This document shows, one piece after another, positions 1-64,000 of a stretch of 64,000 nucleotides of DNA. Source of the DNA: an uncultured Bacteroidales bacterium. GTDB taxonomy: Bacteria > Bacteroidota > Bacteroidia > Bacteroidales > FEN-979. The DNA lies in assembly GCA_903915465.1 (NCBI GenBank), contig CAIWTA010000046.1:1-64000 (forward strand), read 5' to 3'. The notes beneath the pieces were generated by a model. The model worked only from the letters and a program-made list of their open reading frames with translations, was not told the origin of the DNA and did no database searches. A program made the position numbers and the translations under genes. Within the stretch, counting starts at the first letter, position 1. Each line of letters begins with the position of its first letter.

Positions 1-66
1 CAAAAAGTTATTATTTTTGAAGTTCCTATAATTTCCTTGAGGTGGGGCACTCTGCGAGACTCAGCG
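1..66. repeat. Partial copy (tail only) of a dispersed repeat also present at 63619-63681
   Basis: caaaaagttattatttttgaagttcctataatttccttgaggtggggcactctg closely matches caaaaagttattattcttgatgttcctctatttttctataggtgggccactctg at 63619 onward. Confidence 0.7.
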
Positions 67-123
67 AGAAAAAACATGATTGAATATCAAATAATTACAT
101 CAAGTTATATAGTAGACGCTTAA

Positions 124-218
124 GCGCAGAGATTAGAAATTGTTTACGTATCTTGTAAATCCATTTTTCAAAACCGGCACATTAAAAAGTAATACAATTG
201 CTAATAATTTCTCTGCGC
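124..218. repeat. Imperfect inverted repeat of the CTCTGCG/CTCAGCG type upstream of the POT transporter
   Basis: gcgcagagatta (124-135) versus taatttctctgcgc (205-218), followed by ctcagcggtttc. Confidence 0.5.
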
Positions 219-374
219 CTCAGCGGTTTCATTTTATTACACCGGAGGTATGAATTCATCTTGTTTCTACAGCAAGAACCATATGACTTATTCATTTTGT
301 TACTTTCCGTTGCAGCTCAGCTTCAAAAATCTTGATCAATCCAGCACCTCAAAAAAAGATACTGCCAGTTTGGT

Positions 375-405
375 CTTGTGAAAGATACAAAATTGATTAT
401 TTTTG
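375..405 (+). promoter_or_regulatory. Putative Bacteroidota sigma-A promoter (CTTG-N19-TATTTTTG)
   Basis: -7 box tatttttg at 398-405 fits TAnnTTTG; -33-like cttg at 375-378; lies upstream of ATG 460. Confidence 0.4.
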
Positions 406-459
406 CAATATACTTCCTTCAGACAATCAAATGATTATTCATCAACAATCTCTTTAGCT

Positions 460-2127
460 ATGTTCAAAGGACATCCAAAAGGACTTTTTGTCGCATTTTT
501 TACCAACATGGGGGAGCGGTTTGGCTACTATACTATGCTGGCCATTTTTGTCTTGTACCTTCAGTCAAAATTTGGCTGGTCAACTACTCAAGCCGGTCAT
601 GTCTATGGTTTCTTCCTGTTCGGAATTTACTTTTTACCCCTTTTAGGTGGATACATTGCCGATAATGTACTCGGCTATGGAAAGACCATTTTGATGGGGA
701 TTATCATAATGTTCATAGGTTATGGTTTACTTGCGATGCCCGGGACGGGTGAATATTTCATCTACTTCGCGCTGGCAGTGATTTCGCTGGGTACCGGGTT
801 TTTTAAAGGGAACCTTCAGGCACTGGTGGGTAATTTATATGATGATGCGAAATTTAGTAAGTTCAGGGATTCTGCATTCAATATTTTCTATATGGGCATC
901 AATATCGGAGCATTTTTTGCCCCGAGCGCTGCAGAAGGCATGAGAAACTGGGTTCTCCGGATGAGCGGTTTTACATATGACCCGGCAATTCCTGATCTTG
1001 CCCATAAATTTTTGAACGGAACGCTGAAAAACACTCCCCAGCTTGAACAATTTGCCAGCACTCAGACAGGCGCTCATTTTGCCAACCTGACAGAATTCTG
1101 CCACCAATATATCACAAGTATCGGACAAGCCTATAATGCCGGTTTTGCTGTCGCTGCAGTAAGCATGATTGCTTCGCTTCTGATCTTTATCGGTTTCAGA
1201 AAATATTACAAACATGCCGATGTCACACACAAGCAAAAGAAAGCAGGAAATCTACAAATGGTAGCAGATCTCACACCAGCGCAAACCAAAGACAGGCTGA
1301 TTGCCCTTGGGTTGGTCTTTTTTGTTGTGATGTTTTTTTGGATGGCTTTCCATCAAAATGGCTTTACACTTACCATTTTTGCAAGGGATTACACGGTAGC
1401 TACGGTTTCGAAAGGTACTGCAATCATCTTCAACCTTTCCACCTTCCTTCCAATTTTGATCACTGCTTTAGGAGTTTTCCTTTTAGTAGGTAAAGGACAC
1501 TCCGGTAATATCAGGATACTTGGAGCAGTGGGGTCTATCGGCGCCATCGCAATTGGCAGCTATACAATCAGCAGATTATTACCAGAAAAAAATCCCATCT
1601 CTCCAGAGATTTTTCAACAGTTCAACCCGATTTTCATTGTGTTCATGACACCAATAATAATCGGCTTGTTTGCATATTTCAGGAAATATGGCAAAGAGCC
1701 TTCTTCGCCTCAAAAAATCGGTATCGGTATGCTTATTACTGCTGCCGGGTTCCTGATCATGGTTCTTGCTTCCCAGGGACTGATGAGCCCGAAAGAGCTT
1801 GCATTGCAAGGCGGAGTGTCAGACACTCTGCGTTCGCCTTACTGGCTTATCGGAACCTATTTTACTTTGACCATTGCAGAGTTATTTTTAAGTCCGATCG
1901 GTATTTCCTTTGTTTCAAAAGTGGCACCACCTCAGCATAAAGGGCTGGCACAGGGAGGTTGGTTCGCAGCTACCGCAATCGGAAACCTGATGGCTGGTTT
2001 TATCGGTCCTTTCTGGGACAAATGGCAACTCTGGCAATTCTTTACGCTGTTGGTCGCATTGACACTTCTTTCAGCGATAATCATGTTCTCCATTCTAAAA
2101 CGGTTGGAAAAAGCTACAACCAGTTGA
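460..2127 (+). CDS. POT/PTR2-family proton-dependent oligopeptide MFS transporter
   Basis: FKGHPKGLFVAFFTNMGERFGYYTMLAIFVLYLQ POT signature and many TM segments; ATG at 460 preferred over TTG at 403. Confidence 0.9.
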   Translation: MFKGHPKGLFVAFFTNMGERFGYYTMLAIFVLYLQSKFGWSTTQAGHVYGFFLFGIYFLPLLGGYIADNVLGYGKTILMGIIIMFIGYGLLAMPGTGEYFIYFALAVISLGTGFFKGNLQALVGNLYDDAKFSKFRDSAFNIFYMGINIGAFFAPSAAEGMRNWVLRMSGFTYDPAIPDLAHKFLNGTLKNTPQLEQFASTQTGAHFANLTEFCHQYITSIGQAYNAGFAVAAVSMIASLLIFIGFRKYYKHADVTHKQKKAGNLQMVADLTPAQTKDRLIALGLVFFVVMFFWMAFHQNGFTLTIFARDYTVATVSKGTAIIFNLSTFLPILITALGVFLLVGKGHSGNIRILGAVGSIGAIAIGSYTISRLLPEKNPISPEIFQQFNPIFIVFMTPIIIGLFAYFRKYGKEPSSPQKIGIGMLITAAGFLIMVLASQGLMSPKELALQGGVSDTLRSPYWLIGTYFTLTIAELFLSPIGISFVSKVAPPQHKGLAQGGWFAATAIGNLMAGFIGPFWDKWQLWQFFTLLVALTLLSAIIMFSILKRLEKATTS

Positions 2128-2183
2128 TGCGGAAATTCCTGATCTACTTAAACTCTTTTCTCAGGAATGACAGATTGTAAACA

Positions 2184-3134
2184 GTGAACAAAGAAGAATT
2201 TTCCTGGGGAAACAACCGCCGGTATAATTCATATTCGGAATATATCAGGAAACTCTTTGGTGAGAGAGTACAAAAAGTTGCCGTGGATGCAGGTTTCACC
2301 TGTCCTAACCGCGACGGAACGAAAGGTATTGGTGGGTGTACTTATTGCGATAACGAGGCTTTCAACCCTTCCTACTGCGATCCGAAGGAATCCATTACTG
2401 AGCAGATCCGCAAAGGAATTGAATTTCATGCTGTAAGGTATCGTCGTGCTGCCCAATTCCTTGTCTATTTTCAACCCTTCAGCAACACCCATGCTTCCAT
2501 TGAAGTACTGAAAGAAAAGTATGAAGAAGCGTTGCTATACCCGGGAGTTGTCGGACTTGTAATTGGAACACGCCCGGATTGTGTGGATGATGAGAAACTC
2601 AGTTACCTTTCCGCACTGGCAAAAAATTATTTTATCCAGGTTGAATATGGCGTAGAAACAACAAATGAGGCCACCTTGACCAGGATAAACCGGGGCCATA
2701 CTTTTGAATTATCCCGAAAAATAATTGAGAAAACACATTCCCTGGGAATTCGCACAGGAGCCCATTTCATCTTCGGTTTGCCAGGTGATACCCTGGAAGG
2801 GATGATGGAAATGGCAGGTCAAGTCTCCTCTTTGCCGATCGATACAGTCAAATTCCATCAACTTCAAATCATCAAAGGAACGGTACTTGAAAAAGAATTC
2901 CAGGCTGATCACTCAGGATTCCATCTCTTTGGCCTCAATGAATACATTGATTTTATTGTGAGTTTCACAGAAAAGCTCAATCCTTCAATCGTCATCGAGC
3001 GATTTACCGGGGAAGTCCCGCCAAGGTTCATTGAAAGTCACAATTGGGGATTGTTGCGGAATGATGAGATACTCCGGCTGATCGAGAAAGAGTTTGAGCG
3101 GAGAGATAGCTGGCAGGGGAAGAATCATATCTGA
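2184..3134 (+). CDS. TIGR01212/YhcC-like radical SAM protein
   Basis: CPNRDGTKGIGGCTYCDNEAFNP radical SAM motif; GTG start. Confidence 0.9.
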   Translation: MNKEEFSWGNNRRYNSYSEYIRKLFGERVQKVAVDAGFTCPNRDGTKGIGGCTYCDNEAFNPSYCDPKESITEQIRKGIEFHAVRYRRAAQFLVYFQPFSNTHASIEVLKEKYEEALLYPGVVGLVIGTRPDCVDDEKLSYLSALAKNYFIQVEYGVETTNEATLTRINRGHTFELSRKIIEKTHSLGIRTGAHFIFGLPGDTLEGMMEMAGQVSSLPIDTVKFHQLQIIKGTVLEKEFQADHSGFHLFGLNEYIDFIVSFTEKLNPSIVIERFTGEVPPRFIESHNWGLLRNDEILRLIEKEFERRDSWQGKNHI

Positions 3135-3204
3135 GATCTGAGCACCGAACTCCGATAGAAAACCGGCTCTCGGATCTCGGATCTCGGATCTCGGATCTCG
3201 GATT
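3127..3204. repeat. GATCTGA/GATCCGA heptad tract arranged as an inverted repeat between convergent genes
   Basis: atatctgagatctgag ... ctctcggatctcggatctcggatctcggatctcgg. Confidence 0.85.
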
Positions 3205-3219
3205 TGCCAGTTTCACTGA

Positions 3220-3993
3220 TCAATTGAACGTTCCGCCAAGGTACTGCTTAGTCTTCTCCATTTTCGGATTTTCAAAAATCATAAAATTTGTACCCTGTTC
3301 TATTACTTCACCCAGGTACATGAATACCACATAATCAGCAATTCTTTTCGCCTGTCGTAAAACATGTGTAACCAGCACGATGGTATAATCTTTTTTCAGT
3401 TCAACAAACTTCTCCTCGATGCTTTGACTTGAAATAGGATCCAATGCAGAAGTCGGTTCATCCGCCAGGATGATATCGGGACTCACTGCCAGGCCACGGG
3501 CCAGACAAAGTCTCTGCTGCTGCCCAATGGATAAGTTAGAAGCAGGTTCCCGCATACGGTATTTCACTTCCTCCCATAAATTTGCCTGTTGCAGGTAACT
3601 TACCACTTGTTTGTGCAGGTCTCTTCTTTTCTTTACACCTTTCAGTTTTAAAGCATAAGCCACATTATTATAAATGTTCATAGGAAGCGGATAGGGTCGC
3701 TGGGAAAGCAAACCCATGTGTTGCCGAAGTTGATAAATATCTTCTTTGGCCTCCAATACATCATTTCCATCAATCATAACTTTACCGCTGACTTTCAACT
3801 CAGGATACAGGTCAGTCAAGCGGTTCAGGCATTTCAGCAAGGTGGTCTTTCCACAACCGGAAGGACCGAGTATTACTGTGATTTTGTTCTTTGGAATCTC
3901 AATATTGATATTTTTCAGGATTTGGGTTTTCCCGGCAGCGACATTCAGGTTAACAATGCTTATTTTACTGGTGTTTTCCATATTGATTGGCAC
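3220..3993 (-). CDS. pstB: Phosphate ABC transporter ATP-binding protein
   Basis: Walker A GPSGCGKTT, ABC signature LSIGQQQRLCLAR, next to PstA/C/S. Confidence 0.93.
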   Translation of the reverse strand: MPINMENTSKISIVNLNVAAGKTQILKNINIEIPKNKITVILGPSGCGKTTLLKCLNRLTDLYPELKVSGKVMIDGNDVLEAKEDIYQLRQHMGLLSQRPYPLPMNIYNNVAYALKLKGVKKRRDLHKQVVSYLQQANLWEEVKYRMREPASNLSIGQQQRLCLARGLAVSPDIILADEPTSALDPISSQSIEEKFVELKKDYTIVLVTHVLRQAKRIADYVVFMYLGEVIEQGTNFMIFENPKMEKTKQYLGGTFN

Positions 3994-4001
3994 TTCCGCT
4001 A

Positions 4002-4859
4002 TTAAAAATTGATTTTTGTTTTATGATATCTTTTTCCCAATCCCCTGGAGAATAAACTTACAATTAAAATTATCAGGGTGAGTATAAGAGCTGAAGCATA
4101 AGCACGATTTTGCACTTCAGGTACCGGTGATGCCAATTGGAAGAAGATGGATAAAGGCAAAGTGGCAACCGGTTCCATTAAAGAATTCGGAAGATTATCG
4201 GTATATCCTGCTGTAAAAAGAACTGAAGCAGCATCGCCTATGGCACGTCCAAAAGAGAGAAGGATGGCAGTGATTATTCCGGAAAACGACTGGCGGGTAA
4301 AAATTTTAAAAGCCACTTCCGATTTATTGGATCCCAACGAATAGGATGCTTCCATCAGCCCAACAGGAATGGTCCGGAGAATTTCATCCATGGAGCGGAT
4401 CATTATGGGCAGAATAAATAATGTTACGGTCAGCATCCCAGCCAGAAGGGATGTCTGAATTCCCAGGAAAATCATCATACTGAATCCGAATGCTCCATAA
4501 ACGATGGATGGAATTCCCCAAACAAGATCCAGGATAAAACGGATCACACCAACCAGCTTTTTCTTTTGAACAAGGAAGACATTCATATACAGTGCAACCG
4601 GCAAACCGATGATAAAAGCCAGAAAGGTTGCGCCAAAAGCGAGCGATAAGGATCCCAGAATAGCATTGAGTATACCACCTCCTTTTCCATAATAATAGCC
4701 GCCCGATGGAATCTGTGATATCATTTCCCATGAAATTGCTTTGATTCCTTTTTCAAAGATGCTATAAATGATCAAAGCAAGGATAAGAAGAATAAAATAA
4801 GTCGAAAAGACCATCAGGACTTTGAAAATTGCTTCTTCTATTTTCCGGGATCTTTTCAT
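4002..4859 (-). CDS. pstA: Phosphate ABC transporter permease PstA
   Basis: BPD permease with EEA-like loop (MEASYSLGSNKSEVAFKI); operon context. Confidence 0.9.
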   Translation of the reverse strand: MKRSRKIEEAIFKVLMVFSTYFILLILALIIYSIFEKGIKAISWEMISQIPSGGYYYGKGGGILNAILGSLSLAFGATFLAFIIGLPVALYMNVFLVQKKKLVGVIRFILDLVWGIPSIVYGAFGFSMMIFLGIQTSLLAGMLTVTLFILPIMIRSMDEILRTIPVGLMEASYSLGSNKSEVAFKIFTRQSFSGIITAILLSFGRAIGDAASVLFTAGYTDNLPNSLMEPVATLPLSIFFQLASPVPEVQNRAYASALILTLIILIVSLFSRGLGKRYHKTKINF

Positions 4860-4861
4860 TT

Positions 4862-5752
4862 CTAGTATTTATTATAACGTGCAATGAAGAAGTGCATGAT
4901 CAGGTTGAAAAACAGTGAAACGGCAAGCAGTATCAAAGCGGCAAACATTAGCGCAGAATCGTATCGCGGGATAGAAAGCATCTCTCCATAGTTATTTGCA
5001 ATAAGGGCTGGCAGAGTATATCCTGGATCGAAAACACTTTTGGGAAGCTTTACTACATTTCCCACGACCATCAGTACGGCCATTGTTTCACCAAATGCTC
5101 TTGCCAATCCGAACCCAAATGCAGCAATTATCCCGGGGAGTGATTTCTTGATAACAACATGCTTGACTGTTTGCCACTGTGTGGCTCCCAACGAAAGTGC
5201 TGCTTCTTCCAATTCGATGGGAACAGCCTGGAAAACTTCAATCAGAATGTTCAGTATAAAAGGAATGATCATGATGGAAAGCACCAATGCCGCTGCCAGT
5301 ATACTATATCCCAATGTATTCACACCAAAAAAAGGTCCCAGATAGTGGGAAATAAAAGGAATAATCACAAGGATTCCCCAGACTCCGTAAACGACAGATG
5401 GAATTCCAGCCAATATATCAATTGCAGGGTGCATTATCCGAAGAAATCGCTTTTTGGTATAGTGCGTAACATAGATGGCTGTAAGCAAACAGATCGGTGC
5501 TGAAAGTAGCATGGCGAGCAATGTAACCCAGATAGAACCAACGATGAATGGAAAGAAACCAAACTTTCCGATTCCCGGCTTCCATTCTTTGGAAAAAAGA
5601 AGATCAGAAAGATTATAATCGTGAATCAACAGGAAGGATTTCAGGTATAATCCTAAAAAAAGCAAAAAGGGCAAAGAAGCAACCAGCAACAGGCTGACGA
5701 TCATCCAGGTATAGTTGACCCGGTGTCTTTGATTCCTGTTTAGTAAGTACAT
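4862..5752 (-). CDS. pstC: Phosphate ABC transporter permease PstC
   Basis: EEAALSLGATQWQTVKHVVIKKSLPGI; operon context. Confidence 0.92.
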   Translation of the reverse strand: MYLLNRNQRHRVNYTWMIVSLLLVASLPFLLFLGLYLKSFLLIHDYNLSDLLFSKEWKPGIGKFGFFPFIVGSIWVTLLAMLLSAPICLLTAIYVTHYTKKRFLRIMHPAIDILAGIPSVVYGVWGILVIIPFISHYLGPFFGVNTLGYSILAAALVLSIMIIPFILNILIEVFQAVPIELEEAALSLGATQWQTVKHVVIKKSLPGIIAAFGFGLARAFGETMAVLMVVGNVVKLPKSVFDPGYTLPALIANNYGEMLSIPRYDSALMFAALILLAVSLFFNLIMHFFIARYNKY

Positions 5753-5785
5753 TCTAAGGGATTATTGATCACAGATGACCTGTAG

Positions 5786-6769
5786 TTATTTCAATTTAGC
5801 CAGACTGTTTTGAATTTTCTCATTGGAAAGAGTGACATACCCTGCCTCAGTTAAATACTTCTGGCCGTCTGTCAGGATCCACTGCAGGAAAGCAAGAACA
5901 ATTTTATTCTGAGGTTTTCCTGCAGCAACAAGGTAAAGATCACGGGCAGGTGGAGAAGGATAAATTCCACTCTGAATGGCTTTCATCACCTGATCAAGGG
6001 TTTTGTAAATGCTTTCTTCCTGATCAATTTTCCCATTCCCATTCAAATCAATTGGAATAACAGCCAGCCCTGGATAGACTTTACGGGTGTTCATGTCGAA
6101 AATAAAGTTCAGGTTATTGAACCCGATTCCATTCTCAGTTTTGCGAATTGCATCAGCAACACCCGGGTCACCGTTCACACCTAACCCGAGCAAATCCTCT
6201 TGCTTCTTTCCCATTAAATATTTAGCCCACATTTCTGCTGCACCGCATGCATCCGAGCGGGTAAATGGCTGCAGTGTAACTTTTGAACTATTATTTACCG
6301 CGGAACCCCAAGTTGTGATCTTCCCGGAAATAAAAATATCAAAGAATTTCTGTTTTGTCAACCCTTTTGATAAGAGATCCTTCAATACAGGATTACGCGC
6401 ATTTACTGTAGGTAGTACAGCATCCCTTGCAACTCCGATATACCACGCACCTTTGGCTCTTTCTTCAGGGCTTAATTCCTTGGAATACATCCCAAGATCG
6501 ACCATTCGTGATAAGGCATCTGCCATTCCTTTTCCAGCACCTCCTGCAGAGATATTTATGGTCACGTGAGGATGAAACTTTTTAAATTCCTCCGCCCATC
6601 TCACAGTCATTGGGTAAAGCGCAAATGCGCCGGAAATGGTGATTTTCCCTTTCATATCGTCAGACTTCTGGCCAGCTTTGCTCCCTTCCTGAGTATTGCA
6701 GGAAATAAGAATACATGAAAATACAAAATATGCCAGAAAGATTCCGATGAAAAGACATTGTTTATTCAT
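5786..6769 (-). CDS. pstS: Phosphate ABC transporter substrate-binding lipoprotein
   Basis: Signal peptide with ISCN lipobox; KGKITISGAFALYPMTVRWAEEFKKFHP; TRSDACGAAEMW. Confidence 0.9.
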   Translation of the reverse strand: MNKQCLFIGIFLAYFVFSCILISCNTQEGSKAGQKSDDMKGKITISGAFALYPMTVRWAEEFKKFHPHVTINISAGGAGKGMADALSRMVDLGMYSKELSPEERAKGAWYIGVARDAVLPTVNARNPVLKDLLSKGLTKQKFFDIFISGKITTWGSAVNNSSKVTLQPFTRSDACGAAEMWAKYLMGKKQEDLLGLGVNGDPGVADAIRKTENGIGFNNLNFIFDMNTRKVYPGLAVIPIDLNGNGKIDQEESIYKTLDQVMKAIQSGIYPSPPARDLYLVAAGKPQNKIVLAFLQWILTDGQKYLTEAGYVTLSNEKIQNSLAKLK

Positions 6770-6852
6770 AGAAGCTGACTTTTACCTGAAAGCAAAATAT
6801 TTCTCCTTCTGGATTGAAAGAAATTGGTTTATTTCAAAAAACACAAAATTCA

Positions 6853-7827
6853 TTAAATGAGTTGATTGATGATGTCTTCAACCTTAATACCATCGGCTTC
6901 AGCTTTGTAATTCTTGACTAACCTGTGTCGCAAAACAGCAGTAGCCACAGCTTTTACATCTTCGATATCAGGAGAATACTTTCCGTTCAGTGAAGCATGA
7001 CATTTAGCACCAAGAATAAGGTATTGGGAAGCTCTCGGACCGGCTCCCCAGATAAGATATTGATTTGAAATAGGGGCAGCAGCATGTGTTTTTGGTCTGG
7101 TTTTGGACACCAGTTCAACTGCATAGTGATAGACATTATCGGGGACCGGAATTTTCAATATTAACCCCTGAAAAAAAAGAATCTCTTCAGAATTCATTAC
7201 AATCTGAGGTGATATCGATTGGTTGGATGTTGTGGATTTGACAATTTTGATCTCCTCATTAAATGAAGGGTAATCCAGCCAGATATTGAACATAAACCGG
7301 TCCAGTTGGGCTTCCGGCAACGGATAAGTTCCTTCCTGTTCGATCGGGTTTTGGGTGGCAAGAACAAAAAATGGTTCCTCCAGTATATAAGAAAATCCAG
7401 CCACGGTGACGGATTTTTCCTGCATCGCTTCCAGCAATGCCGACTGTGTTTTTGGAGGAGTTCTGTTGATCTCATCGGCCAGGATGATATTGGCAAAAAC
7501 AGGGCCTTTGATGAATCTGAATTTGCGATTTTCATCCAGGATTTCTGTTCCAATGATATCAGAAGGCATAAGGTCAGGGGTAAATTGAATCCGGCTATAA
7601 TGTAACCCCAACGCTTTGGAAAGCGTGTTTACCATCAATGTTTTTGCCAATCCTGGAACACCGACAAGAAGACAATGTCCTTTGCAAAAAATTGAGATTA
7701 AAAGGTTTTTTACGACCTCATCCTGCCCAACAATTACTTTGGCAATTTCAGATTTCAGCTGATTGTATTTTTTAACCAGTGCTTCAACAGCTTCGACATC
7801 AGAAGAAAAGTTCATAGTTTTTTCCAT
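6853..7827 (-). CDS. MoxR-family AAA+ ATPase
   Basis: LLVGVPGLAKTLMVNTLSKAL, ADEINRTPPKTQSALLEAMQE; ATG at 7827 overlaps the preceding stop (TAATG). Confidence 0.93.
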   Translation of the reverse strand: MEKTMNFSSDVEAVEALVKKYNQLKSEIAKVIVGQDEVVKNLLISIFCKGHCLLVGVPGLAKTLMVNTLSKALGLHYSRIQFTPDLMPSDIIGTEILDENRKFRFIKGPVFANIILADEINRTPPKTQSALLEAMQEKSVTVAGFSYILEEPFFVLATQNPIEQEGTYPLPEAQLDRFMFNIWLDYPSFNEEIKIVKSTTSNQSISPQIVMNSEEILFFQGLILKIPVPDNVYHYAVELVSKTRPKTHAAAPISNQYLIWGAGPRASQYLILGAKCHASLNGKYSPDIEDVKAVATAVLRHRLVKNYKAEADGIKVEDIINQLI

Positions 7828-9188
7828 TATTTTTTTTGCCAGGACCTTTGGAATTCGCAATTGGCATAAAGTCCTTTGATACTGATATAAGTTCTGCTTA
7901 TCTTTCTATTGATCCATCCATTAATCACATCCGATTTTTTTGTTTCCAGCGCCCATTGCTGCAGCTTATCATAATCCTGCTCAGGATTGGCCTTATGAGG
8001 AAGTGTCCTCTCTTTTAAATAGTAGATTCTGAATTCATCCTTTCCACGATCAGTCTTGTACATGACTGTGGAAGAGATATCCCCTACTTTCATTTTATCA
8101 ATAACAAGAAAAATTTTCGGATCCAATTGACTCGCATCAAACTTGCTGTTGCCATTGGCCCCATTGATAATCAGTCCCCCATTGTTTTTGCTCAGATCAT
8201 CGGAGAATTTCGTTACGGCATCTGAAAATGCGATCTTTTTATTCCGGATCACCTTCCCTAAACTGTCGAGAAGCGATTTCGCCTGGTTCATACTTTGATT
8301 GGAGAATTTAGGTTGAAGGAGGATATGCCTGACGTTGATGTATTCTCCTTTTCTTTCAATCATCTGAATAAGATGAAAACCATCTTCTGTCTCCACGATG
8401 TCGGAAACTTCGCCGGGTTTAAGTTTAAATGCAGCTGCCTCAAACTCTGTCCGCATTTCACCTCGTTTAAAAAGTCCCAGTTCACCACCTTTTTTTGAAG
8501 AACCCGGATCCTCAGAATAGAGAATTGCCAGTGTCGAAAAATCATCTCCATTCTTTATCCTTTCCTTGAAACTCTTCAATTTTGCCTTTACAGTTTCTTT
8601 TTCCTGCTCTCCCAAAACAGGGTGTTTTGCAATCATTCCTATTTCATATTCTGCGGATACTTCAGGAATACTGTCCTTGGGCAATTTCCTGTAGAAAGTT
8701 TTGACCTCAGAAGGTGTCACAGTTACATCTTTTGTGATTTTTTGCTGCGTCATTTCTATCATCATTTGTTCTTTAATGATTTCCCGCATCTCATTTTTGA
8801 ATTCCACCATTGTTTTTTGATAGTATTCCTCTAACTTTTCCTGCGACCCTGCCTGTGACAGCAAGTAGCGTAACCGCCGATCCATCTCTGATTCAACCTG
8901 GATATCATTAACTTTTGCGCTGTCTATCTGCGATTGGTTCAACATCAGTTTCTGGAAAAGTAAATTTTCAAAGATCTGGCACTTTACCTTCTCAGCGCTA
9001 CCTTTGATATTTCCCTGCATCCTGTATTGAAGATATTGTGCTTCAACTTCTGATTTCAGCACTATATTGGCACCCACAACAGCGACTACTCCATCAATCA
9101 CAGAATCATTAACCGACTGCGCAGGGATGGCAGAGGCGACAACCATTAACAGGAAAATATAAATTGAACAATTCAACAATTTCTTCAT
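7827..9188 (-). CDS. SurA-like periplasmic peptidylprolyl isomerase
   Basis: N-terminal SurA-like segment plus two parvulin-type regions (SEDPGSSKKGGELGLFKRGEM; VRHILLQPK). Confidence 0.88.
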   Translation of the reverse strand: MKKLLNCSIYIFLLMVVASAIPAQSVNDSVIDGVVAVVGANIVLKSEVEAQYLQYRMQGNIKGSAEKVKCQIFENLLFQKLMLNQSQIDSAKVNDIQVESEMDRRLRYLLSQAGSQEKLEEYYQKTMVEFKNEMREIIKEQMMIEMTQQKITKDVTVTPSEVKTFYRKLPKDSIPEVSAEYEIGMIAKHPVLGEQEKETVKAKLKSFKERIKNGDDFSTLAILYSEDPGSSKKGGELGLFKRGEMRTEFEAAAFKLKPGEVSDIVETEDGFHLIQMIERKGEYINVRHILLQPKFSNQSMNQAKSLLDSLGKVIRNKKIAFSDAVTKFSDDLSKNNGGLIINGANGNSKFDASQLDPKIFLVIDKMKVGDISSTVMYKTDRGKDEFRIYYLKERTLPHKANPEQDYDKLQQWALETKKSDVINGWINRKISRTYISIKGLYANCEFQRSWQKK

Positions 9189-9213
9189 GTATATTTTTTT
9201 AACGATAACCCTG

Positions 9214-10053
9214 TCAGAATATTTCAAAATCGTTATTTTTCAAGGCTTTCTCATAAATGTCGTTATGCATTTTCTGGATAAGGTCAATTTTCCTTTTATT
9301 TATGATTATGTTCTTTACCCTTTCTTTCTCAAAGCTTAAAGGAGAAATGGATTCCTTGATTTTAAAATCGCGGAATCTGACCAAATAGGTGTACAAAGAG
9401 TCCTGGTATTCAAGATCCCGGTGGTTCTTCAGAAACTCTTCCTGGTTATACGTTTTTATAGGAATCTGCTTCAGCAAATCATTAAATAAAAGCCAATTCT
9501 GATCATCCAGAAAATAATCTGCCGCGTACTTCTCGCATTCTTCTGCAAAATGGGTCCTGTCTGAGGAGTTATCGGCATTAAGAAGCTTTTTAAACTGTTT
9601 TATATGGGTAGATTTGATTGGGATTTTCACATATTGTATCTGAACGATATTGTCTTTTAAGAGGAAGTTCTGCTGGTTTGCGGAATAATAATTTTCAACC
9701 TCTTCATCCGAAACCAAAGTATCAAGTTTCTGTTTGACTAATTCATTCTCGTAAGTAAAGGTGATCAATGAATTCCTGTAATTCTTCAATTGTTGCGAAA
9801 ATTCCATTTGTTCGCTGGAAAGGTTTTTCTCTGCCTGATGAATGATCAGACGCTGATGAATCCAGGTTTCAATATAATTTTTTGCGAGAGTTAAGCTGTC
9901 CTTTGCATTAGTACCAACAGGAATCACACCTTTCAGGTCAGATTCATACAGATAATCATCATAAACTTTTGCCAGAGGTCTTTCGGTTTTCATTTTGAAA
10001 AAGCCTGAACAGCCACAAAGAAGAACCAGTGTAAGAAGCAGAATCTTTTTCAA
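9214..10053 (-). CDS. Lipoprotein related to PpiC/SurA N-terminal domains
   Basis: LVLLCGCSGF lipobox; LAKVYDDYLYESDLKGVIP...; sits between two PPIase genes. Confidence 0.65.
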   Translation of the reverse strand: MKKILLLTLVLLCGCSGFFKMKTERPLAKVYDDYLYESDLKGVIPVGTNAKDSLTLAKNYIETWIHQRLIIHQAEKNLSSEQMEFSQQLKNYRNSLITFTYENELVKQKLDTLVSDEEVENYYSANQQNFLLKDNIVQIQYVKIPIKSTHIKQFKKLLNADNSSDRTHFAEECEKYAADYFLDDQNWLLFNDLLKQIPIKTYNQEEFLKNHRDLEYQDSLYTYLVRFRDFKIKESISPLSFEKERVKNIIINKRKIDLIQKMHNDIYEKALKNNDFEIF

Positions 10054-10059
10054 ATCAGC

Positions 10060-12087
10060 CTATTTAATTTGAGAAAACACTTCTTTTTTTACATTTACCG
10101 GATACTTTTGGCGTAGATACTGGATCCAGATTTTTTCAAGGTAATTCTGGTAGTCGGCTGTGATGAGGCCCCGTGCTTCATTTAAGGTTTTATTCGCAGG
10201 CAATAGCAAGCTCCGGATATTTATCATAACTACCGAAGAGTCGGAAGTTATGTCGTTTGAAAGGCCAATATTCCAAGGAACCATGTCAATGAATTTGTTG
10301 TCTTTCCTTGAGTATTTGCCATTTTCAACGGTAAGGATCTTATGAGGGTCTGTATTGATTTCTTTCAATACAGCATCATCAGTCAGACCTGATTTTATGA
10401 AGTTTCTAACCTTCTGCGACAGCTTCAAATCCTTTAATGTAAAGATGGAAGCTTCCACGCGATTACCCCAGACATAATTTTTTTTGTTATTTTCATAATA
10501 TTGTTTTAGTCCAACTGTATCCTTGACGGCTTTGGACCAAACTTTCTGATCTGTCAGGTCAAAAAGTAGAATTCCATCCCTATATTCTGTCATCAGGTTA
10601 CGGAAGTCAGGGTATTTTTGCTCAAGGTGTGCATTTTCCCATTTCATGAGGCTTTCATTGACGTACTCTTTGTAGGATTTGTTCACGAATGCGGGGATCT
10701 TGTCTTTTTCACTTTTCTTTTGTTTTGAAACCAGGTATTGTGCAAAATCCTGTTGTTTGAAAAGCATATTTCCCAACTTGAATAGCGGTTTGGTCAGACC
10801 TTTGGCCTCGTTGATGTCCCATTTTCCAACAAAGATGCTGTCGGTGACCACTGTATAGAAATCGGTTTTGGATTCAGGGAATTCAGTGAAGTTGTATTCT
10901 TTTTTTATCATATTATAAACCATATCCACTGCGATTTGATGACGTACATCTTTAGAAATACGTTGTTTCAAATCAGCTTTTTCATCAGGAAATGTACCCG
11001 GAAGTTTTCTTTCTACCAACCGGATGATGTGCCAGCCGTATGGAGTTTGAACAGGAGCTGAATAATCTCCCGGTTTTTCCATTTTGTATATGGCATCGAC
11101 AAATTCGGGGACCATACGGTTCACACCAAATTTGGGTAGAACTCCACCTTTTGAAGCACTTCCTTTATCATCTGAATATTGTTTCACCAATGTATCCCAG
11201 GCACTTCCTTGCTGAAGTTTCTGGTAAATTGAATCAATCCGTTGTTTAATAAGCGCTGAATCTTCTTTTGATGCATCCTTCTTCATCATTAAAAAGAGAT
11301 GAGCCACCGTAACTTTTCCCAGTGCTGATCTCTTATCAGTCAATTTAATAATATGATATCCATAATCAGTTCTGATTACAGGAGCGACTTTCCCAACTTC
11401 TACATTGTAAGCTCCGTTCTCGAATGGATATACCATGTCGAATACGGTAAAGTATCCAAGATCTCCATGATTGCCATGAATGAATGCATGCTGCTGATTG
11501 GATTCACGGTCTCTTGCAGATGGATCATCAGATTCTTCAACCGCAAGTTTTTCAAATGATTCTCCTTTCATCAACCTGTCACGGATCATCTGTGTCCTGT
11601 TAAAAGCGGCGAGTGAATCCTCTGGCGCGGCATCAGGCCCAATACGAACAAAAATATGACTGGCGCGGACGTCATAATGTTCACGGTCGAATGCTTCCTG
11701 AACAAGCTTGTCGATGGTAGGCTCATCGATAAAATACGGTTTGGCCAGTTGATCACGGTAACCATTCAATTCAGTTTTAAAAGAAGTCAGTGTATCTAGT
11801 CCGAGATCTTCAGCTTCCCTCACTTTCAATTTAAAGTTGATATAGAGCTCAAGGTATTCCAAAAGATTCTGTTTGTTTATAATTTCTCCTTTCCTGATAA
11901 CTTTATTTCCTAAAGTATCCGCTTTGGGATTGTTTTTCAGGTAAATTGACATAAACTCACCAACTGTGACATTCTTTCCACCGATTGTCATCAGGGTGGA
12001 TTCATTGTTTATCTGGGCATGGAGGGATGGCATTGCCAACCCAAAACAGATCAAAGACATTAAAAAATTAACCTTCAAGCATTTCAT
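10060..12087 (-). CDS. PpiC/SurA-type peptidylprolyl isomerase with two parvulin domains
   Basis: VRASHIFVRIGPDA...; SDDKGSASKGGVLPKFGVNRMVPEF; YGWHIIRL. Confidence 0.88.
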   Translation of the reverse strand: MKCLKVNFLMSLICFGLAMPSLHAQINNESTLMTIGGKNVTVGEFMSIYLKNNPKADTLGNKVIRKGEIINKQNLLEYLELYINFKLKVREAEDLGLDTLTSFKTELNGYRDQLAKPYFIDEPTIDKLVQEAFDREHYDVRASHIFVRIGPDAAPEDSLAAFNRTQMIRDRLMKGESFEKLAVEESDDPSARDRESNQQHAFIHGNHGDLGYFTVFDMVYPFENGAYNVEVGKVAPVIRTDYGYHIIKLTDKRSALGKVTVAHLFLMMKKDASKEDSALIKQRIDSIYQKLQQGSAWDTLVKQYSDDKGSASKGGVLPKFGVNRMVPEFVDAIYKMEKPGDYSAPVQTPYGWHIIRLVERKLPGTFPDEKADLKQRISKDVRHQIAVDMVYNMIKKEYNFTEFPESKTDFYTVVTDSIFVGKWDINEAKGLTKPLFKLGNMLFKQQDFAQYLVSKQKKSEKDKIPAFVNKSYKEYVNESLMKWENAHLEQKYPDFRNLMTEYRDGILLFDLTDQKVWSKAVKDTVGLKQYYENNKKNYVWGNRVEASIFTLKDLKLSQKVRNFIKSGLTDDAVLKEINTDPHKILTVENGKYSRKDNKFIDMVPWNIGLSNDITSDSSVVMINIRSLLLPANKTLNEARGLITADYQNYLEKIWIQYLRQKYPVNVKKEVFSQIK

Positions 12088-12142
12088 CGTTCAACAGATT
12101 TGATAATTTGACAATGGTTGAGTTATATAAAAATATACTAAT

Positions 12143-13609
12143 TTATCGGCTATAATTCGGTGCTTCATGGGTGATTGTCACATCGTGCGGATGGCTTTCG
12201 ACTACTCCTGCTGAAGTGATTTTCAGGAACTTTGCTTTCTGAAGTTCTTCAATCGTTCCTGCGCCTGTATATCCCATTCCAGAACGTAATCCGCCAACCA
12301 TCTGGTAGATAACTTCAGAAAGAGATCCTTTGTAAGGAACTCTTCCGACAATACCTTCAGGAACGAATTTTCGCACATCATCTTCCATATCCTGGGAATA
12401 GCGGTCTTTTGATCCTTGCTGCATGGCTTCGATGGATCCCATCCCCCGATAGGTTTTAAATTTCCTGCCTTCCATAATGATGGTTTCTCCCGGTGATTCA
12501 TCCACTCCGGCAAACAAAGAGCCAGCCATGACCGAATGAGCTCCTGCAGCTATAGCTTTAACGATATCACCAGTATAACGGATTCCTCCATCAGCTATTG
12601 CAGGTATGTTGGCTCCTTTAAGCGCTTTTGTCACTTCATAGATAGCCGACAACTGAGGAATTCCGATTCCGGCAATTATTCTGGTAGTGCAGATAGAACC
12701 CGGGCCTATCCCGACTTTTACGGCATCCACTCCGATTTTGGCCAATGCTTTTGCGGCATCACCGGTACCGATATTCCCAACGATCAGGTTAAGGTCTGGA
12801 AAAGTTTTCCTGACCATTTTTGCAACATCCATCACATTTTTCGAATGACCATGGGCAGTATCTATGATGATTGCATCAACATCTTCATTAACAAGCGCGG
12901 TAACCCGTTCGAGTGTATCTGCACTGACGCCAACAGCAGCAGCAACACGAAGGCGTCCCCTCGAATCTTTACAAGCATTAGGACGTGCTTTGATCTTGAT
13001 GATATCTTTGTATGTGATTAATCCAACCAGTTTGTGTTTGTTATCGACTACAGGCAGCTTCTCAATCTTGAATTGCTGAAGCATTCCCTCAGCATTTGAA
13101 AAGTCAGTAAATTCGGCAGTAGTGATTACTTCTTTAGTCATTACTTCGGTAATAGGTCGTGTAAGGTCGCGTTCGAAGCGAAGATCGCGGTTGGTCACTA
13201 TACCCACCAGTACATTTTTTTCATTTATAACAGGAATACCACCAATGTTGTATTCTTTCATGAGGTTGAGCGCATCACCAACCAAACCGTTTTCATTAAT
13301 TGTAACAGGATCAAGGATCATCCCGTTTTCTGCCCGTTTAACTTTCCGCACTTGCAGTGCCTGGGCGGCAATTGACATGTTTTTGTGCAAAACTCCGATA
13401 CCCCCCTCCTGCGCAATCGCTATGGCCATCACAGATTCGGTAACAGTATCCATGGCTGCAGAAACAATCGGGATGTTGAGCTTGATATTTTGGGTAAGAA
13501 ATGTTGTCACATCCACGTCACGGGGAAGAACTTCAGAATAAGCAGGGAGCAACAAAACATCATCGTATGTAAGCCCTTCCCCCTGGAACTTATCTCCATC
13601 CATGAACAT
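12143..13609 (-). CDS. guaB: Inosine-5'-monophosphate dehydrogenase
   Basis: [44 protein letters not shown] pair. Confidence 0.97.
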
Positions 13610-13649
13610 AATGTGGAAAATTTGGATTGCAAATGTACAAAAAAATAAA

Positions 13650-15140
13650 TTACGGATACAACACCCGATGGCACTCTGTACAGTTGTAATTTTTCCAATT
13701 GTCTTTTATATCAATTGGATGAATGAATCCCAAAACTTCGTTAATGGAAGAGTATTGAATTTTCCCGGTTGGACCTTCGGCAACGATGGTATGGCACAAA
13801 TTACAATCCTTTGAAATAATCCTCCCTTTTTCAGATTTATGACGGTTGGAATGGCAACGGAAGCAGCCATCTGATTCCTGGTGGCCAATGTGGTTAAGGT
13901 AACTGCTGGAAATTGCACGCATATAAGGAAAGACATTCAGATTAAAAGATTCCTGGATGCCTGCTATGGCTGTATTTATGGATTCCCTGCGGGATTTGAA
14001 AATTTGTGGATATGAAATCCTGTAAAAATTCGTAATGCTGTCGCGGATATAAGTCAACGCTGAATCTTTCTGCGTAAAAGGTCCCTTCAGCACATTCATG
14101 GCAATCTTTTTGATAAAAGGCAGATCATTGGGAATTTTTCCACTTACCATGGCATTATCAACAAAGACGGGAGCAGATTTATATGAATGTGAAGGCCGGT
14201 TGTGACAATCCATACAGTCCATTTTCCGGTGTTCAAGAGTATCCATCGCTTTTTTACTCAATACATTCGCAGTATCGCAAAAAATCTGTACTTCCCCGGT
14301 TTTCAGGTTGGTATATTTTAACCATGGAATACTTTCTCTGTCTTTCGTTCCTGCTATATATTCAATTTTCACATTCGGGTTGATGTGCCAGTGGATGCCT
14401 TCCATTAAACCGAGGGAACTAAGGTTTGGCCCGATCTTCATCAACATCGAAATGTTCCATTCGGTATTTATTGAGTCGGTCAGATATCCTTTTTGAGTAA
14501 TTAATTTCCTTGCATAAAATTTCTGCGGCCAATGACATCTTTCGCATGTTTCCGCTGCCGGACGCAAGTTCTTGAGTGGCGTTCCGATTGGTTGAGGATA
14601 CTTATGAAAAATTACAGAATAGACCTGGTAGAGACCTGATAATTTCGATTTTACATACCAATCGGCACCTTCCCCCACATGACACTCAACACAGGCAACT
14701 CTGGCATGCGGAGAATGCAGGTAAGTGGTATATTCAGGTTCCATAACCTTATGACAAAGTTTCCCGCAAAATTCTACAGATTCGGTATAATTGAATGCTT
14801 CATAACTTCCCATCGCGGAGACTATGAGAAATAAAAAGGTAAAAATCGAAATGACAATCAGTTTTTGGCGTGAACGGGGATTATTCAAATCAAGTACCGG
14901 CCAGCGCTGCTCCATTGATCTACTTTTCTTTCTTCTTATCAGAATTCCTATTGGGATCATGAGAAGCCCAATTACCATAATGACCGGTAAAATGATGTAG
15001 GCGAAAATTCCATTGTAAGGATTTGGATGAGCTGTAAGTAAGGATTGGACAAAAAGTGCCAGTATCAGGATGGCACTGTTTACGGCAAAAATGAACCCAA
15101 GGATACTTACCCAGTTATAGATTGATTTTGATATCTTCAT
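13650..15140 (-). CDS. NapC/NirT-type membrane-anchored multihaem c-type cytochrome
   Basis: Haem motifs CGKLCH, CVECH, CERCH, CMDCH, CFRCH, CNLCH, CTECH; N-terminal TM segments. Confidence 0.9.
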
Positions 15141-15350
15141 AGAATGCGGTTTTTAGCAGATCTGTTTGAAAAGTTAAATTTCATGCTTAAAATTACAAAT
15201 AATACCAAAACAAACTAAAAAAGGACAAAAAAACCTCAATTCAAAGGATCGTTGTATGGAAATTGATCATTCACTTCAATTTTCGTAAATTCGCAAAGAA
15301 TTTCCTAATGCAGGAATCTTCAATTGATTGTTACACTGCACAGATTATCT

Positions 15351-16634
15351 ATGCTACAGCAAATTCTCATAATTATAACCCTCCTCCTGATAAATGGCTT
15401 TTTTGCCATGTCAGAAATTGCGATTGTTTCATCCAGAAGGTCACGGCTGGAAGAACTGCTCAGGAAAGGACACAAGAATGCAAAGCTGGTACTTAAGCTT
15501 TCAGAAACGCCCAATCGTTTTCTTTCTACTGTCCAGGTTGGTGTTACACTGATCGCCATTATGATCGGGGTTTTCAGTGGTGGTGATTTCTCACACAGGT
15601 TTGCGAAGTTCTTTCTTGACCAGGGTCTTGTTGAACCTTATCCCCAAAGACTCTCAATTACCCTGATCGTTCTTGTGATAACGTTCTTTTCAATTATCAT
15701 TGGCGAACTTGTTCCCAAAAGAATCGGGATGAGTAACCCTGAAAACATTGCTATGCTGGTTGCAAAACCAATGTTGCTTATCTCAAGGATAATTACGCCT
15801 TTTGTCTGGCTTCTTAGCATTTCCACGGATTTTCTTGTAAAATTGTTTAACATCAAACCCAAAACAGCCTCCCAGGTTACTGAAAATGAAATTAAAGCCT
15901 TATTGGAAGAGGGAACTGAATTCGGAACTATCCAGGAGATCGAGCAGGATATCGTGGAACGAGTGTTCCACCTGGGGGATCAAAGGATCGGCGCCCTGAT
16001 GACAAACCGGAACGATATTATCTGGCTTGATATTGAGGACCCGGTGGAGGAAAATCTTAGAAAAATAACTTCCAGCACACATTCGATATACCCGATCAGT
16101 GAAAAAGAGCTGGATGATCTTCTTGGGATAATTTATTCCAAGGACCTGTTGCTGGCCGTCATCAACAATCCCAATCTGGAATTAAAAGAGCATATCAAAC
16201 CTGTGAATATATTTCCCAGCGACCAAAATGTTTACCAGGTCCTGGAAAAATTCAAGGAAACATTTATTCATTATGGTGTTGTTGTAGATGAATATGGATC
16301 TGTAGAAGGAGTGATCACCCTGAACGACATCATGGATGGTTTGGTTGGAGACATTACCGATATGGATGAACCGGAAGTCATCCAACGTTCGGAAGACAGC
16401 TGGCTGATTGATGGAAAACTTGCCTTCTTTGAGTTCCTTCATGAATTTGAAATCCACAATGACGATTTCACGGATGCCCAGTTTCACACAATCGGGGGGT
16501 TTGTGATCCACCAGCTACAGGCTATTCCTAAAACCGGTACTACATTTGATTGGAATGGATATCGTTTTGAAATTGTTGATATGGATGGAAACAGGATCGA
16601 TAAGATCATGTTGACCAAACTGTCTTCAGGCTAA
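15351..16634 (+). CDS. CNNM/CBS-domain hemolysin-family (CorC/HlyC-like) membrane protein
   Basis: FFAMSEIAIVSSRRSRLEEL, IGELVPKRIGMSNPE, CBS pair, C-terminal CorC domain. Confidence 0.92.
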   Translation: MLQQILIIITLLLINGFFAMSEIAIVSSRRSRLEELLRKGHKNAKLVLKLSETPNRFLSTVQVGVTLIAIMIGVFSGGDFSHRFAKFFLDQGLVEPYPQRLSITLIVLVITFFSIIIGELVPKRIGMSNPENIAMLVAKPMLLISRIITPFVWLLSISTDFLVKLFNIKPKTASQVTENEIKALLEEGTEFGTIQEIEQDIVERVFHLGDQRIGALMTNRNDIIWLDIEDPVEENLRKITSSTHSIYPISEKELDDLLGIIYSKDLLLAVINNPNLELKEHIKPVNIFPSDQNVYQVLEKFKETFIHYGVVVDEYGSVEGVITLNDIMDGLVGDITDMDEPEVIQRSEDSWLIDGKLAFFEFLHEFEIHNDDFTDAQFHTIGGFVIHQLQAIPKTGTTFDWNGYRFEIVDMDGNRIDKIMLTKLSSG

Positions 16635-16665
16635 TATTTAATTGTCAACATTTTTTTTGAACAAA

Positions 16666-16756
16666 GAATATTGATCAACGATTTTTGATTTAGGAAGTAA
16701 TAGTCAGGAGGAAAGGTCAAAACACATCTGAATTCAAAAATCGTTAATCAATATTC
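16666..16756. repeat. 25-bp near-perfect inverted repeat between the CBS gene and nhaA
   Basis: gaatattgatcaacgatttttgatt (16666-16690) vs attcaaaaatcgttaatcaatattc (16732-16756), 23/25 complementary. Confidence 0.85.
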
Positions 16757-16771
16757 GATATTCAATTTCGT

Positions 16772-17956
16772 ATGAATTCATCCGGCCGGTCTCAACTGAA
16801 AAGTATCTTCAATCCGGTCAGGGAACTGGCCGAAAATGGAAGATTATCAGGAATCCTTCTGATAATGGCAACCCTATTTTCAATCATTTTCAGCAATACG
16901 GGAAACGCCTCTTCATACCTACAGATATGGCACTCAGAAATTGGCCCAACTTTTCTATCCAAGTCTATTTTACACTGGATTAACGATGGATTAATGCCGT
17001 TTTTTTTTCTATTGGTAGGAATTGAGATTAAGAGGGAAATGGTATCCGGCGAACTTTCGCAGTTTCGCCAGGCAATACTTCCGGGATTTGCAGCCATAGG
17101 AGGAATGTTAGTTCCTGCATTCATTTATATTTTCTTCAATAATGGAAATCCGGAAACAAGCCACGGATGGGCTATACCAACTGCCACCGACATTGCCTTC
17201 TCGCTCGGACTGCTTTCTTTATTGGGGAAAAGAGTCCCATTTGCATTGAAAATATTCCTGACAGCGCTTGCCATCATTGATGACCTTGGAGCAATTATCA
17301 TCATTGCAGTATTCTATACAAGCAGCCTGAATCTGTTGATGCTGGTAATGTTCCTCCTGATCTTTGTTTTATTGCTGATTTTAAACCGTTTCAAAGTCCG
17401 GTTCATGTTCCCTTACCTTCTTTTGGGAACGATGCTCTGGTATTTTGTCATGAAATCAGGAATTCATCCTACAATTGCCGGTGTTCTTATGGCTTTCTCC
17501 ATACCTGTAACCATTGCTGAGAAACTGGAAGAAAAGCTGACAAAAGCTGTGTATTATTTCATTCTTCCTCTTTTTGCTCTGGCCAATACGGCTATCCCGC
17601 TGTCGTTCGACATGGCAGCGAATCTGCTTTCACCCATGTCAATGGGAATTATTTTGGGATTGTTGATCGGTAAGCCTGTAGGGATTGTTCTTTTCACTTA
17701 CATCCTTGTGAAGACAAGAATCAGCGAAATGCTGGCGGGGATCAAATGGAAACAGATGATTGGAATCGGGATGGTAGCAGGGATCGGGTTTACCATGTCG
17801 ATCTTTATTGCATCCCTTTCATTTTCCTCCGGTTTCCTTTCGGACATATCAAAACTTGCCATCATTGGAGGGTCGGTACTTTCGGCCATTGTCGGGTTGT
17901 TAACTCTGTGGAGATCATTCAGATCTGAGATCCGAGATCCGAGATCCGAGATATGA
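16772..17956 (+). CDS. nhaA: Na+/H+ antiporter NhaA
   Basis: WAIPTATDIAFSLGLLSLLG, ALAIIDDLGAI, GIGFTMSIFIASLSF. Confidence 0.95.
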   Translation: MNSSGRSQLKSIFNPVRELAENGRLSGILLIMATLFSIIFSNTGNASSYLQIWHSEIGPTFLSKSILHWINDGLMPFFFLLVGIEIKREMVSGELSQFRQAILPGFAAIGGMLVPAFIYIFFNNGNPETSHGWAIPTATDIAFSLGLLSLLGKRVPFALKIFLTALAIIDDLGAIIIIAVFYTSSLNLLMLVMFLLIFVLLLILNRFKVRFMFPYLLLGTMLWYFVMKSGIHPTIAGVLMAFSIPVTIAEKLEEKLTKAVYYFILPLFALANTAIPLSFDMAANLLSPMSMGIILGLLIGKPVGIVLFTYILVKTRISEMLAGIKWKQMIGIGMVAGIGFTMSIFIASLSFSSGFLSDISKLAIIGGSVLSAIVGLLTLWRSFRSEIRDPRSEI

Positions 17957-18033
17957 GATCCGAAATCTGAGATCCGAGATATGAGATCCGAAATCTGAGA
18001 TCCGAGATCCGAGATCCGAGATATGAGATATGA
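17922..18033. repeat. Tandem heptad tract (16 x 7 bp, GATCCGA/GATATGA/AATCTGA/GATCTGA)
   Basis: gatctga gatccga gatccga gatccga gatatga gatccga aatctga gatccga gatatga gatccga aatctga gatccga gatccga gatccga gatatga gatatga. Confidence 0.95.
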
Positions 18034-18055
18034 GACAAATAATAATCAGGATTCT

Positions 18056-18439
18056 TCATTTTATCCCAATTTTTTCTTTCATTTTTCTCTTTATTGAGTT
18101 GAATATTCTGACAAGCTGATCAACCTCATCGTGTATATTCTTGATTTCATCTGTTGACAACATGTTGATCCTCAAAAGATATTCAAGCCAGAAAAGTGTT
18201 TCATCGCACTCTTCAGTTACAATACATATTTTTGAAAAGAATTCTGCATTTGATCTTGCTCTTGTCGCTGCACTGAAGTTGGCAGCAACCGATGAAGAGC
18301 TTCTAATTATTTGACTGACTGTTGGGTTGGTCAGGAAAGTCAACTTTTTTGATTGAAAAAGACCATTGATATTTATAGCCATCTTCATTGTTCTTTCCCG
18401 AAGCATCTGATTGTATCTATCCTTTTCCGAATTTGTCAT
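18056..18439 (-). CDS. Four-helix-bundle (S23/IVS-like) protein
   Basis: QIIRSSSSVAANFSAATRARSNAEFFSKICIVTEECDETLFWLEYLLRI matches the family pattern. Confidence 0.9.
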   Translation of the reverse strand: MTNSEKDRYNQMLRERTMKMAININGLFQSKKLTFLTNPTVSQIIRSSSSVAANFSAATRARSNAEFFSKICIVTEECDETLFWLEYLLRINMLSTDEIKNIHDEVDQLVRIFNSIKRKMKEKIGIK

Positions 18440-18552
18440 GTTTGATTTTCCCCTTAATCATGGAAAATCAAAAAAGTCATACATTTAATGAATCGAAAAT
18501 TCAGAAATAAGAATTCCAAAAGAATAAAGCTAAAAACTGAGTATTTTTCAAT

Positions 18553-18595
18553 TCTCAGATCTCGGATCTCGGATCTCAGATCTCAGATCTGTCTC
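18553..18595. repeat. Inverted-orientation heptad tract (TCTCAGA/TCTCGGA)
   Basis: tctcagatctcggatctcggatctcagatctcagatctgtctc. Confidence 0.9.
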
Positions 18596-19761
18596 ACCAA
18601 CATAACCGTTCCCTTATTGCTGACCTTGGCCTTTTTGTTGTCTTCGTAATAGATTGCCCAGCAATAGATTCCTTCCGGGCACTGTTGTCCATTCATTTTT
18701 CCATCCCATGATTCAAGGATGTTGGTGGAAGTGAAAACAACCTGTCCCCAACGATTGAATATCTGAAGATTATATTTTGTGATATTCTCTACAGGAAGTC
18801 CGACAATCCTGAATTCATCATTAACACCATCACCATTTGGAGTAAAACCGTTCGGGATCCTTGGCAAAACAACTACTGTTACAGTAGTGTCGAATTGTTC
18901 TCCGAGGCAAAGTGTCATAGTGGCCCTGTAAGTAGTGGTTTGAGAAGGAACAACGGTGATACTTTGTTCATTACTGATGAAGCTGGAGCCTTCGTACCAG
19001 CTATAACTGATCTTGTTTCCGGGAACCAGTGGTTCAAGATGAAAAGGTACGGAAGAGATTGCAAAACTATCTACAGGAATAGGATTATACTGCCATCCCT
19101 CCTTCTCAGCAGACCACGAAGTTGCATTTCTTCCCGGAACTGCAAACCCGATCATGCCGGTCTCATTCTGTACTCCAAGGGTTCCTTTATAATTGTCGGG
19201 ACATTGGGGCTTCCTGAAAATCTGATTCTCGATTGTGTTAATTCCTTCATGAAGAATGATCTGGAATGTAGCAACCAGGTCAGTTGGACACCTAAACATT
19301 GGCGTTTGGCACCACATAACGACCAATTTCCGGTTTGGCGATTCTCCTATCGTCAGGTAGTAAATATAATTTCCTAAAGCATCGGGGAGCAAGTCGACAA
19401 ATGGTCCGAGAATGCAGATTTTAGGATTGTACAGGACGCTGCTCGGGACTGCAAAAACAGTTCGGATCCCCGCAGAGCTTACATTGGGAATGAAGCTGAT
19501 CCATCCATTGGCACCAATCCAGAATTGGTGGTAAATATTTCCAAAGAACATGAAATCAAATCCAATCGGGAAAGGACCTTCCACTCCGTCATCATCAGTA
19601 GTAACAGGAATCCCAATCTCACCATACGTGGCGGTAAGTGTCACAGGAACACCCTGATTGATTGTATCATTTGGTCCTGCAGAAAATTGTGCATGGCATA
19701 TCAGAGAGTACAAGCAGAAGCAGGGGATGATAAGGATCAGTTTGATCAGTCTGCTTTTCAC
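18583..19761 (-). CDS. Secreted protein with gliding-motility-associated (T9SS type B) C-terminal domain
   Basis: IPNGFTPNGDGVNDEFRIVGL...YNLQIFNRWGQVVFTS...WDGKMNGQQCPEGIYCWAIYY. Confidence 0.88.
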   Translation of the reverse strand: MKSRLIKLILIIPCFCLYSLICHAQFSAGPNDTINQGVPVTLTATYGEIGIPVTTDDDGVEGPFPIGFDFMFFGNIYHQFWIGANGWISFIPNVSSAGIRTVFAVPSSVLYNPKICILGPFVDLLPDALGNYIYYLTIGESPNRKLVVMWCQTPMFRCPTDLVATFQIILHEGINTIENQIFRKPQCPDNYKGTLGVQNETGMIGFAVPGRNATSWSAEKEGWQYNPIPVDSFAISSVPFHLEPLVPGNKISYSWYEGSSFISNEQSITVVPSQTTTYRATMTLCLGEQFDTTVTVVVLPRIPNGFTPNGDGVNDEFRIVGLPVENITKYNLQIFNRWGQVVFTSTNILESWDGKMNGQQCPEGIYCWAIYYEDNKKAKVSNKGTVMLVRQI

Positions 19762-19902
19762 TTGATTTCAGGTTTTGAAACTGATAATACTTTTCTCATT
19801 TTCCCTACAAAATTGATCAATAAATTTGAAATAAGTCTTACTTTTGTTTATTAAATCTCCTGATTCGGTTCCAGCGGATCCGAATTTCTAAAAAATCTAT
19901 CT

Positions 19903-21183
19903 ATGAAAAAAGACATTCAGGTATTCAATGTCATTAAAAAAGAATTGCATCGCCAAACCAATGGTATTGAGCTGATCGCATCCGAGAATTTTGTCAGTGA
20001 CCAGGTATTGAAAGCTATGGGGTCCTGTCTTACAAACAAATATGCCGAAGGATACCCGGGAAAAAGGTATTACGGAGGATGTCAGTTTGTAGATGAATCC
20101 GAACAGCTTGCCATCGACCGTGCAAAGGAATTGTTTAACGCCGAATGGGCCAATGTACAACCACATTCAGGTGCACAGGCCAACATGGCTGTATTGATGA
20201 CAGTCCTGAAACCCGGAGATTCATTCATGGGGCTGGATCTTGCGCATGGAGGCCATCTTTCGCATGGATCGCCGGTAAATTCATCAGGAATATTGTATCG
20301 TCCATTCGCTTACCAGGTTGAAGAATCAACAGGTATGATCAACTATGATAAGATGGAAGCCCAGGCCGTTCTAAACAGACCCAAGCTTATCATTGCGGGT
20401 GCTTCTGCTTATTCCCGCGACTGGGATTATAAACGAATGCGGCAGATCGCCGATAAGGTCGGAGCCATTCTGATGGCTGATATTGCTCATCCGGCAGGAT
20501 TGATTGCACGTGGATTGCTCAATGATCCTGTTCCATGGTGTCACATCATTACTACAACTACACATAAGACGTTGCGTGGGCCAAGAGGCGGAATGATCCT
20601 GATGGGAAAAGATTTTGAAAATCCATGGGGAGTAAAAACGCCAAAAGGGGAAACGAAAATGGTTTCAGCCATGCTGGATTCTGCGGTATTCCCAGGAATT
20701 CAAGGCGGTCCCTTAGAACATGTTATAGCTGCTAAAGCTGTTTCTTTCTACGAAGCACTTTCTGATGAATACATGGACTATATACTCCAGGTTAAGAAAA
20801 ATGCCACAGTAATGGCAAAGGCCTTTGTTGACAAAGGATACCATGTAATCTCCGATGGCACTGATAACCATCTCATGCTGATCGACCTCAGGAAGAAATT
20901 TCCAGACATCACAGGAAAACAGGTAGAGAATACACTCGTGAAAGCTGATATCACGGTGAACAAAAACATGGTTCCTTTTGATAGCCGTTCTCCATTCCAG
21001 ACATCCGGGCTAAGGGTTGGAACACCTGCAATTACGACACGCGGATTAAAAGAAAAACACATGCCGGCGATTGTTGACCTGATCGATGAGGTAATAAGTG
21101 ATATTGAAAATGAAGCCAGGATTGCCAAAGTTGCAAAGAAAGTAAATGAAATGATGGAAGAGTTTCCTTTGTTTGCATACTAA
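19903..21183 (+). CDS. glyA: Serine hydroxymethyltransferase
   Basis: [49 protein letters not shown]. Confidence 0.97.
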
Positions 21184-21202
21184 TTGTGCTTATTATGAAA
21201 AT

Positions 21203-21700
21203 ATGAAAACCCTTTATTTGGCGCGTCACACAAAATCCTCCTGGGAAATGGAAGGTATCGACGACTTTCACCGGCCATTACTGGATAAGGGGATTGAAAA
21301 AACAAAAAAAGTAATTAAATATTTAAATCATTTACAAATCAACGTTGATAAAATCATTTCAAGTCCTGCCGTAAGAGCGCTGGAAACAGCCAAACTCATT
21401 GCTGCAGGCATTGATTTTCCGAAAGAAAAGATCCTGATTGAACCAAGGATATATGAAGGATCTGTCGACAGAATAGTAGATCTAATCTACGCTACAGAAG
21501 ATACGTTTGATTCTTTGATGATATTTGGGCACAATCCCGCCATCACTTACCTGGCTAACCTTTTTTTAAATCCCGGAGTCGAATTCATACCAACAATGGG
21601 AATAGCCTGCGTTTCCTTTGATACAGACAAATGGTCGGAAATCCCTCTGGCAGAGACTAAAAACGAATTCATACTGTTTCCGAAATCGCTACCAGATTAA
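21203..21700 (+). CDS. SixA-like histidine phosphatase
   Basis: LYLARHTKSSWEMEGIDDFHRPLLDKGI; ATG at 21203. Confidence 0.88.
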   Translation: MKTLYLARHTKSSWEMEGIDDFHRPLLDKGIEKTKKVIKYLNHLQINVDKIISSPAVRALETAKLIAAGIDFPKEKILIEPRIYEGSVDRIVDLIYATEDTFDSLMIFGHNPAITYLANLFLNPGVEFIPTMGIACVSFDTDKWSEIPLAETKNEFILFPKSLPD

Positions 21701-23773
21701 ATGGGAAAGAACAAAAAAATACAAATCCTTAACCGGGAAATCAGTTGGCTAAGTTTTAATGGCCGGGTGCTCCAGGAGGCAGCTGATTTTGATAATCCAG
21801 TTATTGAGCGACTGAAATTCCTTGGCATTTTTTCGAACAACAGGGATGAGTTTTTCCGTGTCCGGGTGGCAACATTGAGCAGGATGACAACGATGGGAAG
21901 TGTCAGGACTGATTACAAAATCAATCCGAAAAAAGTACTGAAAGAAATTAATGAGATTGTAGTATCCCAGGAACGGGAATTTATGGCCATTTATCAGCAA
22001 ATCGTGACTGAGCTGGCAGAGCAAAATATTTTTATCGTAAATGAAACTGAGCTTAACGAGGAACAAGGCATCTTCGTTAAAAAATACTTCCATGAGAAAG
22101 TTCGTGTTTGTCTTTTCCCTATTATGATCGGGAGCCTCCAGGCTATTTCATCCTTACGGGACAAGTCGATCTATTTAGCCGTAGCGCTTGGCAAAAATGA
22201 AAAGCCTTCCAAAAAAGACATTGCATTGATCGAACTCCCGACAAAAATGGTGTCAAGATTTCTTGTTCTTCCCTCTGCCGGAGAAAAGAAATTCATCATC
22301 CTTCTGGACGATATCATCAGGTATTGCCTTTCGGAGATTTTCTCCATTTTTGGATGGAATAATTTCAGCGCATATACCATCAAAATCACACGAGATGCGG
22401 AGATCGACCTCGATACGGATGTGTCCAAGAGTTTTGTCGAGATCATGACGCAGAGCCTGAAACAACGTAAACGTGGAAACCCCGTCAGGTTTGTTTATGA
22501 TAAAGCTATTCCGGATTCCTCCTTAAAGATTATCACAAAAAGGCTTGGAATAAGCAAAGAGGATCCGATCCGTGGGGGTGGCCGGTACCATAATTTTAAG
22601 GACTTCATGAATTTCCCGAACCTTGGTTCAAAAATCCTTGAGTATACTCCACGCGTTCCTTTGTTGCATAAAGATCTTCCCACAAATAAAAGCATCCTGG
22701 CTTCTATCCGCCAGAAAGATGTGATGCTGCATTATCCCTACCAGTCATTTCAATACATTATCGACCTTCTGCGCGAAGCATCTATCGATCCAATGGTGCG
22801 GTCAATCAAGATGACGATCTACCGGGCAGCAAAAAATTCAAGTGTGATCAATGCACTGATCAATGCAGCAAGGAACGGTAAATATGTTACAGTTTTTATG
22901 GAATTACAGGCCCGCTTTGACGAAGAAGCCAACATCCTCTGGACTGAACGTCTGCAGGAAGAAGGCGTAAAAGTCATCCAGGGAATTCCCGGATTTAAAG
23001 TTCACAGCAAACTGATTTTAATCCGGAGAAAAGAAAACAATAAAAACATCTTTTATGCAAATATCGGAACGGGGAATTATAATGAAGATACTGCCCTGGT
23101 CTATGCCGATGATAGTCTTTTGACCGCCAATCCTGACATTACTGCCGATGTCGAGAATGCCTTCCACCAAATGGAAGCCAACTATCAACCGCTAAAGTAC
23201 AAGACACTTGTTGTTGCCCCTTTTCATATGCGAAACTATTTTCTTAGCCTGATTTCCAGCGAGATTCAGAATGCAAAAAAATGGAAAGAAGCTTGGATAA
23301 TAATCAAACTGAACAACTTAGTTGACGAAAAAATTGTTAACAAGCTTTATCTTGCCAGTAATGCCGGAGTAAAGATTAAACTGATTATCCGGGGGATATG
23401 TGTTCTTATTCCAGGAATCCCCGGAATGAGCGAAAACATAGAAGTCATAAGCATTGTAGACAGGTATCTTGAACATTCCAGAGTCCTCGTTTTCTGCCAT
23501 GGAGGAAATCATAAATATTTCATTACTTCCGCTGATTGGATGATCCGGAATTTTGATAACCGTATCGAGATAGCTTGTCCGATCTATGACAAATCCATTC
23601 AATATGAATTGATGAAAATGCTGGAAATACAACTGTCAGATAATACGAAAGCAAGGATCATCGCCGCTGATAAAGCAAATAACTACAAACGGACCGACGA
23701 CGATCCGATTCGTTCTCAAAATGAGATTTATGATTACCTGAAAGAAATGGCCAGCAATAATTGCTTATTTTAA
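21701..23773 (+). CDS. ppk1: Polyphosphate kinase 1
   Basis: NREISWLSFNGRVLQEA, NIGTGNYNEDTA, HGGNHKYFITSADWMIRNFDNRIE. Confidence 0.95.
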   Translation: MGKNKKIQILNREISWLSFNGRVLQEAADFDNPVIERLKFLGIFSNNRDEFFRVRVATLSRMTTMGSVRTDYKINPKKVLKEINEIVVSQEREFMAIYQQIVTELAEQNIFIVNETELNEEQGIFVKKYFHEKVRVCLFPIMIGSLQAISSLRDKSIYLAVALGKNEKPSKKDIALIELPTKMVSRFLVLPSAGEKKFIILLDDIIRYCLSEIFSIFGWNNFSAYTIKITRDAEIDLDTDVSKSFVEIMTQSLKQRKRGNPVRFVYDKAIPDSSLKIITKRLGISKEDPIRGGGRYHNFKDFMNFPNLGSKILEYTPRVPLLHKDLPTNKSILASIRQKDVMLHYPYQSFQYIIDLLREASIDPMVRSIKMTIYRAAKNSSVINALINAARNGKYVTVFMELQARFDEEANILWTERLQEEGVKVIQGIPGFKVHSKLILIRRKENNKNIFYANIGTGNYNEDTALVYADDSLLTANPDITADVENAFHQMEANYQPLKYKTLVVAPFHMRNYFLSLISSEIQNAKKWKEAWIIIKLNNLVDEKIVNKLYLASNAGVKIKLIIRGICVLIPGIPGMSENIEVISIVDRYLEHSRVLVFCHGGNHKYFITSADWMIRNFDNRIEIACPIYDKSIQYELMKMLEIQLSDNTKARIIAADKANNYKRTDDDPIRSQNEIYDYLKEMASNNCLF

Positions 23774-23803
23774 CGAAGACAGGCTGTGGGAAAAAACATA
23801 TAG

Positions 23804-24112
23804 ATGGTTAAAAAAATATTTTCTTTCTTCATTAATAAATACTTCCTTATAACGGTTGCCTTTGTTGTCTGGTTAATCTTCTTTGACAGCAACAACATCG
23901 TAAACCGACTACGTTACAACGATAAATTAAAGGAGTTGAAACAGGAAAAGCATTTCTATCTTGATGAAATAAGAAATGATTCTATTCTTGCCCAGAAACT
24001 TTTAACTGACAGCCTTGAGCTGGAAAAATTTGCGCGCGAAAAGTACATGATGAAGAAGGACAAGGAAGATGTGTATATCGTTATTGATTCTACTGTGGAT
24101 CGACGTCAATGA
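23804..24112 (+). CDS. FtsB/DivIC-type septum formation initiator
   Basis: Single TM then coiled coil; LEKFAREKYMMKKDKEDVYIV. Confidence 0.85.
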   Translation: MVKKIFSFFINKYFLITVAFVVWLIFFDSNNIVNRLRYNDKLKELKQEKHFYLDEIRNDSILAQKLLTDSLELEKFAREKYMMKKDKEDVYIVIDSTVDRRQ

Positions 24113-26591
24113 TTAATTTAACCGAATTGTGATCCTTGTTTCTGAAGAAATCTTCTATTACTTTGACAACCCGTATTTTCATCTCCGTTTGCGATGAATT
24201 CCGCTCAATTTTGATCATGATTTGTTTCATGTAATAATTCTTGATCCTTGAAACAAGAGGATATTCCGGGCCCAGGACGCGCTTTCCCAAAATCATTCTA
24301 AAACCTGCTGCCAGTTTTTCGGCAGCGCTGTTCAGGACTTGTGGATCCTTATGTTTGACCTTGATCTGCACCAAGCGGTAGTAAGGCGGGTAATTAAATT
24401 TTCTCCGGTCGACAAGTTCGTGTTGATACATGGAAGTATAGTCATGATTGACAACATCAAGGATGATCGGGTGTTTGGGGTTTCTGGTCTGGATGATCAC
24501 TTTCCCCCGGTTATGTTTTCTTCCGGCTCGACCGCTAACCTGCGACATCAGTTGAAAACTGCGTTCAGCGGCCCTGAAATCAGGAAATGAAAGCATATTG
24601 TCGGCATTCAGAATGCTGACAGTACTTACATTTTCAAAGTCCAGCCCTTTGGTAACCATCTGCGTACCGACAAGGATATCGATTTTCTTTTGTTCAAAGT
24701 CGTGGAGGAGTTTCAGATGAGCTTGTTTGCTGTGCATGGTATCCAGGTCCATCCGCATAATCTTTGCCTCTGGCAGCAATGTTTTCAGTTCTTCTTCTAC
24801 TTTTTCAGTTCCGAAGCCTTTCATCCGGATGTCGGTATTTTTACAGACCGGGCATTTATCGGGGATTCTGGAATTATATCCACAATAATGGCACCGGAGC
24901 TGATCGCTGGCTTTGTGGTAAACCAGGGTCACATCACAGTTTTTGCAAGAGGGCATCCAGGAGCAGGATTCACATTCGAGACGCAATGAAAAACCTCTGC
25001 GGTTTTGGAACAGGATCGCCTGCTGATGCGATTCCATTGCATCTTCAAGTTGTTTCATCAATACGGAAGAAAAATGAGATTTCATCTTCTTCCACCGCAT
25101 CTCATCCCGGATATCGACTACTTTAATTTCCGGCATCTCCATGTTTCCGTATCGTTCCTTCATTTCAACCAAGGCATATTTTCCTTCCTGGCAATTGAAG
25201 TAACTTTCGATGGAAGGCGTGGCTGATCCGAGAATCGCTTTTGCCTTGTGCAGGTGCGCCAGGTATAACGCGGCATCTCTTGCATTATAACGGGGAGAAG
25301 GATCATATTGCTTGAATGACGGATCATGTTCTTCGTCAATAATTATCAGACCTAATTTTGAAAATGGAAGGAAGAGGGCTGAACGCGCACCCAGGATAAT
25401 ATCATAATTGCTTTTTTCATGGGTGGACTTTTTTCCTGCAGATAATACCTTATTCCAGATTTCAAACCTTTCATTTTCATTGAACCTGGAGTGATAAACA
25501 CCGATTCTTTCCCCGAAATATTTTTTCAGGCGAATGATGATGTGCGAAGTCAGGGCAATTTCAGGAAGCAGGTAAAGAACCTGTTCGCCACGGTCCAATG
25601 CTTCCTGAATACATTTGATATAGATTTCTGTTTTCCCGCTGGAAGTTACACCGTGCAGTAAAACCACTTCCTTAGATAAAAATGATTGCCGTATTTTCTC
25701 CAAAGCGCTCTTCTGCAGCTCATTTAAAATAATTGAATCCACACTACAATCTGCTACTCCGAAATTGATCCGGCTGATCACTTTTTCATGGATTTCAAGC
25801 ACCTTCTTTTTGACAAGGCCATCGAGCACAGTTCCGGTGGTGTGGGCGCTCTGAAGAAGATCTGCCCGGGTAACTTCTTCTATCTTTCCGGATCCATATT
25901 TTGACAACACCAGAAACGACATCAGTAAATCGAGTTGTTTCCTGGCTTTTTTTTCAAGTTCCAGGAATAGCGGTTCAAATTTCTTTTCATCCTCCAGATA
26001 TGCAACATTCAGAAAAACATAATTTTCCATTTTCGGCTTGTACCGGTCAGAAAGTTGCTCCTCCATCAATACAATTCCTTTCTCCAATAGGGTGTTGATG
26101 ACAGGGATAACTTTCTGTTGATTCAGGATTTTATTGACTTCTGAAATTTCGATGGATTTCCTGTTGTGGAGTGCTTCAACCAATAATTGTTCCTTTTCAT
26201 TCAATACGGAGAAATCTACTTCCACCGAAGGATGAAGCATAATCCTTGATTCGCTGGCCAATTTAAAAGCTGAAGGAAGCGCTGCATTCATCACTTCGCC
26301 CTCATGGCACAGGTAATAGGATGCAATCCATTGCCAGAACTTTAACTGAACAGGAACGACAATTGGATTTGGGTCAAGCGCAGAAAGAATATCCTTTGGC
26401 TCATAACCTTTCGGAGCACAATCGTTCAAATCCACCACCAGGGCGGTATACAACTTTCTTTTCCCGAACTGGACAACAACTCTTCCTCCAGGAATAACAT
26501 TCTGGACTAAATCTTCCGGAATACGGTAAGTAAAAGTTCCGCTAACCGGCAACGGGAGCAAGAGTTCGGCAAAATTACGGGCAGTTTCCAA
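24090..26591 (-). CDS. priA: Primosomal replication protein N' (PriA helicase)
   Basis: LLHGVTSSGKTEIYI, LIIIDEEHDPSFKQYDPSPRYNARD, zinc-binding cysteines CESCSWMPSCKNC. Confidence 0.96.
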   Translation of the reverse strand: METARNFAELLLPLPVSGTFTYRIPEDLVQNVIPGGRVVVQFGKRKLYTALVVDLNDCAPKGYEPKDILSALDPNPIVVPVQLKFWQWIASYYLCHEGEVMNAALPSAFKLASESRIMLHPSVEVDFSVLNEKEQLLVEALHNRKSIEISEVNKILNQQKVIPVINTLLEKGIVLMEEQLSDRYKPKMENYVFLNVAYLEDEKKFEPLFLELEKKARKQLDLLMSFLVLSKYGSGKIEEVTRADLLQSAHTTGTVLDGLVKKKVLEIHEKVISRINFGVADCSVDSIILNELQKSALEKIRQSFLSKEVVLLHGVTSSGKTEIYIKCIQEALDRGEQVLYLLPEIALTSHIIIRLKKYFGERIGVYHSRFNENERFEIWNKVLSAGKKSTHEKSNYDIILGARSALFLPFSKLGLIIIDEEHDPSFKQYDPSPRYNARDAALYLAHLHKAKAILGSATPSIESYFNCQEGKYALVEMKERYGNMEMPEIKVVDIRDEMRWKKMKSHFSSVLMKQLEDAMESHQQAILFQNRRGFSLRLECESCSWMPSCKNCDVTLVYHKASDQLRCHYCGYNSRIPDKCPVCKNTDIRMKGFGTEKVEEELKTLLPEAKIMRMDLDTMHSKQAHLKLLHDFEQKKIDILVGTQMVTKGLDFENVSTVSILNADNMLSFPDFRAAERSFQLMSQVSGRAGRKHNRGKVIIQTRNPKHPIILDVVNHDYTSMYQHELVDRRKFNYPPYYRLVQIKVKHKDPQVLNSAAEKLAAGFRMILGKRVLGPEYPLVSRIKNYYMKQIMIKIERNSSQTEMKIRVVKVIEDFFRNKDHNSVKLIIDVDPQ

Positions 26592-26610
26592 GGAGATTGT
26601 AAGAAAACGA

Positions 26611-27591
26611 TTATAATGCTAAGATCCGCGACATCTCAAGTAATTGCCGGTTGATGTCTTTATGATGTTTAATGGCTTTTTCGAACGGAGTGAAGACCAT
26701 TTCCTTGTCCATAATTCCGGCCATAACACTTCGCTGGCCATTGAGTAATCCTTTCACTGCGGCATAACCTAAAGTACTTGCCAATACCCTGTCGTACGCA
26801 CTTGGTGAACCGCCACGCTGGATATGTCCGAGTATCGTAACACGCGTATCCAGTTCAGGAACTCTTTCTTTCATTTTTGCGGCGATTTCATAGGCTCCTC
26901 CGGCATCATCCCCTTCAGCCACGATAACAATACCTGAAGTTTTACTTTTCCTCCAGTCATGCTTGAGCAACCGGGCAAGGTTGTCGATATATGTTGTGGT
27001 TTCGGGTACCAGGATGAATTCAGCGCCGCAGGCAATACCACTTCGTAAGGCAATGAATCCGGCATCACGCCCCATCACTTCGATAAAAAAAAGGCGGTCG
27101 TGTGAGGTAGCTGTGTCACGGATTTTATCAGCCGCTTCTACAACGGTGTTGACAGCAGTGTCGTACCCGATTGTTGCATCCGTTCCAAACAGATCATTAT
27201 CAATTGTTCCAGGCAATCCGATGATCGGGAAATCAAATTCCTTATCAAATTCACATGCACCGGTAAATGTGCCATTTCCGCCAATTGCAACGATGGCATC
27301 GATCTTATGATTTTGAAGATTCTGGTAAGCCAGCAGCCTTCCTTCTTTTTCCATAAACCTTTTGCTGCGTGCGGTCTTCAGGATTGTTCCTCCGCGCTGA
27401 ATGATGTTGGAAACAGAGTTGCTGTACATCTGCTCGATCTGTCCATCGATCATCCCCTCATACCCCCTGTAGATACCGAACACTTCAAGGTTTTCGAAAA
27501 TCGCAGTACGCACGACTGCACGGATGGCGGCATTCATCCCCGGTGAATCACCGCCTGATGTAAAGACACCGATTCTGCTAATTCTAGACAT
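26611..27591 (-). CDS. pfkA: 6-phosphofructokinase
   Basis: GVFTSGGDSPGMNAAIRAVVR, GLPGTIDNDLFGTD, ILGHIQRGGSPSAYDR. Confidence 0.96.
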   Translation of the reverse strand: MSRISRIGVFTSGGDSPGMNAAIRAVVRTAIFENLEVFGIYRGYEGMIDGQIEQMYSNSVSNIIQRGGTILKTARSKRFMEKEGRLLAYQNLQNHKIDAIVAIGGNGTFTGACEFDKEFDFPIIGLPGTIDNDLFGTDATIGYDTAVNTVVEAADKIRDTATSHDRLFFIEVMGRDAGFIALRSGIACGAEFILVPETTTYIDNLARLLKHDWRKSKTSGIVIVAEGDDAGGAYEIAAKMKERVPELDTRVTILGHIQRGGSPSAYDRVLASTLGYAAVKGLLNGQRSVMAGIMDKEMVFTPFEKAIKHHKDINRQLLEMSRILAL

Positions 27592-27661
27592 AACTTTTCT
27601 TTATTTTAAATTTTTTTACCACTGAGGCACTAAGATCACTCAGAATCTCTAAGAAGACTAG

Positions 27662-27721
27662 TGATCAACTCATCAACTCATCAACTCATCACCCCATCAG
27701 CTCATCACCTCATCAACTCGT
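27662..27721. repeat. Octamer tract (ATCAACTC and variants) abutting the methyltransferase stop codon
   Basis: tgatcaactcatcaactcatcaactcatcaccccatcagctcatcacctcatcaactcg. Confidence 0.9.
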
Positions 27722-28854
27722 CAATACATCTCAAACTTCACAAACCTGCATTCCAGTGGTCCGTTGTAAAGAATGATCTTTTTCGACGGATGAAGACCGA
27801 TAAACTTTAAGGCTTTCAGGTCCGATGAGATGAACCATGCCTGGTAACCTTTATATTTTTTCTTCAGCACATCTCCGATGGTCTTGTAAAAGCCAATGAT
27901 GTCGTCCAGCTGCAAACGCTCATCATACGGTGGGTTACAAACAATAGTTCCTGGCGCTACCGGAGCGTCCGCATCTTCGAAGGATGTTTTCTTTATCGTA
28001 ATATCATCCAGCAGATTTGCAAAACTCAGGTTCTCCTTTGCATTTTCGATTACCCGGGAGGAGATATCAGAACCGATGATTGGAACCGAATTGCGGATGA
28101 TCCCGGAATCGGCCTGATCCTTTACGGAAGACCACAGATCTGCATCATAATCCACCCATTTCATAAATCCAAAATCATCCCTGAAGTATCCTGCAGGAAT
28201 AGCTTTTGCAGCCATGGCAGCCTCTATTAAAATCGTTCCCGAGCCACACATCGGATCGTAAAACAATGATTTTTTATCCCAACCTGAAAGAATAACCAAC
28301 CCGGCGGCTAGCACTTCGCTAAGAGGGGCAATCCCTTGATTTTTCCGGTATCCTCTTTTATGCAAAGAAGGACCAGAGCTGTCAAGCGAAACCGTACAAG
28401 ATTCTTTGTATATATGAACATTGATTCGGAGATCAGGATTGTCGAGGCTCACGGATGGCCGGGAGCCGGTCTTTTCCCTGAAACGATCCACGATTGCATC
28501 TTTGGTCTTCAGCGAAATGTACTGCGTATTAGTAAAAACAGAAGTGCTGTTCACTGCATCCACTGCCAATGTTTTGCCTGCATCCAGATAATTTTCCCAG
28601 GGAAAATCGAGCATATTCTGGTAAAGATCTTCCTGCTTAACAAGTGAGAATGTCAATACCGGTCTTAAAATCCTTAACGCTGTCCTGCAGGAATAGTTTG
28701 CCCGGTACAGCAGCTTCTTATCACCCAGGAAGGTGACGGCCCGCTTTAGAACCTGAGTATTCTGAGCACCAAGTTCATCGAGTTCGGATTTCAGGGTTTC
28801 TTCAAGCCCGGCAACGGTTTTAGCGGTATATGTGTTCAATTCTTTCGGATTCAC
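27721..28854 (-). CDS. THUMP-domain class I SAM-dependent RNA methyltransferase (RlmL-type)
   Basis: THUMP N-terminus; DPMCGSGTILIEAAMAA; IVCNPPYDERL. Confidence 0.93.
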   Translation of the reverse strand: MNPKELNTYTAKTVAGLEETLKSELDELGAQNTQVLKRAVTFLGDKKLLYRANYSCRTALRILRPVLTFSLVKQEDLYQNMLDFPWENYLDAGKTLAVDAVNSTSVFTNTQYISLKTKDAIVDRFREKTGSRPSVSLDNPDLRINVHIYKESCTVSLDSSGPSLHKRGYRKNQGIAPLSEVLAAGLVILSGWDKKSLFYDPMCGSGTILIEAAMAAKAIPAGYFRDDFGFMKWVDYDADLWSSVKDQADSGIIRNSVPIIGSDISSRVIENAKENLSFANLLDDITIKKTSFEDADAPVAPGTIVCNPPYDERLQLDDIIGFYKTIGDVLKKKYKGYQAWFISSDLKALKFIGLHPSKKIILYNGPLECRFVKFEMY

Positions 28855-28900
28855 AAGCCTGAATTTACGATTCGAAAATTACAAATTTTTTTTGAAGAGA

Positions 28901-28930
28901 ATTGAATAATAAAAATCATTCCTATCTTTG
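28901..28930 (+). promoter_or_regulatory. Putative Bacteroidota promoter (ATTG-N18-TATCTTTG)
   Basis: tatctttg at 28923-28930 fits TAnnTTTG. Confidence 0.4.
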
Positions 28931-28982
28931 AATTGTACTAAAATACCTGATTCTGCTTTCCAAAATCTTCAACTTCATCCGT

Positions 28983-31487
28983 ATGCATTTTAAATTCTTT
29001 GGTTTTATTCTGATTCTGTTGATGGCTGCAGGGCCTAGTGGCTTCAGCCAGGAATATTACAATATCTCCGGGAAGGTTATGGACTCAAAAACGCAGGAAC
29101 CCTTAGCGTTTGTAAATATAGTTATCAACAACAGTATGAATGGAGGAACTACTGACATTGATGGGAAATTTAAGCTCCAGTCTCCCGATAAAATCCTCTT
29201 CCTCCATCTTTCCTATGTTGGATTTAAACCACTGACTTATACTGTCGGACTCAAAACTGAAAATCTTCAGATCCAGATGATCAGGACGGAAATCGAGCTC
29301 AAGGAAGTAGAGATCCTCCCCGGTATTAATCCGGCACACCGGATCATCAGAAATGCAATTGAAAACCGCGAAAACAACGACCCGGAAAAGTTGAGGTCCT
29401 TTTCGTATACTTCTTATGAAAAAGTAGTTTTCACGGTAGATTCTGCTTCAGCAGATGGCGGTGTTCAAAAAGATTCTACCAAAAAAGAGAAAAGAGTTGT
29501 TATTTATTCGAGCGAAAAAGGAGTTCCTGATTCTGTCAGAAAATCCATGGTGGATTCAAGTGAGATGTTTCTCGCCAAATTTTTAAGTCAGCAGTACCTG
29601 TTCCTGATGGAGAATGTGACCAAAAGGAAATTTCTGGCTCCTGAGAGGAACTATAATCAGGTGATTGCAACCCGGATGTCGGGATTTAAAGATCCGATTT
29701 TTGTTTTTCTGACAACCCAGATTCAATCATTTTCTTTTTACAAACCTTTTATTTCAATCTTTCAGAGTACATATATCAACCCAATCAGCAGCGGAAGTCT
29801 CAATAAGTACTTTTTTAAACTTGAGGATACGATTTATTCCGGGAAAGACACGGTTTTTATCATCTCTTTCCGGCCACACAGAGGAACAAACTTCGATGGA
29901 TTAAAGGGTGTGATTTCCATCAGCACGCATGGATGGGCGATCCAGAATGTGATTGCTGAGCCTTACAACAAAAGCCAGGCCATTCAAATCAAGATCCAGC
30001 AGATGTACAAATTGTTTGAAGGAGAACACTGGTTTCCTATCCAGCTGAATTCTGATGTAACATTACAGATGCTGTCAATTGGTCAGCATCAAGTGATCGC
30101 CAAAGGAAGGAGTTATATCCGGGATATTGTTCTCAATCCGGAGCTGGTCCGAAAAGAATTCAACCACCTTGATGTGGAAGTCGATAAGGCCGCAACTGAG
30201 CGTGATGAAGGATTCTGGAACGAATACCGGACTGACAGCCTGACGGTAAAAGACAGAAAAACTTATCAGGTCATTGACAGTCTTGGAAAAGAGGCCAACC
30301 TCGACAAAAAGGCCAAATCTTTGCAGACATTGCTCTCTGGTCGGATTCCATGGAAGATCATTGATTTTGATATCAACCGGATACTGGGTTACAACACCTA
30401 CGAGGGTTTGATCCTGGGATTGGGCATTCATACAAATGACCGGCTTTCCGAATGGTTTAAAATCGGTGGATTTTACCAGTATTCCTTTGCGATCTCGACA
30501 TCCAAATATGGTGGTGATGTAAGATTTTTACTCAACCGCCGTAACGATGTCACAATCAGGGGTGGGTATTCTTACGACCTGATCGAATCCGGCGGAGTCA
30601 GATTTTTTGATGACTACGAATCCATCCTGGGGGGAAATTTCAGGCCTCTTTTTCTCAAAAAGCTTGACCGCACTGAGAATGAGAACATCTCACTTACTTT
30701 CCGTGCACGAAAATACTGGTTGTTTAATGTCGGGATCTCAAGATCATTTAAACGTACAACCACCGACGATCTTGTCCTGAACGTGGGGAATGTCACAGTT
30801 CTTGAAAATGAATTTCACTTTACAGAGCTGACGGCAGCGCTAAAGTGGGCCTATGGCGAAAAATTCATTCAGACAATCCATAATAAAATCTCGCTGGGAA
30901 CAAAGTATCCTGTGGTCTGGCTGCAATATACCAGGGGAATTAAAGATTTCCTGGACGGACAATTCGATTACAACCGTGTGGACATGAAGATCCGAAAGAC
31001 TTTTAAAATAAAATTTCTTGGCAAACTTACTGTCCAGGTAGCCGGAGGTTATATTGATCAGGCGATTCCTGCCTGCAACCTTTATTACGCGCCGGCAAGT
31101 TTCAGGACTTTTACGCTTTATTCTCCTTATAGTTTTACAACGATGAGGATGAATGAGTTTCTCTCAAACAAGTATGCTTCACTCTTTATTTATCACGATT
31201 TCGGATACTTGCTATACAAAGGGAGAAAATGGTTCCATCCGGAATTTGCCCTGGCGCAGAGCGTAGGGTTCAGCTGGCTCGATCATCCTGAGAATTATAT
31301 CAATGCACAGGGATCTCAACGATCCATGGATCTGGGATACTATGAATCCGGAATTCTGATCAATAACCTGATCAACCTGAGAGTTTACAAGGTCGGTGCA
31401 GGCGCCTTCTATCGTTGGGGACCTTATTCATTCGAATGGGCTGGCAACAACTTCTCTTATATGTTAAGTATCGTCTTCCCGTTCTGA
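28983..31487 (+). CDS. DUF5686/carboxypeptidase-regulatory-like outer-membrane protein
   Basis: GKVMDSKTQEPLAFVNIVINNSMNGGTTDIDGKF (CarboxypepD_reg-like), then a long beta-rich C-terminus. Confidence 0.85.
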   Translation: MHFKFFGFILILLMAAGPSGFSQEYYNISGKVMDSKTQEPLAFVNIVINNSMNGGTTDIDGKFKLQSPDKILFLHLSYVGFKPLTYTVGLKTENLQIQMIRTEIELKEVEILPGINPAHRIIRNAIENRENNDPEKLRSFSYTSYEKVVFTVDSASADGGVQKDSTKKEKRVVIYSSEKGVPDSVRKSMVDSSEMFLAKFLSQQYLFLMENVTKRKFLAPERNYNQVIATRMSGFKDPIFVFLTTQIQSFSFYKPFISIFQSTYINPISSGSLNKYFFKLEDTIYSGKDTVFIISFRPHRGTNFDGLKGVISISTHGWAIQNVIAEPYNKSQAIQIKIQQMYKLFEGEHWFPIQLNSDVTLQMLSIGQHQVIAKGRSYIRDIVLNPELVRKEFNHLDVEVDKAATERDEGFWNEYRTDSLTVKDRKTYQVIDSLGKEANLDKKAKSLQTLLSGRIPWKIIDFDINRILGYNTYEGLILGLGIHTNDRLSEWFKIGGFYQYSFAISTSKYGGDVRFLLNRRNDVTIRGGYSYDLIESGGVRFFDDYESILGGNFRPLFLKKLDRTENENISLTFRARKYWLFNVGISRSFKRTTTDDLVLNVGNVTVLENEFHFTELTAALKWAYGEKFIQTIHNKISLGTKYPVVWLQYTRGIKDFLDGQFDYNRVDMKIRKTFKIKFLGKLTVQVAGGYIDQAIPACNLYYAPASFRTFTLYSPYSFTTMRMNEFLSNKYASLFIYHDFGYLLYKGRKWFHPEFALAQSVGFSWLDHPENYINAQGSQRSMDLGYYESGILINNLINLRVYKVGAGAFYRWGPYSFEWAGNNFSYMLSIVFPF

Positions 31488-31498
31488 TCTCAAAATCT

Positions 31499-31530
31499 AT
31501 TGACAGTTGCATTATTTTCAACTACGTTTG
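31499..31530 (+). promoter_or_regulatory. Putative Bacteroidota promoter (ATTG-N20-TACGTTTG)
   Basis: tacgtttg at 31523-31530; attg at 31499-31502; ATG at 31549. Confidence 0.5.
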
Positions 31531-31548
31531 TATTAAAAAAGAAAGCTT

Positions 31549-32658
31549 ATGAGCGAGCTCTATGCAAAGAACAAATTGTTCTTCCTGATCCTTATCTTGG
31601 GAGTAACCGGATTTTTAGCCTGGTATTTTCTTGAAATCATCATTTGCATCCTTGTAGCTGGAGTCATTTCTATTATCGGATATCCATTGGTTGAATTTTT
31701 CGACAAGGTTAAAATAGGGAAAGTCAGATCTCCACACGCTCTGAGTTCAATCCTAACCCTTTTGATTATCATCATTTTCTTTTGTGCACTCTTAAGTTTT
31801 TTCGTTCCGCTAATCATTCGTGAAGCCTCGATCATCTCTGCCATCGATGGAAAAAAATTGGTGGAATTCTATGCCAAAGAGATCCATTGGCTGGAATATA
31901 ACATGACTCAATTGGGGATCATTAAAAAAGGAGCAACGATCGAAACAATTCTCAAGGTGAATATCTCAAAGGTCCTTGATCTGGGAATTTTTACAAACAT
32001 CATTTCCCGCATACTTTCTTTCACCGGAACTTTTTTCTTTAATGCTTTCACCATCCTGTTCCTGTCGTTTTTCTTTCTTTTCGACAATAAAATGCTGCCC
32101 CGGTTCATCCTGTTGCTGATCCCTGAAAAGTATGCCGAACAAACACGTAATGTAATGTCAAAAAGCAAGAAACTTCTTTCACGCTATTTCCTCGGGCTTA
32201 TTCTCAATGTCCTGGTGATGATGATCTCATACACAATTGCGCTGAGTATTGTTGGTGCAAAAGGAGCAATCGTCATCGCGTTTTTTGCCGGAATTGTCAA
32301 TATCATTCCATACATTGGTCCGATTATCGGTGTGATCATGGGAATATTACTCGGGGTGACAGGCATGGTCAGTGAAGGATTGTATGGCGGGATCTGGTCA
32401 ATGGCTTTGAATATTGGCATTGCAATGACAACAGTCATCCTCCTTGATAACTTCATTTACGGTCCTTTGATACAGGGCAGAAGCGTGAAAGTCCATCCGG
32501 TTGAAATTTTCCTTGTGATTATTGCAGCAGGCAGCGTTGGCGGGATTCCGACGATGATCATTGCCGTCCCTTCTTATGCTTTCCTTCGAATCGTTGCCGG
32601 CGAATTCCTCAGTCAATTCCGGCTGGTTCAGTCGTGGACGAAAAAGGGTGAGGAATAA
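31549..32658 (+). CDS. AI-2E family (YdiK/PerM-like) transporter
   Basis: Polytopic; NIIPYIGPIIGVIMGI; LLDNFIYGPLIQGRSVKVHPVEIFLVIIAAG. Confidence 0.9.
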   Translation: MSELYAKNKLFFLILILGVTGFLAWYFLEIIICILVAGVISIIGYPLVEFFDKVKIGKVRSPHALSSILTLLIIIIFFCALLSFFVPLIIREASIISAIDGKKLVEFYAKEIHWLEYNMTQLGIIKKGATIETILKVNISKVLDLGIFTNIISRILSFTGTFFFNAFTILFLSFFFLFDNKMLPRFILLLIPEKYAEQTRNVMSKSKKLLSRYFLGLILNVLVMMISYTIALSIVGAKGAIVIAFFAGIVNIIPYIGPIIGVIMGILLGVTGMVSEGLYGGIWSMALNIGIAMTTVILLDNFIYGPLIQGRSVKVHPVEIFLVIIAAGSVGGIPTMIIAVPSYAFLRIVAGEFLSQFRLVQSWTKKGEE

Positions 32659-32703
32659 TAATCAAAAATGATCGTTAACTTCGTACTATGTAAATCTAAG
32701 TTT

Positions 32704-32943
32704 ATGGCAAATAAAAGTTCCAAACTATTATTGGCCGGAGTGGCCGGCATTGTTGCCGGAGTGGCACTCGGGATATTGTTCGCCCCGGCCCGGGGTTCCA
32801 AAACCAGAAAACGCCTGAAGAAAGGGATCGAGGAAATGTCTGGAATGGAAGGAAAGGATTTTTCTGAAAAACTCAAATCTTTTACATCCATCTTTTCATC
32901 AAAGAAAGAGGATAAAGAAGACGAGGAATCTTCAACTTTATAA
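32704..32943 (+). CDS. YtxH domain-containing protein
   Basis: LLLAGVAGIVAGVALGILFAPARGSKTRKRLKKG. Confidence 0.88.
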   Translation: MANKSSKLLLAGVAGIVAGVALGILFAPARGSKTRKRLKKGIEEMSGMEGKDFSEKLKSFTSIFSSKKEDKEDEESSTL

Positions 32944-32952
32944 TTTCGACCT

Positions 32953-33324
32953 ATGGAATCCAAAAAAATCTCAGATAATTTTTCCGAAATAACGGAGAAC
33001 ATTAAAGAATACGTTAATCTGAAGATCGACATTCTGAAACTCACACTCACTGAAAAGTTCGCCCGCCTGGCTTCTTTTATTGTGATCATGCTGATCTTTT
33101 TTATCATTTTCCTGTTTTTTTCTCTGTTCGTTTCGCTGGCTTTCATCTTCTGGTTCCGTGACCATGCCGGCCCGGCATACATCGGAGCCCTTATTGTAGC
33201 CGCATTTTATCTCATCCTGGGAGGATTGATATATCTCTTGCGAAATACTCTTTTTATTAATCCTTTGGTCGCACAGTTATCACAAATTCTATTAGAGGAG
33301 GACACCAATGAAAATGAATCATAA
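32953..33324 (+). CDS. Holin-superfamily-III/DUF1469-like membrane protein
   Basis: YVNLKIDILKLTLTEKFARLASFIVIMLIFFIIFLFFSLFVSLAFIFW. Confidence 0.7.
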   Translation: MESKKISDNFSEITENIKEYVNLKIDILKLTLTEKFARLASFIVIMLIFFIIFLFFSLFVSLAFIFWFRDHAGPAYIGALIVAAFYLILGGLIYLLRNTLFINPLVAQLSQILLEEDTNENES

Positions 33325-33631
33325 ACCTCATCATAAAATACGCAAGCTTAGTACACTTCATGAATTGGAGCTTGAAAAAGTCCGGCTGAAATTTGAAGCG
33401 CTGAAGAAAGAAGATCAGATAAAAGACAATTACAGAAACATTGTTGATGCACTTTCTTTCAGGAATTTACTCCAGCATTTGTCAAATGAAATTTCTACGA
33501 CAACATCAGCTGTTTCGACAGCTTTTTCAGTCGGAAAAAATCTTCTCGAAAAGTTTAAAAAGAAGAAAAAAAACAAGGATAAAATAACGACAATTTCTCC
33601 GCCAATCACTGAGATAGATGTTGTTGAATAG
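33308..33631 (+). CDS. Hypothetical coiled-coil protein in the YtxH operon
   Basis: Overlaps the upstream ORF end; same operon. Confidence 0.55.
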   Translation: MKMNHKPHHKIRKLSTLHELELEKVRLKFEALKKEDQIKDNYRNIVDALSFRNLLQHLSNEISTTTSAVSTAFSVGKNLLEKFKKKKKNKDKITTISPPITEIDVVE

Positions 33632-33670
33632 CTTCAAAATTTATCATTCACCTTCCATAATTCGTGCTTT

Positions 33671-34669
33671 TTGCTGATCAGAAAGTCATTCAATCTCCTT
33701 CAAATCATCTTGGGATATTTTTTATCGAGGATTACCCGAAATGTCATTCATTGGGGAAATCCTGTCAGCATATCTATAGAACCAACCAATTCATGCAATC
33801 TCCATTGCCCGGAATGTCCCAGCGGACAGCGGATTCTCACAAGAAAGAAGGGTTTTATTGAAGACAGTCTTTTCAACAAAATTATATCAGCGGTTTCCGG
33901 CAGGCTGTTCTTCCTGACCTTCTATTTCCAGGGCGAACCCTATCTCCACCCCGGTTTTACAAAAATGGTCAAAATTGCAAAATTGAAAAAGATCCGTGTC
34001 AGTACCTCTACAAACGGTCATTTTCTGAATTCTGAAAATGCAAATTCAACAGTACAATCAGGTCTCGACAAGCTGATTATCTCATTGGATGGCACTGATC
34101 CTGATACTTATTCTTCTTATCGTATCGGTGGTTCATTTGATAAAGTAATTGAAGGAATCCATGAGATAGTCCGGCAAAAAAAAGAGGTTGGATCGTCAAA
34201 ACCTAAGATAATACTGCAATTCCTAGTTCTGAAGACCAATGAACATCAAATAGCTGAAGTAAAAATTCTCGGCCACCGTTTAGGTGTTGATGCTGTGGAA
34301 ATTAAGACAGCTCAGTTTTACGATTTTGAGAATGGGAATCCACTCATGCCAGTTAATCACCGGCATTGCCGTTATGTTTCCACAGAAACAAGATCCGGGA
34401 AAAACATTTATCACATACGGAACCAGATGCCACGCCATTGTTTTCGTATGTGGAGCTCATGTGTGATTACGTGGGATGGAGATGTAGTTCCTTGTTGCTA
34501 CGACAAAGATGCAAAATACAGGATGGGTAATTTAGCTGATAAATCCTTTGATGAAATCTGGAAAAGTGAAAAATACCGTGAATTCCGCCGTAAGATCCTG
34601 CATTCCCGCGAAACCATTGATATTTGCAGAAATTGTTCAGAAGGAATTGGGATTACCAGAATAATCTAA
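33671..34669 (+). CDS. Radical SAM/SPASM domain protein
   Basis: SIEPTNSCNLHCPECPSG; C-terminal CFRMWSSCVITWDGDVVPCCYD. Confidence 0.9.
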   Translation: MLIRKSFNLLQIILGYFLSRITRNVIHWGNPVSISIEPTNSCNLHCPECPSGQRILTRKKGFIEDSLFNKIISAVSGRLFFLTFYFQGEPYLHPGFTKMVKIAKLKKIRVSTSTNGHFLNSENANSTVQSGLDKLIISLDGTDPDTYSSYRIGGSFDKVIEGIHEIVRQKKEVGSSKPKIILQFLVLKTNEHQIAEVKILGHRLGVDAVEIKTAQFYDFENGNPLMPVNHRHCRYVSTETRSGKNIYHIRNQMPRHCFRMWSSCVITWDGDVVPCCYDKDAKYRMGNLADKSFDEIWKSEKYREFRRKILHSRETIDICRNCSEGIGITRII

Positions 34670-34674
34670 ACTAT

Positions 34675-34718
34675 ACTCATCAACTCATCAACTCATCAAC
34701 TCATCAACTTATCAACTC
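34675..34718. repeat. Octamer tract (ACTCATCA) between the SPASM gene and cutC
   Basis: actcatcaactcatcaactcatcaactcatcaacttatcaactc. Confidence 0.95.
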
Positions 34719-34732
34719 TTAAATTACAAAAA

Positions 34733-35473
34733 ATGATCCTCGAAGCATGTGTGAATTCAGCCATTTCTGCTGTCGAAGCGGAGCATGGCGGCGCCGACCG
34801 GGTTGAATTATGTGAAAACATGGCGGATGGCGGATGTACTCCCGGTTATGGTTCAATTCTGTTTGCCAGGAAACAGCTAAAGATTGATTTATTCGTGATG
34901 ATACGTCCAAGGGGCGCGGATTTTCTCTATTCTGCAGGGGAATTTGAGATCATGAAAAACGACATTCGTATGGTAAAAAAATCGGGTGCCAACGGGGTTG
35001 TTTTTGGTATCCTGAACCCGAGTGGTGCGATTGATAAAACCCGGATGGAAATACTGTCAGAACTGTCGCGCCCAATGAGCATAACTTGTCACCGGGCCTT
35101 CGATATGACGGCAGATCCATTTCAGGCCATGGAAGATCTCATAAATTTAGGTATCAACAGGATCCTGACATCCGGGCAACGTGAAAACGCATTGCTTGGA
35201 GCATCACTTATCAAAAACCTGATCAGCAAGGCAAAAGGAAGAATTTGCATAATGCCCGGCGGCGGAATAAAAGAACATAATATCAAAGAAGTAATAACCA
35301 CCACAGGTGCAAATGAATTTCATGTGTATCTCCCAAAATCTGTTCATTCCCAAATGACCTTCACCAGGCCGAATATTAACATGGGAAGAACTAATTCCCG
35401 GGAATACGAGTCAACGATCATTGACACGGAAAGGATCAAAAGAGTGAAAGAAATAATTAAGATGAATTCCTAA
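34733..35473 (+). CDS. cutC: CutC family protein
   Basis: EACVNSAISAVEAEHGGADRVELCENMADGGCTPGYG; RILTSGQ. Confidence 0.95.
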   Translation: MILEACVNSAISAVEAEHGGADRVELCENMADGGCTPGYGSILFARKQLKIDLFVMIRPRGADFLYSAGEFEIMKNDIRMVKKSGANGVVFGILNPSGAIDKTRMEILSELSRPMSITCHRAFDMTADPFQAMEDLINLGINRILTSGQRENALLGASLIKNLISKAKGRICIMPGGGIKEHNIKEVITTTGANEFHVYLPKSVHSQMTFTRPNINMGRTNSREYESTIIDTERIKRVKEIIKMNS

Positions 35474-35518
35474 TGTAAGTAAGTTTGCAACCTTTTCACC
35501 ACTAAAACTGTTCGAACA

Positions 35519-37867
35519 ATGAAAGGAAAAATACTGATTATCCTGATCTGCATTTTGTGTTCATTTTCTGCCGGAGCAACCGGAAATTCTGTGATCAATA
35601 TTGTTCCAAAACCTGCAAAAATGAAAATTTTTCAGGGGAATTGTGAACTCAGGGAGAAGATGGAAATATGTTATCAATCGACTAATCCTGAGCTAGCGCA
35701 GATTGCCAGGTTTTTTACTGATCGTGTCCTTCTTGCAGGAGGTCCTTCATTAAATATCACCAGTCAACCCAACGAATCCAAAAAGAAACCGGAGATCTTT
35801 ATAACCATAAAGGTCGGACAGCTTCCAGCAGAAGGTTACAAACTGGTTGTGAAAAGCAACAGTATTCTGATCACCGGTGGTAGTGAAGCAGGTGTTTTTT
35901 ATGGCATACAGACGTTGTTACAACTTTTACCAGCAGAAGTGTTTGGAAAAGGAACCAGTAAGTCAAATATAAGGTGGATCGTTCCTTGTGTCGAAATTAA
36001 AGATCAACCGCGATATTCCTACCGGGGTATGCATCTTGATGTTTCCCGTCATTTTTTCCCCAAAGAATTTATCAAAAGATACATAGACCTGATGTCGATG
36101 TATAAAATGAATACTTTTCACTGGCATCTGACGGATGATAACGGATGGAGAATTGAAATTAAGAAATATCCGAAACTCACGCAGATCGGGGCCTGGCATG
36201 TAGACCGTGAAAATCTGCCATGGAAAGAGCGCCCGCCGCAACAAACCGGTGAAAAAGCAACATATGGCGGTTATTATACACAGGATGAAATCAGGGAAAT
36301 TGTTGTTTATGCAAAAGAACGATTTGTTACTGTGATTCCTGAAATAGAAATGCCGGCTCATTCGCTGGAAGTGCTGGCCGCCTACCCGCAATTGTCGTGT
36401 ACCGGAGGACCATTCACCGTGCCTCCCGGCAGCTACTGGCCAAACAATGATATTTTATGTGCAGGAAATGATTCAACTTTCACTTTTATTCAGGATGTCT
36501 TGTCTGAAGTGATCGCCCTCTTTCCTTCGGAATATATTCATATCGGCGGTGATGAAGCAGACAAAGCGCAATGGAAATTGTGTCCCAAATGCCAATTGAG
36601 GATAAAGAACGAAGGTCTGAAAGATGAAAAGGAATTACAAAGTTATTTTATTAAGAGAATTGAGAAATTCCTGATCTCGAAAAACCGGAAGATGATCGGG
36701 TGGGATGAAATTCTCGAAGGTGGCCTGGCACCTGAAGCTACCGTTATGTCTTGGCGAGGGGTAGAAGGAGGAATTTCAGCTGCAAAGCAAGGTCATGATG
36801 TGATTATGACACCAACAACATTTTGTTATTTCGACTATTACCAGGCAAATCCCAAAACAGAACCAAAGGCAATCGGTGGAATGCTGACCCTGAAAAAAGT
36901 CTATTCATTTGAACCAACACCGCGGGAATTGACCCATGATCAGGCAAAACATATTTTGGGTGCACAAGGAAATCTGTGGGCTGAATACATCCCTACCGAA
37001 GCACATGCCGAATATATGGCAATTCCCAGGATGCTTGCCCTGGCAGAAGTTGTATGGTCCCCAAAAATACAGAGAAACTGGCAAGATTTCCGTTCACGGA
37101 TCACAGCTCAGTTCAGAAAACTCGACCAGATGCATGTCAATTATTGCAAAGGATCTTTTAAGGTTGATGTCAGCACATATTTTGACAAAAAGCTCAATTC
37201 GCTTCAATGCAAACTCGAATCTGAACAACCGGATTGGCCGATAGTCTACACACTTGATGGAAATAATCCTGTGTCTAAATCTCCGGTTTATTCACAACCC
37301 TTCGAGATAAATAAAAATTGTTACATCAAAGCGGGAATATTTCGAGATAGTAATGCGGAAGATTCATTTACCGAACGCACCATTCTTAATCATCATGCCA
37401 TTGGAAAGAGAACCAATTACCTTCAGCCATACAGTTACAGGTACACAGGAGGTGGTGATGGCGCCCTTACAGATGGTCTTCGCGGTTCTTCCGATCATCG
37501 CGATGGAGGCTGGCAGGGATTTTTAGGAAATGATATGGAAGTTGTGATTGACCTGGGGAAAGTGGAACCTGTCAGGTCGGTTGCCATTACTTTTTTGCAG
37601 AATAATGCCAGTTGGATCTTTTTACCTGATTCTGTGATCTTTTCCTTATCTCCAAATGGCAAGAGATTTCATTCCATCAACGAAGTTGGAAATTCGATAA
37701 CCAAAAAAACCGACCGGCCGATCATCCAGGAATTCTCTCAGATTTTCCCTGATACTCCGGCAAGGTATATAAAAGTTCGCGCTAAGAATGCAGGTGTTTG
37801 TCCATCCTGGCATGAAGGCGCCGGGGAATCCTGCTGGGTGTTTGCAGATGAGATAGTGGTGTATTGA
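35519..37867 (+). CDS. GH20 beta-N-acetylhexosaminidase with C-terminal discoidin-like region
   Basis: RGMHLDVSRHFFPKEFIKRYIDLMSMYKMNTFHWHLTDDNGWRIEIK; HIGGDEADKAQW. Confidence 0.95.
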   Translation: MKGKILIILICILCSFSAGATGNSVINIVPKPAKMKIFQGNCELREKMEICYQSTNPELAQIARFFTDRVLLAGGPSLNITSQPNESKKKPEIFITIKVGQLPAEGYKLVVKSNSILITGGSEAGVFYGIQTLLQLLPAEVFGKGTSKSNIRWIVPCVEIKDQPRYSYRGMHLDVSRHFFPKEFIKRYIDLMSMYKMNTFHWHLTDDNGWRIEIKKYPKLTQIGAWHVDRENLPWKERPPQQTGEKATYGGYYTQDEIREIVVYAKERFVTVIPEIEMPAHSLEVLAAYPQLSCTGGPFTVPPGSYWPNNDILCAGNDSTFTFIQDVLSEVIALFPSEYIHIGGDEADKAQWKLCPKCQLRIKNEGLKDEKELQSYFIKRIEKFLISKNRKMIGWDEILEGGLAPEATVMSWRGVEGGISAAKQGHDVIMTPTTFCYFDYYQANPKTEPKAIGGMLTLKKVYSFEPTPRELTHDQAKHILGAQGNLWAEYIPTEAHAEYMAIPRMLALAEVVWSPKIQRNWQDFRSRITAQFRKLDQMHVNYCKGSFKVDVSTYFDKKLNSLQCKLESEQPDWPIVYTLDGNNPVSKSPVYSQPFEINKNCYIKAGIFRDSNAEDSFTERTILNHHAIGKRTNYLQPYSYRYTGGGDGALTDGLRGSSDHRDGGWQGFLGNDMEVVIDLGKVEPVRSVAITFLQNNASWIFLPDSVIFSLSPNGKRFHSINEVGNSITKKTDRPIIQEFSQIFPDTPARYIKVRAKNAGVCPSWHEGAGESCWVFADEIVVY

Positions 37868-37871
37868 GAGA

Positions 37872-37994
37872 ATTTACGATTGGACGATTTACGAATGAAG
37901 TTTGTTATTTACGATTTTATATTCCTATGAACTCACTTGATAAATTGTCAATCATTAACTTTAATCGTCAATCATAAATCGTCCAATCGTAAAT
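37872..37994. repeat. 23-bp inverted repeat (22/23) between convergent genes
   Basis: atttacgattggacgatttacga (37872-37894) vs tcataaatcgtccaatcgtaaat (37972-37994). Confidence 0.9.
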
Positions 37995-38021
37995 AAGTAG
38001 GGTTTCTTCTTCTTTGCAGTG

Positions 38022-38585
38022 CTAAACGGTAAGAATGTCTTTTTCTTTTATTTCGATGATCTTGTCAACCTTACTGCTAAATTCATCCGTTATTTTCTGA
38101 ATATCCAGTTCCAGCTTTTCTACTTCATCTTCAGGAGTACCGTCTTTCTTTAATTGTTTGGCTGTTTCATTGGCAATCCGGCGAATGTTACGGATGCTGA
38201 TTTTGGCATTTTCCGCTTCAGTCCTGGCTCTTTTTACCAGTTCTTTCCTTCGTTCTTCTGTCAAAGAAGGTACAACGATGCGAAGGATCTCTCCTTCATT
38301 TTTCGGATTAAAGCCCAGGTTTGCAGCAAGAATAGCCTTTTCAATCAATCCAAGAACGCTCTTATCCCAGGGTTGAACGATGATCTGCCGTGCATCCGGA
38401 GATGAGATATTAGCAGCCTGGTCAAGGGGAGTCATTGATCCATAGTAATCGATTTTAACGCCTTCGAGCATCATTGGACTGGCTTTCCCTGCCCTTACTT
38501 TTTGTAACTCTTTTTCAAGATGGAAGATAGCGTGATTCATGCCTTCTTTGGCCTCTTCAAGGCATAATACAGTGTCGTCGTTCAT
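38022..38585 (-). CDS. frr: Ribosome recycling factor
   Basis: LQKVRAGKASPMMLEGVKIDYYGSMTPLDQAANISSPD. Confidence 0.96.
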   Translation of the reverse strand: MNDDTVLCLEEAKEGMNHAIFHLEKELQKVRAGKASPMMLEGVKIDYYGSMTPLDQAANISSPDARQIIVQPWDKSVLGLIEKAILAANLGFNPKNEGEILRIVVPSLTEERRKELVKRARTEAENAKISIRNIRRIANETAKQLKKDGTPEDEVEKLELDIQKITDEFSSKVDKIIEIKEKDILTV

Positions 38586-38657
38586 GCTTTTTCAGATATA
38601 ATTATTTTACAAAAATAGCAAATCTACCTGATCGATGAAAGCTAATGCAATCAAAGG

Positions 38658-39362
38658 TTATCTCACAATAGTACCAATTTTTTCTCCACTCAATAATTTG
38701 AGAAGATTCCCTTTCTTGTTCATATCGAAGACCACCACAGGCATGTTATTTTCTTTGCAGAGAGTGAAGGCTGTGAGATCCATGATCTTTAATCCCTTTT
38801 CATAAGCTTCGTCAAAACTCAGGCTGTCGTACTTCAGAGCATTTGGGTCTTTCTCGGGATCAGCAGTATATACTCCATCCACACGTGTTCCTTTAAAAAT
38901 AACATCGGCCTGGATTTCCAATGCCCGTAAAGCAGAGGCAGAATCGGTTGTAAAATATGGATTTCCCGTACCTCCTGCAATGATTACAACAAATCCTTTC
39001 TCAAGATAATTAATCGCTCTTTTTCTGCTCATTGTTTCACAGATCGGATCAACTGCTATTCCAGAAAGGATTTTCGATTTAACGCCCTGGTTTTCCAATT
39101 CTCCCTGAATTGCCAGACTATTGATCAAGGTTGCCATCATCCCCATATAATCACCCTGCACGCGGTCAATTCCGTGATTGGTTCCCTGCACTCCGCGGAA
39201 AATATTTCCACCACCGATTACAACAGCGACCTGAACTTTTTTATCGGTTGCTGATTTAATTTCGGTTGCATAATCAGCCAGACGAATCGCATCTATTCCA
39301 TATTGCTGCTCACCCATCAGGGCTTCACCACTGAGTTTGAGCAGAATCCGTTGATAAACCAT
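38658..39362 (-). CDS. pyrH: UMP kinase
   Basis: ILLKLSGEALMGEQQYGID, VVIGGGNIFRG, GTGNPYFTTDSASALRA. Confidence 0.97.
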   Translation of the reverse strand: MVYQRILLKLSGEALMGEQQYGIDAIRLADYATEIKSATDKKVQVAVVIGGGNIFRGVQGTNHGIDRVQGDYMGMMATLINSLAIQGELENQGVKSKILSGIAVDPICETMSRKRAINYLEKGFVVIIAGGTGNPYFTTDSASALRALEIQADVIFKGTRVDGVYTADPEKDPNALKYDSLSFDEAYEKGLKIMDLTAFTLCKENNMPVVVFDMNKKGNLLKLLSGEKIGTIVR

Positions 39363-39403
39363 CTGATTTTATTTAAGTTACCAATTGCGACATTTCATCT
39401 CTC

Positions 39404-39427
39404 CATCAACTCATCAACTCATCAACT
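39404..39427. repeat. Octamer tract (CATCAACT x3) beside the secA stop codon
   Basis: catcaactcatcaactcatcaact. Confidence 0.95.
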
Positions 39428-39431
39428 AAAT

Positions 39432-42400
39432 TCACTCTCCTACCCCGTGACAATTCTTAAACTTCTTACCACTTCCACATGGGCATATATCATTCCTCCC
39501 GACACGTTTTTCCACCTTAACTGGCTGCGGTTTTGATTTGTCTTGTGTATTGGAATTGGCTTGAGAAAGAAGGTCAGAGCGTTCCTCTTTCAATCGACTC
39601 CGGTCAGTGCGCTTAGGCGCTTGAGCTTCATGAACATTCTGTACCTGTATTGGCACATCCGCTTTTACAAGAAATGAAGTAATTTCTTTATTGGTTCGTT
39701 GGACCATCGCCTTGAATAATTCGAATGATTCGAATTTATATATCAATAACGGATCTTTTTGCTCATAAGCCGCATTCTGCACAGATTGTTTCAGTTCATC
39801 CATTTCCCTGAGATGCTCTTTCCATGCATTATCGATCATTCCGAGGACAATACCTTTCTCAATTGAGAGAGGAACTTCTTTTCCTTTATCGTTGTATGCT
39901 TTCTTCAGATTGGTAATGACCTGCATGGTTTTTATCCCGTCAGTTACCGGAATGCCAATATTTTCATATTGGCTGTTGTCTTCATAAACATCCTTAATAA
40001 TAGGAAAAGTTTTGTTGGCAATGGTTTCATTTTTTAATTTGTACCTTTTATATACGTGAGAATAGAGGTTATCGGTGACCTCGTCGGCACGAATCGAATA
40101 AAAATCATTTTCACTGAAGGGAGGATCGGTGATAAACTCCTTCACAAGTTCCAGCTTGAAGCCAGTAAAATCGCGTCGTTCCTGGTAATCAAGTACGACA
40201 GTTTCGCAGACATCATAGATCATATTGCTGATATCCACTGCCAGTCTTTCTCCAAACAAGGCGTGGTGTCTTTTTTTATAAATAGCTTCACGCTGGATGT
40301 TCATCACGTCATCATATTCCAGCAACCTTTTCCGGATTCCGAAGTTGTTCTCTTCAACTTTTTTCTGCGCACGTTCGATAGATTTGGATATCATCGAATG
40401 CTGAATGACCTCTCCCTCGTCAATTCCCATGCGGTCCATGATCTTGGCAATACGGTCTGAACCAAACATTCTCATCAGGTCGTCTTCCAGCGAAACAAAG
40501 AACTGCGAACTGCCGGGATCTCCCTGACGTCCGGCACGTCCGCGCAACTGGCGGTCAACACGTCGGGATTCATGCCGTTCTGTTCCAATAATCGCCAATC
40601 CTCCTGCTTCTTTTACTCCTTTACCCAGCTTGATGTCAGTACCACGACCAGCCATGTTGGTTGCGATGGTGACAGTTCCTGCCTGACCTGCTTCCAGAAC
40701 AATTTCAGCTTCTTTTTGGTGAAGTTTAGCATTCAGCACATTGTGTTTTATATTTACCCGCTTCAGCATGCGGCTCAGCAACTCGGAAGTCTCCACAGAA
40801 GTTGTTCCGACCAGCGAAGGTCTGCCGATGGAAATAAGATGTTCAATCTCGGCAATCACCGCATTGAATTTTTCGCGCTTTGTTTTGTATACGAGGTCTT
40901 GTCTGTCATCGCGGATGATCTTACGGTTGGTAGGAATTACAACTACATCAAGTTTATAAATATCCCATAATTCACCTGCTTCAGTCTCAGCAGTTCCGGT
41001 CATACCTGCAAGCTTTTTATACATGCGGAAATAATTCTGCAGGGTGATGGTTGCATAAGTCTGGGTGGCCGCCTCAACTTTCACACTTTCCTTGGCTTCA
41101 ATAGCCTGGTGAAGGCCGTCGGAATAACGTCTTCCTTCAAGGATACGGCCGGTTGATTCATCAACGATTTTGACCTTATTGTCCATCAGCACATATTCGA
41201 CATCCTTTTCAAAAAGGGCGTACGCTTTTACGAGCTGGTTAACTGTATGAACCCGCTCCGATTTCACAGAGTAATCGATCATAAGCTGGTTCTTCTTTTC
41301 CAGCTTTTGTTCTTCCGAAAGCGTCTGGCGTTCAAGCTCAGCCATTTCATTTCCGATATCAGGCAGGATGAAAAGAGAAGCATCTCCAAAAGACTCTGCC
41401 AGCAGGTCAATACCTTTGTCGGTCAATTCAATGGTGTTGTTTTTTTCATCAATAACGAAGAACAATACATCATCGATGATATGCATGTTTTTGGACTGCT
41501 CGGCCATATAGAAATTTTCCGTTTTCTGGAGCAGTGCCTTCATTCCCATTTCGCTGAGGAACTTGATAGTCGGTTTATTTTTAGGAAGGCCACGGTGGGC
41601 ACGTAACAATTGCTCCCCGGCTTTTTTGGCATTTTCTGAATTTTCCAGATCTTCAGAAAGAGACTTTGCTTCTGCAAGAAGTTTAGTCACAAGGTTACGC
41701 TGTGCATTGTACAATTTGACTACTTCAGGTTTGAGCGATTCAAAAGCCTGATTATCGCCTTTTGGTGTAGGCCCTGAGATGATCAGCGGAGTCCGGGCAT
41801 CATCGATCAATACAGAGTCCACTTCATCAACGATCGTAAAGTTATGCGGACGTTGAACGAGTTCTTCAGGATTCCCTGTCATATTGTCGCGGAGATAGTC
41901 GAACCCGAATTCATTGTTTGTACCAAAAGTCACATCTGCGTTATACGCATTCCTTCGGGCATCCGAGTTGGGTTCATACCTGTCAATGCAATCCACTTTC
42001 AGTCCATGAAACTCATAAAGTACACCCATCCACTCAGAGTCACGTTTGGCCAGGTAATCATTCACAGTTACTATATGAACACCTTTGCCAGGCAGCGCAT
42101 TCAGGTAAACCGGAAGTGTAGCAACGAGAGTTTTTCCTTCCCCTGTCCCCATTTCAGCAACTTTTCCCTGGTGAAGGACGACTCCGCCAATCAGCTGAAC
42201 ATCATAATGTATCATATCCCACCGGATCATGTTGCCACCTGCAACCCAACTGGTCTTGAACCGGGCCATATCATCGACAATATCCACATTGGCCTTCTTT
42301 GCTGCCATATCACGATCCATCTGGGTAGCAGTGACTTCGACAAATTCGTTTTCAACAAACCGACTGGCTGTTTCCTTCATCACGGCAAAAGCCTCCGGAA

Positions 42401-42740
42401 GGATCTCATCCAAAATCTCCTGGGTTAGGTCGTAGGATTCTAATTCCAGCTTATCAAGGACAGCATAAAGTTTCTCTTTCTCCTCGACATCAATCTCATC
42501 AGAATCAAGTGAAACTTTTAATTCCTGGATCTCTTTTTCCTTAGCAGAAAGATGATTGCTGATGCGCTGCTTAAAATCAATTGTTTTAGCCCGAAGCTCA
42601 TCGTTGCTCAAATTCCTGAATTCTTCTCCGAATCCAAGCGCAGCATGAACAACAGGCATAATAGACTTTATATCCCTTTGGGATTTGTCTCCCAGAAAAT
42701 GTTTAAGAATATTCATAATTTCAAAAAAATAAACCTTCAA
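39432..42740 (-). CDS. secA: Preprotein translocase ATPase SecA
   Basis: [35 protein letters not shown]-terminal zinc motif [14 protein letters not shown]. Confidence 0.97.
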
Positions 42741-42793
42741 ATACTCAACAAAATTAACTAAAATCCTCGAATCAGCGGTATTAATACCCGGAA

Positions 42794-44185
42794 TTAAGGA
42801 TTCAACAGCTTTTCAATTGAAGCCTCCAGGCCTTTGCCGGGAAAGTCAGCCGGATAACTATAAATATTACCGGAGCCATCTATCAACACAAATAACGGAT
42901 AAGACTTAACATCATACTCTTTCAATAATTCAAGCTGATCTCCAATATGCAGAAAAGTCCATGTAAAATCCTTTTTCAGATCGATAAAAAATAACATCTT
43001 CATGAATTCCCTGTCGGCACAAATGCTGACAAAGTTCATCCTGTTCCCATATTTGGCATACAAACTTTTCATGGCCTCCATTTCGCTCAGGCAGCCCTGG
43101 CAATAAGTCGTCCAGAAACTAAGCAAGACTGGCTTCCCTTTCAGACTACTGAGTGTTACTGTTTTTCTGTTCCTATCCTGTAAAGTAAATTCGGGTGCAG
43201 GTGTCCCAGTTTTCAGGTATGTCAGAACTTTGCTGATATTCTCTGCTATCAAACGAGTTGCAGGGTACTTACTTTGGCTGGCAACCGTTTTTATCAACGC
43301 AAGGATGTTTTCCTGGTTATACCCAGGAAGGTAGTAAATTTCCTTCAACCCTTTGAGCATCACAAGTTCCCGAAGTTGTTGCTTTTTCAGAAGTGTATCT
43401 GCTTCCAAAGCTTTCATCAAGGCCTCATAGCTTGATTGACCTTTGAGAATTGTAGCATAATCAATAAATTTCAGGCTCCTGGAAGTTGCTATCATATACT
43501 TCGTAAAATACTGATTAAAAAAATTCATGTATTCCGCATTTTCATATAGAACCGGGGGATCTGAAAAATACCGCTTTGCAAGCTGGGCCGGGCTGAATGC
43601 TTTGGCCACTTGTTCGAGAGAAGCCATCTTGTATTTGACATAAACGGCAAAATAATTGTTGTGTGTAGAAACAAAACTGCTGACAATCTCAAATCTGAAA
43701 GTATCAAGTAAAGCAATGTTCCGATCGCGATAGAGGTCATTAAAATGTTTGAGCAAAAAATTACTATGAAGAATGCTGAACTGCTGAATCAGGGCATTCA
43801 GTTCCTCAGGATCTTCATTCCTGAAATCCACCTGTAGATTTTCCGATTGGATGAATGGGTTGACTTCTATGGTTGAGTTATAATTCATCGGTGCAATATC
43901 AAGCTTATATGATTTCCCAGGCTCCAGGAACATCTCCACCCGGTGAAAATCGATAGAAAGACTGGCAGAAACGGTGTTGGTAATATCTACTGATAACGAA
44001 AATTGGCCTGCTGAATCAATTCTTGTTTTAGCAACTTCTTCTTCTAGGAAAGTGATAAAATCTTTCGTGACAAATACACGGACCGACTTACCTTCAGCAC
44101 CAAGAGCCGTTCCGGTTATTCTGACAGGTTGGGAAATTCCAAAAATCGGAAAAAACAAAACGAGAGCAAATATGAAACCCCGCAT
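42794..44185 (-). CDS. TlpA-like thioredoxin-fold protein with DUF4369-like N-terminus
   Basis: [37 protein letters not shown]; WxxxC-type active site is CQGC. Confidence 0.85.
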
Positions 44186-44205
44186 GAATAAAGTATTATT
44201 TTTTA

Positions 44206-44667
44206 TTATTGTATCTTGATTCCTTTCGGGATAAACTGACCTACATCTCCACCATTTTTATGGATTTCCCTGACAATTGATGAACTTATTGCTGCATATT
44301 CATTGGAACTCAGAAGAAAGATTGTTTCAACTTCAGGATTGAGGGCTTTATTCATCAAACCAATCGTACGTTCAAATTCAAAGTCTGCAGATGTCCTGAG
44401 CCCTCTGAGAATGTATCCGGCATGTATTTTCCTGCAAAAATCGACAGTCAGCCCACTATATTGCTGAATGCTGATCCTGGGTTCCTTTTTAAATGCTTTC
44501 TCCAACCATTCGATCCTTTTATTCAGCGGGAAGAAAGATTTTTTACCGGAGTTTTCACCCAGAGCCACAATAATTTCATCAAATATCGGCAGGGCTCTCA
44601 GGAGTATTGATTCATGTCCCCGGGTAATGGGATCAAACGAACCAGGGAAAACTGCGATTCTGTTCAT
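44206..44667 (-). CDS. coaD: Phosphopantetheine adenylyltransferase
   Basis: AVFPGSFDPITRGHESIL, YILRGLRTSADFEFE. Confidence 0.96.
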   Translation of the reverse strand: MNRIAVFPGSFDPITRGHESILLRALPIFDEIIVALGENSGKKSFFPLNKRIEWLEKAFKKEPRISIQQYSGLTVDFCRKIHAGYILRGLRTSADFEFERTIGLMNKALNPEVETIFLLSSNEYAAISSSIVREIHKNGGDVGQFIPKGIKIQ

Positions 44668-44844
44668 GCAGAGATATATTTATCACAAAATAAATTCTGC
44701 GACAAACTTACGCAGAAACTAGAGTAATCCGACCCATTCCAAAGAAATAATAGAGCCAAAATGTACTGCAGAAACTAACACTGCAATTGAAACTTTTTTC
44801 AATACTGACGATCAACTTAGGAAATTGATGTAAGGTAAAGCCAC

Positions 44845-45633
44845 TTATTCGAAAGTCAGCGAGATTTGGAAAATTTTTGATTTCAGGGATTCGATTGCAT
44901 CAGTATAGATGTTGTTTTCACGTTTGAGAATGTCAAGTAATCCATATTGCATCTTAAATTCGACTCCGAATTTGAACCATTCATTATAGAAATCAAACCC
45001 CACACCAGCTTCGGCATAAACATCATTCTGCTTGAACTTCACTATTTTCTGATCGGCATTTTTCTGTTCTCTTTTTTTTGCTTGTGAAGCAAGATCAAGG
45101 GTATATTGAACGCCCCCCATCAGGTATGCCCTGAAATTATTGTACCGTTTTGATTTGAATTTGAATTCGAGCGGAAAATTGATATAAGTGGAAGGAACGC
45201 TTTTCGTGATGTTGCCGGTTAGTGAGCTTTTCCCCTTCCTGTAGGTCTGAACGGAGTATATCAAGCTCCTGTCACCAAAAGAGAGGGATGGAACAAACCG
45301 CAAGTCAAAATTATCACCTAAATGCAGATTACTCACGATGCTGATAACAAATCCCGGGGTTGGTGTTGAGGTGATTGACAAAACCCTTGCGGAATCAGGT
45401 AAAGGCAAGATATCAGGGATATATGTGGAGTCGAAAATATGCGAACCAAGGTCTTGGATCGGCCTGATGGTAACATAACTCATATCGCCTCCCAGAACGA
45501 AACCAAAATGAAAAAGAGATTCGTGGTCATAAGTTGGCATATTTACTACCATTCCTCTCTGTCCATTGCTCTTTTGGGCCATGAGCAAAAGGAAAAGGAT
45601 CAGATAAATGCAGATGAGTTTGCGGCAGTTCAA
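44845..45633 (-). CDS. PorT-family outer-membrane beta-barrel (T9SS-associated)
   Basis: Signal peptide; PTYDHESLFHFGFVLGGDMSYVTIRPI; barrel-like end; next to ubiE. Confidence 0.8.
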   Translation of the reverse strand: MNCRKLICIYLILFLLLMAQKSNGQRGMVVNMPTYDHESLFHFGFVLGGDMSYVTIRPIQDLGSHIFDSTYIPDILPLPDSARVLSITSTPTPGFVISIVSNLHLGDNFDLRFVPSLSFGDRSLIYSVQTYRKGKSSLTGNITKSVPSTYINFPLEFKFKSKRYNNFRAYLMGGVQYTLDLASQAKKREQKNADQKIVKFKQNDVYAEAGVGFDFYNEWFKFGVEFKMQYGLLDILKRENNIYTDAIESLKSKIFQISLTFE

Positions 45634-45699
45634 AAAAAAGTTGCTAATTGTTTTACTAATAACGCTGGGCCAATGGTTTTATTTTAAACATTTCTGCAT

Positions 45700-46410
45700 T
45701 CAGGGTTTCGGTAAACCGGGTTTTTCTCCTGAATAAATGCTTGAAATACCGAATGTAAGGGGAATATACGAAGTATTTTTCATTCCGCTTTTTTCCATAA
45801 TTATTAAAAAATCCTTCCCTGAAGGAAATGTTGCAACTGATTCAGGCAGATAAGAATAGGCTGTAGTATTTTTCGAAATGACTTTTCCCGCAAAAGGAAT
45901 AATAAACCGGCTATAGAATTCATAAATTTGCTTAAATGGCATCGATCCGGGATGCGAAAATTCAAGAATTTGCATGATACCACCTGGTTTTAAAACACGT
46001 TTCATTTCGGATAAACCTTTTTCGAGGTTTTCGAAGTTTCTTACGCCATAGGCAACTGTTACAGCATCGAAGAATTCATCAGGAAAAGGAATAGTTTCGG
46101 CATCTCCGGATTCAAAAAAGACTTGATCAGTAAGCTTTTTCTTTACAATTTTCTTTCTCCCGATATCCAGCATCTGGTTGGCAATATCAATGCCGATGAT
46201 CTTTTCAGGAGATAATGCCACCATTGCAATGGCCAGATCGCCAGTGCCTGTTGCTACATCAAGGATCAAACGGGGTTTTTTTTCTGCCAAAACGGTAACG
46301 AATTGTTTCCTCCACCAGTGATCGATCCCGAAGGATAGAAAATGATTGAGAAAATCATATCGGCCGGAGATTTCGTTAAACATGGTACGGACTGATTCTT
46401 TTTCTGCCAT
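45700..46410 (-). CDS. ubiE: Demethylmenaquinone/ubiquinone methyltransferase
   Basis: MFNEISGRYDFLNHFLSFGIDHWWRK, DVATGTGDLAIAM. Confidence 0.95.
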   Translation of the reverse strand: MAEKESVRTMFNEISGRYDFLNHFLSFGIDHWWRKQFVTVLAEKKPRLILDVATGTGDLAIAMVALSPEKIIGIDIANQMLDIGRKKIVKKKLTDQVFFESGDAETIPFPDEFFDAVTVAYGVRNFENLEKGLSEMKRVLKPGGIMQILEFSHPGSMPFKQIYEFYSRFIIPFAGKVISKNTTAYSYLPESVATFPSGKDFLIIMEKSGMKNTSYIPLTFGISSIYSGEKPGLPKP

Positions 46411-46488
46411 AATGGTTCTTATGTTTAATCAATGATCGTTCTCAAGTAGGACGGGCCTTTTCACTACAACGCAGCAATGCCTGTAGCT

Positions 46489-46511
46489 GGCGCGCGTTTG
46501 TAACGCGTGCC
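46489..46511. repeat. REP-like GC-rich hairpin
   Basis: ggcgcgcgtt-tgt-aacgcgtgcc: 10-bp stem with one G-T wobble in an AT-rich intergenic region. Confidence 0.7.
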
Positions 46512-46556
46512 ATGATATTCATCTATTCCTTTATTAGTTTCTTCTAAATAATTTTT

Positions 46557-46672
46557 GCGCTCAAGCCGCGCCGCTTCATCACCACAACGCAGCTGCGCCT
46601 TCTTCTATCTCACTTCGTTCGATTTCCGGCTTCACCGGAACCGAAGAAGCCAAGGCTGCTAATGTGGTGACT
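46557..46672. repeat. Variable-stem folded repeat, copy A
   Basis: Shares gcgctca.gccgcgc, caacgcagctgcgc, ctatctcacttcgttcgatt, accg, caaggctgct.atgtggtgactg with 63449-63566; nested stems differ in sequence. Confidence 0.85.
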
Positions 46673-46690
46673 GATAATCAAATCTCAAGA

Positions 46691-46727
46691 ATAAAAAAAG
46701 GATCACCTGTTATTTCAGGCAATCCTT
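46691..46727 (-). terminator. Rho-independent-like terminator downstream of tsf
   Basis: Reverse strand: aaggattgcctgaaataacaggtgatccttttttta (stem plus T-run). Confidence 0.7.
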
Positions 46728-46747
46728 CTTCTTATAATAGAATTGGG

Positions 46748-47584
46748 TTATGCTCCCAGCATGAGCCTGATAAATCCTGTAACAGTAAGGTCTTTATCAT
46801 TTTCAGAAAGGAATTGACGAACAGTCTTTTTAGAATCTTTAATATAATCCTGATTGAGCAGCGTATTGTCTTTGAAAAATTTGTTTAGTTTCCCGATTGC
46901 TATCTTTTCAAGCATTTCTTCAGGTTTTCCTTCTTCCCGGGCTTGTTCTTTACCGATTTCGACTTCACGGTCAATGATTTCCTGAGAAACATTTTCTTTA
47001 TCCACTGCAATAGGGCTCATGGCTGCAATCTGCATGGCCAATTCATGCCCTATTTCCATTAAATTCTTAACATCTTTTTTATTCAGGCCAAGAATAGTGG
47101 CAAGGCGGTTTCCATGATGGTTATATGCTGCAACAGCAGGCCCTTCAATGAATTCGTAATGTGCGATTTGAATTTTTTCACCGGTCTTTCCCAACATTTC
47201 GTTGAGTTTTTCCTCCACTGACAAACCCGGAAGGCGCAATGAACTTAGTTCTTCAATAGTTTTAGGTTTATTTTTAACTCCCAGGTCAATGATATCCTTG
47301 GCAAACTGAATAAATTCATCCGTTTTACCTACGAAGTCCGTTTCGCAGTTGAGCATGAGGATTGCGGCATAGGTATGGTCGGCATTTGTTTTGGCGATTA
47401 CATAACCATGGTTTGCTTCACGATCGGCCCGTTTGGCAGCGACTTTCTGCCCTTTTTTACGCAGGTAGTCAATGGCTTCTTCAAAATCACCGTTTGTTTC
47501 CTGTAGTGCTTTCTTGCAATCCATCATTCCGGCGCCAGACATTTGTCGTAGCTTGTTAACGTCAGCAGCAGTTATATTGGTCAT
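46748..47584 (-). CDS. tsf: Elongation factor Ts
   Basis: ITAADVNKLRQMSGAGMMDCKKAL. Confidence 0.97.
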   Translation of the reverse strand: MTNITAADVNKLRQMSGAGMMDCKKALQETNGDFEEAIDYLRKKGQKVAAKRADREANHGYVIAKTNADHTYAAILMLNCETDFVGKTDEFIQFAKDIIDLGVKNKPKTIEELSSLRLPGLSVEEKLNEMLGKTGEKIQIAHYEFIEGPAVAAYNHHGNRLATILGLNKKDVKNLMEIGHELAMQIAAMSPIAVDKENVSQEIIDREVEIGKEQAREEGKPEEMLEKIAIGKLNKFFKDNTLLNQDYIKDSKKTVRQFLSENDKDLTVTGFIRLMLGA

Positions 47585-47617
47585 CTTAAATTACTAATTA
47601 TGAATTAAAATTATGAA

Positions 47618-48553
47618 TTATTTCTTTGTGGATTTGCCAACTGGTTTGCTGATTCTTTTTCGCGGCGCTTTTGCCTTTTCTGCTTCCTGCTCTTCGAGGG
47701 TTTTCAGTTTGGTGACTTTCGAATCCACGAAATCTTTTTTCGTTACTTTCAGCCCATCTTCTTCCTCCTCAGCATCTAATGCGGCAATAGATCTCAAACC
47801 TGATTCTTCTTCGCCTTCAATACGGTCTTCGTGATCTTCTTCAGCTGATTTCTTATCGCGATCAAGTTTTCTTTCCATGAGTCCTTCTTCGATTGCCTTA
47901 ACCATTGCATCAACAATAAGAGCGATGGATTTGGAGGCATCATCATTAGCGGGAATAGGGAAATCAACTTGTCTGGGGTCAGAATTGGTATCAACAATTG
48001 CGAAGGTAGGAATATTCAATTTTTTTGCTTCAGCAACAGCAATGTGTTCTTTCAGGATGTCGACGATAAAGATGGCAGCGGGCAGACGGTTAAGGTCGGC
48101 GATGCTACCAAGGTTCTTTTCAAGTTTTGCGCGCTCACGAGTGATCGTAAGTCTTTCCTTTTTTGATAAATTATTATACGAAGGACTTGAAATAAGTTTA
48201 TCGATGGAGGCCATTTTACGGACTGCTTTGCGGATTGTGGCAAAGTTGGTCAGCATACCGCCCGGCCAGCGTTCGGTAACGTATGGCATATTCACGCGCT
48301 TGACGAGTTCGGCAACAATTTCTTTCGCTTGCTTTTTGGTAGCAACAAATAAAATACGTTTACCGGATTTTGAGATCTGTTTCAGTGCGGAAGCTGCTTC
48401 ATCAATCTTAGCCATTGTTTTATAAAGATCGATGATATGAATCCCATTGCGCTCCATAAAAATGTAGGGAGCCATGTTGGGGTTCCATTTTCTTCTCAGG
48501 TGGCCAAAATGCACACCTGCATCCAATAAATTATCAAAAGTGGTTCTTGACAT
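47618..48553 (-). CDS. rpsB: 30S ribosomal protein S2
   Basis: LLDAGVHFGHLRRKWNPNMAPYIFMERNGIHIIDL. Confidence 0.97.
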   Translation of the reverse strand: MSRTTFDNLLDAGVHFGHLRRKWNPNMAPYIFMERNGIHIIDLYKTMAKIDEAASALKQISKSGKRILFVATKKQAKEIVAELVKRVNMPYVTERWPGGMLTNFATIRKAVRKMASIDKLISSPSYNNLSKKERLTITRERAKLEKNLGSIADLNRLPAAIFIVDILKEHIAVAEAKKLNIPTFAIVDTNSDPRQVDFPIPANDDASKSIALIVDAMVKAIEEGLMERKLDRDKKSAEEDHEDRIEGEEESGLRSIAALDAEEEEDGLKVTKKDFVDSKVTKLKTLEEQEAEKAKAPRKRISKPVGKSTKK

Positions 48554-48577
48554 AATGTATGTGATGTAAAAAAACTA

Positions 48578-48964
48578 TTAACGTTTACTAAACTGGAATC
48601 TTTTCCTTGCTTTTTTCTGGCCGAATTTCTTGCGTTCTACCATACGGGGATCTCTTCGCATCAATCCTTTTGCTTTCAGTGCCGGACGATGTTCTTCACT
48701 GATTTTGCAAAGGGCGCGGGAAATTGCATGACTCAAAGCTTCAGCCTGGCCGGTGATACCACCGCCATCAAGGTTCACTTTAACATCATATTTCCCTATG
48801 TTGTTGGTTACCTGAAAAGGTTCAATAACCTGATATTGTAGGATAGCAGTGGGAAAATAGTTTTTGTAATCGCGGTCGTTGACCGTGATGGTTCCCTGAC
48901 CTTCCTTTACATAAATTCTCGCTACGGCAGTCTTTCTTCTGCCAAGGGCCATAATGACTTCCAT
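48578..48964 (-). CDS. rpsI: 30S ribosomal protein S9
   Basis: LGRRKTAVARIYVKEGQG...RDPRMVERKKFGQKKARKRFQFSKR. Confidence 0.97.
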   Translation of the reverse strand: MEVIMALGRRKTAVARIYVKEGQGTITVNDRDYKNYFPTAILQYQVIEPFQVTNNIGKYDVKVNLDGGGITGQAEALSHAISRALCKISEEHRPALKAKGLMRRDPRMVERKKFGQKKARKRFQFSKR

Positions 48965-48965
48965 A

Positions 48966-49421
48966 TTATTTAATTGAATTTAGGTTAATCGTTTTGGGTT
49001 GCTGTGCCTGATGCGGGTGTTCTGGCCCGGCATAAACATAAAGATTACGGAACAGCTCACGGCCTAACCGGTTCTTTGGAAGCATCCCTCTGATGGCCTT
49101 CTCAACCACGGAAATAGGTTTCTTGGCTAACAATTCTTTGGGCGTTGCAAAACGCTGCCCTCCTGGATAACCAGTGTGCCGGACATATACCTTATCATCC
49201 ATTTTTTTTCCGGTGAGGATTATCTTCTCAGCATTGATGATGATCACATTATCACCGCAATCAACATGAGGTGTATAATTGACCTTCAGCTTGCCTCTCA
49301 ATAATCGCGCGGCTTTGGTGGAAAGCCTGCCAAGAACCTGATTTTCTGCATCAATAAGCACCCATTCCTTGGTCACCGTTGCCTGGTTTGCGCTTATTGT
49401 TTTGTAACTTAATGTATTCAT
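48966..49421 (-). CDS. rplM: 50S ribosomal protein L13
   Basis: WVLIDAENQVLGRLSTKAARLLRGKLK. Confidence 0.97.
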   Translation of the reverse strand: MNTLSYKTISANQATVTKEWVLIDAENQVLGRLSTKAARLLRGKLKVNYTPHVDCGDNVIIINAEKIILTGKKMDDKVYVRHTGYPGGQRFATPKELLAKKPISVVEKAIRGMLPKNRLGRELFRNLYVYAGPEHPHQAQQPKTINLNSIK

Positions 49422-49603
49422 GAATTCGGACTGGTTTCTAATTCATTATTTTTTTAAAAGGAGTGCAAAGATATATTTTGTTTTTTGATCTGACAAGCAA
49501 TTCCATGAATAACTTATCAATTATTTTAGTTATCCCTTATTGTGTTACATTATTTAGTACTTTTATACTTGATTATGACGTAAGTTAGTGAATTAAAATA
49601 AAA

Positions 49604-49694
49604 AAGGGTTCCCGCTGAGTTTCGCAGATAGTATTAGTATTTGAAAATCAGCGTGAATCTGCGCTTAACTCTGCGAAAATCTGCGTGAACCCTT
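49604..49694. repeat. Imperfect inverted repeat of the CTGCG type upstream of the AAA ATPase gene
   Basis: aagggttcccgctgag...cgcagat vs atctgcgtgaaccctt. Confidence 0.7.
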
Positions 49695-49719
49695 GAAATC
49701 TTTCGGTTAATATCACTGT

Positions 49720-51069
49720 ATGGATAGACAGATCTCAAAAAAGCTGGAAGACTGGGAATCAACAAAAGAAAGGAAAGTCTTGCTTTTTCAAGGTGCCCGG
49801 CAATCCGGTAAAACCCATTGTATCAATGATTTTGCCAAAAGATTTGATCAATACCTCTATTTCGATCTTTCAAACCAAAAAGACTGGCAGATTTTCAAAA
49901 ACAAATCATCATTTGCAGATCTTCTGCAGGCAATGTTTTCCATCAGGGAAAAACAAAGAAATGGTTTGCGGAGCCTGATCTTCCTGGATAATATTTCAGA
50001 TTCTCCTTCGGCTATGAACTGGCTGCCATCATTTCACAAAGAAGCAAACGATCTTTTTGTGATCGCATCGTCATCAAGGGATCTGAAATCAATTTATAAA
50101 GAAGAAAAAGATTCTGATTCCGGTATAGAGTCTCTACTAATTTATCCTTATAATTTCAGCGAATTCCTGGCTGTTCTGGGCGAAGACTCATCCCGCAATG
50201 CTTTCAATGAAGTTCCATTCCCGAATAACTCTTTTGATAAACTGATCCGATTTTTTCATCTCTACACACTGATCGGCGGAATGCCAGAAGTTGTGGAAAA
50301 TTATTCAAAAGACCGGGAACTGGCAGACCTGCAGCCAATTTATGAAAAAATCATGAGCCTGTTCCAGGAAGAGTCAGATACTATTTCTCCGTCAAAGAAA
50401 AGCAGGGAACTCAACCGGGATACTTTTCAAAACGCCTTTCCTTATGCCTCGATGCGAATCAGTTTCCACCATTTCGGGAATACATCGTCACGAAGCCGTG
50501 AAACAGGCAGGTCATTCCGCACGCTGGAAGAGTTGCTTCTCCTGAACCTGGTCTATCCGTGCACATCAACAATAATGCCAACCCATCCCGACAAAAAGAA
50601 ATCTCCCCGGTTGCAGTTGATTGATACCGGACTCGTCAACTACTCAACCGGCATCCAGAAACAGATCTTTGAGGTTAACGACCTGCTTTCAATCTTCGAC
50701 GGACAAATTGCCCGTCATGTGGTTGGACAGGAGATCCTTGCAGTGGGAAACGGGGATGCAACCGGGCTTCATTTCTGGGTTCGCGACAAAGCACAATCAA
50801 CTGCTGAAGTCGATTTTATTATTCTCTATGAAGATTTAATAATTCCCGTGGTTTTGAAATCCGGTGAACCGGGAAGATTGCGTTCGCTTCATCAATTCAT
50901 GGACGCTGCACCACATCCTTTTGCAGTAAGGCTTTGGGCACATCAGCTTTCCATCCAGCAAGCAAAAACAATAAAAGGAAAGAAATTCTTCCTGATAAGT
51001 CTGCCGTATTTCCTGGCGGGTAGGATTGCGGAGCATCTGGAGGGGTTTATAAGGCTGGTGAAGAGTTAA
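49720..51069 (+). CDS. AAA_14/DUF4143-type ATPase
   Basis: LLFQGARQSGKTHCINDFAKRFDQYLYFDLSN; LIDTGLVNYSTGI; AEVDFIILYEDLIIPVVLKSGEPGRLRSLHQF. Confidence 0.88.
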   Translation: MDRQISKKLEDWESTKERKVLLFQGARQSGKTHCINDFAKRFDQYLYFDLSNQKDWQIFKNKSSFADLLQAMFSIREKQRNGLRSLIFLDNISDSPSAMNWLPSFHKEANDLFVIASSSRDLKSIYKEEKDSDSGIESLLIYPYNFSEFLAVLGEDSSRNAFNEVPFPNNSFDKLIRFFHLYTLIGGMPEVVENYSKDRELADLQPIYEKIMSLFQEESDTISPSKKSRELNRDTFQNAFPYASMRISFHHFGNTSSRSRETGRSFRTLEELLLLNLVYPCTSTIMPTHPDKKKSPRLQLIDTGLVNYSTGIQKQIFEVNDLLSIFDGQIARHVVGQEILAVGNGDATGLHFWVRDKAQSTAEVDFIILYEDLIIPVVLKSGEPGRLRSLHQFMDAAPHPFAVRLWAHQLSIQQAKTIKGKKFFLISLPYFLAGRIAEHLEGFIRLVKS

Positions 51070-51217
51070 GGCAAAAGGTAAGGTTATACTTTTGGCTATT
51101 TTGGATCTGTCTTGCCATTTTAGATTTACCATTTTACATCTTACGTACGGTCAGGGTAAAAACACATTGATGTGTATATTTCATGCAAGCTTCCTCATTC
51201 AATCAAAAGTATACTGC

Positions 51218-52870
51218 ATGAAACGTCTACCGCTCCCAAGCTTTACAGTGATTTGCACAGCTTTTTTCATATTAATATTCTGCTCTGCCGCTGCTCAGTT
51301 TTTCACTGAAATATTAGGCCGACCAACGGATTCCTCAATTTCTATAAACTTCCTGGCTGATCAGAACACAGATGTATATTGGGAATACGGCACTTCTCCG
51401 GGATCTTATAGTCTTTCCACGACTCAGTTTGCCGTTGAGAAGGATTCAGCGATTGAAGTTGATTTCACAAACCTTCTTCCCGATACAAAATATTTTTACA
51501 GAACACGGTACAGGGCTGGCGGCAGCTCAACCTCATTCCTTTCAGGCACGGAACATCATTTCAATACACAGCGGGCATCCGGAAGTACTTTCACATTTAC
51601 AATTGAAGCAGATGAGCATCTGTATGATAAAAAAGGGGTCTGCAGCTTACACCAGGTATGTATTGCAAACCAGGCAACGGATGATCCGGATTTCATGCTC
51701 ACCCTGGGTGACATTTTCGGAGACGATCATCATCCTTATGACATCACAGCTTCCGAAATGGATTCCTTGCACAAATTTTACCGGCCCTATCTCGGCAGTA
51801 TCTGTCATTCGGTTCCTCTCTTCATCTGCCTCGGAAATCATGAAGGAGAAAAAGATTTTTACCTGCATCAGACTCCCCCTGAAAATATCGCAGTCTATGC
51901 AACACTTTCCAGGAAGTCATATTATCCGAATCCATCTCCGAATAACTTCTATAGCGGCAATCCTGACACAGAGCTCTTTGGAATGGGAAATCCGGAAAAT
52001 TACTACGCATGGACATGGGGAAATGCCTTGTTTGTTGTGTTGGATGTTTACAGATATGACTCTGATACTTCCGCTAAACCAACAAACTGGGAATGGACGC
52101 TGGGTTTTCCTCAATATACATGGCTGAAAAACACGCTGGAATTGAGCGATGCACAGTACAAATTTGTTTTTGCACATCATACGCGGGGAGAAGGAAGAGG
52201 CGGGATCACGACTGCCAGGTATTTTGAATGGGGCGGTTATGAAGCAAATGGCACTACATGGGGATTCTCCGCCAACCGCCCGGGATGGGTCAAACCCATT
52301 CATCAGTTATTTGTTGATAACGGGGTCAATATTTTCTTCCAGGGACATGACCATCTTTTTGCTCATGAAGTTTTGGATGGTGTTGTTTACCAGGAAGTTC
52401 CGATGCCAAGTGATTCCACCTACGAAATCGGGATGCTGGCAAATGCGGGTGCCTATGTTTCCGACACAATAGGTGGTTCCGGACATTTGAAGGTCACGGT
52501 TTCTCCGTCGTGTGTCCAGGTAGATTTCATCAGGGCCTATCTGCCGGCTGATACATTGAACGGAAATCATCACAATCGTGAGGTTGCATTCAGTTATACA
52601 ATCGGGACATGTCCCTCTCAGGGAATCGATGATCAGATTGAAACCCCAATAGTTAACGTTTTTCCAAATCCGGTAACAGATAAAATAACAATAAGTTTAT
52701 CAGAAGATATTAAACACTTTCAAATCAGTTTGATCAATACTTTAGGCCAAGTCCTTCTGCAAACACAATCAAAAACTGTTGATGTGGGTAGGATTCAGAA
52801 TGGGATTTATTTTTTACATGTCAGAGCAGCTAATTTTGATGTGAAAAAAAAGCTGATTATTTATCGGTAA
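51218..52870 (+). CDS. Secreted metallophosphoesterase (purple-acid-phosphatase-like) with T9SS type A sorting tail
   Basis: GDIFGDDHH, GNHEGEKD, GHDHLFAHE; tail NVFPNPVTDKITISL...GIYFLHV; ATG at 51218 begins the signal peptide. Confidence 0.88.
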   Translation: MKRLPLPSFTVICTAFFILIFCSAAAQFFTEILGRPTDSSISINFLADQNTDVYWEYGTSPGSYSLSTTQFAVEKDSAIEVDFTNLLPDTKYFYRTRYRAGGSSTSFLSGTEHHFNTQRASGSTFTFTIEADEHLYDKKGVCSLHQVCIANQATDDPDFMLTLGDIFGDDHHPYDITASEMDSLHKFYRPYLGSICHSVPLFICLGNHEGEKDFYLHQTPPENIAVYATLSRKSYYPNPSPNNFYSGNPDTELFGMGNPENYYAWTWGNALFVVLDVYRYDSDTSAKPTNWEWTLGFPQYTWLKNTLELSDAQYKFVFAHHTRGEGRGGITTARYFEWGGYEANGTTWGFSANRPGWVKPIHQLFVDNGVNIFFQGHDHLFAHEVLDGVVYQEVPMPSDSTYEIGMLANAGAYVSDTIGGSGHLKVTVSPSCVQVDFIRAYLPADTLNGNHHNREVAFSYTIGTCPSQGIDDQIETPIVNVFPNPVTDKITISLSEDIKHFQISLINTLGQVLLQTQSKTVDVGRIQNGIYFLHVRAANFDVKKKLIIYR

Positions 52871-52959
52871 ATTTTAATGTCCAACTGAATCTTTTGTGGC
52901 GTAATACCCATCTTCATCTGAGAAATTCGTCTGACTACACAGAGTAACTAATCTGATAC

Positions 52960-53523
52960 ATGGAAGATGCAGCATTAATTGGGAAGTTAAAAACTGGCGA
53001 CAAAACCGGTTTTACTGAATTGATGCATCTCTATTCCGGCAGGGTGATCAACACCTGCTACAAATTCTTACTGGATAAAGAAGATGCAGAAGATCTTTCA
53101 CAGGAAGTTTTCATTGAAGTGTTTCAGTCCATCCGTTCATTTCGCGGGGATGCAAAATTGTCTACCTGGATTTACCGAATCGCAGTATCAAAAAGCCTGG
53201 ATGAAATAAAAAGACGGAAGCGACAAAAACGCATCACATCCATTGGGAAAATATTACATCTCGATGAAGTTGCTCAATGGATTGCAGGAGGTGTAATGCC
53301 AGATAAATTGATGGGAGAAAAGGAAAACATGAGGGAAATCATGGAGGCTTTAAATAAACTTCCTGATAGTCAGCGGGTGGCATTTACATTGAGCAAAATT
53401 GATGGATATACCAACAAGGAAATTGCAGAAATCATGAAATCCACAACCGATGCTGTTGAATCGCTTGTATTTCGTGCAAAGAAGAAGATGACACGGGAGC
53501 TTGAAATAATTCTGAAAAAATAA
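52960..53523 (+). CDS. ECF-type RNA polymerase sigma factor
   Basis: DAEDLSQEVFIEVFQSIRSFRGDAKLSTWIYRIAVSKSLDEIKRRKR; LPDSQRVAFTLSKIDGYTNKEIAEIM. Confidence 0.92.
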   Translation: MEDAALIGKLKTGDKTGFTELMHLYSGRVINTCYKFLLDKEDAEDLSQEVFIEVFQSIRSFRGDAKLSTWIYRIAVSKSLDEIKRRKRQKRITSIGKILHLDEVAQWIAGGVMPDKLMGEKENMREIMEALNKLPDSQRVAFTLSKIDGYTNKEIAEIMKSTTDAVESLVFRAKKKMTRELEIILKK

Positions 53524-53570
53524 TCGTAAAAAAGTGCCGGCATAGAAGTTTTTTATCGTCAAATAAAACA

Positions 53571-53882
53571 ATGATGAAAGATTCAGCATCACATAGCAAA
53601 GCAGAACAAGCACTCCGGACGTTTGAATCGCTCGGGAATATTCAGCCATCCGCTGGCTGGGACCAGTCGCTGATGATAAAACTTTCATCTGCAAAGCCCT
53701 CTTCAAATTCAAGATCATTAATCACAGGTTATACCTTGATCCTTCTGTTTTTTGTGCTCATGAACATTGGATTCTTTCTGGGAGCAGTGATTCATGATTC
53801 GCATAAAAGTATTTACCGGAACAATGAACTCCAGATAATTTCAAATGAGCTATTGATTAATCCGACTTCTTTAAACAATTGA
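53571..53882 (+). CDS. Small single-TM protein, candidate anti-sigma factor
   Basis: ALRTFESLGNIQPSAGWDQSLMIKL then one TM; directly downstream of the ECF sigma gene. Confidence 0.55.
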   Translation: MMKDSASHSKAEQALRTFESLGNIQPSAGWDQSLMIKLSSAKPSSNSRSLITGYTLILLFFVLMNIGFFLGAVIHDSHKSIYRNNELQIISNELLINPTSLNN

Positions 53883-53885
53883 CCC

Positions 53886-54377
53886 ATGGACATTTTCAAG
53901 CAGAAAAAAAATTTGGTTCTCATCATCATTGTCCTCTCTTTGCTGAATTTATTTATGATTGGTGCTTTTATGCTGAAGGATTTTTTCCATAAACCGCCAC
54001 CGCCTTTGCATTCGCAGGATCAACATGAAGTATCCAATATTTTGCAGAAGGATTTGGGCTTAACAGAAAAACAGGCTGAACAGATAGATAAGCTGCGGTC
54101 TGATTTTTTCGAAAAAGAGCAATTTTTATCCGCTCAGATAAGCGCCGGAAGGGATTCAATGAATATGGCAATGTTTAATAAAATCACAGATGAAGATCTG
54201 GTCAAGTCTTTGGCAAAAAAAATTGCCGACAATGAATACAGGATGGAGTTATTACGATTTGAGCAGGCAAAACAATTCAAATTAATCTGCACACCTGAAC
54301 AGATGGATAAATTTGAAGGGTTGGTCAAAGAAGTTCGCGACTATTTCAAACCCGAAAATCAACCAAAACGAAAATGA
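53886..54377 (+). CDS. Spy/CpxP-like periplasmic protein
   Basis: N-terminal TM, DLGLTEKQAEQIDKLRSDFF, TPEQMDKFEGL. Confidence 0.7.
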   Translation: MDIFKQKKNLVLIIIVLSLLNLFMIGAFMLKDFFHKPPPPLHSQDQHEVSNILQKDLGLTEKQAEQIDKLRSDFFEKEQFLSAQISAGRDSMNMAMFNKITDEDLVKSLAKKIADNEYRMELLRFEQAKQFKLICTPEQMDKFEGLVKEVRDYFKPENQPKRK

Positions 54378-54434
54378 TTTTTTCCTATTCTCATCAAAAA
54401 ATAAAAATGTGTTAACCCAACTTAGACTTTACTT

Positions 54435-56228
54435 ATGAAAAAAATTCTTTTCCTTGCAGGTTTTTTCCTTTTTGCAATTTCCTCTTTTGCCCAGGAATGT
54501 TTCATGGTATCCACTGAAACCAGGTATTGGGACAATGCAGGAACCTATTCCGGGTATACCTTATTCGGAACCCGCGGAACATCTTACTTAATAGATTTTG
54601 AGGGATATGTAATCCACACCTGGAACATTGGTACGAACCCGCGCTTTACAGAAGGGGGAACACTACTTGATGCAGTTGGCGGCAACCCAAGCAATCAGAA
54701 TGTGTGGAAAGAGCTTGACTGGGCCGGCAATGCATTATGGCAATATTCCGAAACCCGCTCAAATTATCATGGGCACCATGATTTTGCCAAGATATACAAT
54801 CCCAAACTCGGAGACTCAACTTTCATCTACATTGCGAATAAAGACCTTACCGCACAACAATGTCTTGATGCCGGATGCGACCCTTCACACAATTACACCG
54901 GAGCCCAGATGGATGCGATCGTAGAAGTTGATATGCAGGGAAATGTCGTTTGGGAATGGTGCTTCTTTGACCATGTAGTTCAGGATATAGACCCAACTAA
55001 ACCCACTTATGGGGTCATTGCAGATACTCCCGGCAGGATTGACCTGAATTTGCGGGGCAATCCGGTAAAAAGTGATTGGATGCACTGCAATTCCCTTGAT
55101 TATAACCAGACTCTCGATTTAATGGTCGTTAATTCGGTTCATGGCGAATTTTATGTGATTGATCATGGAAACACATTTGTTCCTAACAATCCGGTTAGCA
55201 GTATTGCACTTGCTGCCAGTAGCCTGGGTGACTTTCAATATCGTTTCGGCGATCCTGCTAAATACGACCAGGGCGATCCTCCTTCGGTACTGGATAACTG
55301 GGAGAAAGCAACAGCAGGAAATAAGCAACTTGGAGGTTCTCATGATATCCAATGGATAAAGACAGGATTGCCCGGTGAGGGGAATTTTCTGGTTTTTAAC
55401 AATGCAGAAAACCTTTTTGAACTTACACCGCAGTCATACATAATAGAAATAAACCCCTTTTTAAACGCTGTAGGAGTAAATACGGGCAATTTCGTCAATC
55501 CTCCAGATGCCGGTTACAACATTGTAAACTCTCCTGATGCCAATCTTATGAAGGAAAAGAAAAATATTTCAAAACAGGTTGTCTGGAGATATTCCAGTAA
55601 AAATAACACCTCCTTCTACAGTACTATCGGCTCAAGTGCTCAGCGATTACCCAATGGGAATACCCTGGTTTGTTCCATGAATGATGGACATTTCTTTGAA
55701 GTAGCACCCACTGACACCGCCATTGTCTGGGAATATATCAATCCAATGACCCGTGATGGAATAAAGAAAATAAAAGTGGATAATTATCCTACTTATAACG
55801 GTGTCTTCAGAGCGTACAGGTACGCAGCCGATCATCCTGCGCTTGTTGGTCATGACCTGACTCCTGGTCCCACAATGACCGGAGCAACGCCAAATTACTG
55901 GACCCCGGGAGACATCACTGCCGTTAAGAATGAGGAACATCGGGTTATCCAAGACGATGTTCTTGACCAGAACTATCCAAACCCGTTTACCTATTCAACT
56001 ACCATAGAATTCGAAATTGCTGAATCCAAACAGGTAAGTGTCGTGATCTATGATTTTTCCGGAAATCATGTTAAATCATTGCTGAATACAAGATATCCAA
56101 AGGGGAAATATTCCCTGACCTGGGACGGTACCAATGACAATTCCCAGCACGTGGCAAGCGGTATGTATTTTTATATTCTGATGGCTGACAATCACACTTT
56201 GAGTAAGAAAATGATCTATTGCAGGTAG
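54435..56228 (+). CDS. Secreted arylsulfotransferase-like protein with T9SS tail
   Basis: LIDFEGYVIHTWNIG...; GGSHDIQWIK; RLPNGNTLVCSMNDGHFFEV; LDQNYPNPFTYSTTIEFEI. Confidence 0.82.
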   Translation: MKKILFLAGFFLFAISSFAQECFMVSTETRYWDNAGTYSGYTLFGTRGTSYLIDFEGYVIHTWNIGTNPRFTEGGTLLDAVGGNPSNQNVWKELDWAGNALWQYSETRSNYHGHHDFAKIYNPKLGDSTFIYIANKDLTAQQCLDAGCDPSHNYTGAQMDAIVEVDMQGNVVWEWCFFDHVVQDIDPTKPTYGVIADTPGRIDLNLRGNPVKSDWMHCNSLDYNQTLDLMVVNSVHGEFYVIDHGNTFVPNNPVSSIALAASSLGDFQYRFGDPAKYDQGDPPSVLDNWEKATAGNKQLGGSHDIQWIKTGLPGEGNFLVFNNAENLFELTPQSYIIEINPFLNAVGVNTGNFVNPPDAGYNIVNSPDANLMKEKKNISKQVVWRYSSKNNTSFYSTIGSSAQRLPNGNTLVCSMNDGHFFEVAPTDTAIVWEYINPMTRDGIKKIKVDNYPTYNGVFRAYRYAADHPALVGHDLTPGPTMTGATPNYWTPGDITAVKNEEHRVIQDDVLDQNYPNPFTYSTTIEFEIAESKQVSVVIYDFSGNHVKSLLNTRYPKGKYSLTWDGTNDNSQHVASGMYFYILMADNHTLSKKMIYCR

Positions 56229-56252
56229 TCCTAACCCATAACTCATTATACC

Positions 56253-59200
56253 ATGAAAACAATTATCCTCATCTTGATTTTTGGATTGCTTGCAGAACTT
56301 TCCATTTCACAAGAAATGCCCGTAAACAAAGTATCCGATTCCGGGAAAACCCAAACAAAATTATCTATAAAAGCCGGCCAGTCGCTGACCTTTCAAACCA
56401 TCAATGAATCCCTGATTCCAAAGGGAGATTATGTGATGGGAGACCATTTCGGTTTTGTCGATCCAAATCATCCCAGTGATGAGACGCCCATCCATACGGT
56501 GTCGATCGATTCATTTTACATGGCCAAGAACCTGACCACCAACCAGCAATTCCTTCTCTTCCTGAACTCGATGCTGGCTGCCGGTTCCATCCATGTGCAG
56601 AACAACCGGGTTTACATGACCGGTGATACCAATACGCTCTGTTATACATATCAGTATGCCTACTATTACAGCATCGGCTATAACGGGACCTCTTTCAGCA
56701 TTGCCGATTTCAGAGCGAATCACCCGGTTGTTGGTGTGATGTGGTACGGCGCAGCGCTATACTGCAACTGGCTGAGCCAGCAGAACGCGTTGCAGAGCTG
56801 TTACAACACCCAGACCTGGATCTGCGATTTCATAAAGACCGGATACCGGCTTCCCACGGAGGCCGAATGGGAATATGCGGGACGGGGCGGACATACGAAC
56901 CCTTACTACAACTATCCGAACGGAAATTCAATCGACGTAACAGAGACAAACCTGCCGGATTCGGGAGATCCTTACGAAACCGGCGCCTATCCATTGACAA
57001 CACCAGTAGGGTTTTATGATGGAATGTTGAAATATAAATCTGACTACAACTGGCCAGGAAGTATGACAAGCTACCAGACATCAGCCGGTGTCAATGGTTT
57101 TGGCCTTTATGATATGGAAGGAAATGTGTGGCAATTTGTCAACGACTGGTACAGCCAGAACTATTACAGTGTAAGTTCAACAGATAATCCGACAGGTCCT
57201 TCAACAGGAAGCACCATGCCCGATGGCAAATCATACAGGGGTATGCGCGGAGGAAACTGGTATAATGGCGATGTTATCAGTGGTGTAAATGACGGACATT
57301 CGCGGATTTCAAACCGCAATCCCTCCTACTATCGCGGACCGCAGGATCCGTATCATCCGTGGTACCATGTAGGTTTCCGGGTCGCCAGAGGGTTTACAAG
57401 CACTTCTCCCGGTACAACCAATACTGTCGGCCTGTTCCTGAATGATACCATAAATGCTTGTGCCGGTTATACTTTATTTGCGCCCAAGCACAACACTATG
57501 ACTTACCTGATCAATAATGAGGGAAGAAAAGTTCATCAGTGGACGGCAAGTACCTACAATCCGGGACAATCTGTTTACCTTCTGGAGAACGGCAATCTGC
57601 TCAGGACATGTCAGGTTATGGGACAGCTCGGTTCAGGAGGCGGTGAAGGCGGCAGGCTCGAAGAATATAACTGGAACGACAGCCTGGTCTGGCAGTTTAA
57701 CTATTCCACTGCCAACTACACGCAGCACCATGATGTGAAACGTCTGGCAAACGGGAATATCATTATGCTGGTAGTGGAGAAAAAACTATATGCAGATTTG
57801 ATTGCAGCAGGATTTAATCCGAGTAACTTCCAACCGGATATCCAGCAAAAAGGATACATGCTTCCCGATTATGTGGTAGAGATACACCCGACACCACCGC
57901 TTGGGGGAACCATTGTGTGGGAATGGCATGTTTGGGATCACTTAATACAGGATTATGATGCCACAAAATCAAATTACGGGGTCGTCAATGCTCACCCTGA
58001 ACTGATTGATTGTGATGGTGACCGCCGGAAACTTCCATTATTCTGGAACCACATGAATTGCATTGATTATAATCCGGTACTTGACCAGATTGTTTTAAGT
58101 GTGAGAGGGAACAGCGAATTGTGGGTAGTGGATCACAGCACTACAACAGCACAATCTGCATCTCATAGTGGCGGCGCGCACGGCAAAGGCGGCGACCTTC
58201 TTTACCGATGGGGAAATCCTCTGACATATGGCGCCGGAAACGTAAGCAATGAAAAATATTTTGAACAACACGATGTGGAATGGGTCAAACCTGGTTGTCC
58301 GGGGGCAGGTAACTTAACCTGTTTTAATAATGGTGTCGGCCGGAATTACTCCACTATTGATGAGATCACTCCACCGGTTGATGCGAATGGCAACTATACA
58401 CTGGCTTCAGGATCTGCATTTGGCCCAACTGCTCTTTCATGGACCTATCAGGCAACTCCTCCATCATCCCTTTTTGCTCATGATATATCCGGAGCACAGC
58501 GTTTACAAAACGGGAATACCTTGATTGATGACGGACCTACAGGAACATTTATTGAAGTCACATCAGCCGGAGCTGTTGTATGGAAGTATATCAACCCCAC
58601 CACAAATTCCGGGCCTGTCACCCAAGGTGACACTTTACCACATGATCCTACCCATCCGGAAGAAACAATGAATTCTGTGTTCAGGGTTTACAGATATGCT
58701 CCAAGTTATCCGGCATTTAGTGGGAAAGATATGACGCCAGGTGATTTTATCGAACTTTACCCGTCAAAAACAGTAAATATGACAATCCTGCTTGAAGGAC
58801 TCTATGCAGGAAATGGGACAATGAACCAGGCGCAAGATGCTATCGGACCTCACTGGACAAGCCCAATTGTGGATAAAATTACAGTCGAATTGCACAGCGG
58901 GTCAAATTATGCAAACATCCTTTATAGTACTTCGAATGTCTCTTTAAATGCAGATGGAACAGCTTCTTTTACTTTACCATCATACTATTCAGGGAATTAT
59001 TATGTGACGATTAAGAACCGTAACCATATCCTGACTTCAACCGCGCTGCCGGTATCTTTTGGGTCTTCGGCAGTCAGCTATAAATTTGATGCCCCGGCGA
59101 AATCATACGGGCCCAATATGTTACTGATGGGAGACGGTGCCTATGCATTCTACGGAGGCGATGTAAACCAGGATGGACTTGTGGATGGAGGAGATTTATC

Positions 59201-59339
59201 TGACATCGCTAATCTTTCCACATTAGCTGCCAGCGGGTATCTGCCGGAAGATGTAAATGGGGATGGGCTGATTGATGGTTCCGACTTGTCTGCTGCCGGC
59301 AACAATGCTGATATTGCTATTGGAGCACTTACTCCATAA
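56253..59339 (+). CDS. SUMF1/FGE-like + arylsulfotransferase-like + dockerin-like multidomain secreted protein
   Basis: GDYVMGDHFGFVDPNHPSDETPIHTVSIDSFYM...; TLFAPKHNTMTYLINNEGRKVHQW; GGDVNQDGLVDGGDLSDI...DVNGDGLIDGSDLS. Confidence 0.85.
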   Translation: MKTIILILIFGLLAELSISQEMPVNKVSDSGKTQTKLSIKAGQSLTFQTINESLIPKGDYVMGDHFGFVDPNHPSDETPIHTVSIDSFYMAKNLTTNQQFLLFLNSMLAAGSIHVQNNRVYMTGDTNTLCYTYQYAYYYSIGYNGTSFSIADFRANHPVVGVMWYGAALYCNWLSQQNALQSCYNTQTWICDFIKTGYRLPTEAEWEYAGRGGHTNPYYNYPNGNSIDVTETNLPDSGDPYETGAYPLTTPVGFYDGMLKYKSDYNWPGSMTSYQTSAGVNGFGLYDMEGNVWQFVNDWYSQNYYSVSSTDNPTGPSTGSTMPDGKSYRGMRGGNWYNGDVISGVNDGHSRISNRNPSYYRGPQDPYHPWYHVGFRVARGFTSTSPGTTNTVGLFLNDTINACAGYTLFAPKHNTMTYLINNEGRKVHQWTASTYNPGQSVYLLENGNLLRTCQVMGQLGSGGGEGGRLEEYNWNDSLVWQFNYSTANYTQHHDVKRLANGNIIMLVVEKKLYADLIAAGFNPSNFQPDIQQKGYMLPDYVVEIHPTPPLGGTIVWEWHVWDHLIQDYDATKSNYGVVNAHPELIDCDGDRRKLPLFWNHMNCIDYNPVLDQIVLSVRGNSELWVVDHSTTTAQSASHSGGAHGKGGDLLYRWGNPLTYGAGNVSNEKYFEQHDVEWVKPGCPGAGNLTCFNNGVGRNYSTIDEITPPVDANGNYTLASGSAFGPTALSWTYQATPPSSLFAHDISGAQRLQNGNTLIDDGPTGTFIEVTSAGAVVWKYINPTTNSGPVTQGDTLPHDPTHPEETMNSVFRVYRYAPSYPAFSGKDMTPGDFIELYPSKTVNMTILLEGLYAGNGTMNQAQDAIGPHWTSPIVDKITVELHSGSNYANILYSTSNVSLNADGTASFTLPSYYSGNYYVTIKNRNHILTSTALPVSFGSSAVSYKFDAPAKSYGPNMLLMGDGAYAFYGGDVNQDGLVDGGDLSDIANLSTLAASGYLPEDVNGDGLIDGSDLSAAGNNADIAIGALTP

Positions 59340-59427
59340 AATAATTATTGAAACCCTGCTTCTTGAATTATCAAAAAATTATTGACCAAGATGTAAATTT
59401 GGAAAAATATACTTTTAACATTTATCC

Positions 59428-61089
59428 ATGAAGTACTTTTCATTATTTATTTTTATGCTATCTGCCAGCAGCAATCTAATCTTCAGTCAGAATTTCACTG
59501 AGATATTAGGCCGCCCAACGGATTCCTCAATTTCTATAAACTTCCTGGCTGATCAGAACACAGATGTGTATTGGGAATATGGCTTCTCTTCAGGTGCCTA
59601 TCCTTTTTCCACTGGCAACTTTGTTGCGGTAAAGGATACAACTCTTGAAGCTGATTTTACCGACTTGATGCCTGATCATAAATATTATTATAGAACAAGG
59701 TACAGAGTGAACGGCAGTTCAGCTTCCTTTACAAATGGCCCGGAACATACTTTCCATACTTCCCGGATACCTGGATCTACATTCACCTTCGCAATTGAGG
59801 CCGATCCGCACTTAGACACCAATTCAATACCTGCCGCCTACTCATTGACACTTCAAAACATACTGGTAAAAAATCCCGATTTCCTGCTCGACCTCGGGGA
59901 TATCTTCATGTCGGAAAAGTTTCCGCCCGTTACTCAACAAACAATCACCGCCCGTCACCTGCTTTACAGGTCTTACTACGGCTCGGTTTGCCACTCTGTT
60001 CCGCTTTTCATCGTGATCGGAAATCATGAAGGAGAGAATGGTTGGGTCCTTAACGGAACCGCAGATTGTCTGCCTGTGATGGCCGCAAATACCAGGAAAA
60101 TGTATTATCCGAATCCATTCCCCGATGGATTTTATTCGGGTGATACAATTGCCGAAAACTTCGTAGGGCTTCGTCAGAACTATTATGCATGGGAATGGGG
60201 AAATTCATTGTTCATTGTTTTGGATCCATACTGGTACACAATTACCAAGCCGGAATGGGGATGGACACTGGGAGAAGACCAGTACAACTGGTTTAAGAAT
60301 GTTATCACGACGAGCCATGCAAAATTCAAGTTTATCTTCTGTCATCAATTAGTTGGTGGAGATGGCAACGATGGCCGCGGTGGAACAGAATACTCCGGCT
60401 TCTTTGAAATGGGTGGAAAAAATGTTGATTCATCCTGGGGATTTGATACGCACCGTCCGGGCTGGGGCAAAACTATTCATGAACTGATGGTTGAAAGTAA
60501 TGCAACAATCTTCTTTCATGGACATGATCATTGCTATGCAAAACAAGACATGGACGGAATCGTGTACCAGGAAGTACCTCAGCCTTCTTCAAGAAATATA
60601 ACAAATATTACTGGCACACAATACGGTTATGTGAATGGCGTCCTGATGCCAAGCCGGGGCTATCTTCTCGTCACAATCACAGATTCAAGCGCAAAAGTCG
60701 ATTATATCAGGACATTTCTTCCCAATGAGGAGAGTGCATCTCATACCAATGGCGAAATAGCCTATTCTTATACCATTGCCTCCCATCCTTCTGCAATTGA
60801 AGAAAAAAAAGATGAATCATCATCATTTCAGCTATCTCAGAATTGTCCGAACCCATTTAATCAGGAAACATCAATAAATTATAAAATCCTGCAGGCTGAA
60901 AAAGTTCAGATAAAAGTCTATGATTTGTTTGGAAGAGAAATTTCGACACTTGTTGATCAATATCTGCAACCCGGAAATTATGCTGTTCCGTTAAGTTCAG
61001 AGAAATCATCACTGAGAGGAGGAATCTACTGTTACCGGATTACCTGCGGAAATTATTCGAAGAGTATGAAAATGATTTGTATTAAATAA
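59428..61089 (+). CDS. Secreted metallophosphoesterase with T9SS tail (paralogue of 51218-52870)
   Basis: LDLGDIFMSEK, IGNHEGENG, FHGHDHCYAK; LSQNCPNPFNQETSINYKI. Confidence 0.88.
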   Translation: MKYFSLFIFMLSASSNLIFSQNFTEILGRPTDSSISINFLADQNTDVYWEYGFSSGAYPFSTGNFVAVKDTTLEADFTDLMPDHKYYYRTRYRVNGSSASFTNGPEHTFHTSRIPGSTFTFAIEADPHLDTNSIPAAYSLTLQNILVKNPDFLLDLGDIFMSEKFPPVTQQTITARHLLYRSYYGSVCHSVPLFIVIGNHEGENGWVLNGTADCLPVMAANTRKMYYPNPFPDGFYSGDTIAENFVGLRQNYYAWEWGNSLFIVLDPYWYTITKPEWGWTLGEDQYNWFKNVITTSHAKFKFIFCHQLVGGDGNDGRGGTEYSGFFEMGGKNVDSSWGFDTHRPGWGKTIHELMVESNATIFFHGHDHCYAKQDMDGIVYQEVPQPSSRNITNITGTQYGYVNGVLMPSRGYLLVTITDSSAKVDYIRTFLPNEESASHTNGEIAYSYTIASHPSAIEEKKDESSSFQLSQNCPNPFNQETSINYKILQAEKVQIKVYDLFGREISTLVDQYLQPGNYAVPLSSEKSSLRGGIYCYRITCGNYSKSMKMICIK

Positions 61090-61106
61090 ATTTAACCGGA
61101 ACCTTT

Positions 61107-63371
61107 ATGATTTGCTTAAAACAAAAAATGATCATCGCAATAGTAATTGCCGGATTATTTTCCCCGCAGGGTTTTGCGCAGAAACTTCTTCCATTCAGGC
61201 TGTCTGATTCAGGACAAACCGGCAGCTACACCTCAACCCCGGGAGAAGATGCTGATTTCATCATGAATCCTTTATCATTTACCGATAACGGGGATGGAAC
61301 CATCACTGACAATAACAGTTTATTGATGTGGCAGAAAACCGATGGCGGTGAAATGACCTTTGAAAATGCAGTCACATATTGCAGTGATCTGACGCTGGGA
61401 GTCTTCAGTGACTGGCGACTTCCCACGAGCATCGAATTATTCAGCATCAACCATTACAACCATCTCAATCCTGCGCTTGACACGAACTATTTTACGAAAA
61501 CCTTAGCACAGTATTGGTGGACCAGCGAGACACAAGTGGATGATCCTTCAAAAGTGTGGGTTGTCAATGCCGGAGGTGGAATCGGGGCGCATCCGAAAAC
61601 AGAAACTTTGAGTGCCGGAGGAACAAAGCTGTTTCATGTGAGAGCTGTAAGAAATCCTGTATCAACAACGTTTCCAGTATCTCACTTTACTGACAACGAA
61701 AACGAGACTATCACCGATAACTTTACAGGACTGACCTGGCAGAAAATCCAATCCTCAAATGCCATGACCTGGGAAGAAGCGCTCGCATACAGCAACAGCT
61801 TATCATTTGCAGGTAAATCAGATTGGAGATTACCCAATGTCAAGGAGTTGCAATCTTTGAATGATGTTGCATTATTCAAACCATCCTTCAATAAAAATTA
61901 TTTCACTAATGTACTTTCAGGAAATTACTGGTCTTCAACGACAATGATCAACGCATTATCGAGAGCATGGGACATCAATGTTGACTATGGGATTGTTTCA
62001 TACAATGAAAAAACAGTTCCGGAAAATGTAATTGTCGTAAGGGGCGGGCTTGACAACAAGGAACTCAATATCAATGAAGTGTCCGTTCCTGGCGGTGAAT
62101 ATGAAATGGGTGACCACAATGGCCACTACGATCCCAGTCATCCAAATGATGAAATACCGGTTCATCTGGTAAAAGTTGATTCCACTAATATGTCGACGAC
62201 TGAAACAACGAATCAGCAGTTCCTGGCATTTCTGAATTCATCTTTGTTATCCGGAATAATTGAAGTTAGCAACAACCGTGTGCATCTTACCGGAGATACC
62301 AATACCTTATATATCACCCATCAGAATGCTTCATATTACAGTATTGGTTTTGACGGGAATGTATTTTCAATGTCTGATTTCAGGGGAAACCATCCTGTTG
62401 TGGGTGCAATGTGGTTTGGCGCTGCTGCTTTTTGCAACTGGTTAAGCAATAATAATGGATTGCAGGAATGTTATGATCTTCCTTCGGGAGATTGCGATTT
62501 TTCGCTTGATGGTTATCGACTTCCGACGGAAGCAGAATGGGAATATGCAGGAAGAGGCGGTCATTTGAATCCATATTATAAATTTCCTAATGGGAATGTG
62601 GTTGATGTTACCCAGGCAAACCTGCCGAATTCGGGCGATCCTTATGAAACAGGAGATTATCCGTTGACGACCCCTGTTGGATTTTATGATGGAAATCTTA
62701 AGCTGAAGTCAGAATATAACTGGCCTTCAGGTGCGACAAGTTATCAGACATCCAATAGTGCAAATGGTTTCGGATTGTTTGATATGCAGGGGAATGTCTG
62801 GGAGTTTTTGAATGACTGGTATGGCAACGACTATTACAGCAGCAGCCCCTATGATAATCCCACAGGTCCTGCCACAGGATCGATCATGCCGGATGGTAAG
62901 CCATACAGGAGCATGCGAGGTGGAAACTGGTACAATGGTATCGATTCGAACAATGTAAATGACGGGCATTCGAGAGTATCCAACCGCGATCCTTCCTATT
63001 TCCGCGGTCCCCAGGATCCAAACCACCCCTGGTATCATGTTGGATTTCGTGTGGCAAGAAATTATTCACCGCTGACAGGAATTGGTGAAAATGGGAATGC
63101 ACAGCCCGAAACATTCAAGCTGGCACAAAATTACCCGAATCCATTTAACCGCCTGACAACCATTCGGTTTTATGTTCCGTATGTTTCAGATATTATCATA
63201 AAAGTCAGCAATACATTTAACCAGGAAGTTACAAGATTGGTTGATGGGATGAAGAGCCCGGGATGGTATTCAGTTGCATGGGATGGCAGCAGGGTCAGAA
63301 GTGGAGTTTACTTTTGTACATATTCTGATGGAACTCATCAGTCGACCATTAAGATGATTGTGATAAAATAA
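61107..63371 (+). CDS. 2x DUF1566 + SUMF1/FGE-like secreted protein with T9SS tail
   Basis: FTDNGDGTITDNNSLLMWQK...DWRLPT and FTDNENETITDNFTGLTWQK...DWRLPN; GEYEMGDHNGHYDPSHPNDEIPVHLVKV; LAQNYPNPFNRLTTIRFYV. Confidence 0.87.
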   Translation: MICLKQKMIIAIVIAGLFSPQGFAQKLLPFRLSDSGQTGSYTSTPGEDADFIMNPLSFTDNGDGTITDNNSLLMWQKTDGGEMTFENAVTYCSDLTLGVFSDWRLPTSIELFSINHYNHLNPALDTNYFTKTLAQYWWTSETQVDDPSKVWVVNAGGGIGAHPKTETLSAGGTKLFHVRAVRNPVSTTFPVSHFTDNENETITDNFTGLTWQKIQSSNAMTWEEALAYSNSLSFAGKSDWRLPNVKELQSLNDVALFKPSFNKNYFTNVLSGNYWSSTTMINALSRAWDINVDYGIVSYNEKTVPENVIVVRGGLDNKELNINEVSVPGGEYEMGDHNGHYDPSHPNDEIPVHLVKVDSTNMSTTETTNQQFLAFLNSSLLSGIIEVSNNRVHLTGDTNTLYITHQNASYYSIGFDGNVFSMSDFRGNHPVVGAMWFGAAAFCNWLSNNNGLQECYDLPSGDCDFSLDGYRLPTEAEWEYAGRGGHLNPYYKFPNGNVVDVTQANLPNSGDPYETGDYPLTTPVGFYDGNLKLKSEYNWPSGATSYQTSNSANGFGLFDMQGNVWEFLNDWYGNDYYSSSPYDNPTGPATGSIMPDGKPYRSMRGGNWYNGIDSNNVNDGHSRVSNRDPSYFRGPQDPNHPWYHVGFRVARNYSPLTGIGENGNAQPETFKLAQNYPNPFNRLTTIRFYVPYVSDIIIKVSNTFNQEVTRLVDGMKSPGWYSVAWDGSRVRSGVYFCTYSDGTHQSTIKMIVIK

Positions 63372-63448
63372 CATTATCTGCGAAACAACTATATAACTAA
63401 TTGGAAAAGATTAATAACCAAGCATCTACAATTCTTCTATTTACACAT

Positions 63449-63681
63449 GCGCTCAGGCCGCGCGGGCCTCGTCACCCCAACGCAGCTGCGCCCAGTGCTA
63501 TCTCACTTCGTTCGATTCACGCCTTCGGCGTGACCGCACTGGTCAAGGCTGCTTATGTGGTGACTGGTATTTTCTTTCGTTCTTTCTTTTGGTGGAAGCA
63601 AAAGAAAGTACAATTGACCAAAAAGTTATTATTCTTGATGTTCCTCTATTTTTCTATAGGTGGGCCACTCTGGGAGAAACT
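63449..63681. repeat. Variable-stem folded repeat, copy B (core 63449-63566) with extended tail
   Basis: Core matches 46557-46672; hairpin ctttcttttg-gtggaag-caaaagaaag at 63582-63608; tail matches window positions 1-66. Confidence 0.85.
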
Positions 63682-63752
63682 AAATACCGATTATATACCA
63701 ACAATCTAGCATCAGGAAGAAAGTCAATAATTGTAACTAAACAGAGGATCTT

Positions 63753-64000
63753 ATGAAAACGAAAATCATTTTTGCCACGATCATAGCTTTGGGAATTGGA
63801 TCAGCTTTCGGGCAAACCAGAACTCTCGGCCTGTTCATTAACGATACTGTGAATGCTTTCAAAGGCTATACCTTATTCGCACCCAAACATAATACAATGA
63901 CTTACCTTATCGACAACGAAGGACGGAAATGTCACGAGTGGTCTGCAAGCACTTATAATCCCGGGCAATCTGTTTACCTCCTTGAAAACGGCGACCTTCT
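63753..64000 (+). CDS. Arylsulfotransferase-like secreted protein, truncated by the window end
   Basis: MKTKIIFATIIALGIGSAFGQTRTLGLFINDTVNAFKGYTLFAPKHNTMTYLIDNEGRKCHEWSASTYNPGQSVYLLENGDLL, homologous to the middle of 56253-59339. Confidence 0.85.
   Translation, partial: MKTKIIFATIIALGIGSAFGQTRTLGLFINDTVNAFKGYTLFAPKHNTMTYLIDNEGRKCHEWSASTYNPGQSVYLLENGDL

Follow-up and report, generated by a model that had tools for sequence, protein, structure and literature searches.

Inverted arrays of short repeats around four-helix-bundle genes suggest a small mobile element of a type not recognised before

Why should a single small gene lie between two tracts of the same heptad in opposite orientations? 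The locus at 17922–18595 of the window (the whole 64,000-nucleotide stretch of DNA that was analysed, from an uncultured Bacteroidales bacterium) raises this question, with inverted 7-bp arrays around one gene of the S23/Avd-fold four-helix-bundle family (FHB, our shorthand for gene and protein; Table 1). A sequence-only reading had counted 16 heptads in the left tract, all of them GATCYGA; the number is exactly right, and the composition proved to be 10 GATCYGA, 4 GATATGA and 2 AATCTGA. Its description of the right tract as the inverted counterpart was confirmed: five full heptads (extent ~18553–18591) read GATCYGA on the minus strand, and alignment with the left tract showed the two to be inverted repeats over 39 bp, identical at 37/39 positions. 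The window contains 24 two-heptad matches, where shuffles predict 0.07. Folding of the strand scored z = –6.1, with base-pairing of the arms around the FHB gene.

The gene between the tracts is single, intact and S23/IVS-like, as had been proposed (Pfam PF05635, E = 1.6e-13; TIGR02436, 69.9 bits at a cut-off of 24). AlphaFold2 modelled the protein as four helices (pLDDT 96.9), and the only close folds found by Foldseek were the S23 proteins 2rld and 2gsc, which were the top matches, and the diversity-generating retroelement (DGR) protein Avd (chains 4dwl and 8ub7, TM 0.67–0.70). Neither rRNA genes nor a reverse transcriptase occurred among the neighbours scanned around the gene, in agreement with the sequence-only reading that neither an rRNA nor a DGR context exists here. 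An Rfam scan of 17800–18700 returned sub-threshold matches only, none of them credible.

Table 1. Positions in the window of the FHB element, its neighbours and arrays lacking a gene
Feature	Coordinates	Strand	Description
Left array, 3' of FHB	17922..18033	+	16 heptads GATCYGA/GATATGA/AATCTGA
Right array, 5' of FHB	18553..18595	-	5 GATCYGA heptads plus a partial one
FHB gene	18056..18439	-	127 aa, S23/23S-IVP/Avd-fold four-helix bundle, PF05635, TIGR02436
Leader motif GTATGACTTTTTTGATTTTCCATGATTAA	18454..18482	-	Between upstream array and FHB start codon
nhaA neighbour	16772..17956	+	Reading frame enters left array
Type IX secretion (CHU_C) protein neighbour	18583..19761	-	Stop codon supplied by first heptad of right array
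Gene-less facing tract pair	3128..3204		GATCTGA heptads + at 3128-3141, GATCCGA heptads - at 3170-3204; flanked by the ends of two convergent genes
Gene-less octad array AACTCATC	27660..27724		Adjoins stop codon; unit also brackets FHB L003 (contig C205, same genome)
Gene-less octad array AACTCATC	34672..34718		Directly after stop codon at 34669
Gene-less octad array AACTCATC	39402..39430		Directly after stop codon at 39432 (-)

Both tracts at the FHB gene touch the stop codon of a neighbouring gene, as do the three octad arrays of the window and its pair of gene-less heptad tracts. The latter had been taken for one tract at 3127–3204; gene-less heptads are indeed present, as two tracts that face each other in the orientation seen at the FHB element. 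Siting at gene ends is a property of the arrays and contributes to the picture in the window. Since such siting alone could place oppositely oriented arrays between convergent genes, the question had to be settled in relatives. In genomes of five genera, among them one of the window's own genus, a conserved lipoprotein-like gene of ~200 aa (g200) is convergent to nhaA; genome G024 has the order nhaA, g200 and a homologue of the CHU_C gene. The window element stands in the place of g200, which is absent from its own 99%-complete genome. Insertion together with deletion of g200 would be the simplest account of the locus, its polarity not being proved; an empty site for this copy, sought as the sequence-only reading proposed, was not found in a close strain.

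The recurrence of arrays was measured in the window's order. With corrected starts, 200-bp flanks and ORFs of similar size as controls, arrays with a 7–9-bp unit adjoined 60 of 98 FHB genes versus 25 of 152 control ORFs (Fisher p = 6e-13), and flanked 32 FHBs on both sides versus 5 controls; some of these loci are orthologous and thus not all independent. An earlier count of 111 distinct FHB ORFs, 96 with full flanks, had given 60 with an array and 28 with arrays on both sides. The period at FHBs with full flanks was almost always 7 or 8, and shuffled flanks yielded one array in 480 pairs (960 flanks). ORF calls were mechanical and draft genomes often break at arrays; in the window's own genome, several FHBs had no array within 300 bp. 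The expected enrichment of tracts near homologues was thus found with the unit free to vary and failed for GATCYGA itself, which is almost confined to the genome of the window and is thereby ruled out as a conserved FHB signal. The conserved feature is the layout of inverted 7–9-bp arrays, not the sequence GATCYGA.

The unit varies by clade, and the two arms of a locus are reverse-complementary to each other. The inverted match between upstream and downstream flanks had a median score of 21.8 at FHB loci versus 8.5 with permuted flanks. Among the 50 loci that had an array on either side, units compared in reverse complement were 0.82 identical within a locus versus 0.30 across loci, and 0.51 in direct orientation. 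The notion that inversion merely reflects two convergent gene ends is partly true of siting; as a full account it is ruled out by the inverted arrays of other units in relatives. The leader motif recurred in the form TAnnACYTTT-N-GATTAA upstream of 53/98 FHBs of the order (downstream control 1/98) and at 0/102 loci in the other sets; a role as promoter or as RNA signal is possible. Most FHB pairs compared had dN/dS of 0.05–0.15 (exception L102/L107, 0.84), a sign of purifying selection, so the protein matters.

The unit follows the protein. Over 105 array loci, FHB pairs at least 60% identical shared the period in 95% of cases with a mean unit identity of 0.84, which fell to 0.48 for pairs less than 20% identical (Mantel r = 0.19, 0/2000 permutations). 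At one locus, orthologous between genomes and conserved over its 1.5-kb flanks, the unit was GATTTAC, AAGTGAC or CAATGAC depending on the genome, both arms having changed together. Arrays elsewhere in the window's genome belonged mainly to three families, AGATCYG, AACTCATC and AAAGTCG, which are the units at the FHBs of contigs C46 (the window), C205 and C226; this array sample, unlike the window, was partly picked by GATCYGA. The octad ATTTCGCT, absent from this genome, reached up to 202 copies in genomes of the family, and its counts were greater where an FHB at least 50% identical was present (median 16 versus 3, p = 7e-4). The exceptions were G014 and G006, with many octads and no close FHB, and G004 and G002, with AACTCATC and no L003-like FHB. 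No 7–9-bp array occurred in 155 kb of random contigs from the window's genome, a small sample, so array density is uneven. An FHB of the same genome on contig C19 was considered as a second GATCYGA pair and judged weak, the gene being broken and a tRNA-like sequence lying between it and the tract.

Several further features of the dispersed heptads were recorded. GATCYGA arrays flip strand where they meet an AGATCT palindrome, forming fold-back junctions of the sort expected from template switching (L043 6417–6454, L054 1086–1109, L059 6123–6153, L060 35–58). Arrays of the sister heptad GATGCGA are contiguous with GATCCGA arrays, as unit variants in one tract (L057 2650–2767, L060 1–39). A longer dispersed repeat has GATCTGAGATCTGA inside the common context CATTCTCGCATTTCAGATCTCAGATCTGnAATGCCTGCC (L041 5981, L047 785, L056 6048, L059 6123), and a GATCCGAGATCTGA pair at the ends of two contigs has identical flanks, CCACGAAGACA...AATGGTGAAA (L058 5996, L048 6215), and may follow a tRNA-like sequence. 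Many contigs of the window's own draft genome (G000) end in or near heptad arrays (L050, L057, L058, L061, L063), so copies of arrays and of FHBs are probably under-counted.

The bracket layout was also found in Cyanobacteriota, Chloroflexota, Spirochaetota, Nitrospirota, Acidobacteriota and Pseudomonadota, and on plasmids of Planktothrix, Nostoc, Dolichospermum, Gloeocapsa, Chlorohelix (Chloroflexota) and Treponema (Spirochaetota). When Xanthomonas XCC0516 served as the seed of a genome scan, loci were recovered from many phyla; of the 58 with usable flanks, 28 had arrays under a strict criterion. TIGR02436 is present in 228/298 Bacteroidota genomes; only 3 of its 27 best-scoring loci in that phylum had arrays, so the trait depends on the FHB subfamily. 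Unexplained intergenic arrays of GGGAATC number ~186 in Xanthomonas genomes, and X. campestris has 70 facing pairs (PMC4692102). The prediction that the FHB of this genus would be bracketed by its published heptad was borne out: the XCC0516 ortholog has GGGAATCGGGA upstream and CCCATTCCCCATTCCCGACTCCCTATTCCC downstream, in low copy (2–4 units; L271–L275), and lies between accB- and accC-like sequence, as the neighbours were identified by inspection. Plasmid FHB elements are often found inside defence operons (L222, L224, L226, L401, L402, L405, L221), among them DISARM (drmD/MmeI), DUF1156-Swt1 HEPN and helicase/N6-methylase operons and a position between cas genes. On Nostoc pNsp_b, an FHB with a long CTTGCGA array adjoins xisH/xisI genes (L240 1430–1640); a comparable co-distribution of xis and heptads was remarked by MacGregor. 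In Nostoc UHCC 0870, another palindromic repeat (GGACTAACGTCCCGCTCCGCTAACGC) invades both arms of an FHB element (L239 617–816 and 1189–1230).

Empty sites in Nostoc bear on movement. In ATCC 53789 and N6, the element [CAATTCG]x4-FHB-[CGAATTG]x4 splits a DNA cytosine methyltransferase gene whose unbroken form occurs on three further Nostoc plasmids. The target has lost about 320 bp, and the left edge lies at a CAATTCG already present in the unbroken gene. The same element as in ATCC 53789 lies in an Rpn gene of N. flagelliforme, with 86% identity exactly from array to array; comparison with the empty sites in Nostoc C052, Nostoc C057 and Halotia gave a target loss of ~124 bp. Neither insertion had duplicated its target. 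In the window's family, L191/L200 (84%) and L113/L142 (93%) are alike only over gene and arrays. Going by the aligned empty sites, the unit that moves is the one from array to array, which upholds the earlier suggestion that the inverted tracts are the ends of a small gene-carrying element. Many FHB loci have long occupied conserved positions, stable across genera, and are not actively moving. No recombinase or reverse transcriptase was found with FHB elements.

We consider it probable, at about 0.7, that 17922–18595 is a copy of a widespread class of small mobile element whose FHB protein would be a repeat-specific nucleic-acid-binding factor. Such an element would be ~0.45–0.7 kb long and would consist of an FHB gene flanked by two arrays, in inverted orientation, of a unit 7, 8 or 9 bp long. 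What is established for the class comprises the layout and its recurrence over phyla, mobility with target loss, matching of the arms, co-variation of unit and protein, purifying selection and gene-less arrays of the same unit. As to mechanism, the FHB protein, probably a pentamer, would recognise its own repeat as a hairpin of RNA or single-stranded DNA and promote copying of that repeat by host or trans-acting enzymes, which are assumed because the FHB fold is non-catalytic. The other suggestion of the sequence-only reading, that the gene product binds the tracts, would fit this mechanism. Gene-less arrays and array pairs would be the non-autonomous products, and re-copying of one arm from the other through the hairpin would change both arms in concert. 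Target loss without duplication is compatible with template switching or with an RNA route, and we prefer neither.

Three other explanations were weighed against a mobile element with a repeat-binding protein. The FHB might be a free-living relative of the 23S intervening sequences (IVSs) whose arms act only at the RNA level, as a long helix whose cleavage by RNase III frees host transcripts of the inserted RNA; mobility would be incidental and spread would occur by slippage. Intervening sequences in rRNA do have a like layout (a terminal inverted repeat that loops out an S23 gene, and in Coxiella heptamers as well), the predicted RNA helix is strong, and insertions lie within operons, where a removable hairpin would be tolerated. 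This account leaves unexplained why gene-less arrays of one unit are dispersed at many loci and why the unit is coupled to the protein sequence, and we regard it as unlikely.

The FHB protein might instead be a domesticated regulator whose binding to its repeat controls the transcripts of its own gene and of the neighbours, the arrays being operators or terminators spread by gene conversion. This would suit the conserved leader motif, the many loci stable across genera and the location of arrays near gene ends; array-bounded insertion into unrelated Nostoc genes, with target loss, points instead to mobility and makes this explanation improbable. Least credible of all is that the arrays are independent slippage repeats piling up at gene ends, with FHB genes merely inserting or surviving in the same intergenic spots. 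Arrays are common without an FHB, as the control ORFs show, and the tracts in the window adjoin stop codons. Slippage, however, does not produce copies that flank one gene family in opposite orientations, and it accounts for neither unit-protein co-variation nor array-bounded insertions; we give it very little chance.

A broader form of the mobile-element reading can be put forward only tentatively: FHB proteins throughout bacteria could be sequence-specific partners of 7–9-bp tandem repeats, each reading its own unit and causing arrays to arise, to be rewritten in concert and to disperse, so that rRNA IVSs, the GGGAATC arrays of Xanthomonas, the cyanobacterial heptads and the locus in the window would be one class of mobile element with no nuclease, transposase or reverse transcriptase of its own. 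FHB elements may account for the scattered 7–8-letter repeats of many bacterial genomes. If so, TIGR02436, among the most abundant uncharacterised small protein families, would gain a function and a partner, and the published heptamer arrays of Xanthomonas and Cyanobacteria would be explained. The 1993 proposal that the IVS ORF served mobility, cited by the authors of work on the Coxiella 23S IVS (PMC4990558), would become directly testable. There would be technical interest, too, in a protein that follows a programmable-looking 7–9-bp unit.

How do FHB elements compare with known systems? Published heptamer arrays, GGGAATC in Xanthomonas, GGGGAYT in Nostoc, TAACTGA in Beggiatoaceae, Cyanobacteria and Bacteroidetes, and STRR, are intergenic and often in facing pairs, like FHB arrays; they were described without a protein partner, whereas here, for Xanthomonas, an FHB is bracketed by the same unit. 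No TAACTGA array lay beside an FHB in the fetched loci. For arrays of this unit, MacGregor raised as a speculation that the mobile element responsible could be a repeat-binding protein itself (PMC4679880). Tandem heptamers GACAGAT precede the S23 gene in the Coxiella 23S IVS (PMC4990558), and apart from this remark a literature search with most subscription journals outside its reach returned nothing linking the FHB family to tandem heptads.

The rRNA IVSs with an S23 ORF (Leptospira, Coxiella) are the closest relatives: they have the same protein family and fold, and their terminal inverted repeats form a stem round the gene. The window has both the S23-family ORF and the stem-forming terminal repeats, with nhaA and a CHU_C gene as neighbours in place of 23S or 16S. 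Unlike rRNA IVSs, FHB elements lie between or inside protein genes, their arms are short-unit arrays on both sides, and cognate gene-less arrays are dispersed in the genome. DGR Avd, part of a reverse-transcriptase RNP (title of 8ub7), shares the fold; FHBs differ in having short tandem arrays, with no reverse transcriptase within ~5 kb among the neighbours scanned and no RT domain in the large neighbours from 13.6 to 23.8 kb of the window. With REP/REPIN sequences and their RAYT, FHB elements share one gene within inverted short cognate repeats, many gene-less copies elsewhere and a genome-specific unit. They differ in that the repeats are 7–9-bp tandem arrays, not 20-nt palindromes, and the protein is a non-catalytic helix bundle; the bracketed protein has only PF05635 and no Y1 (RAYT) transposase. 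In place of the target-site duplication of a DNA transposon or MITE, the two Nostoc empty sites revealed target loss. As FHB elements lack the location of an IVS, the reverse transcriptase of a DGR, the RAYT of a REP system and the duplication of a DNA transposon, we file them as a new kind, closest in the way it works to a free-living IVS that disperses as REPs do, and related to IVSs by fold and layout. Were an IVS defined by gene and stem alone, they would count as a new IVS variant.
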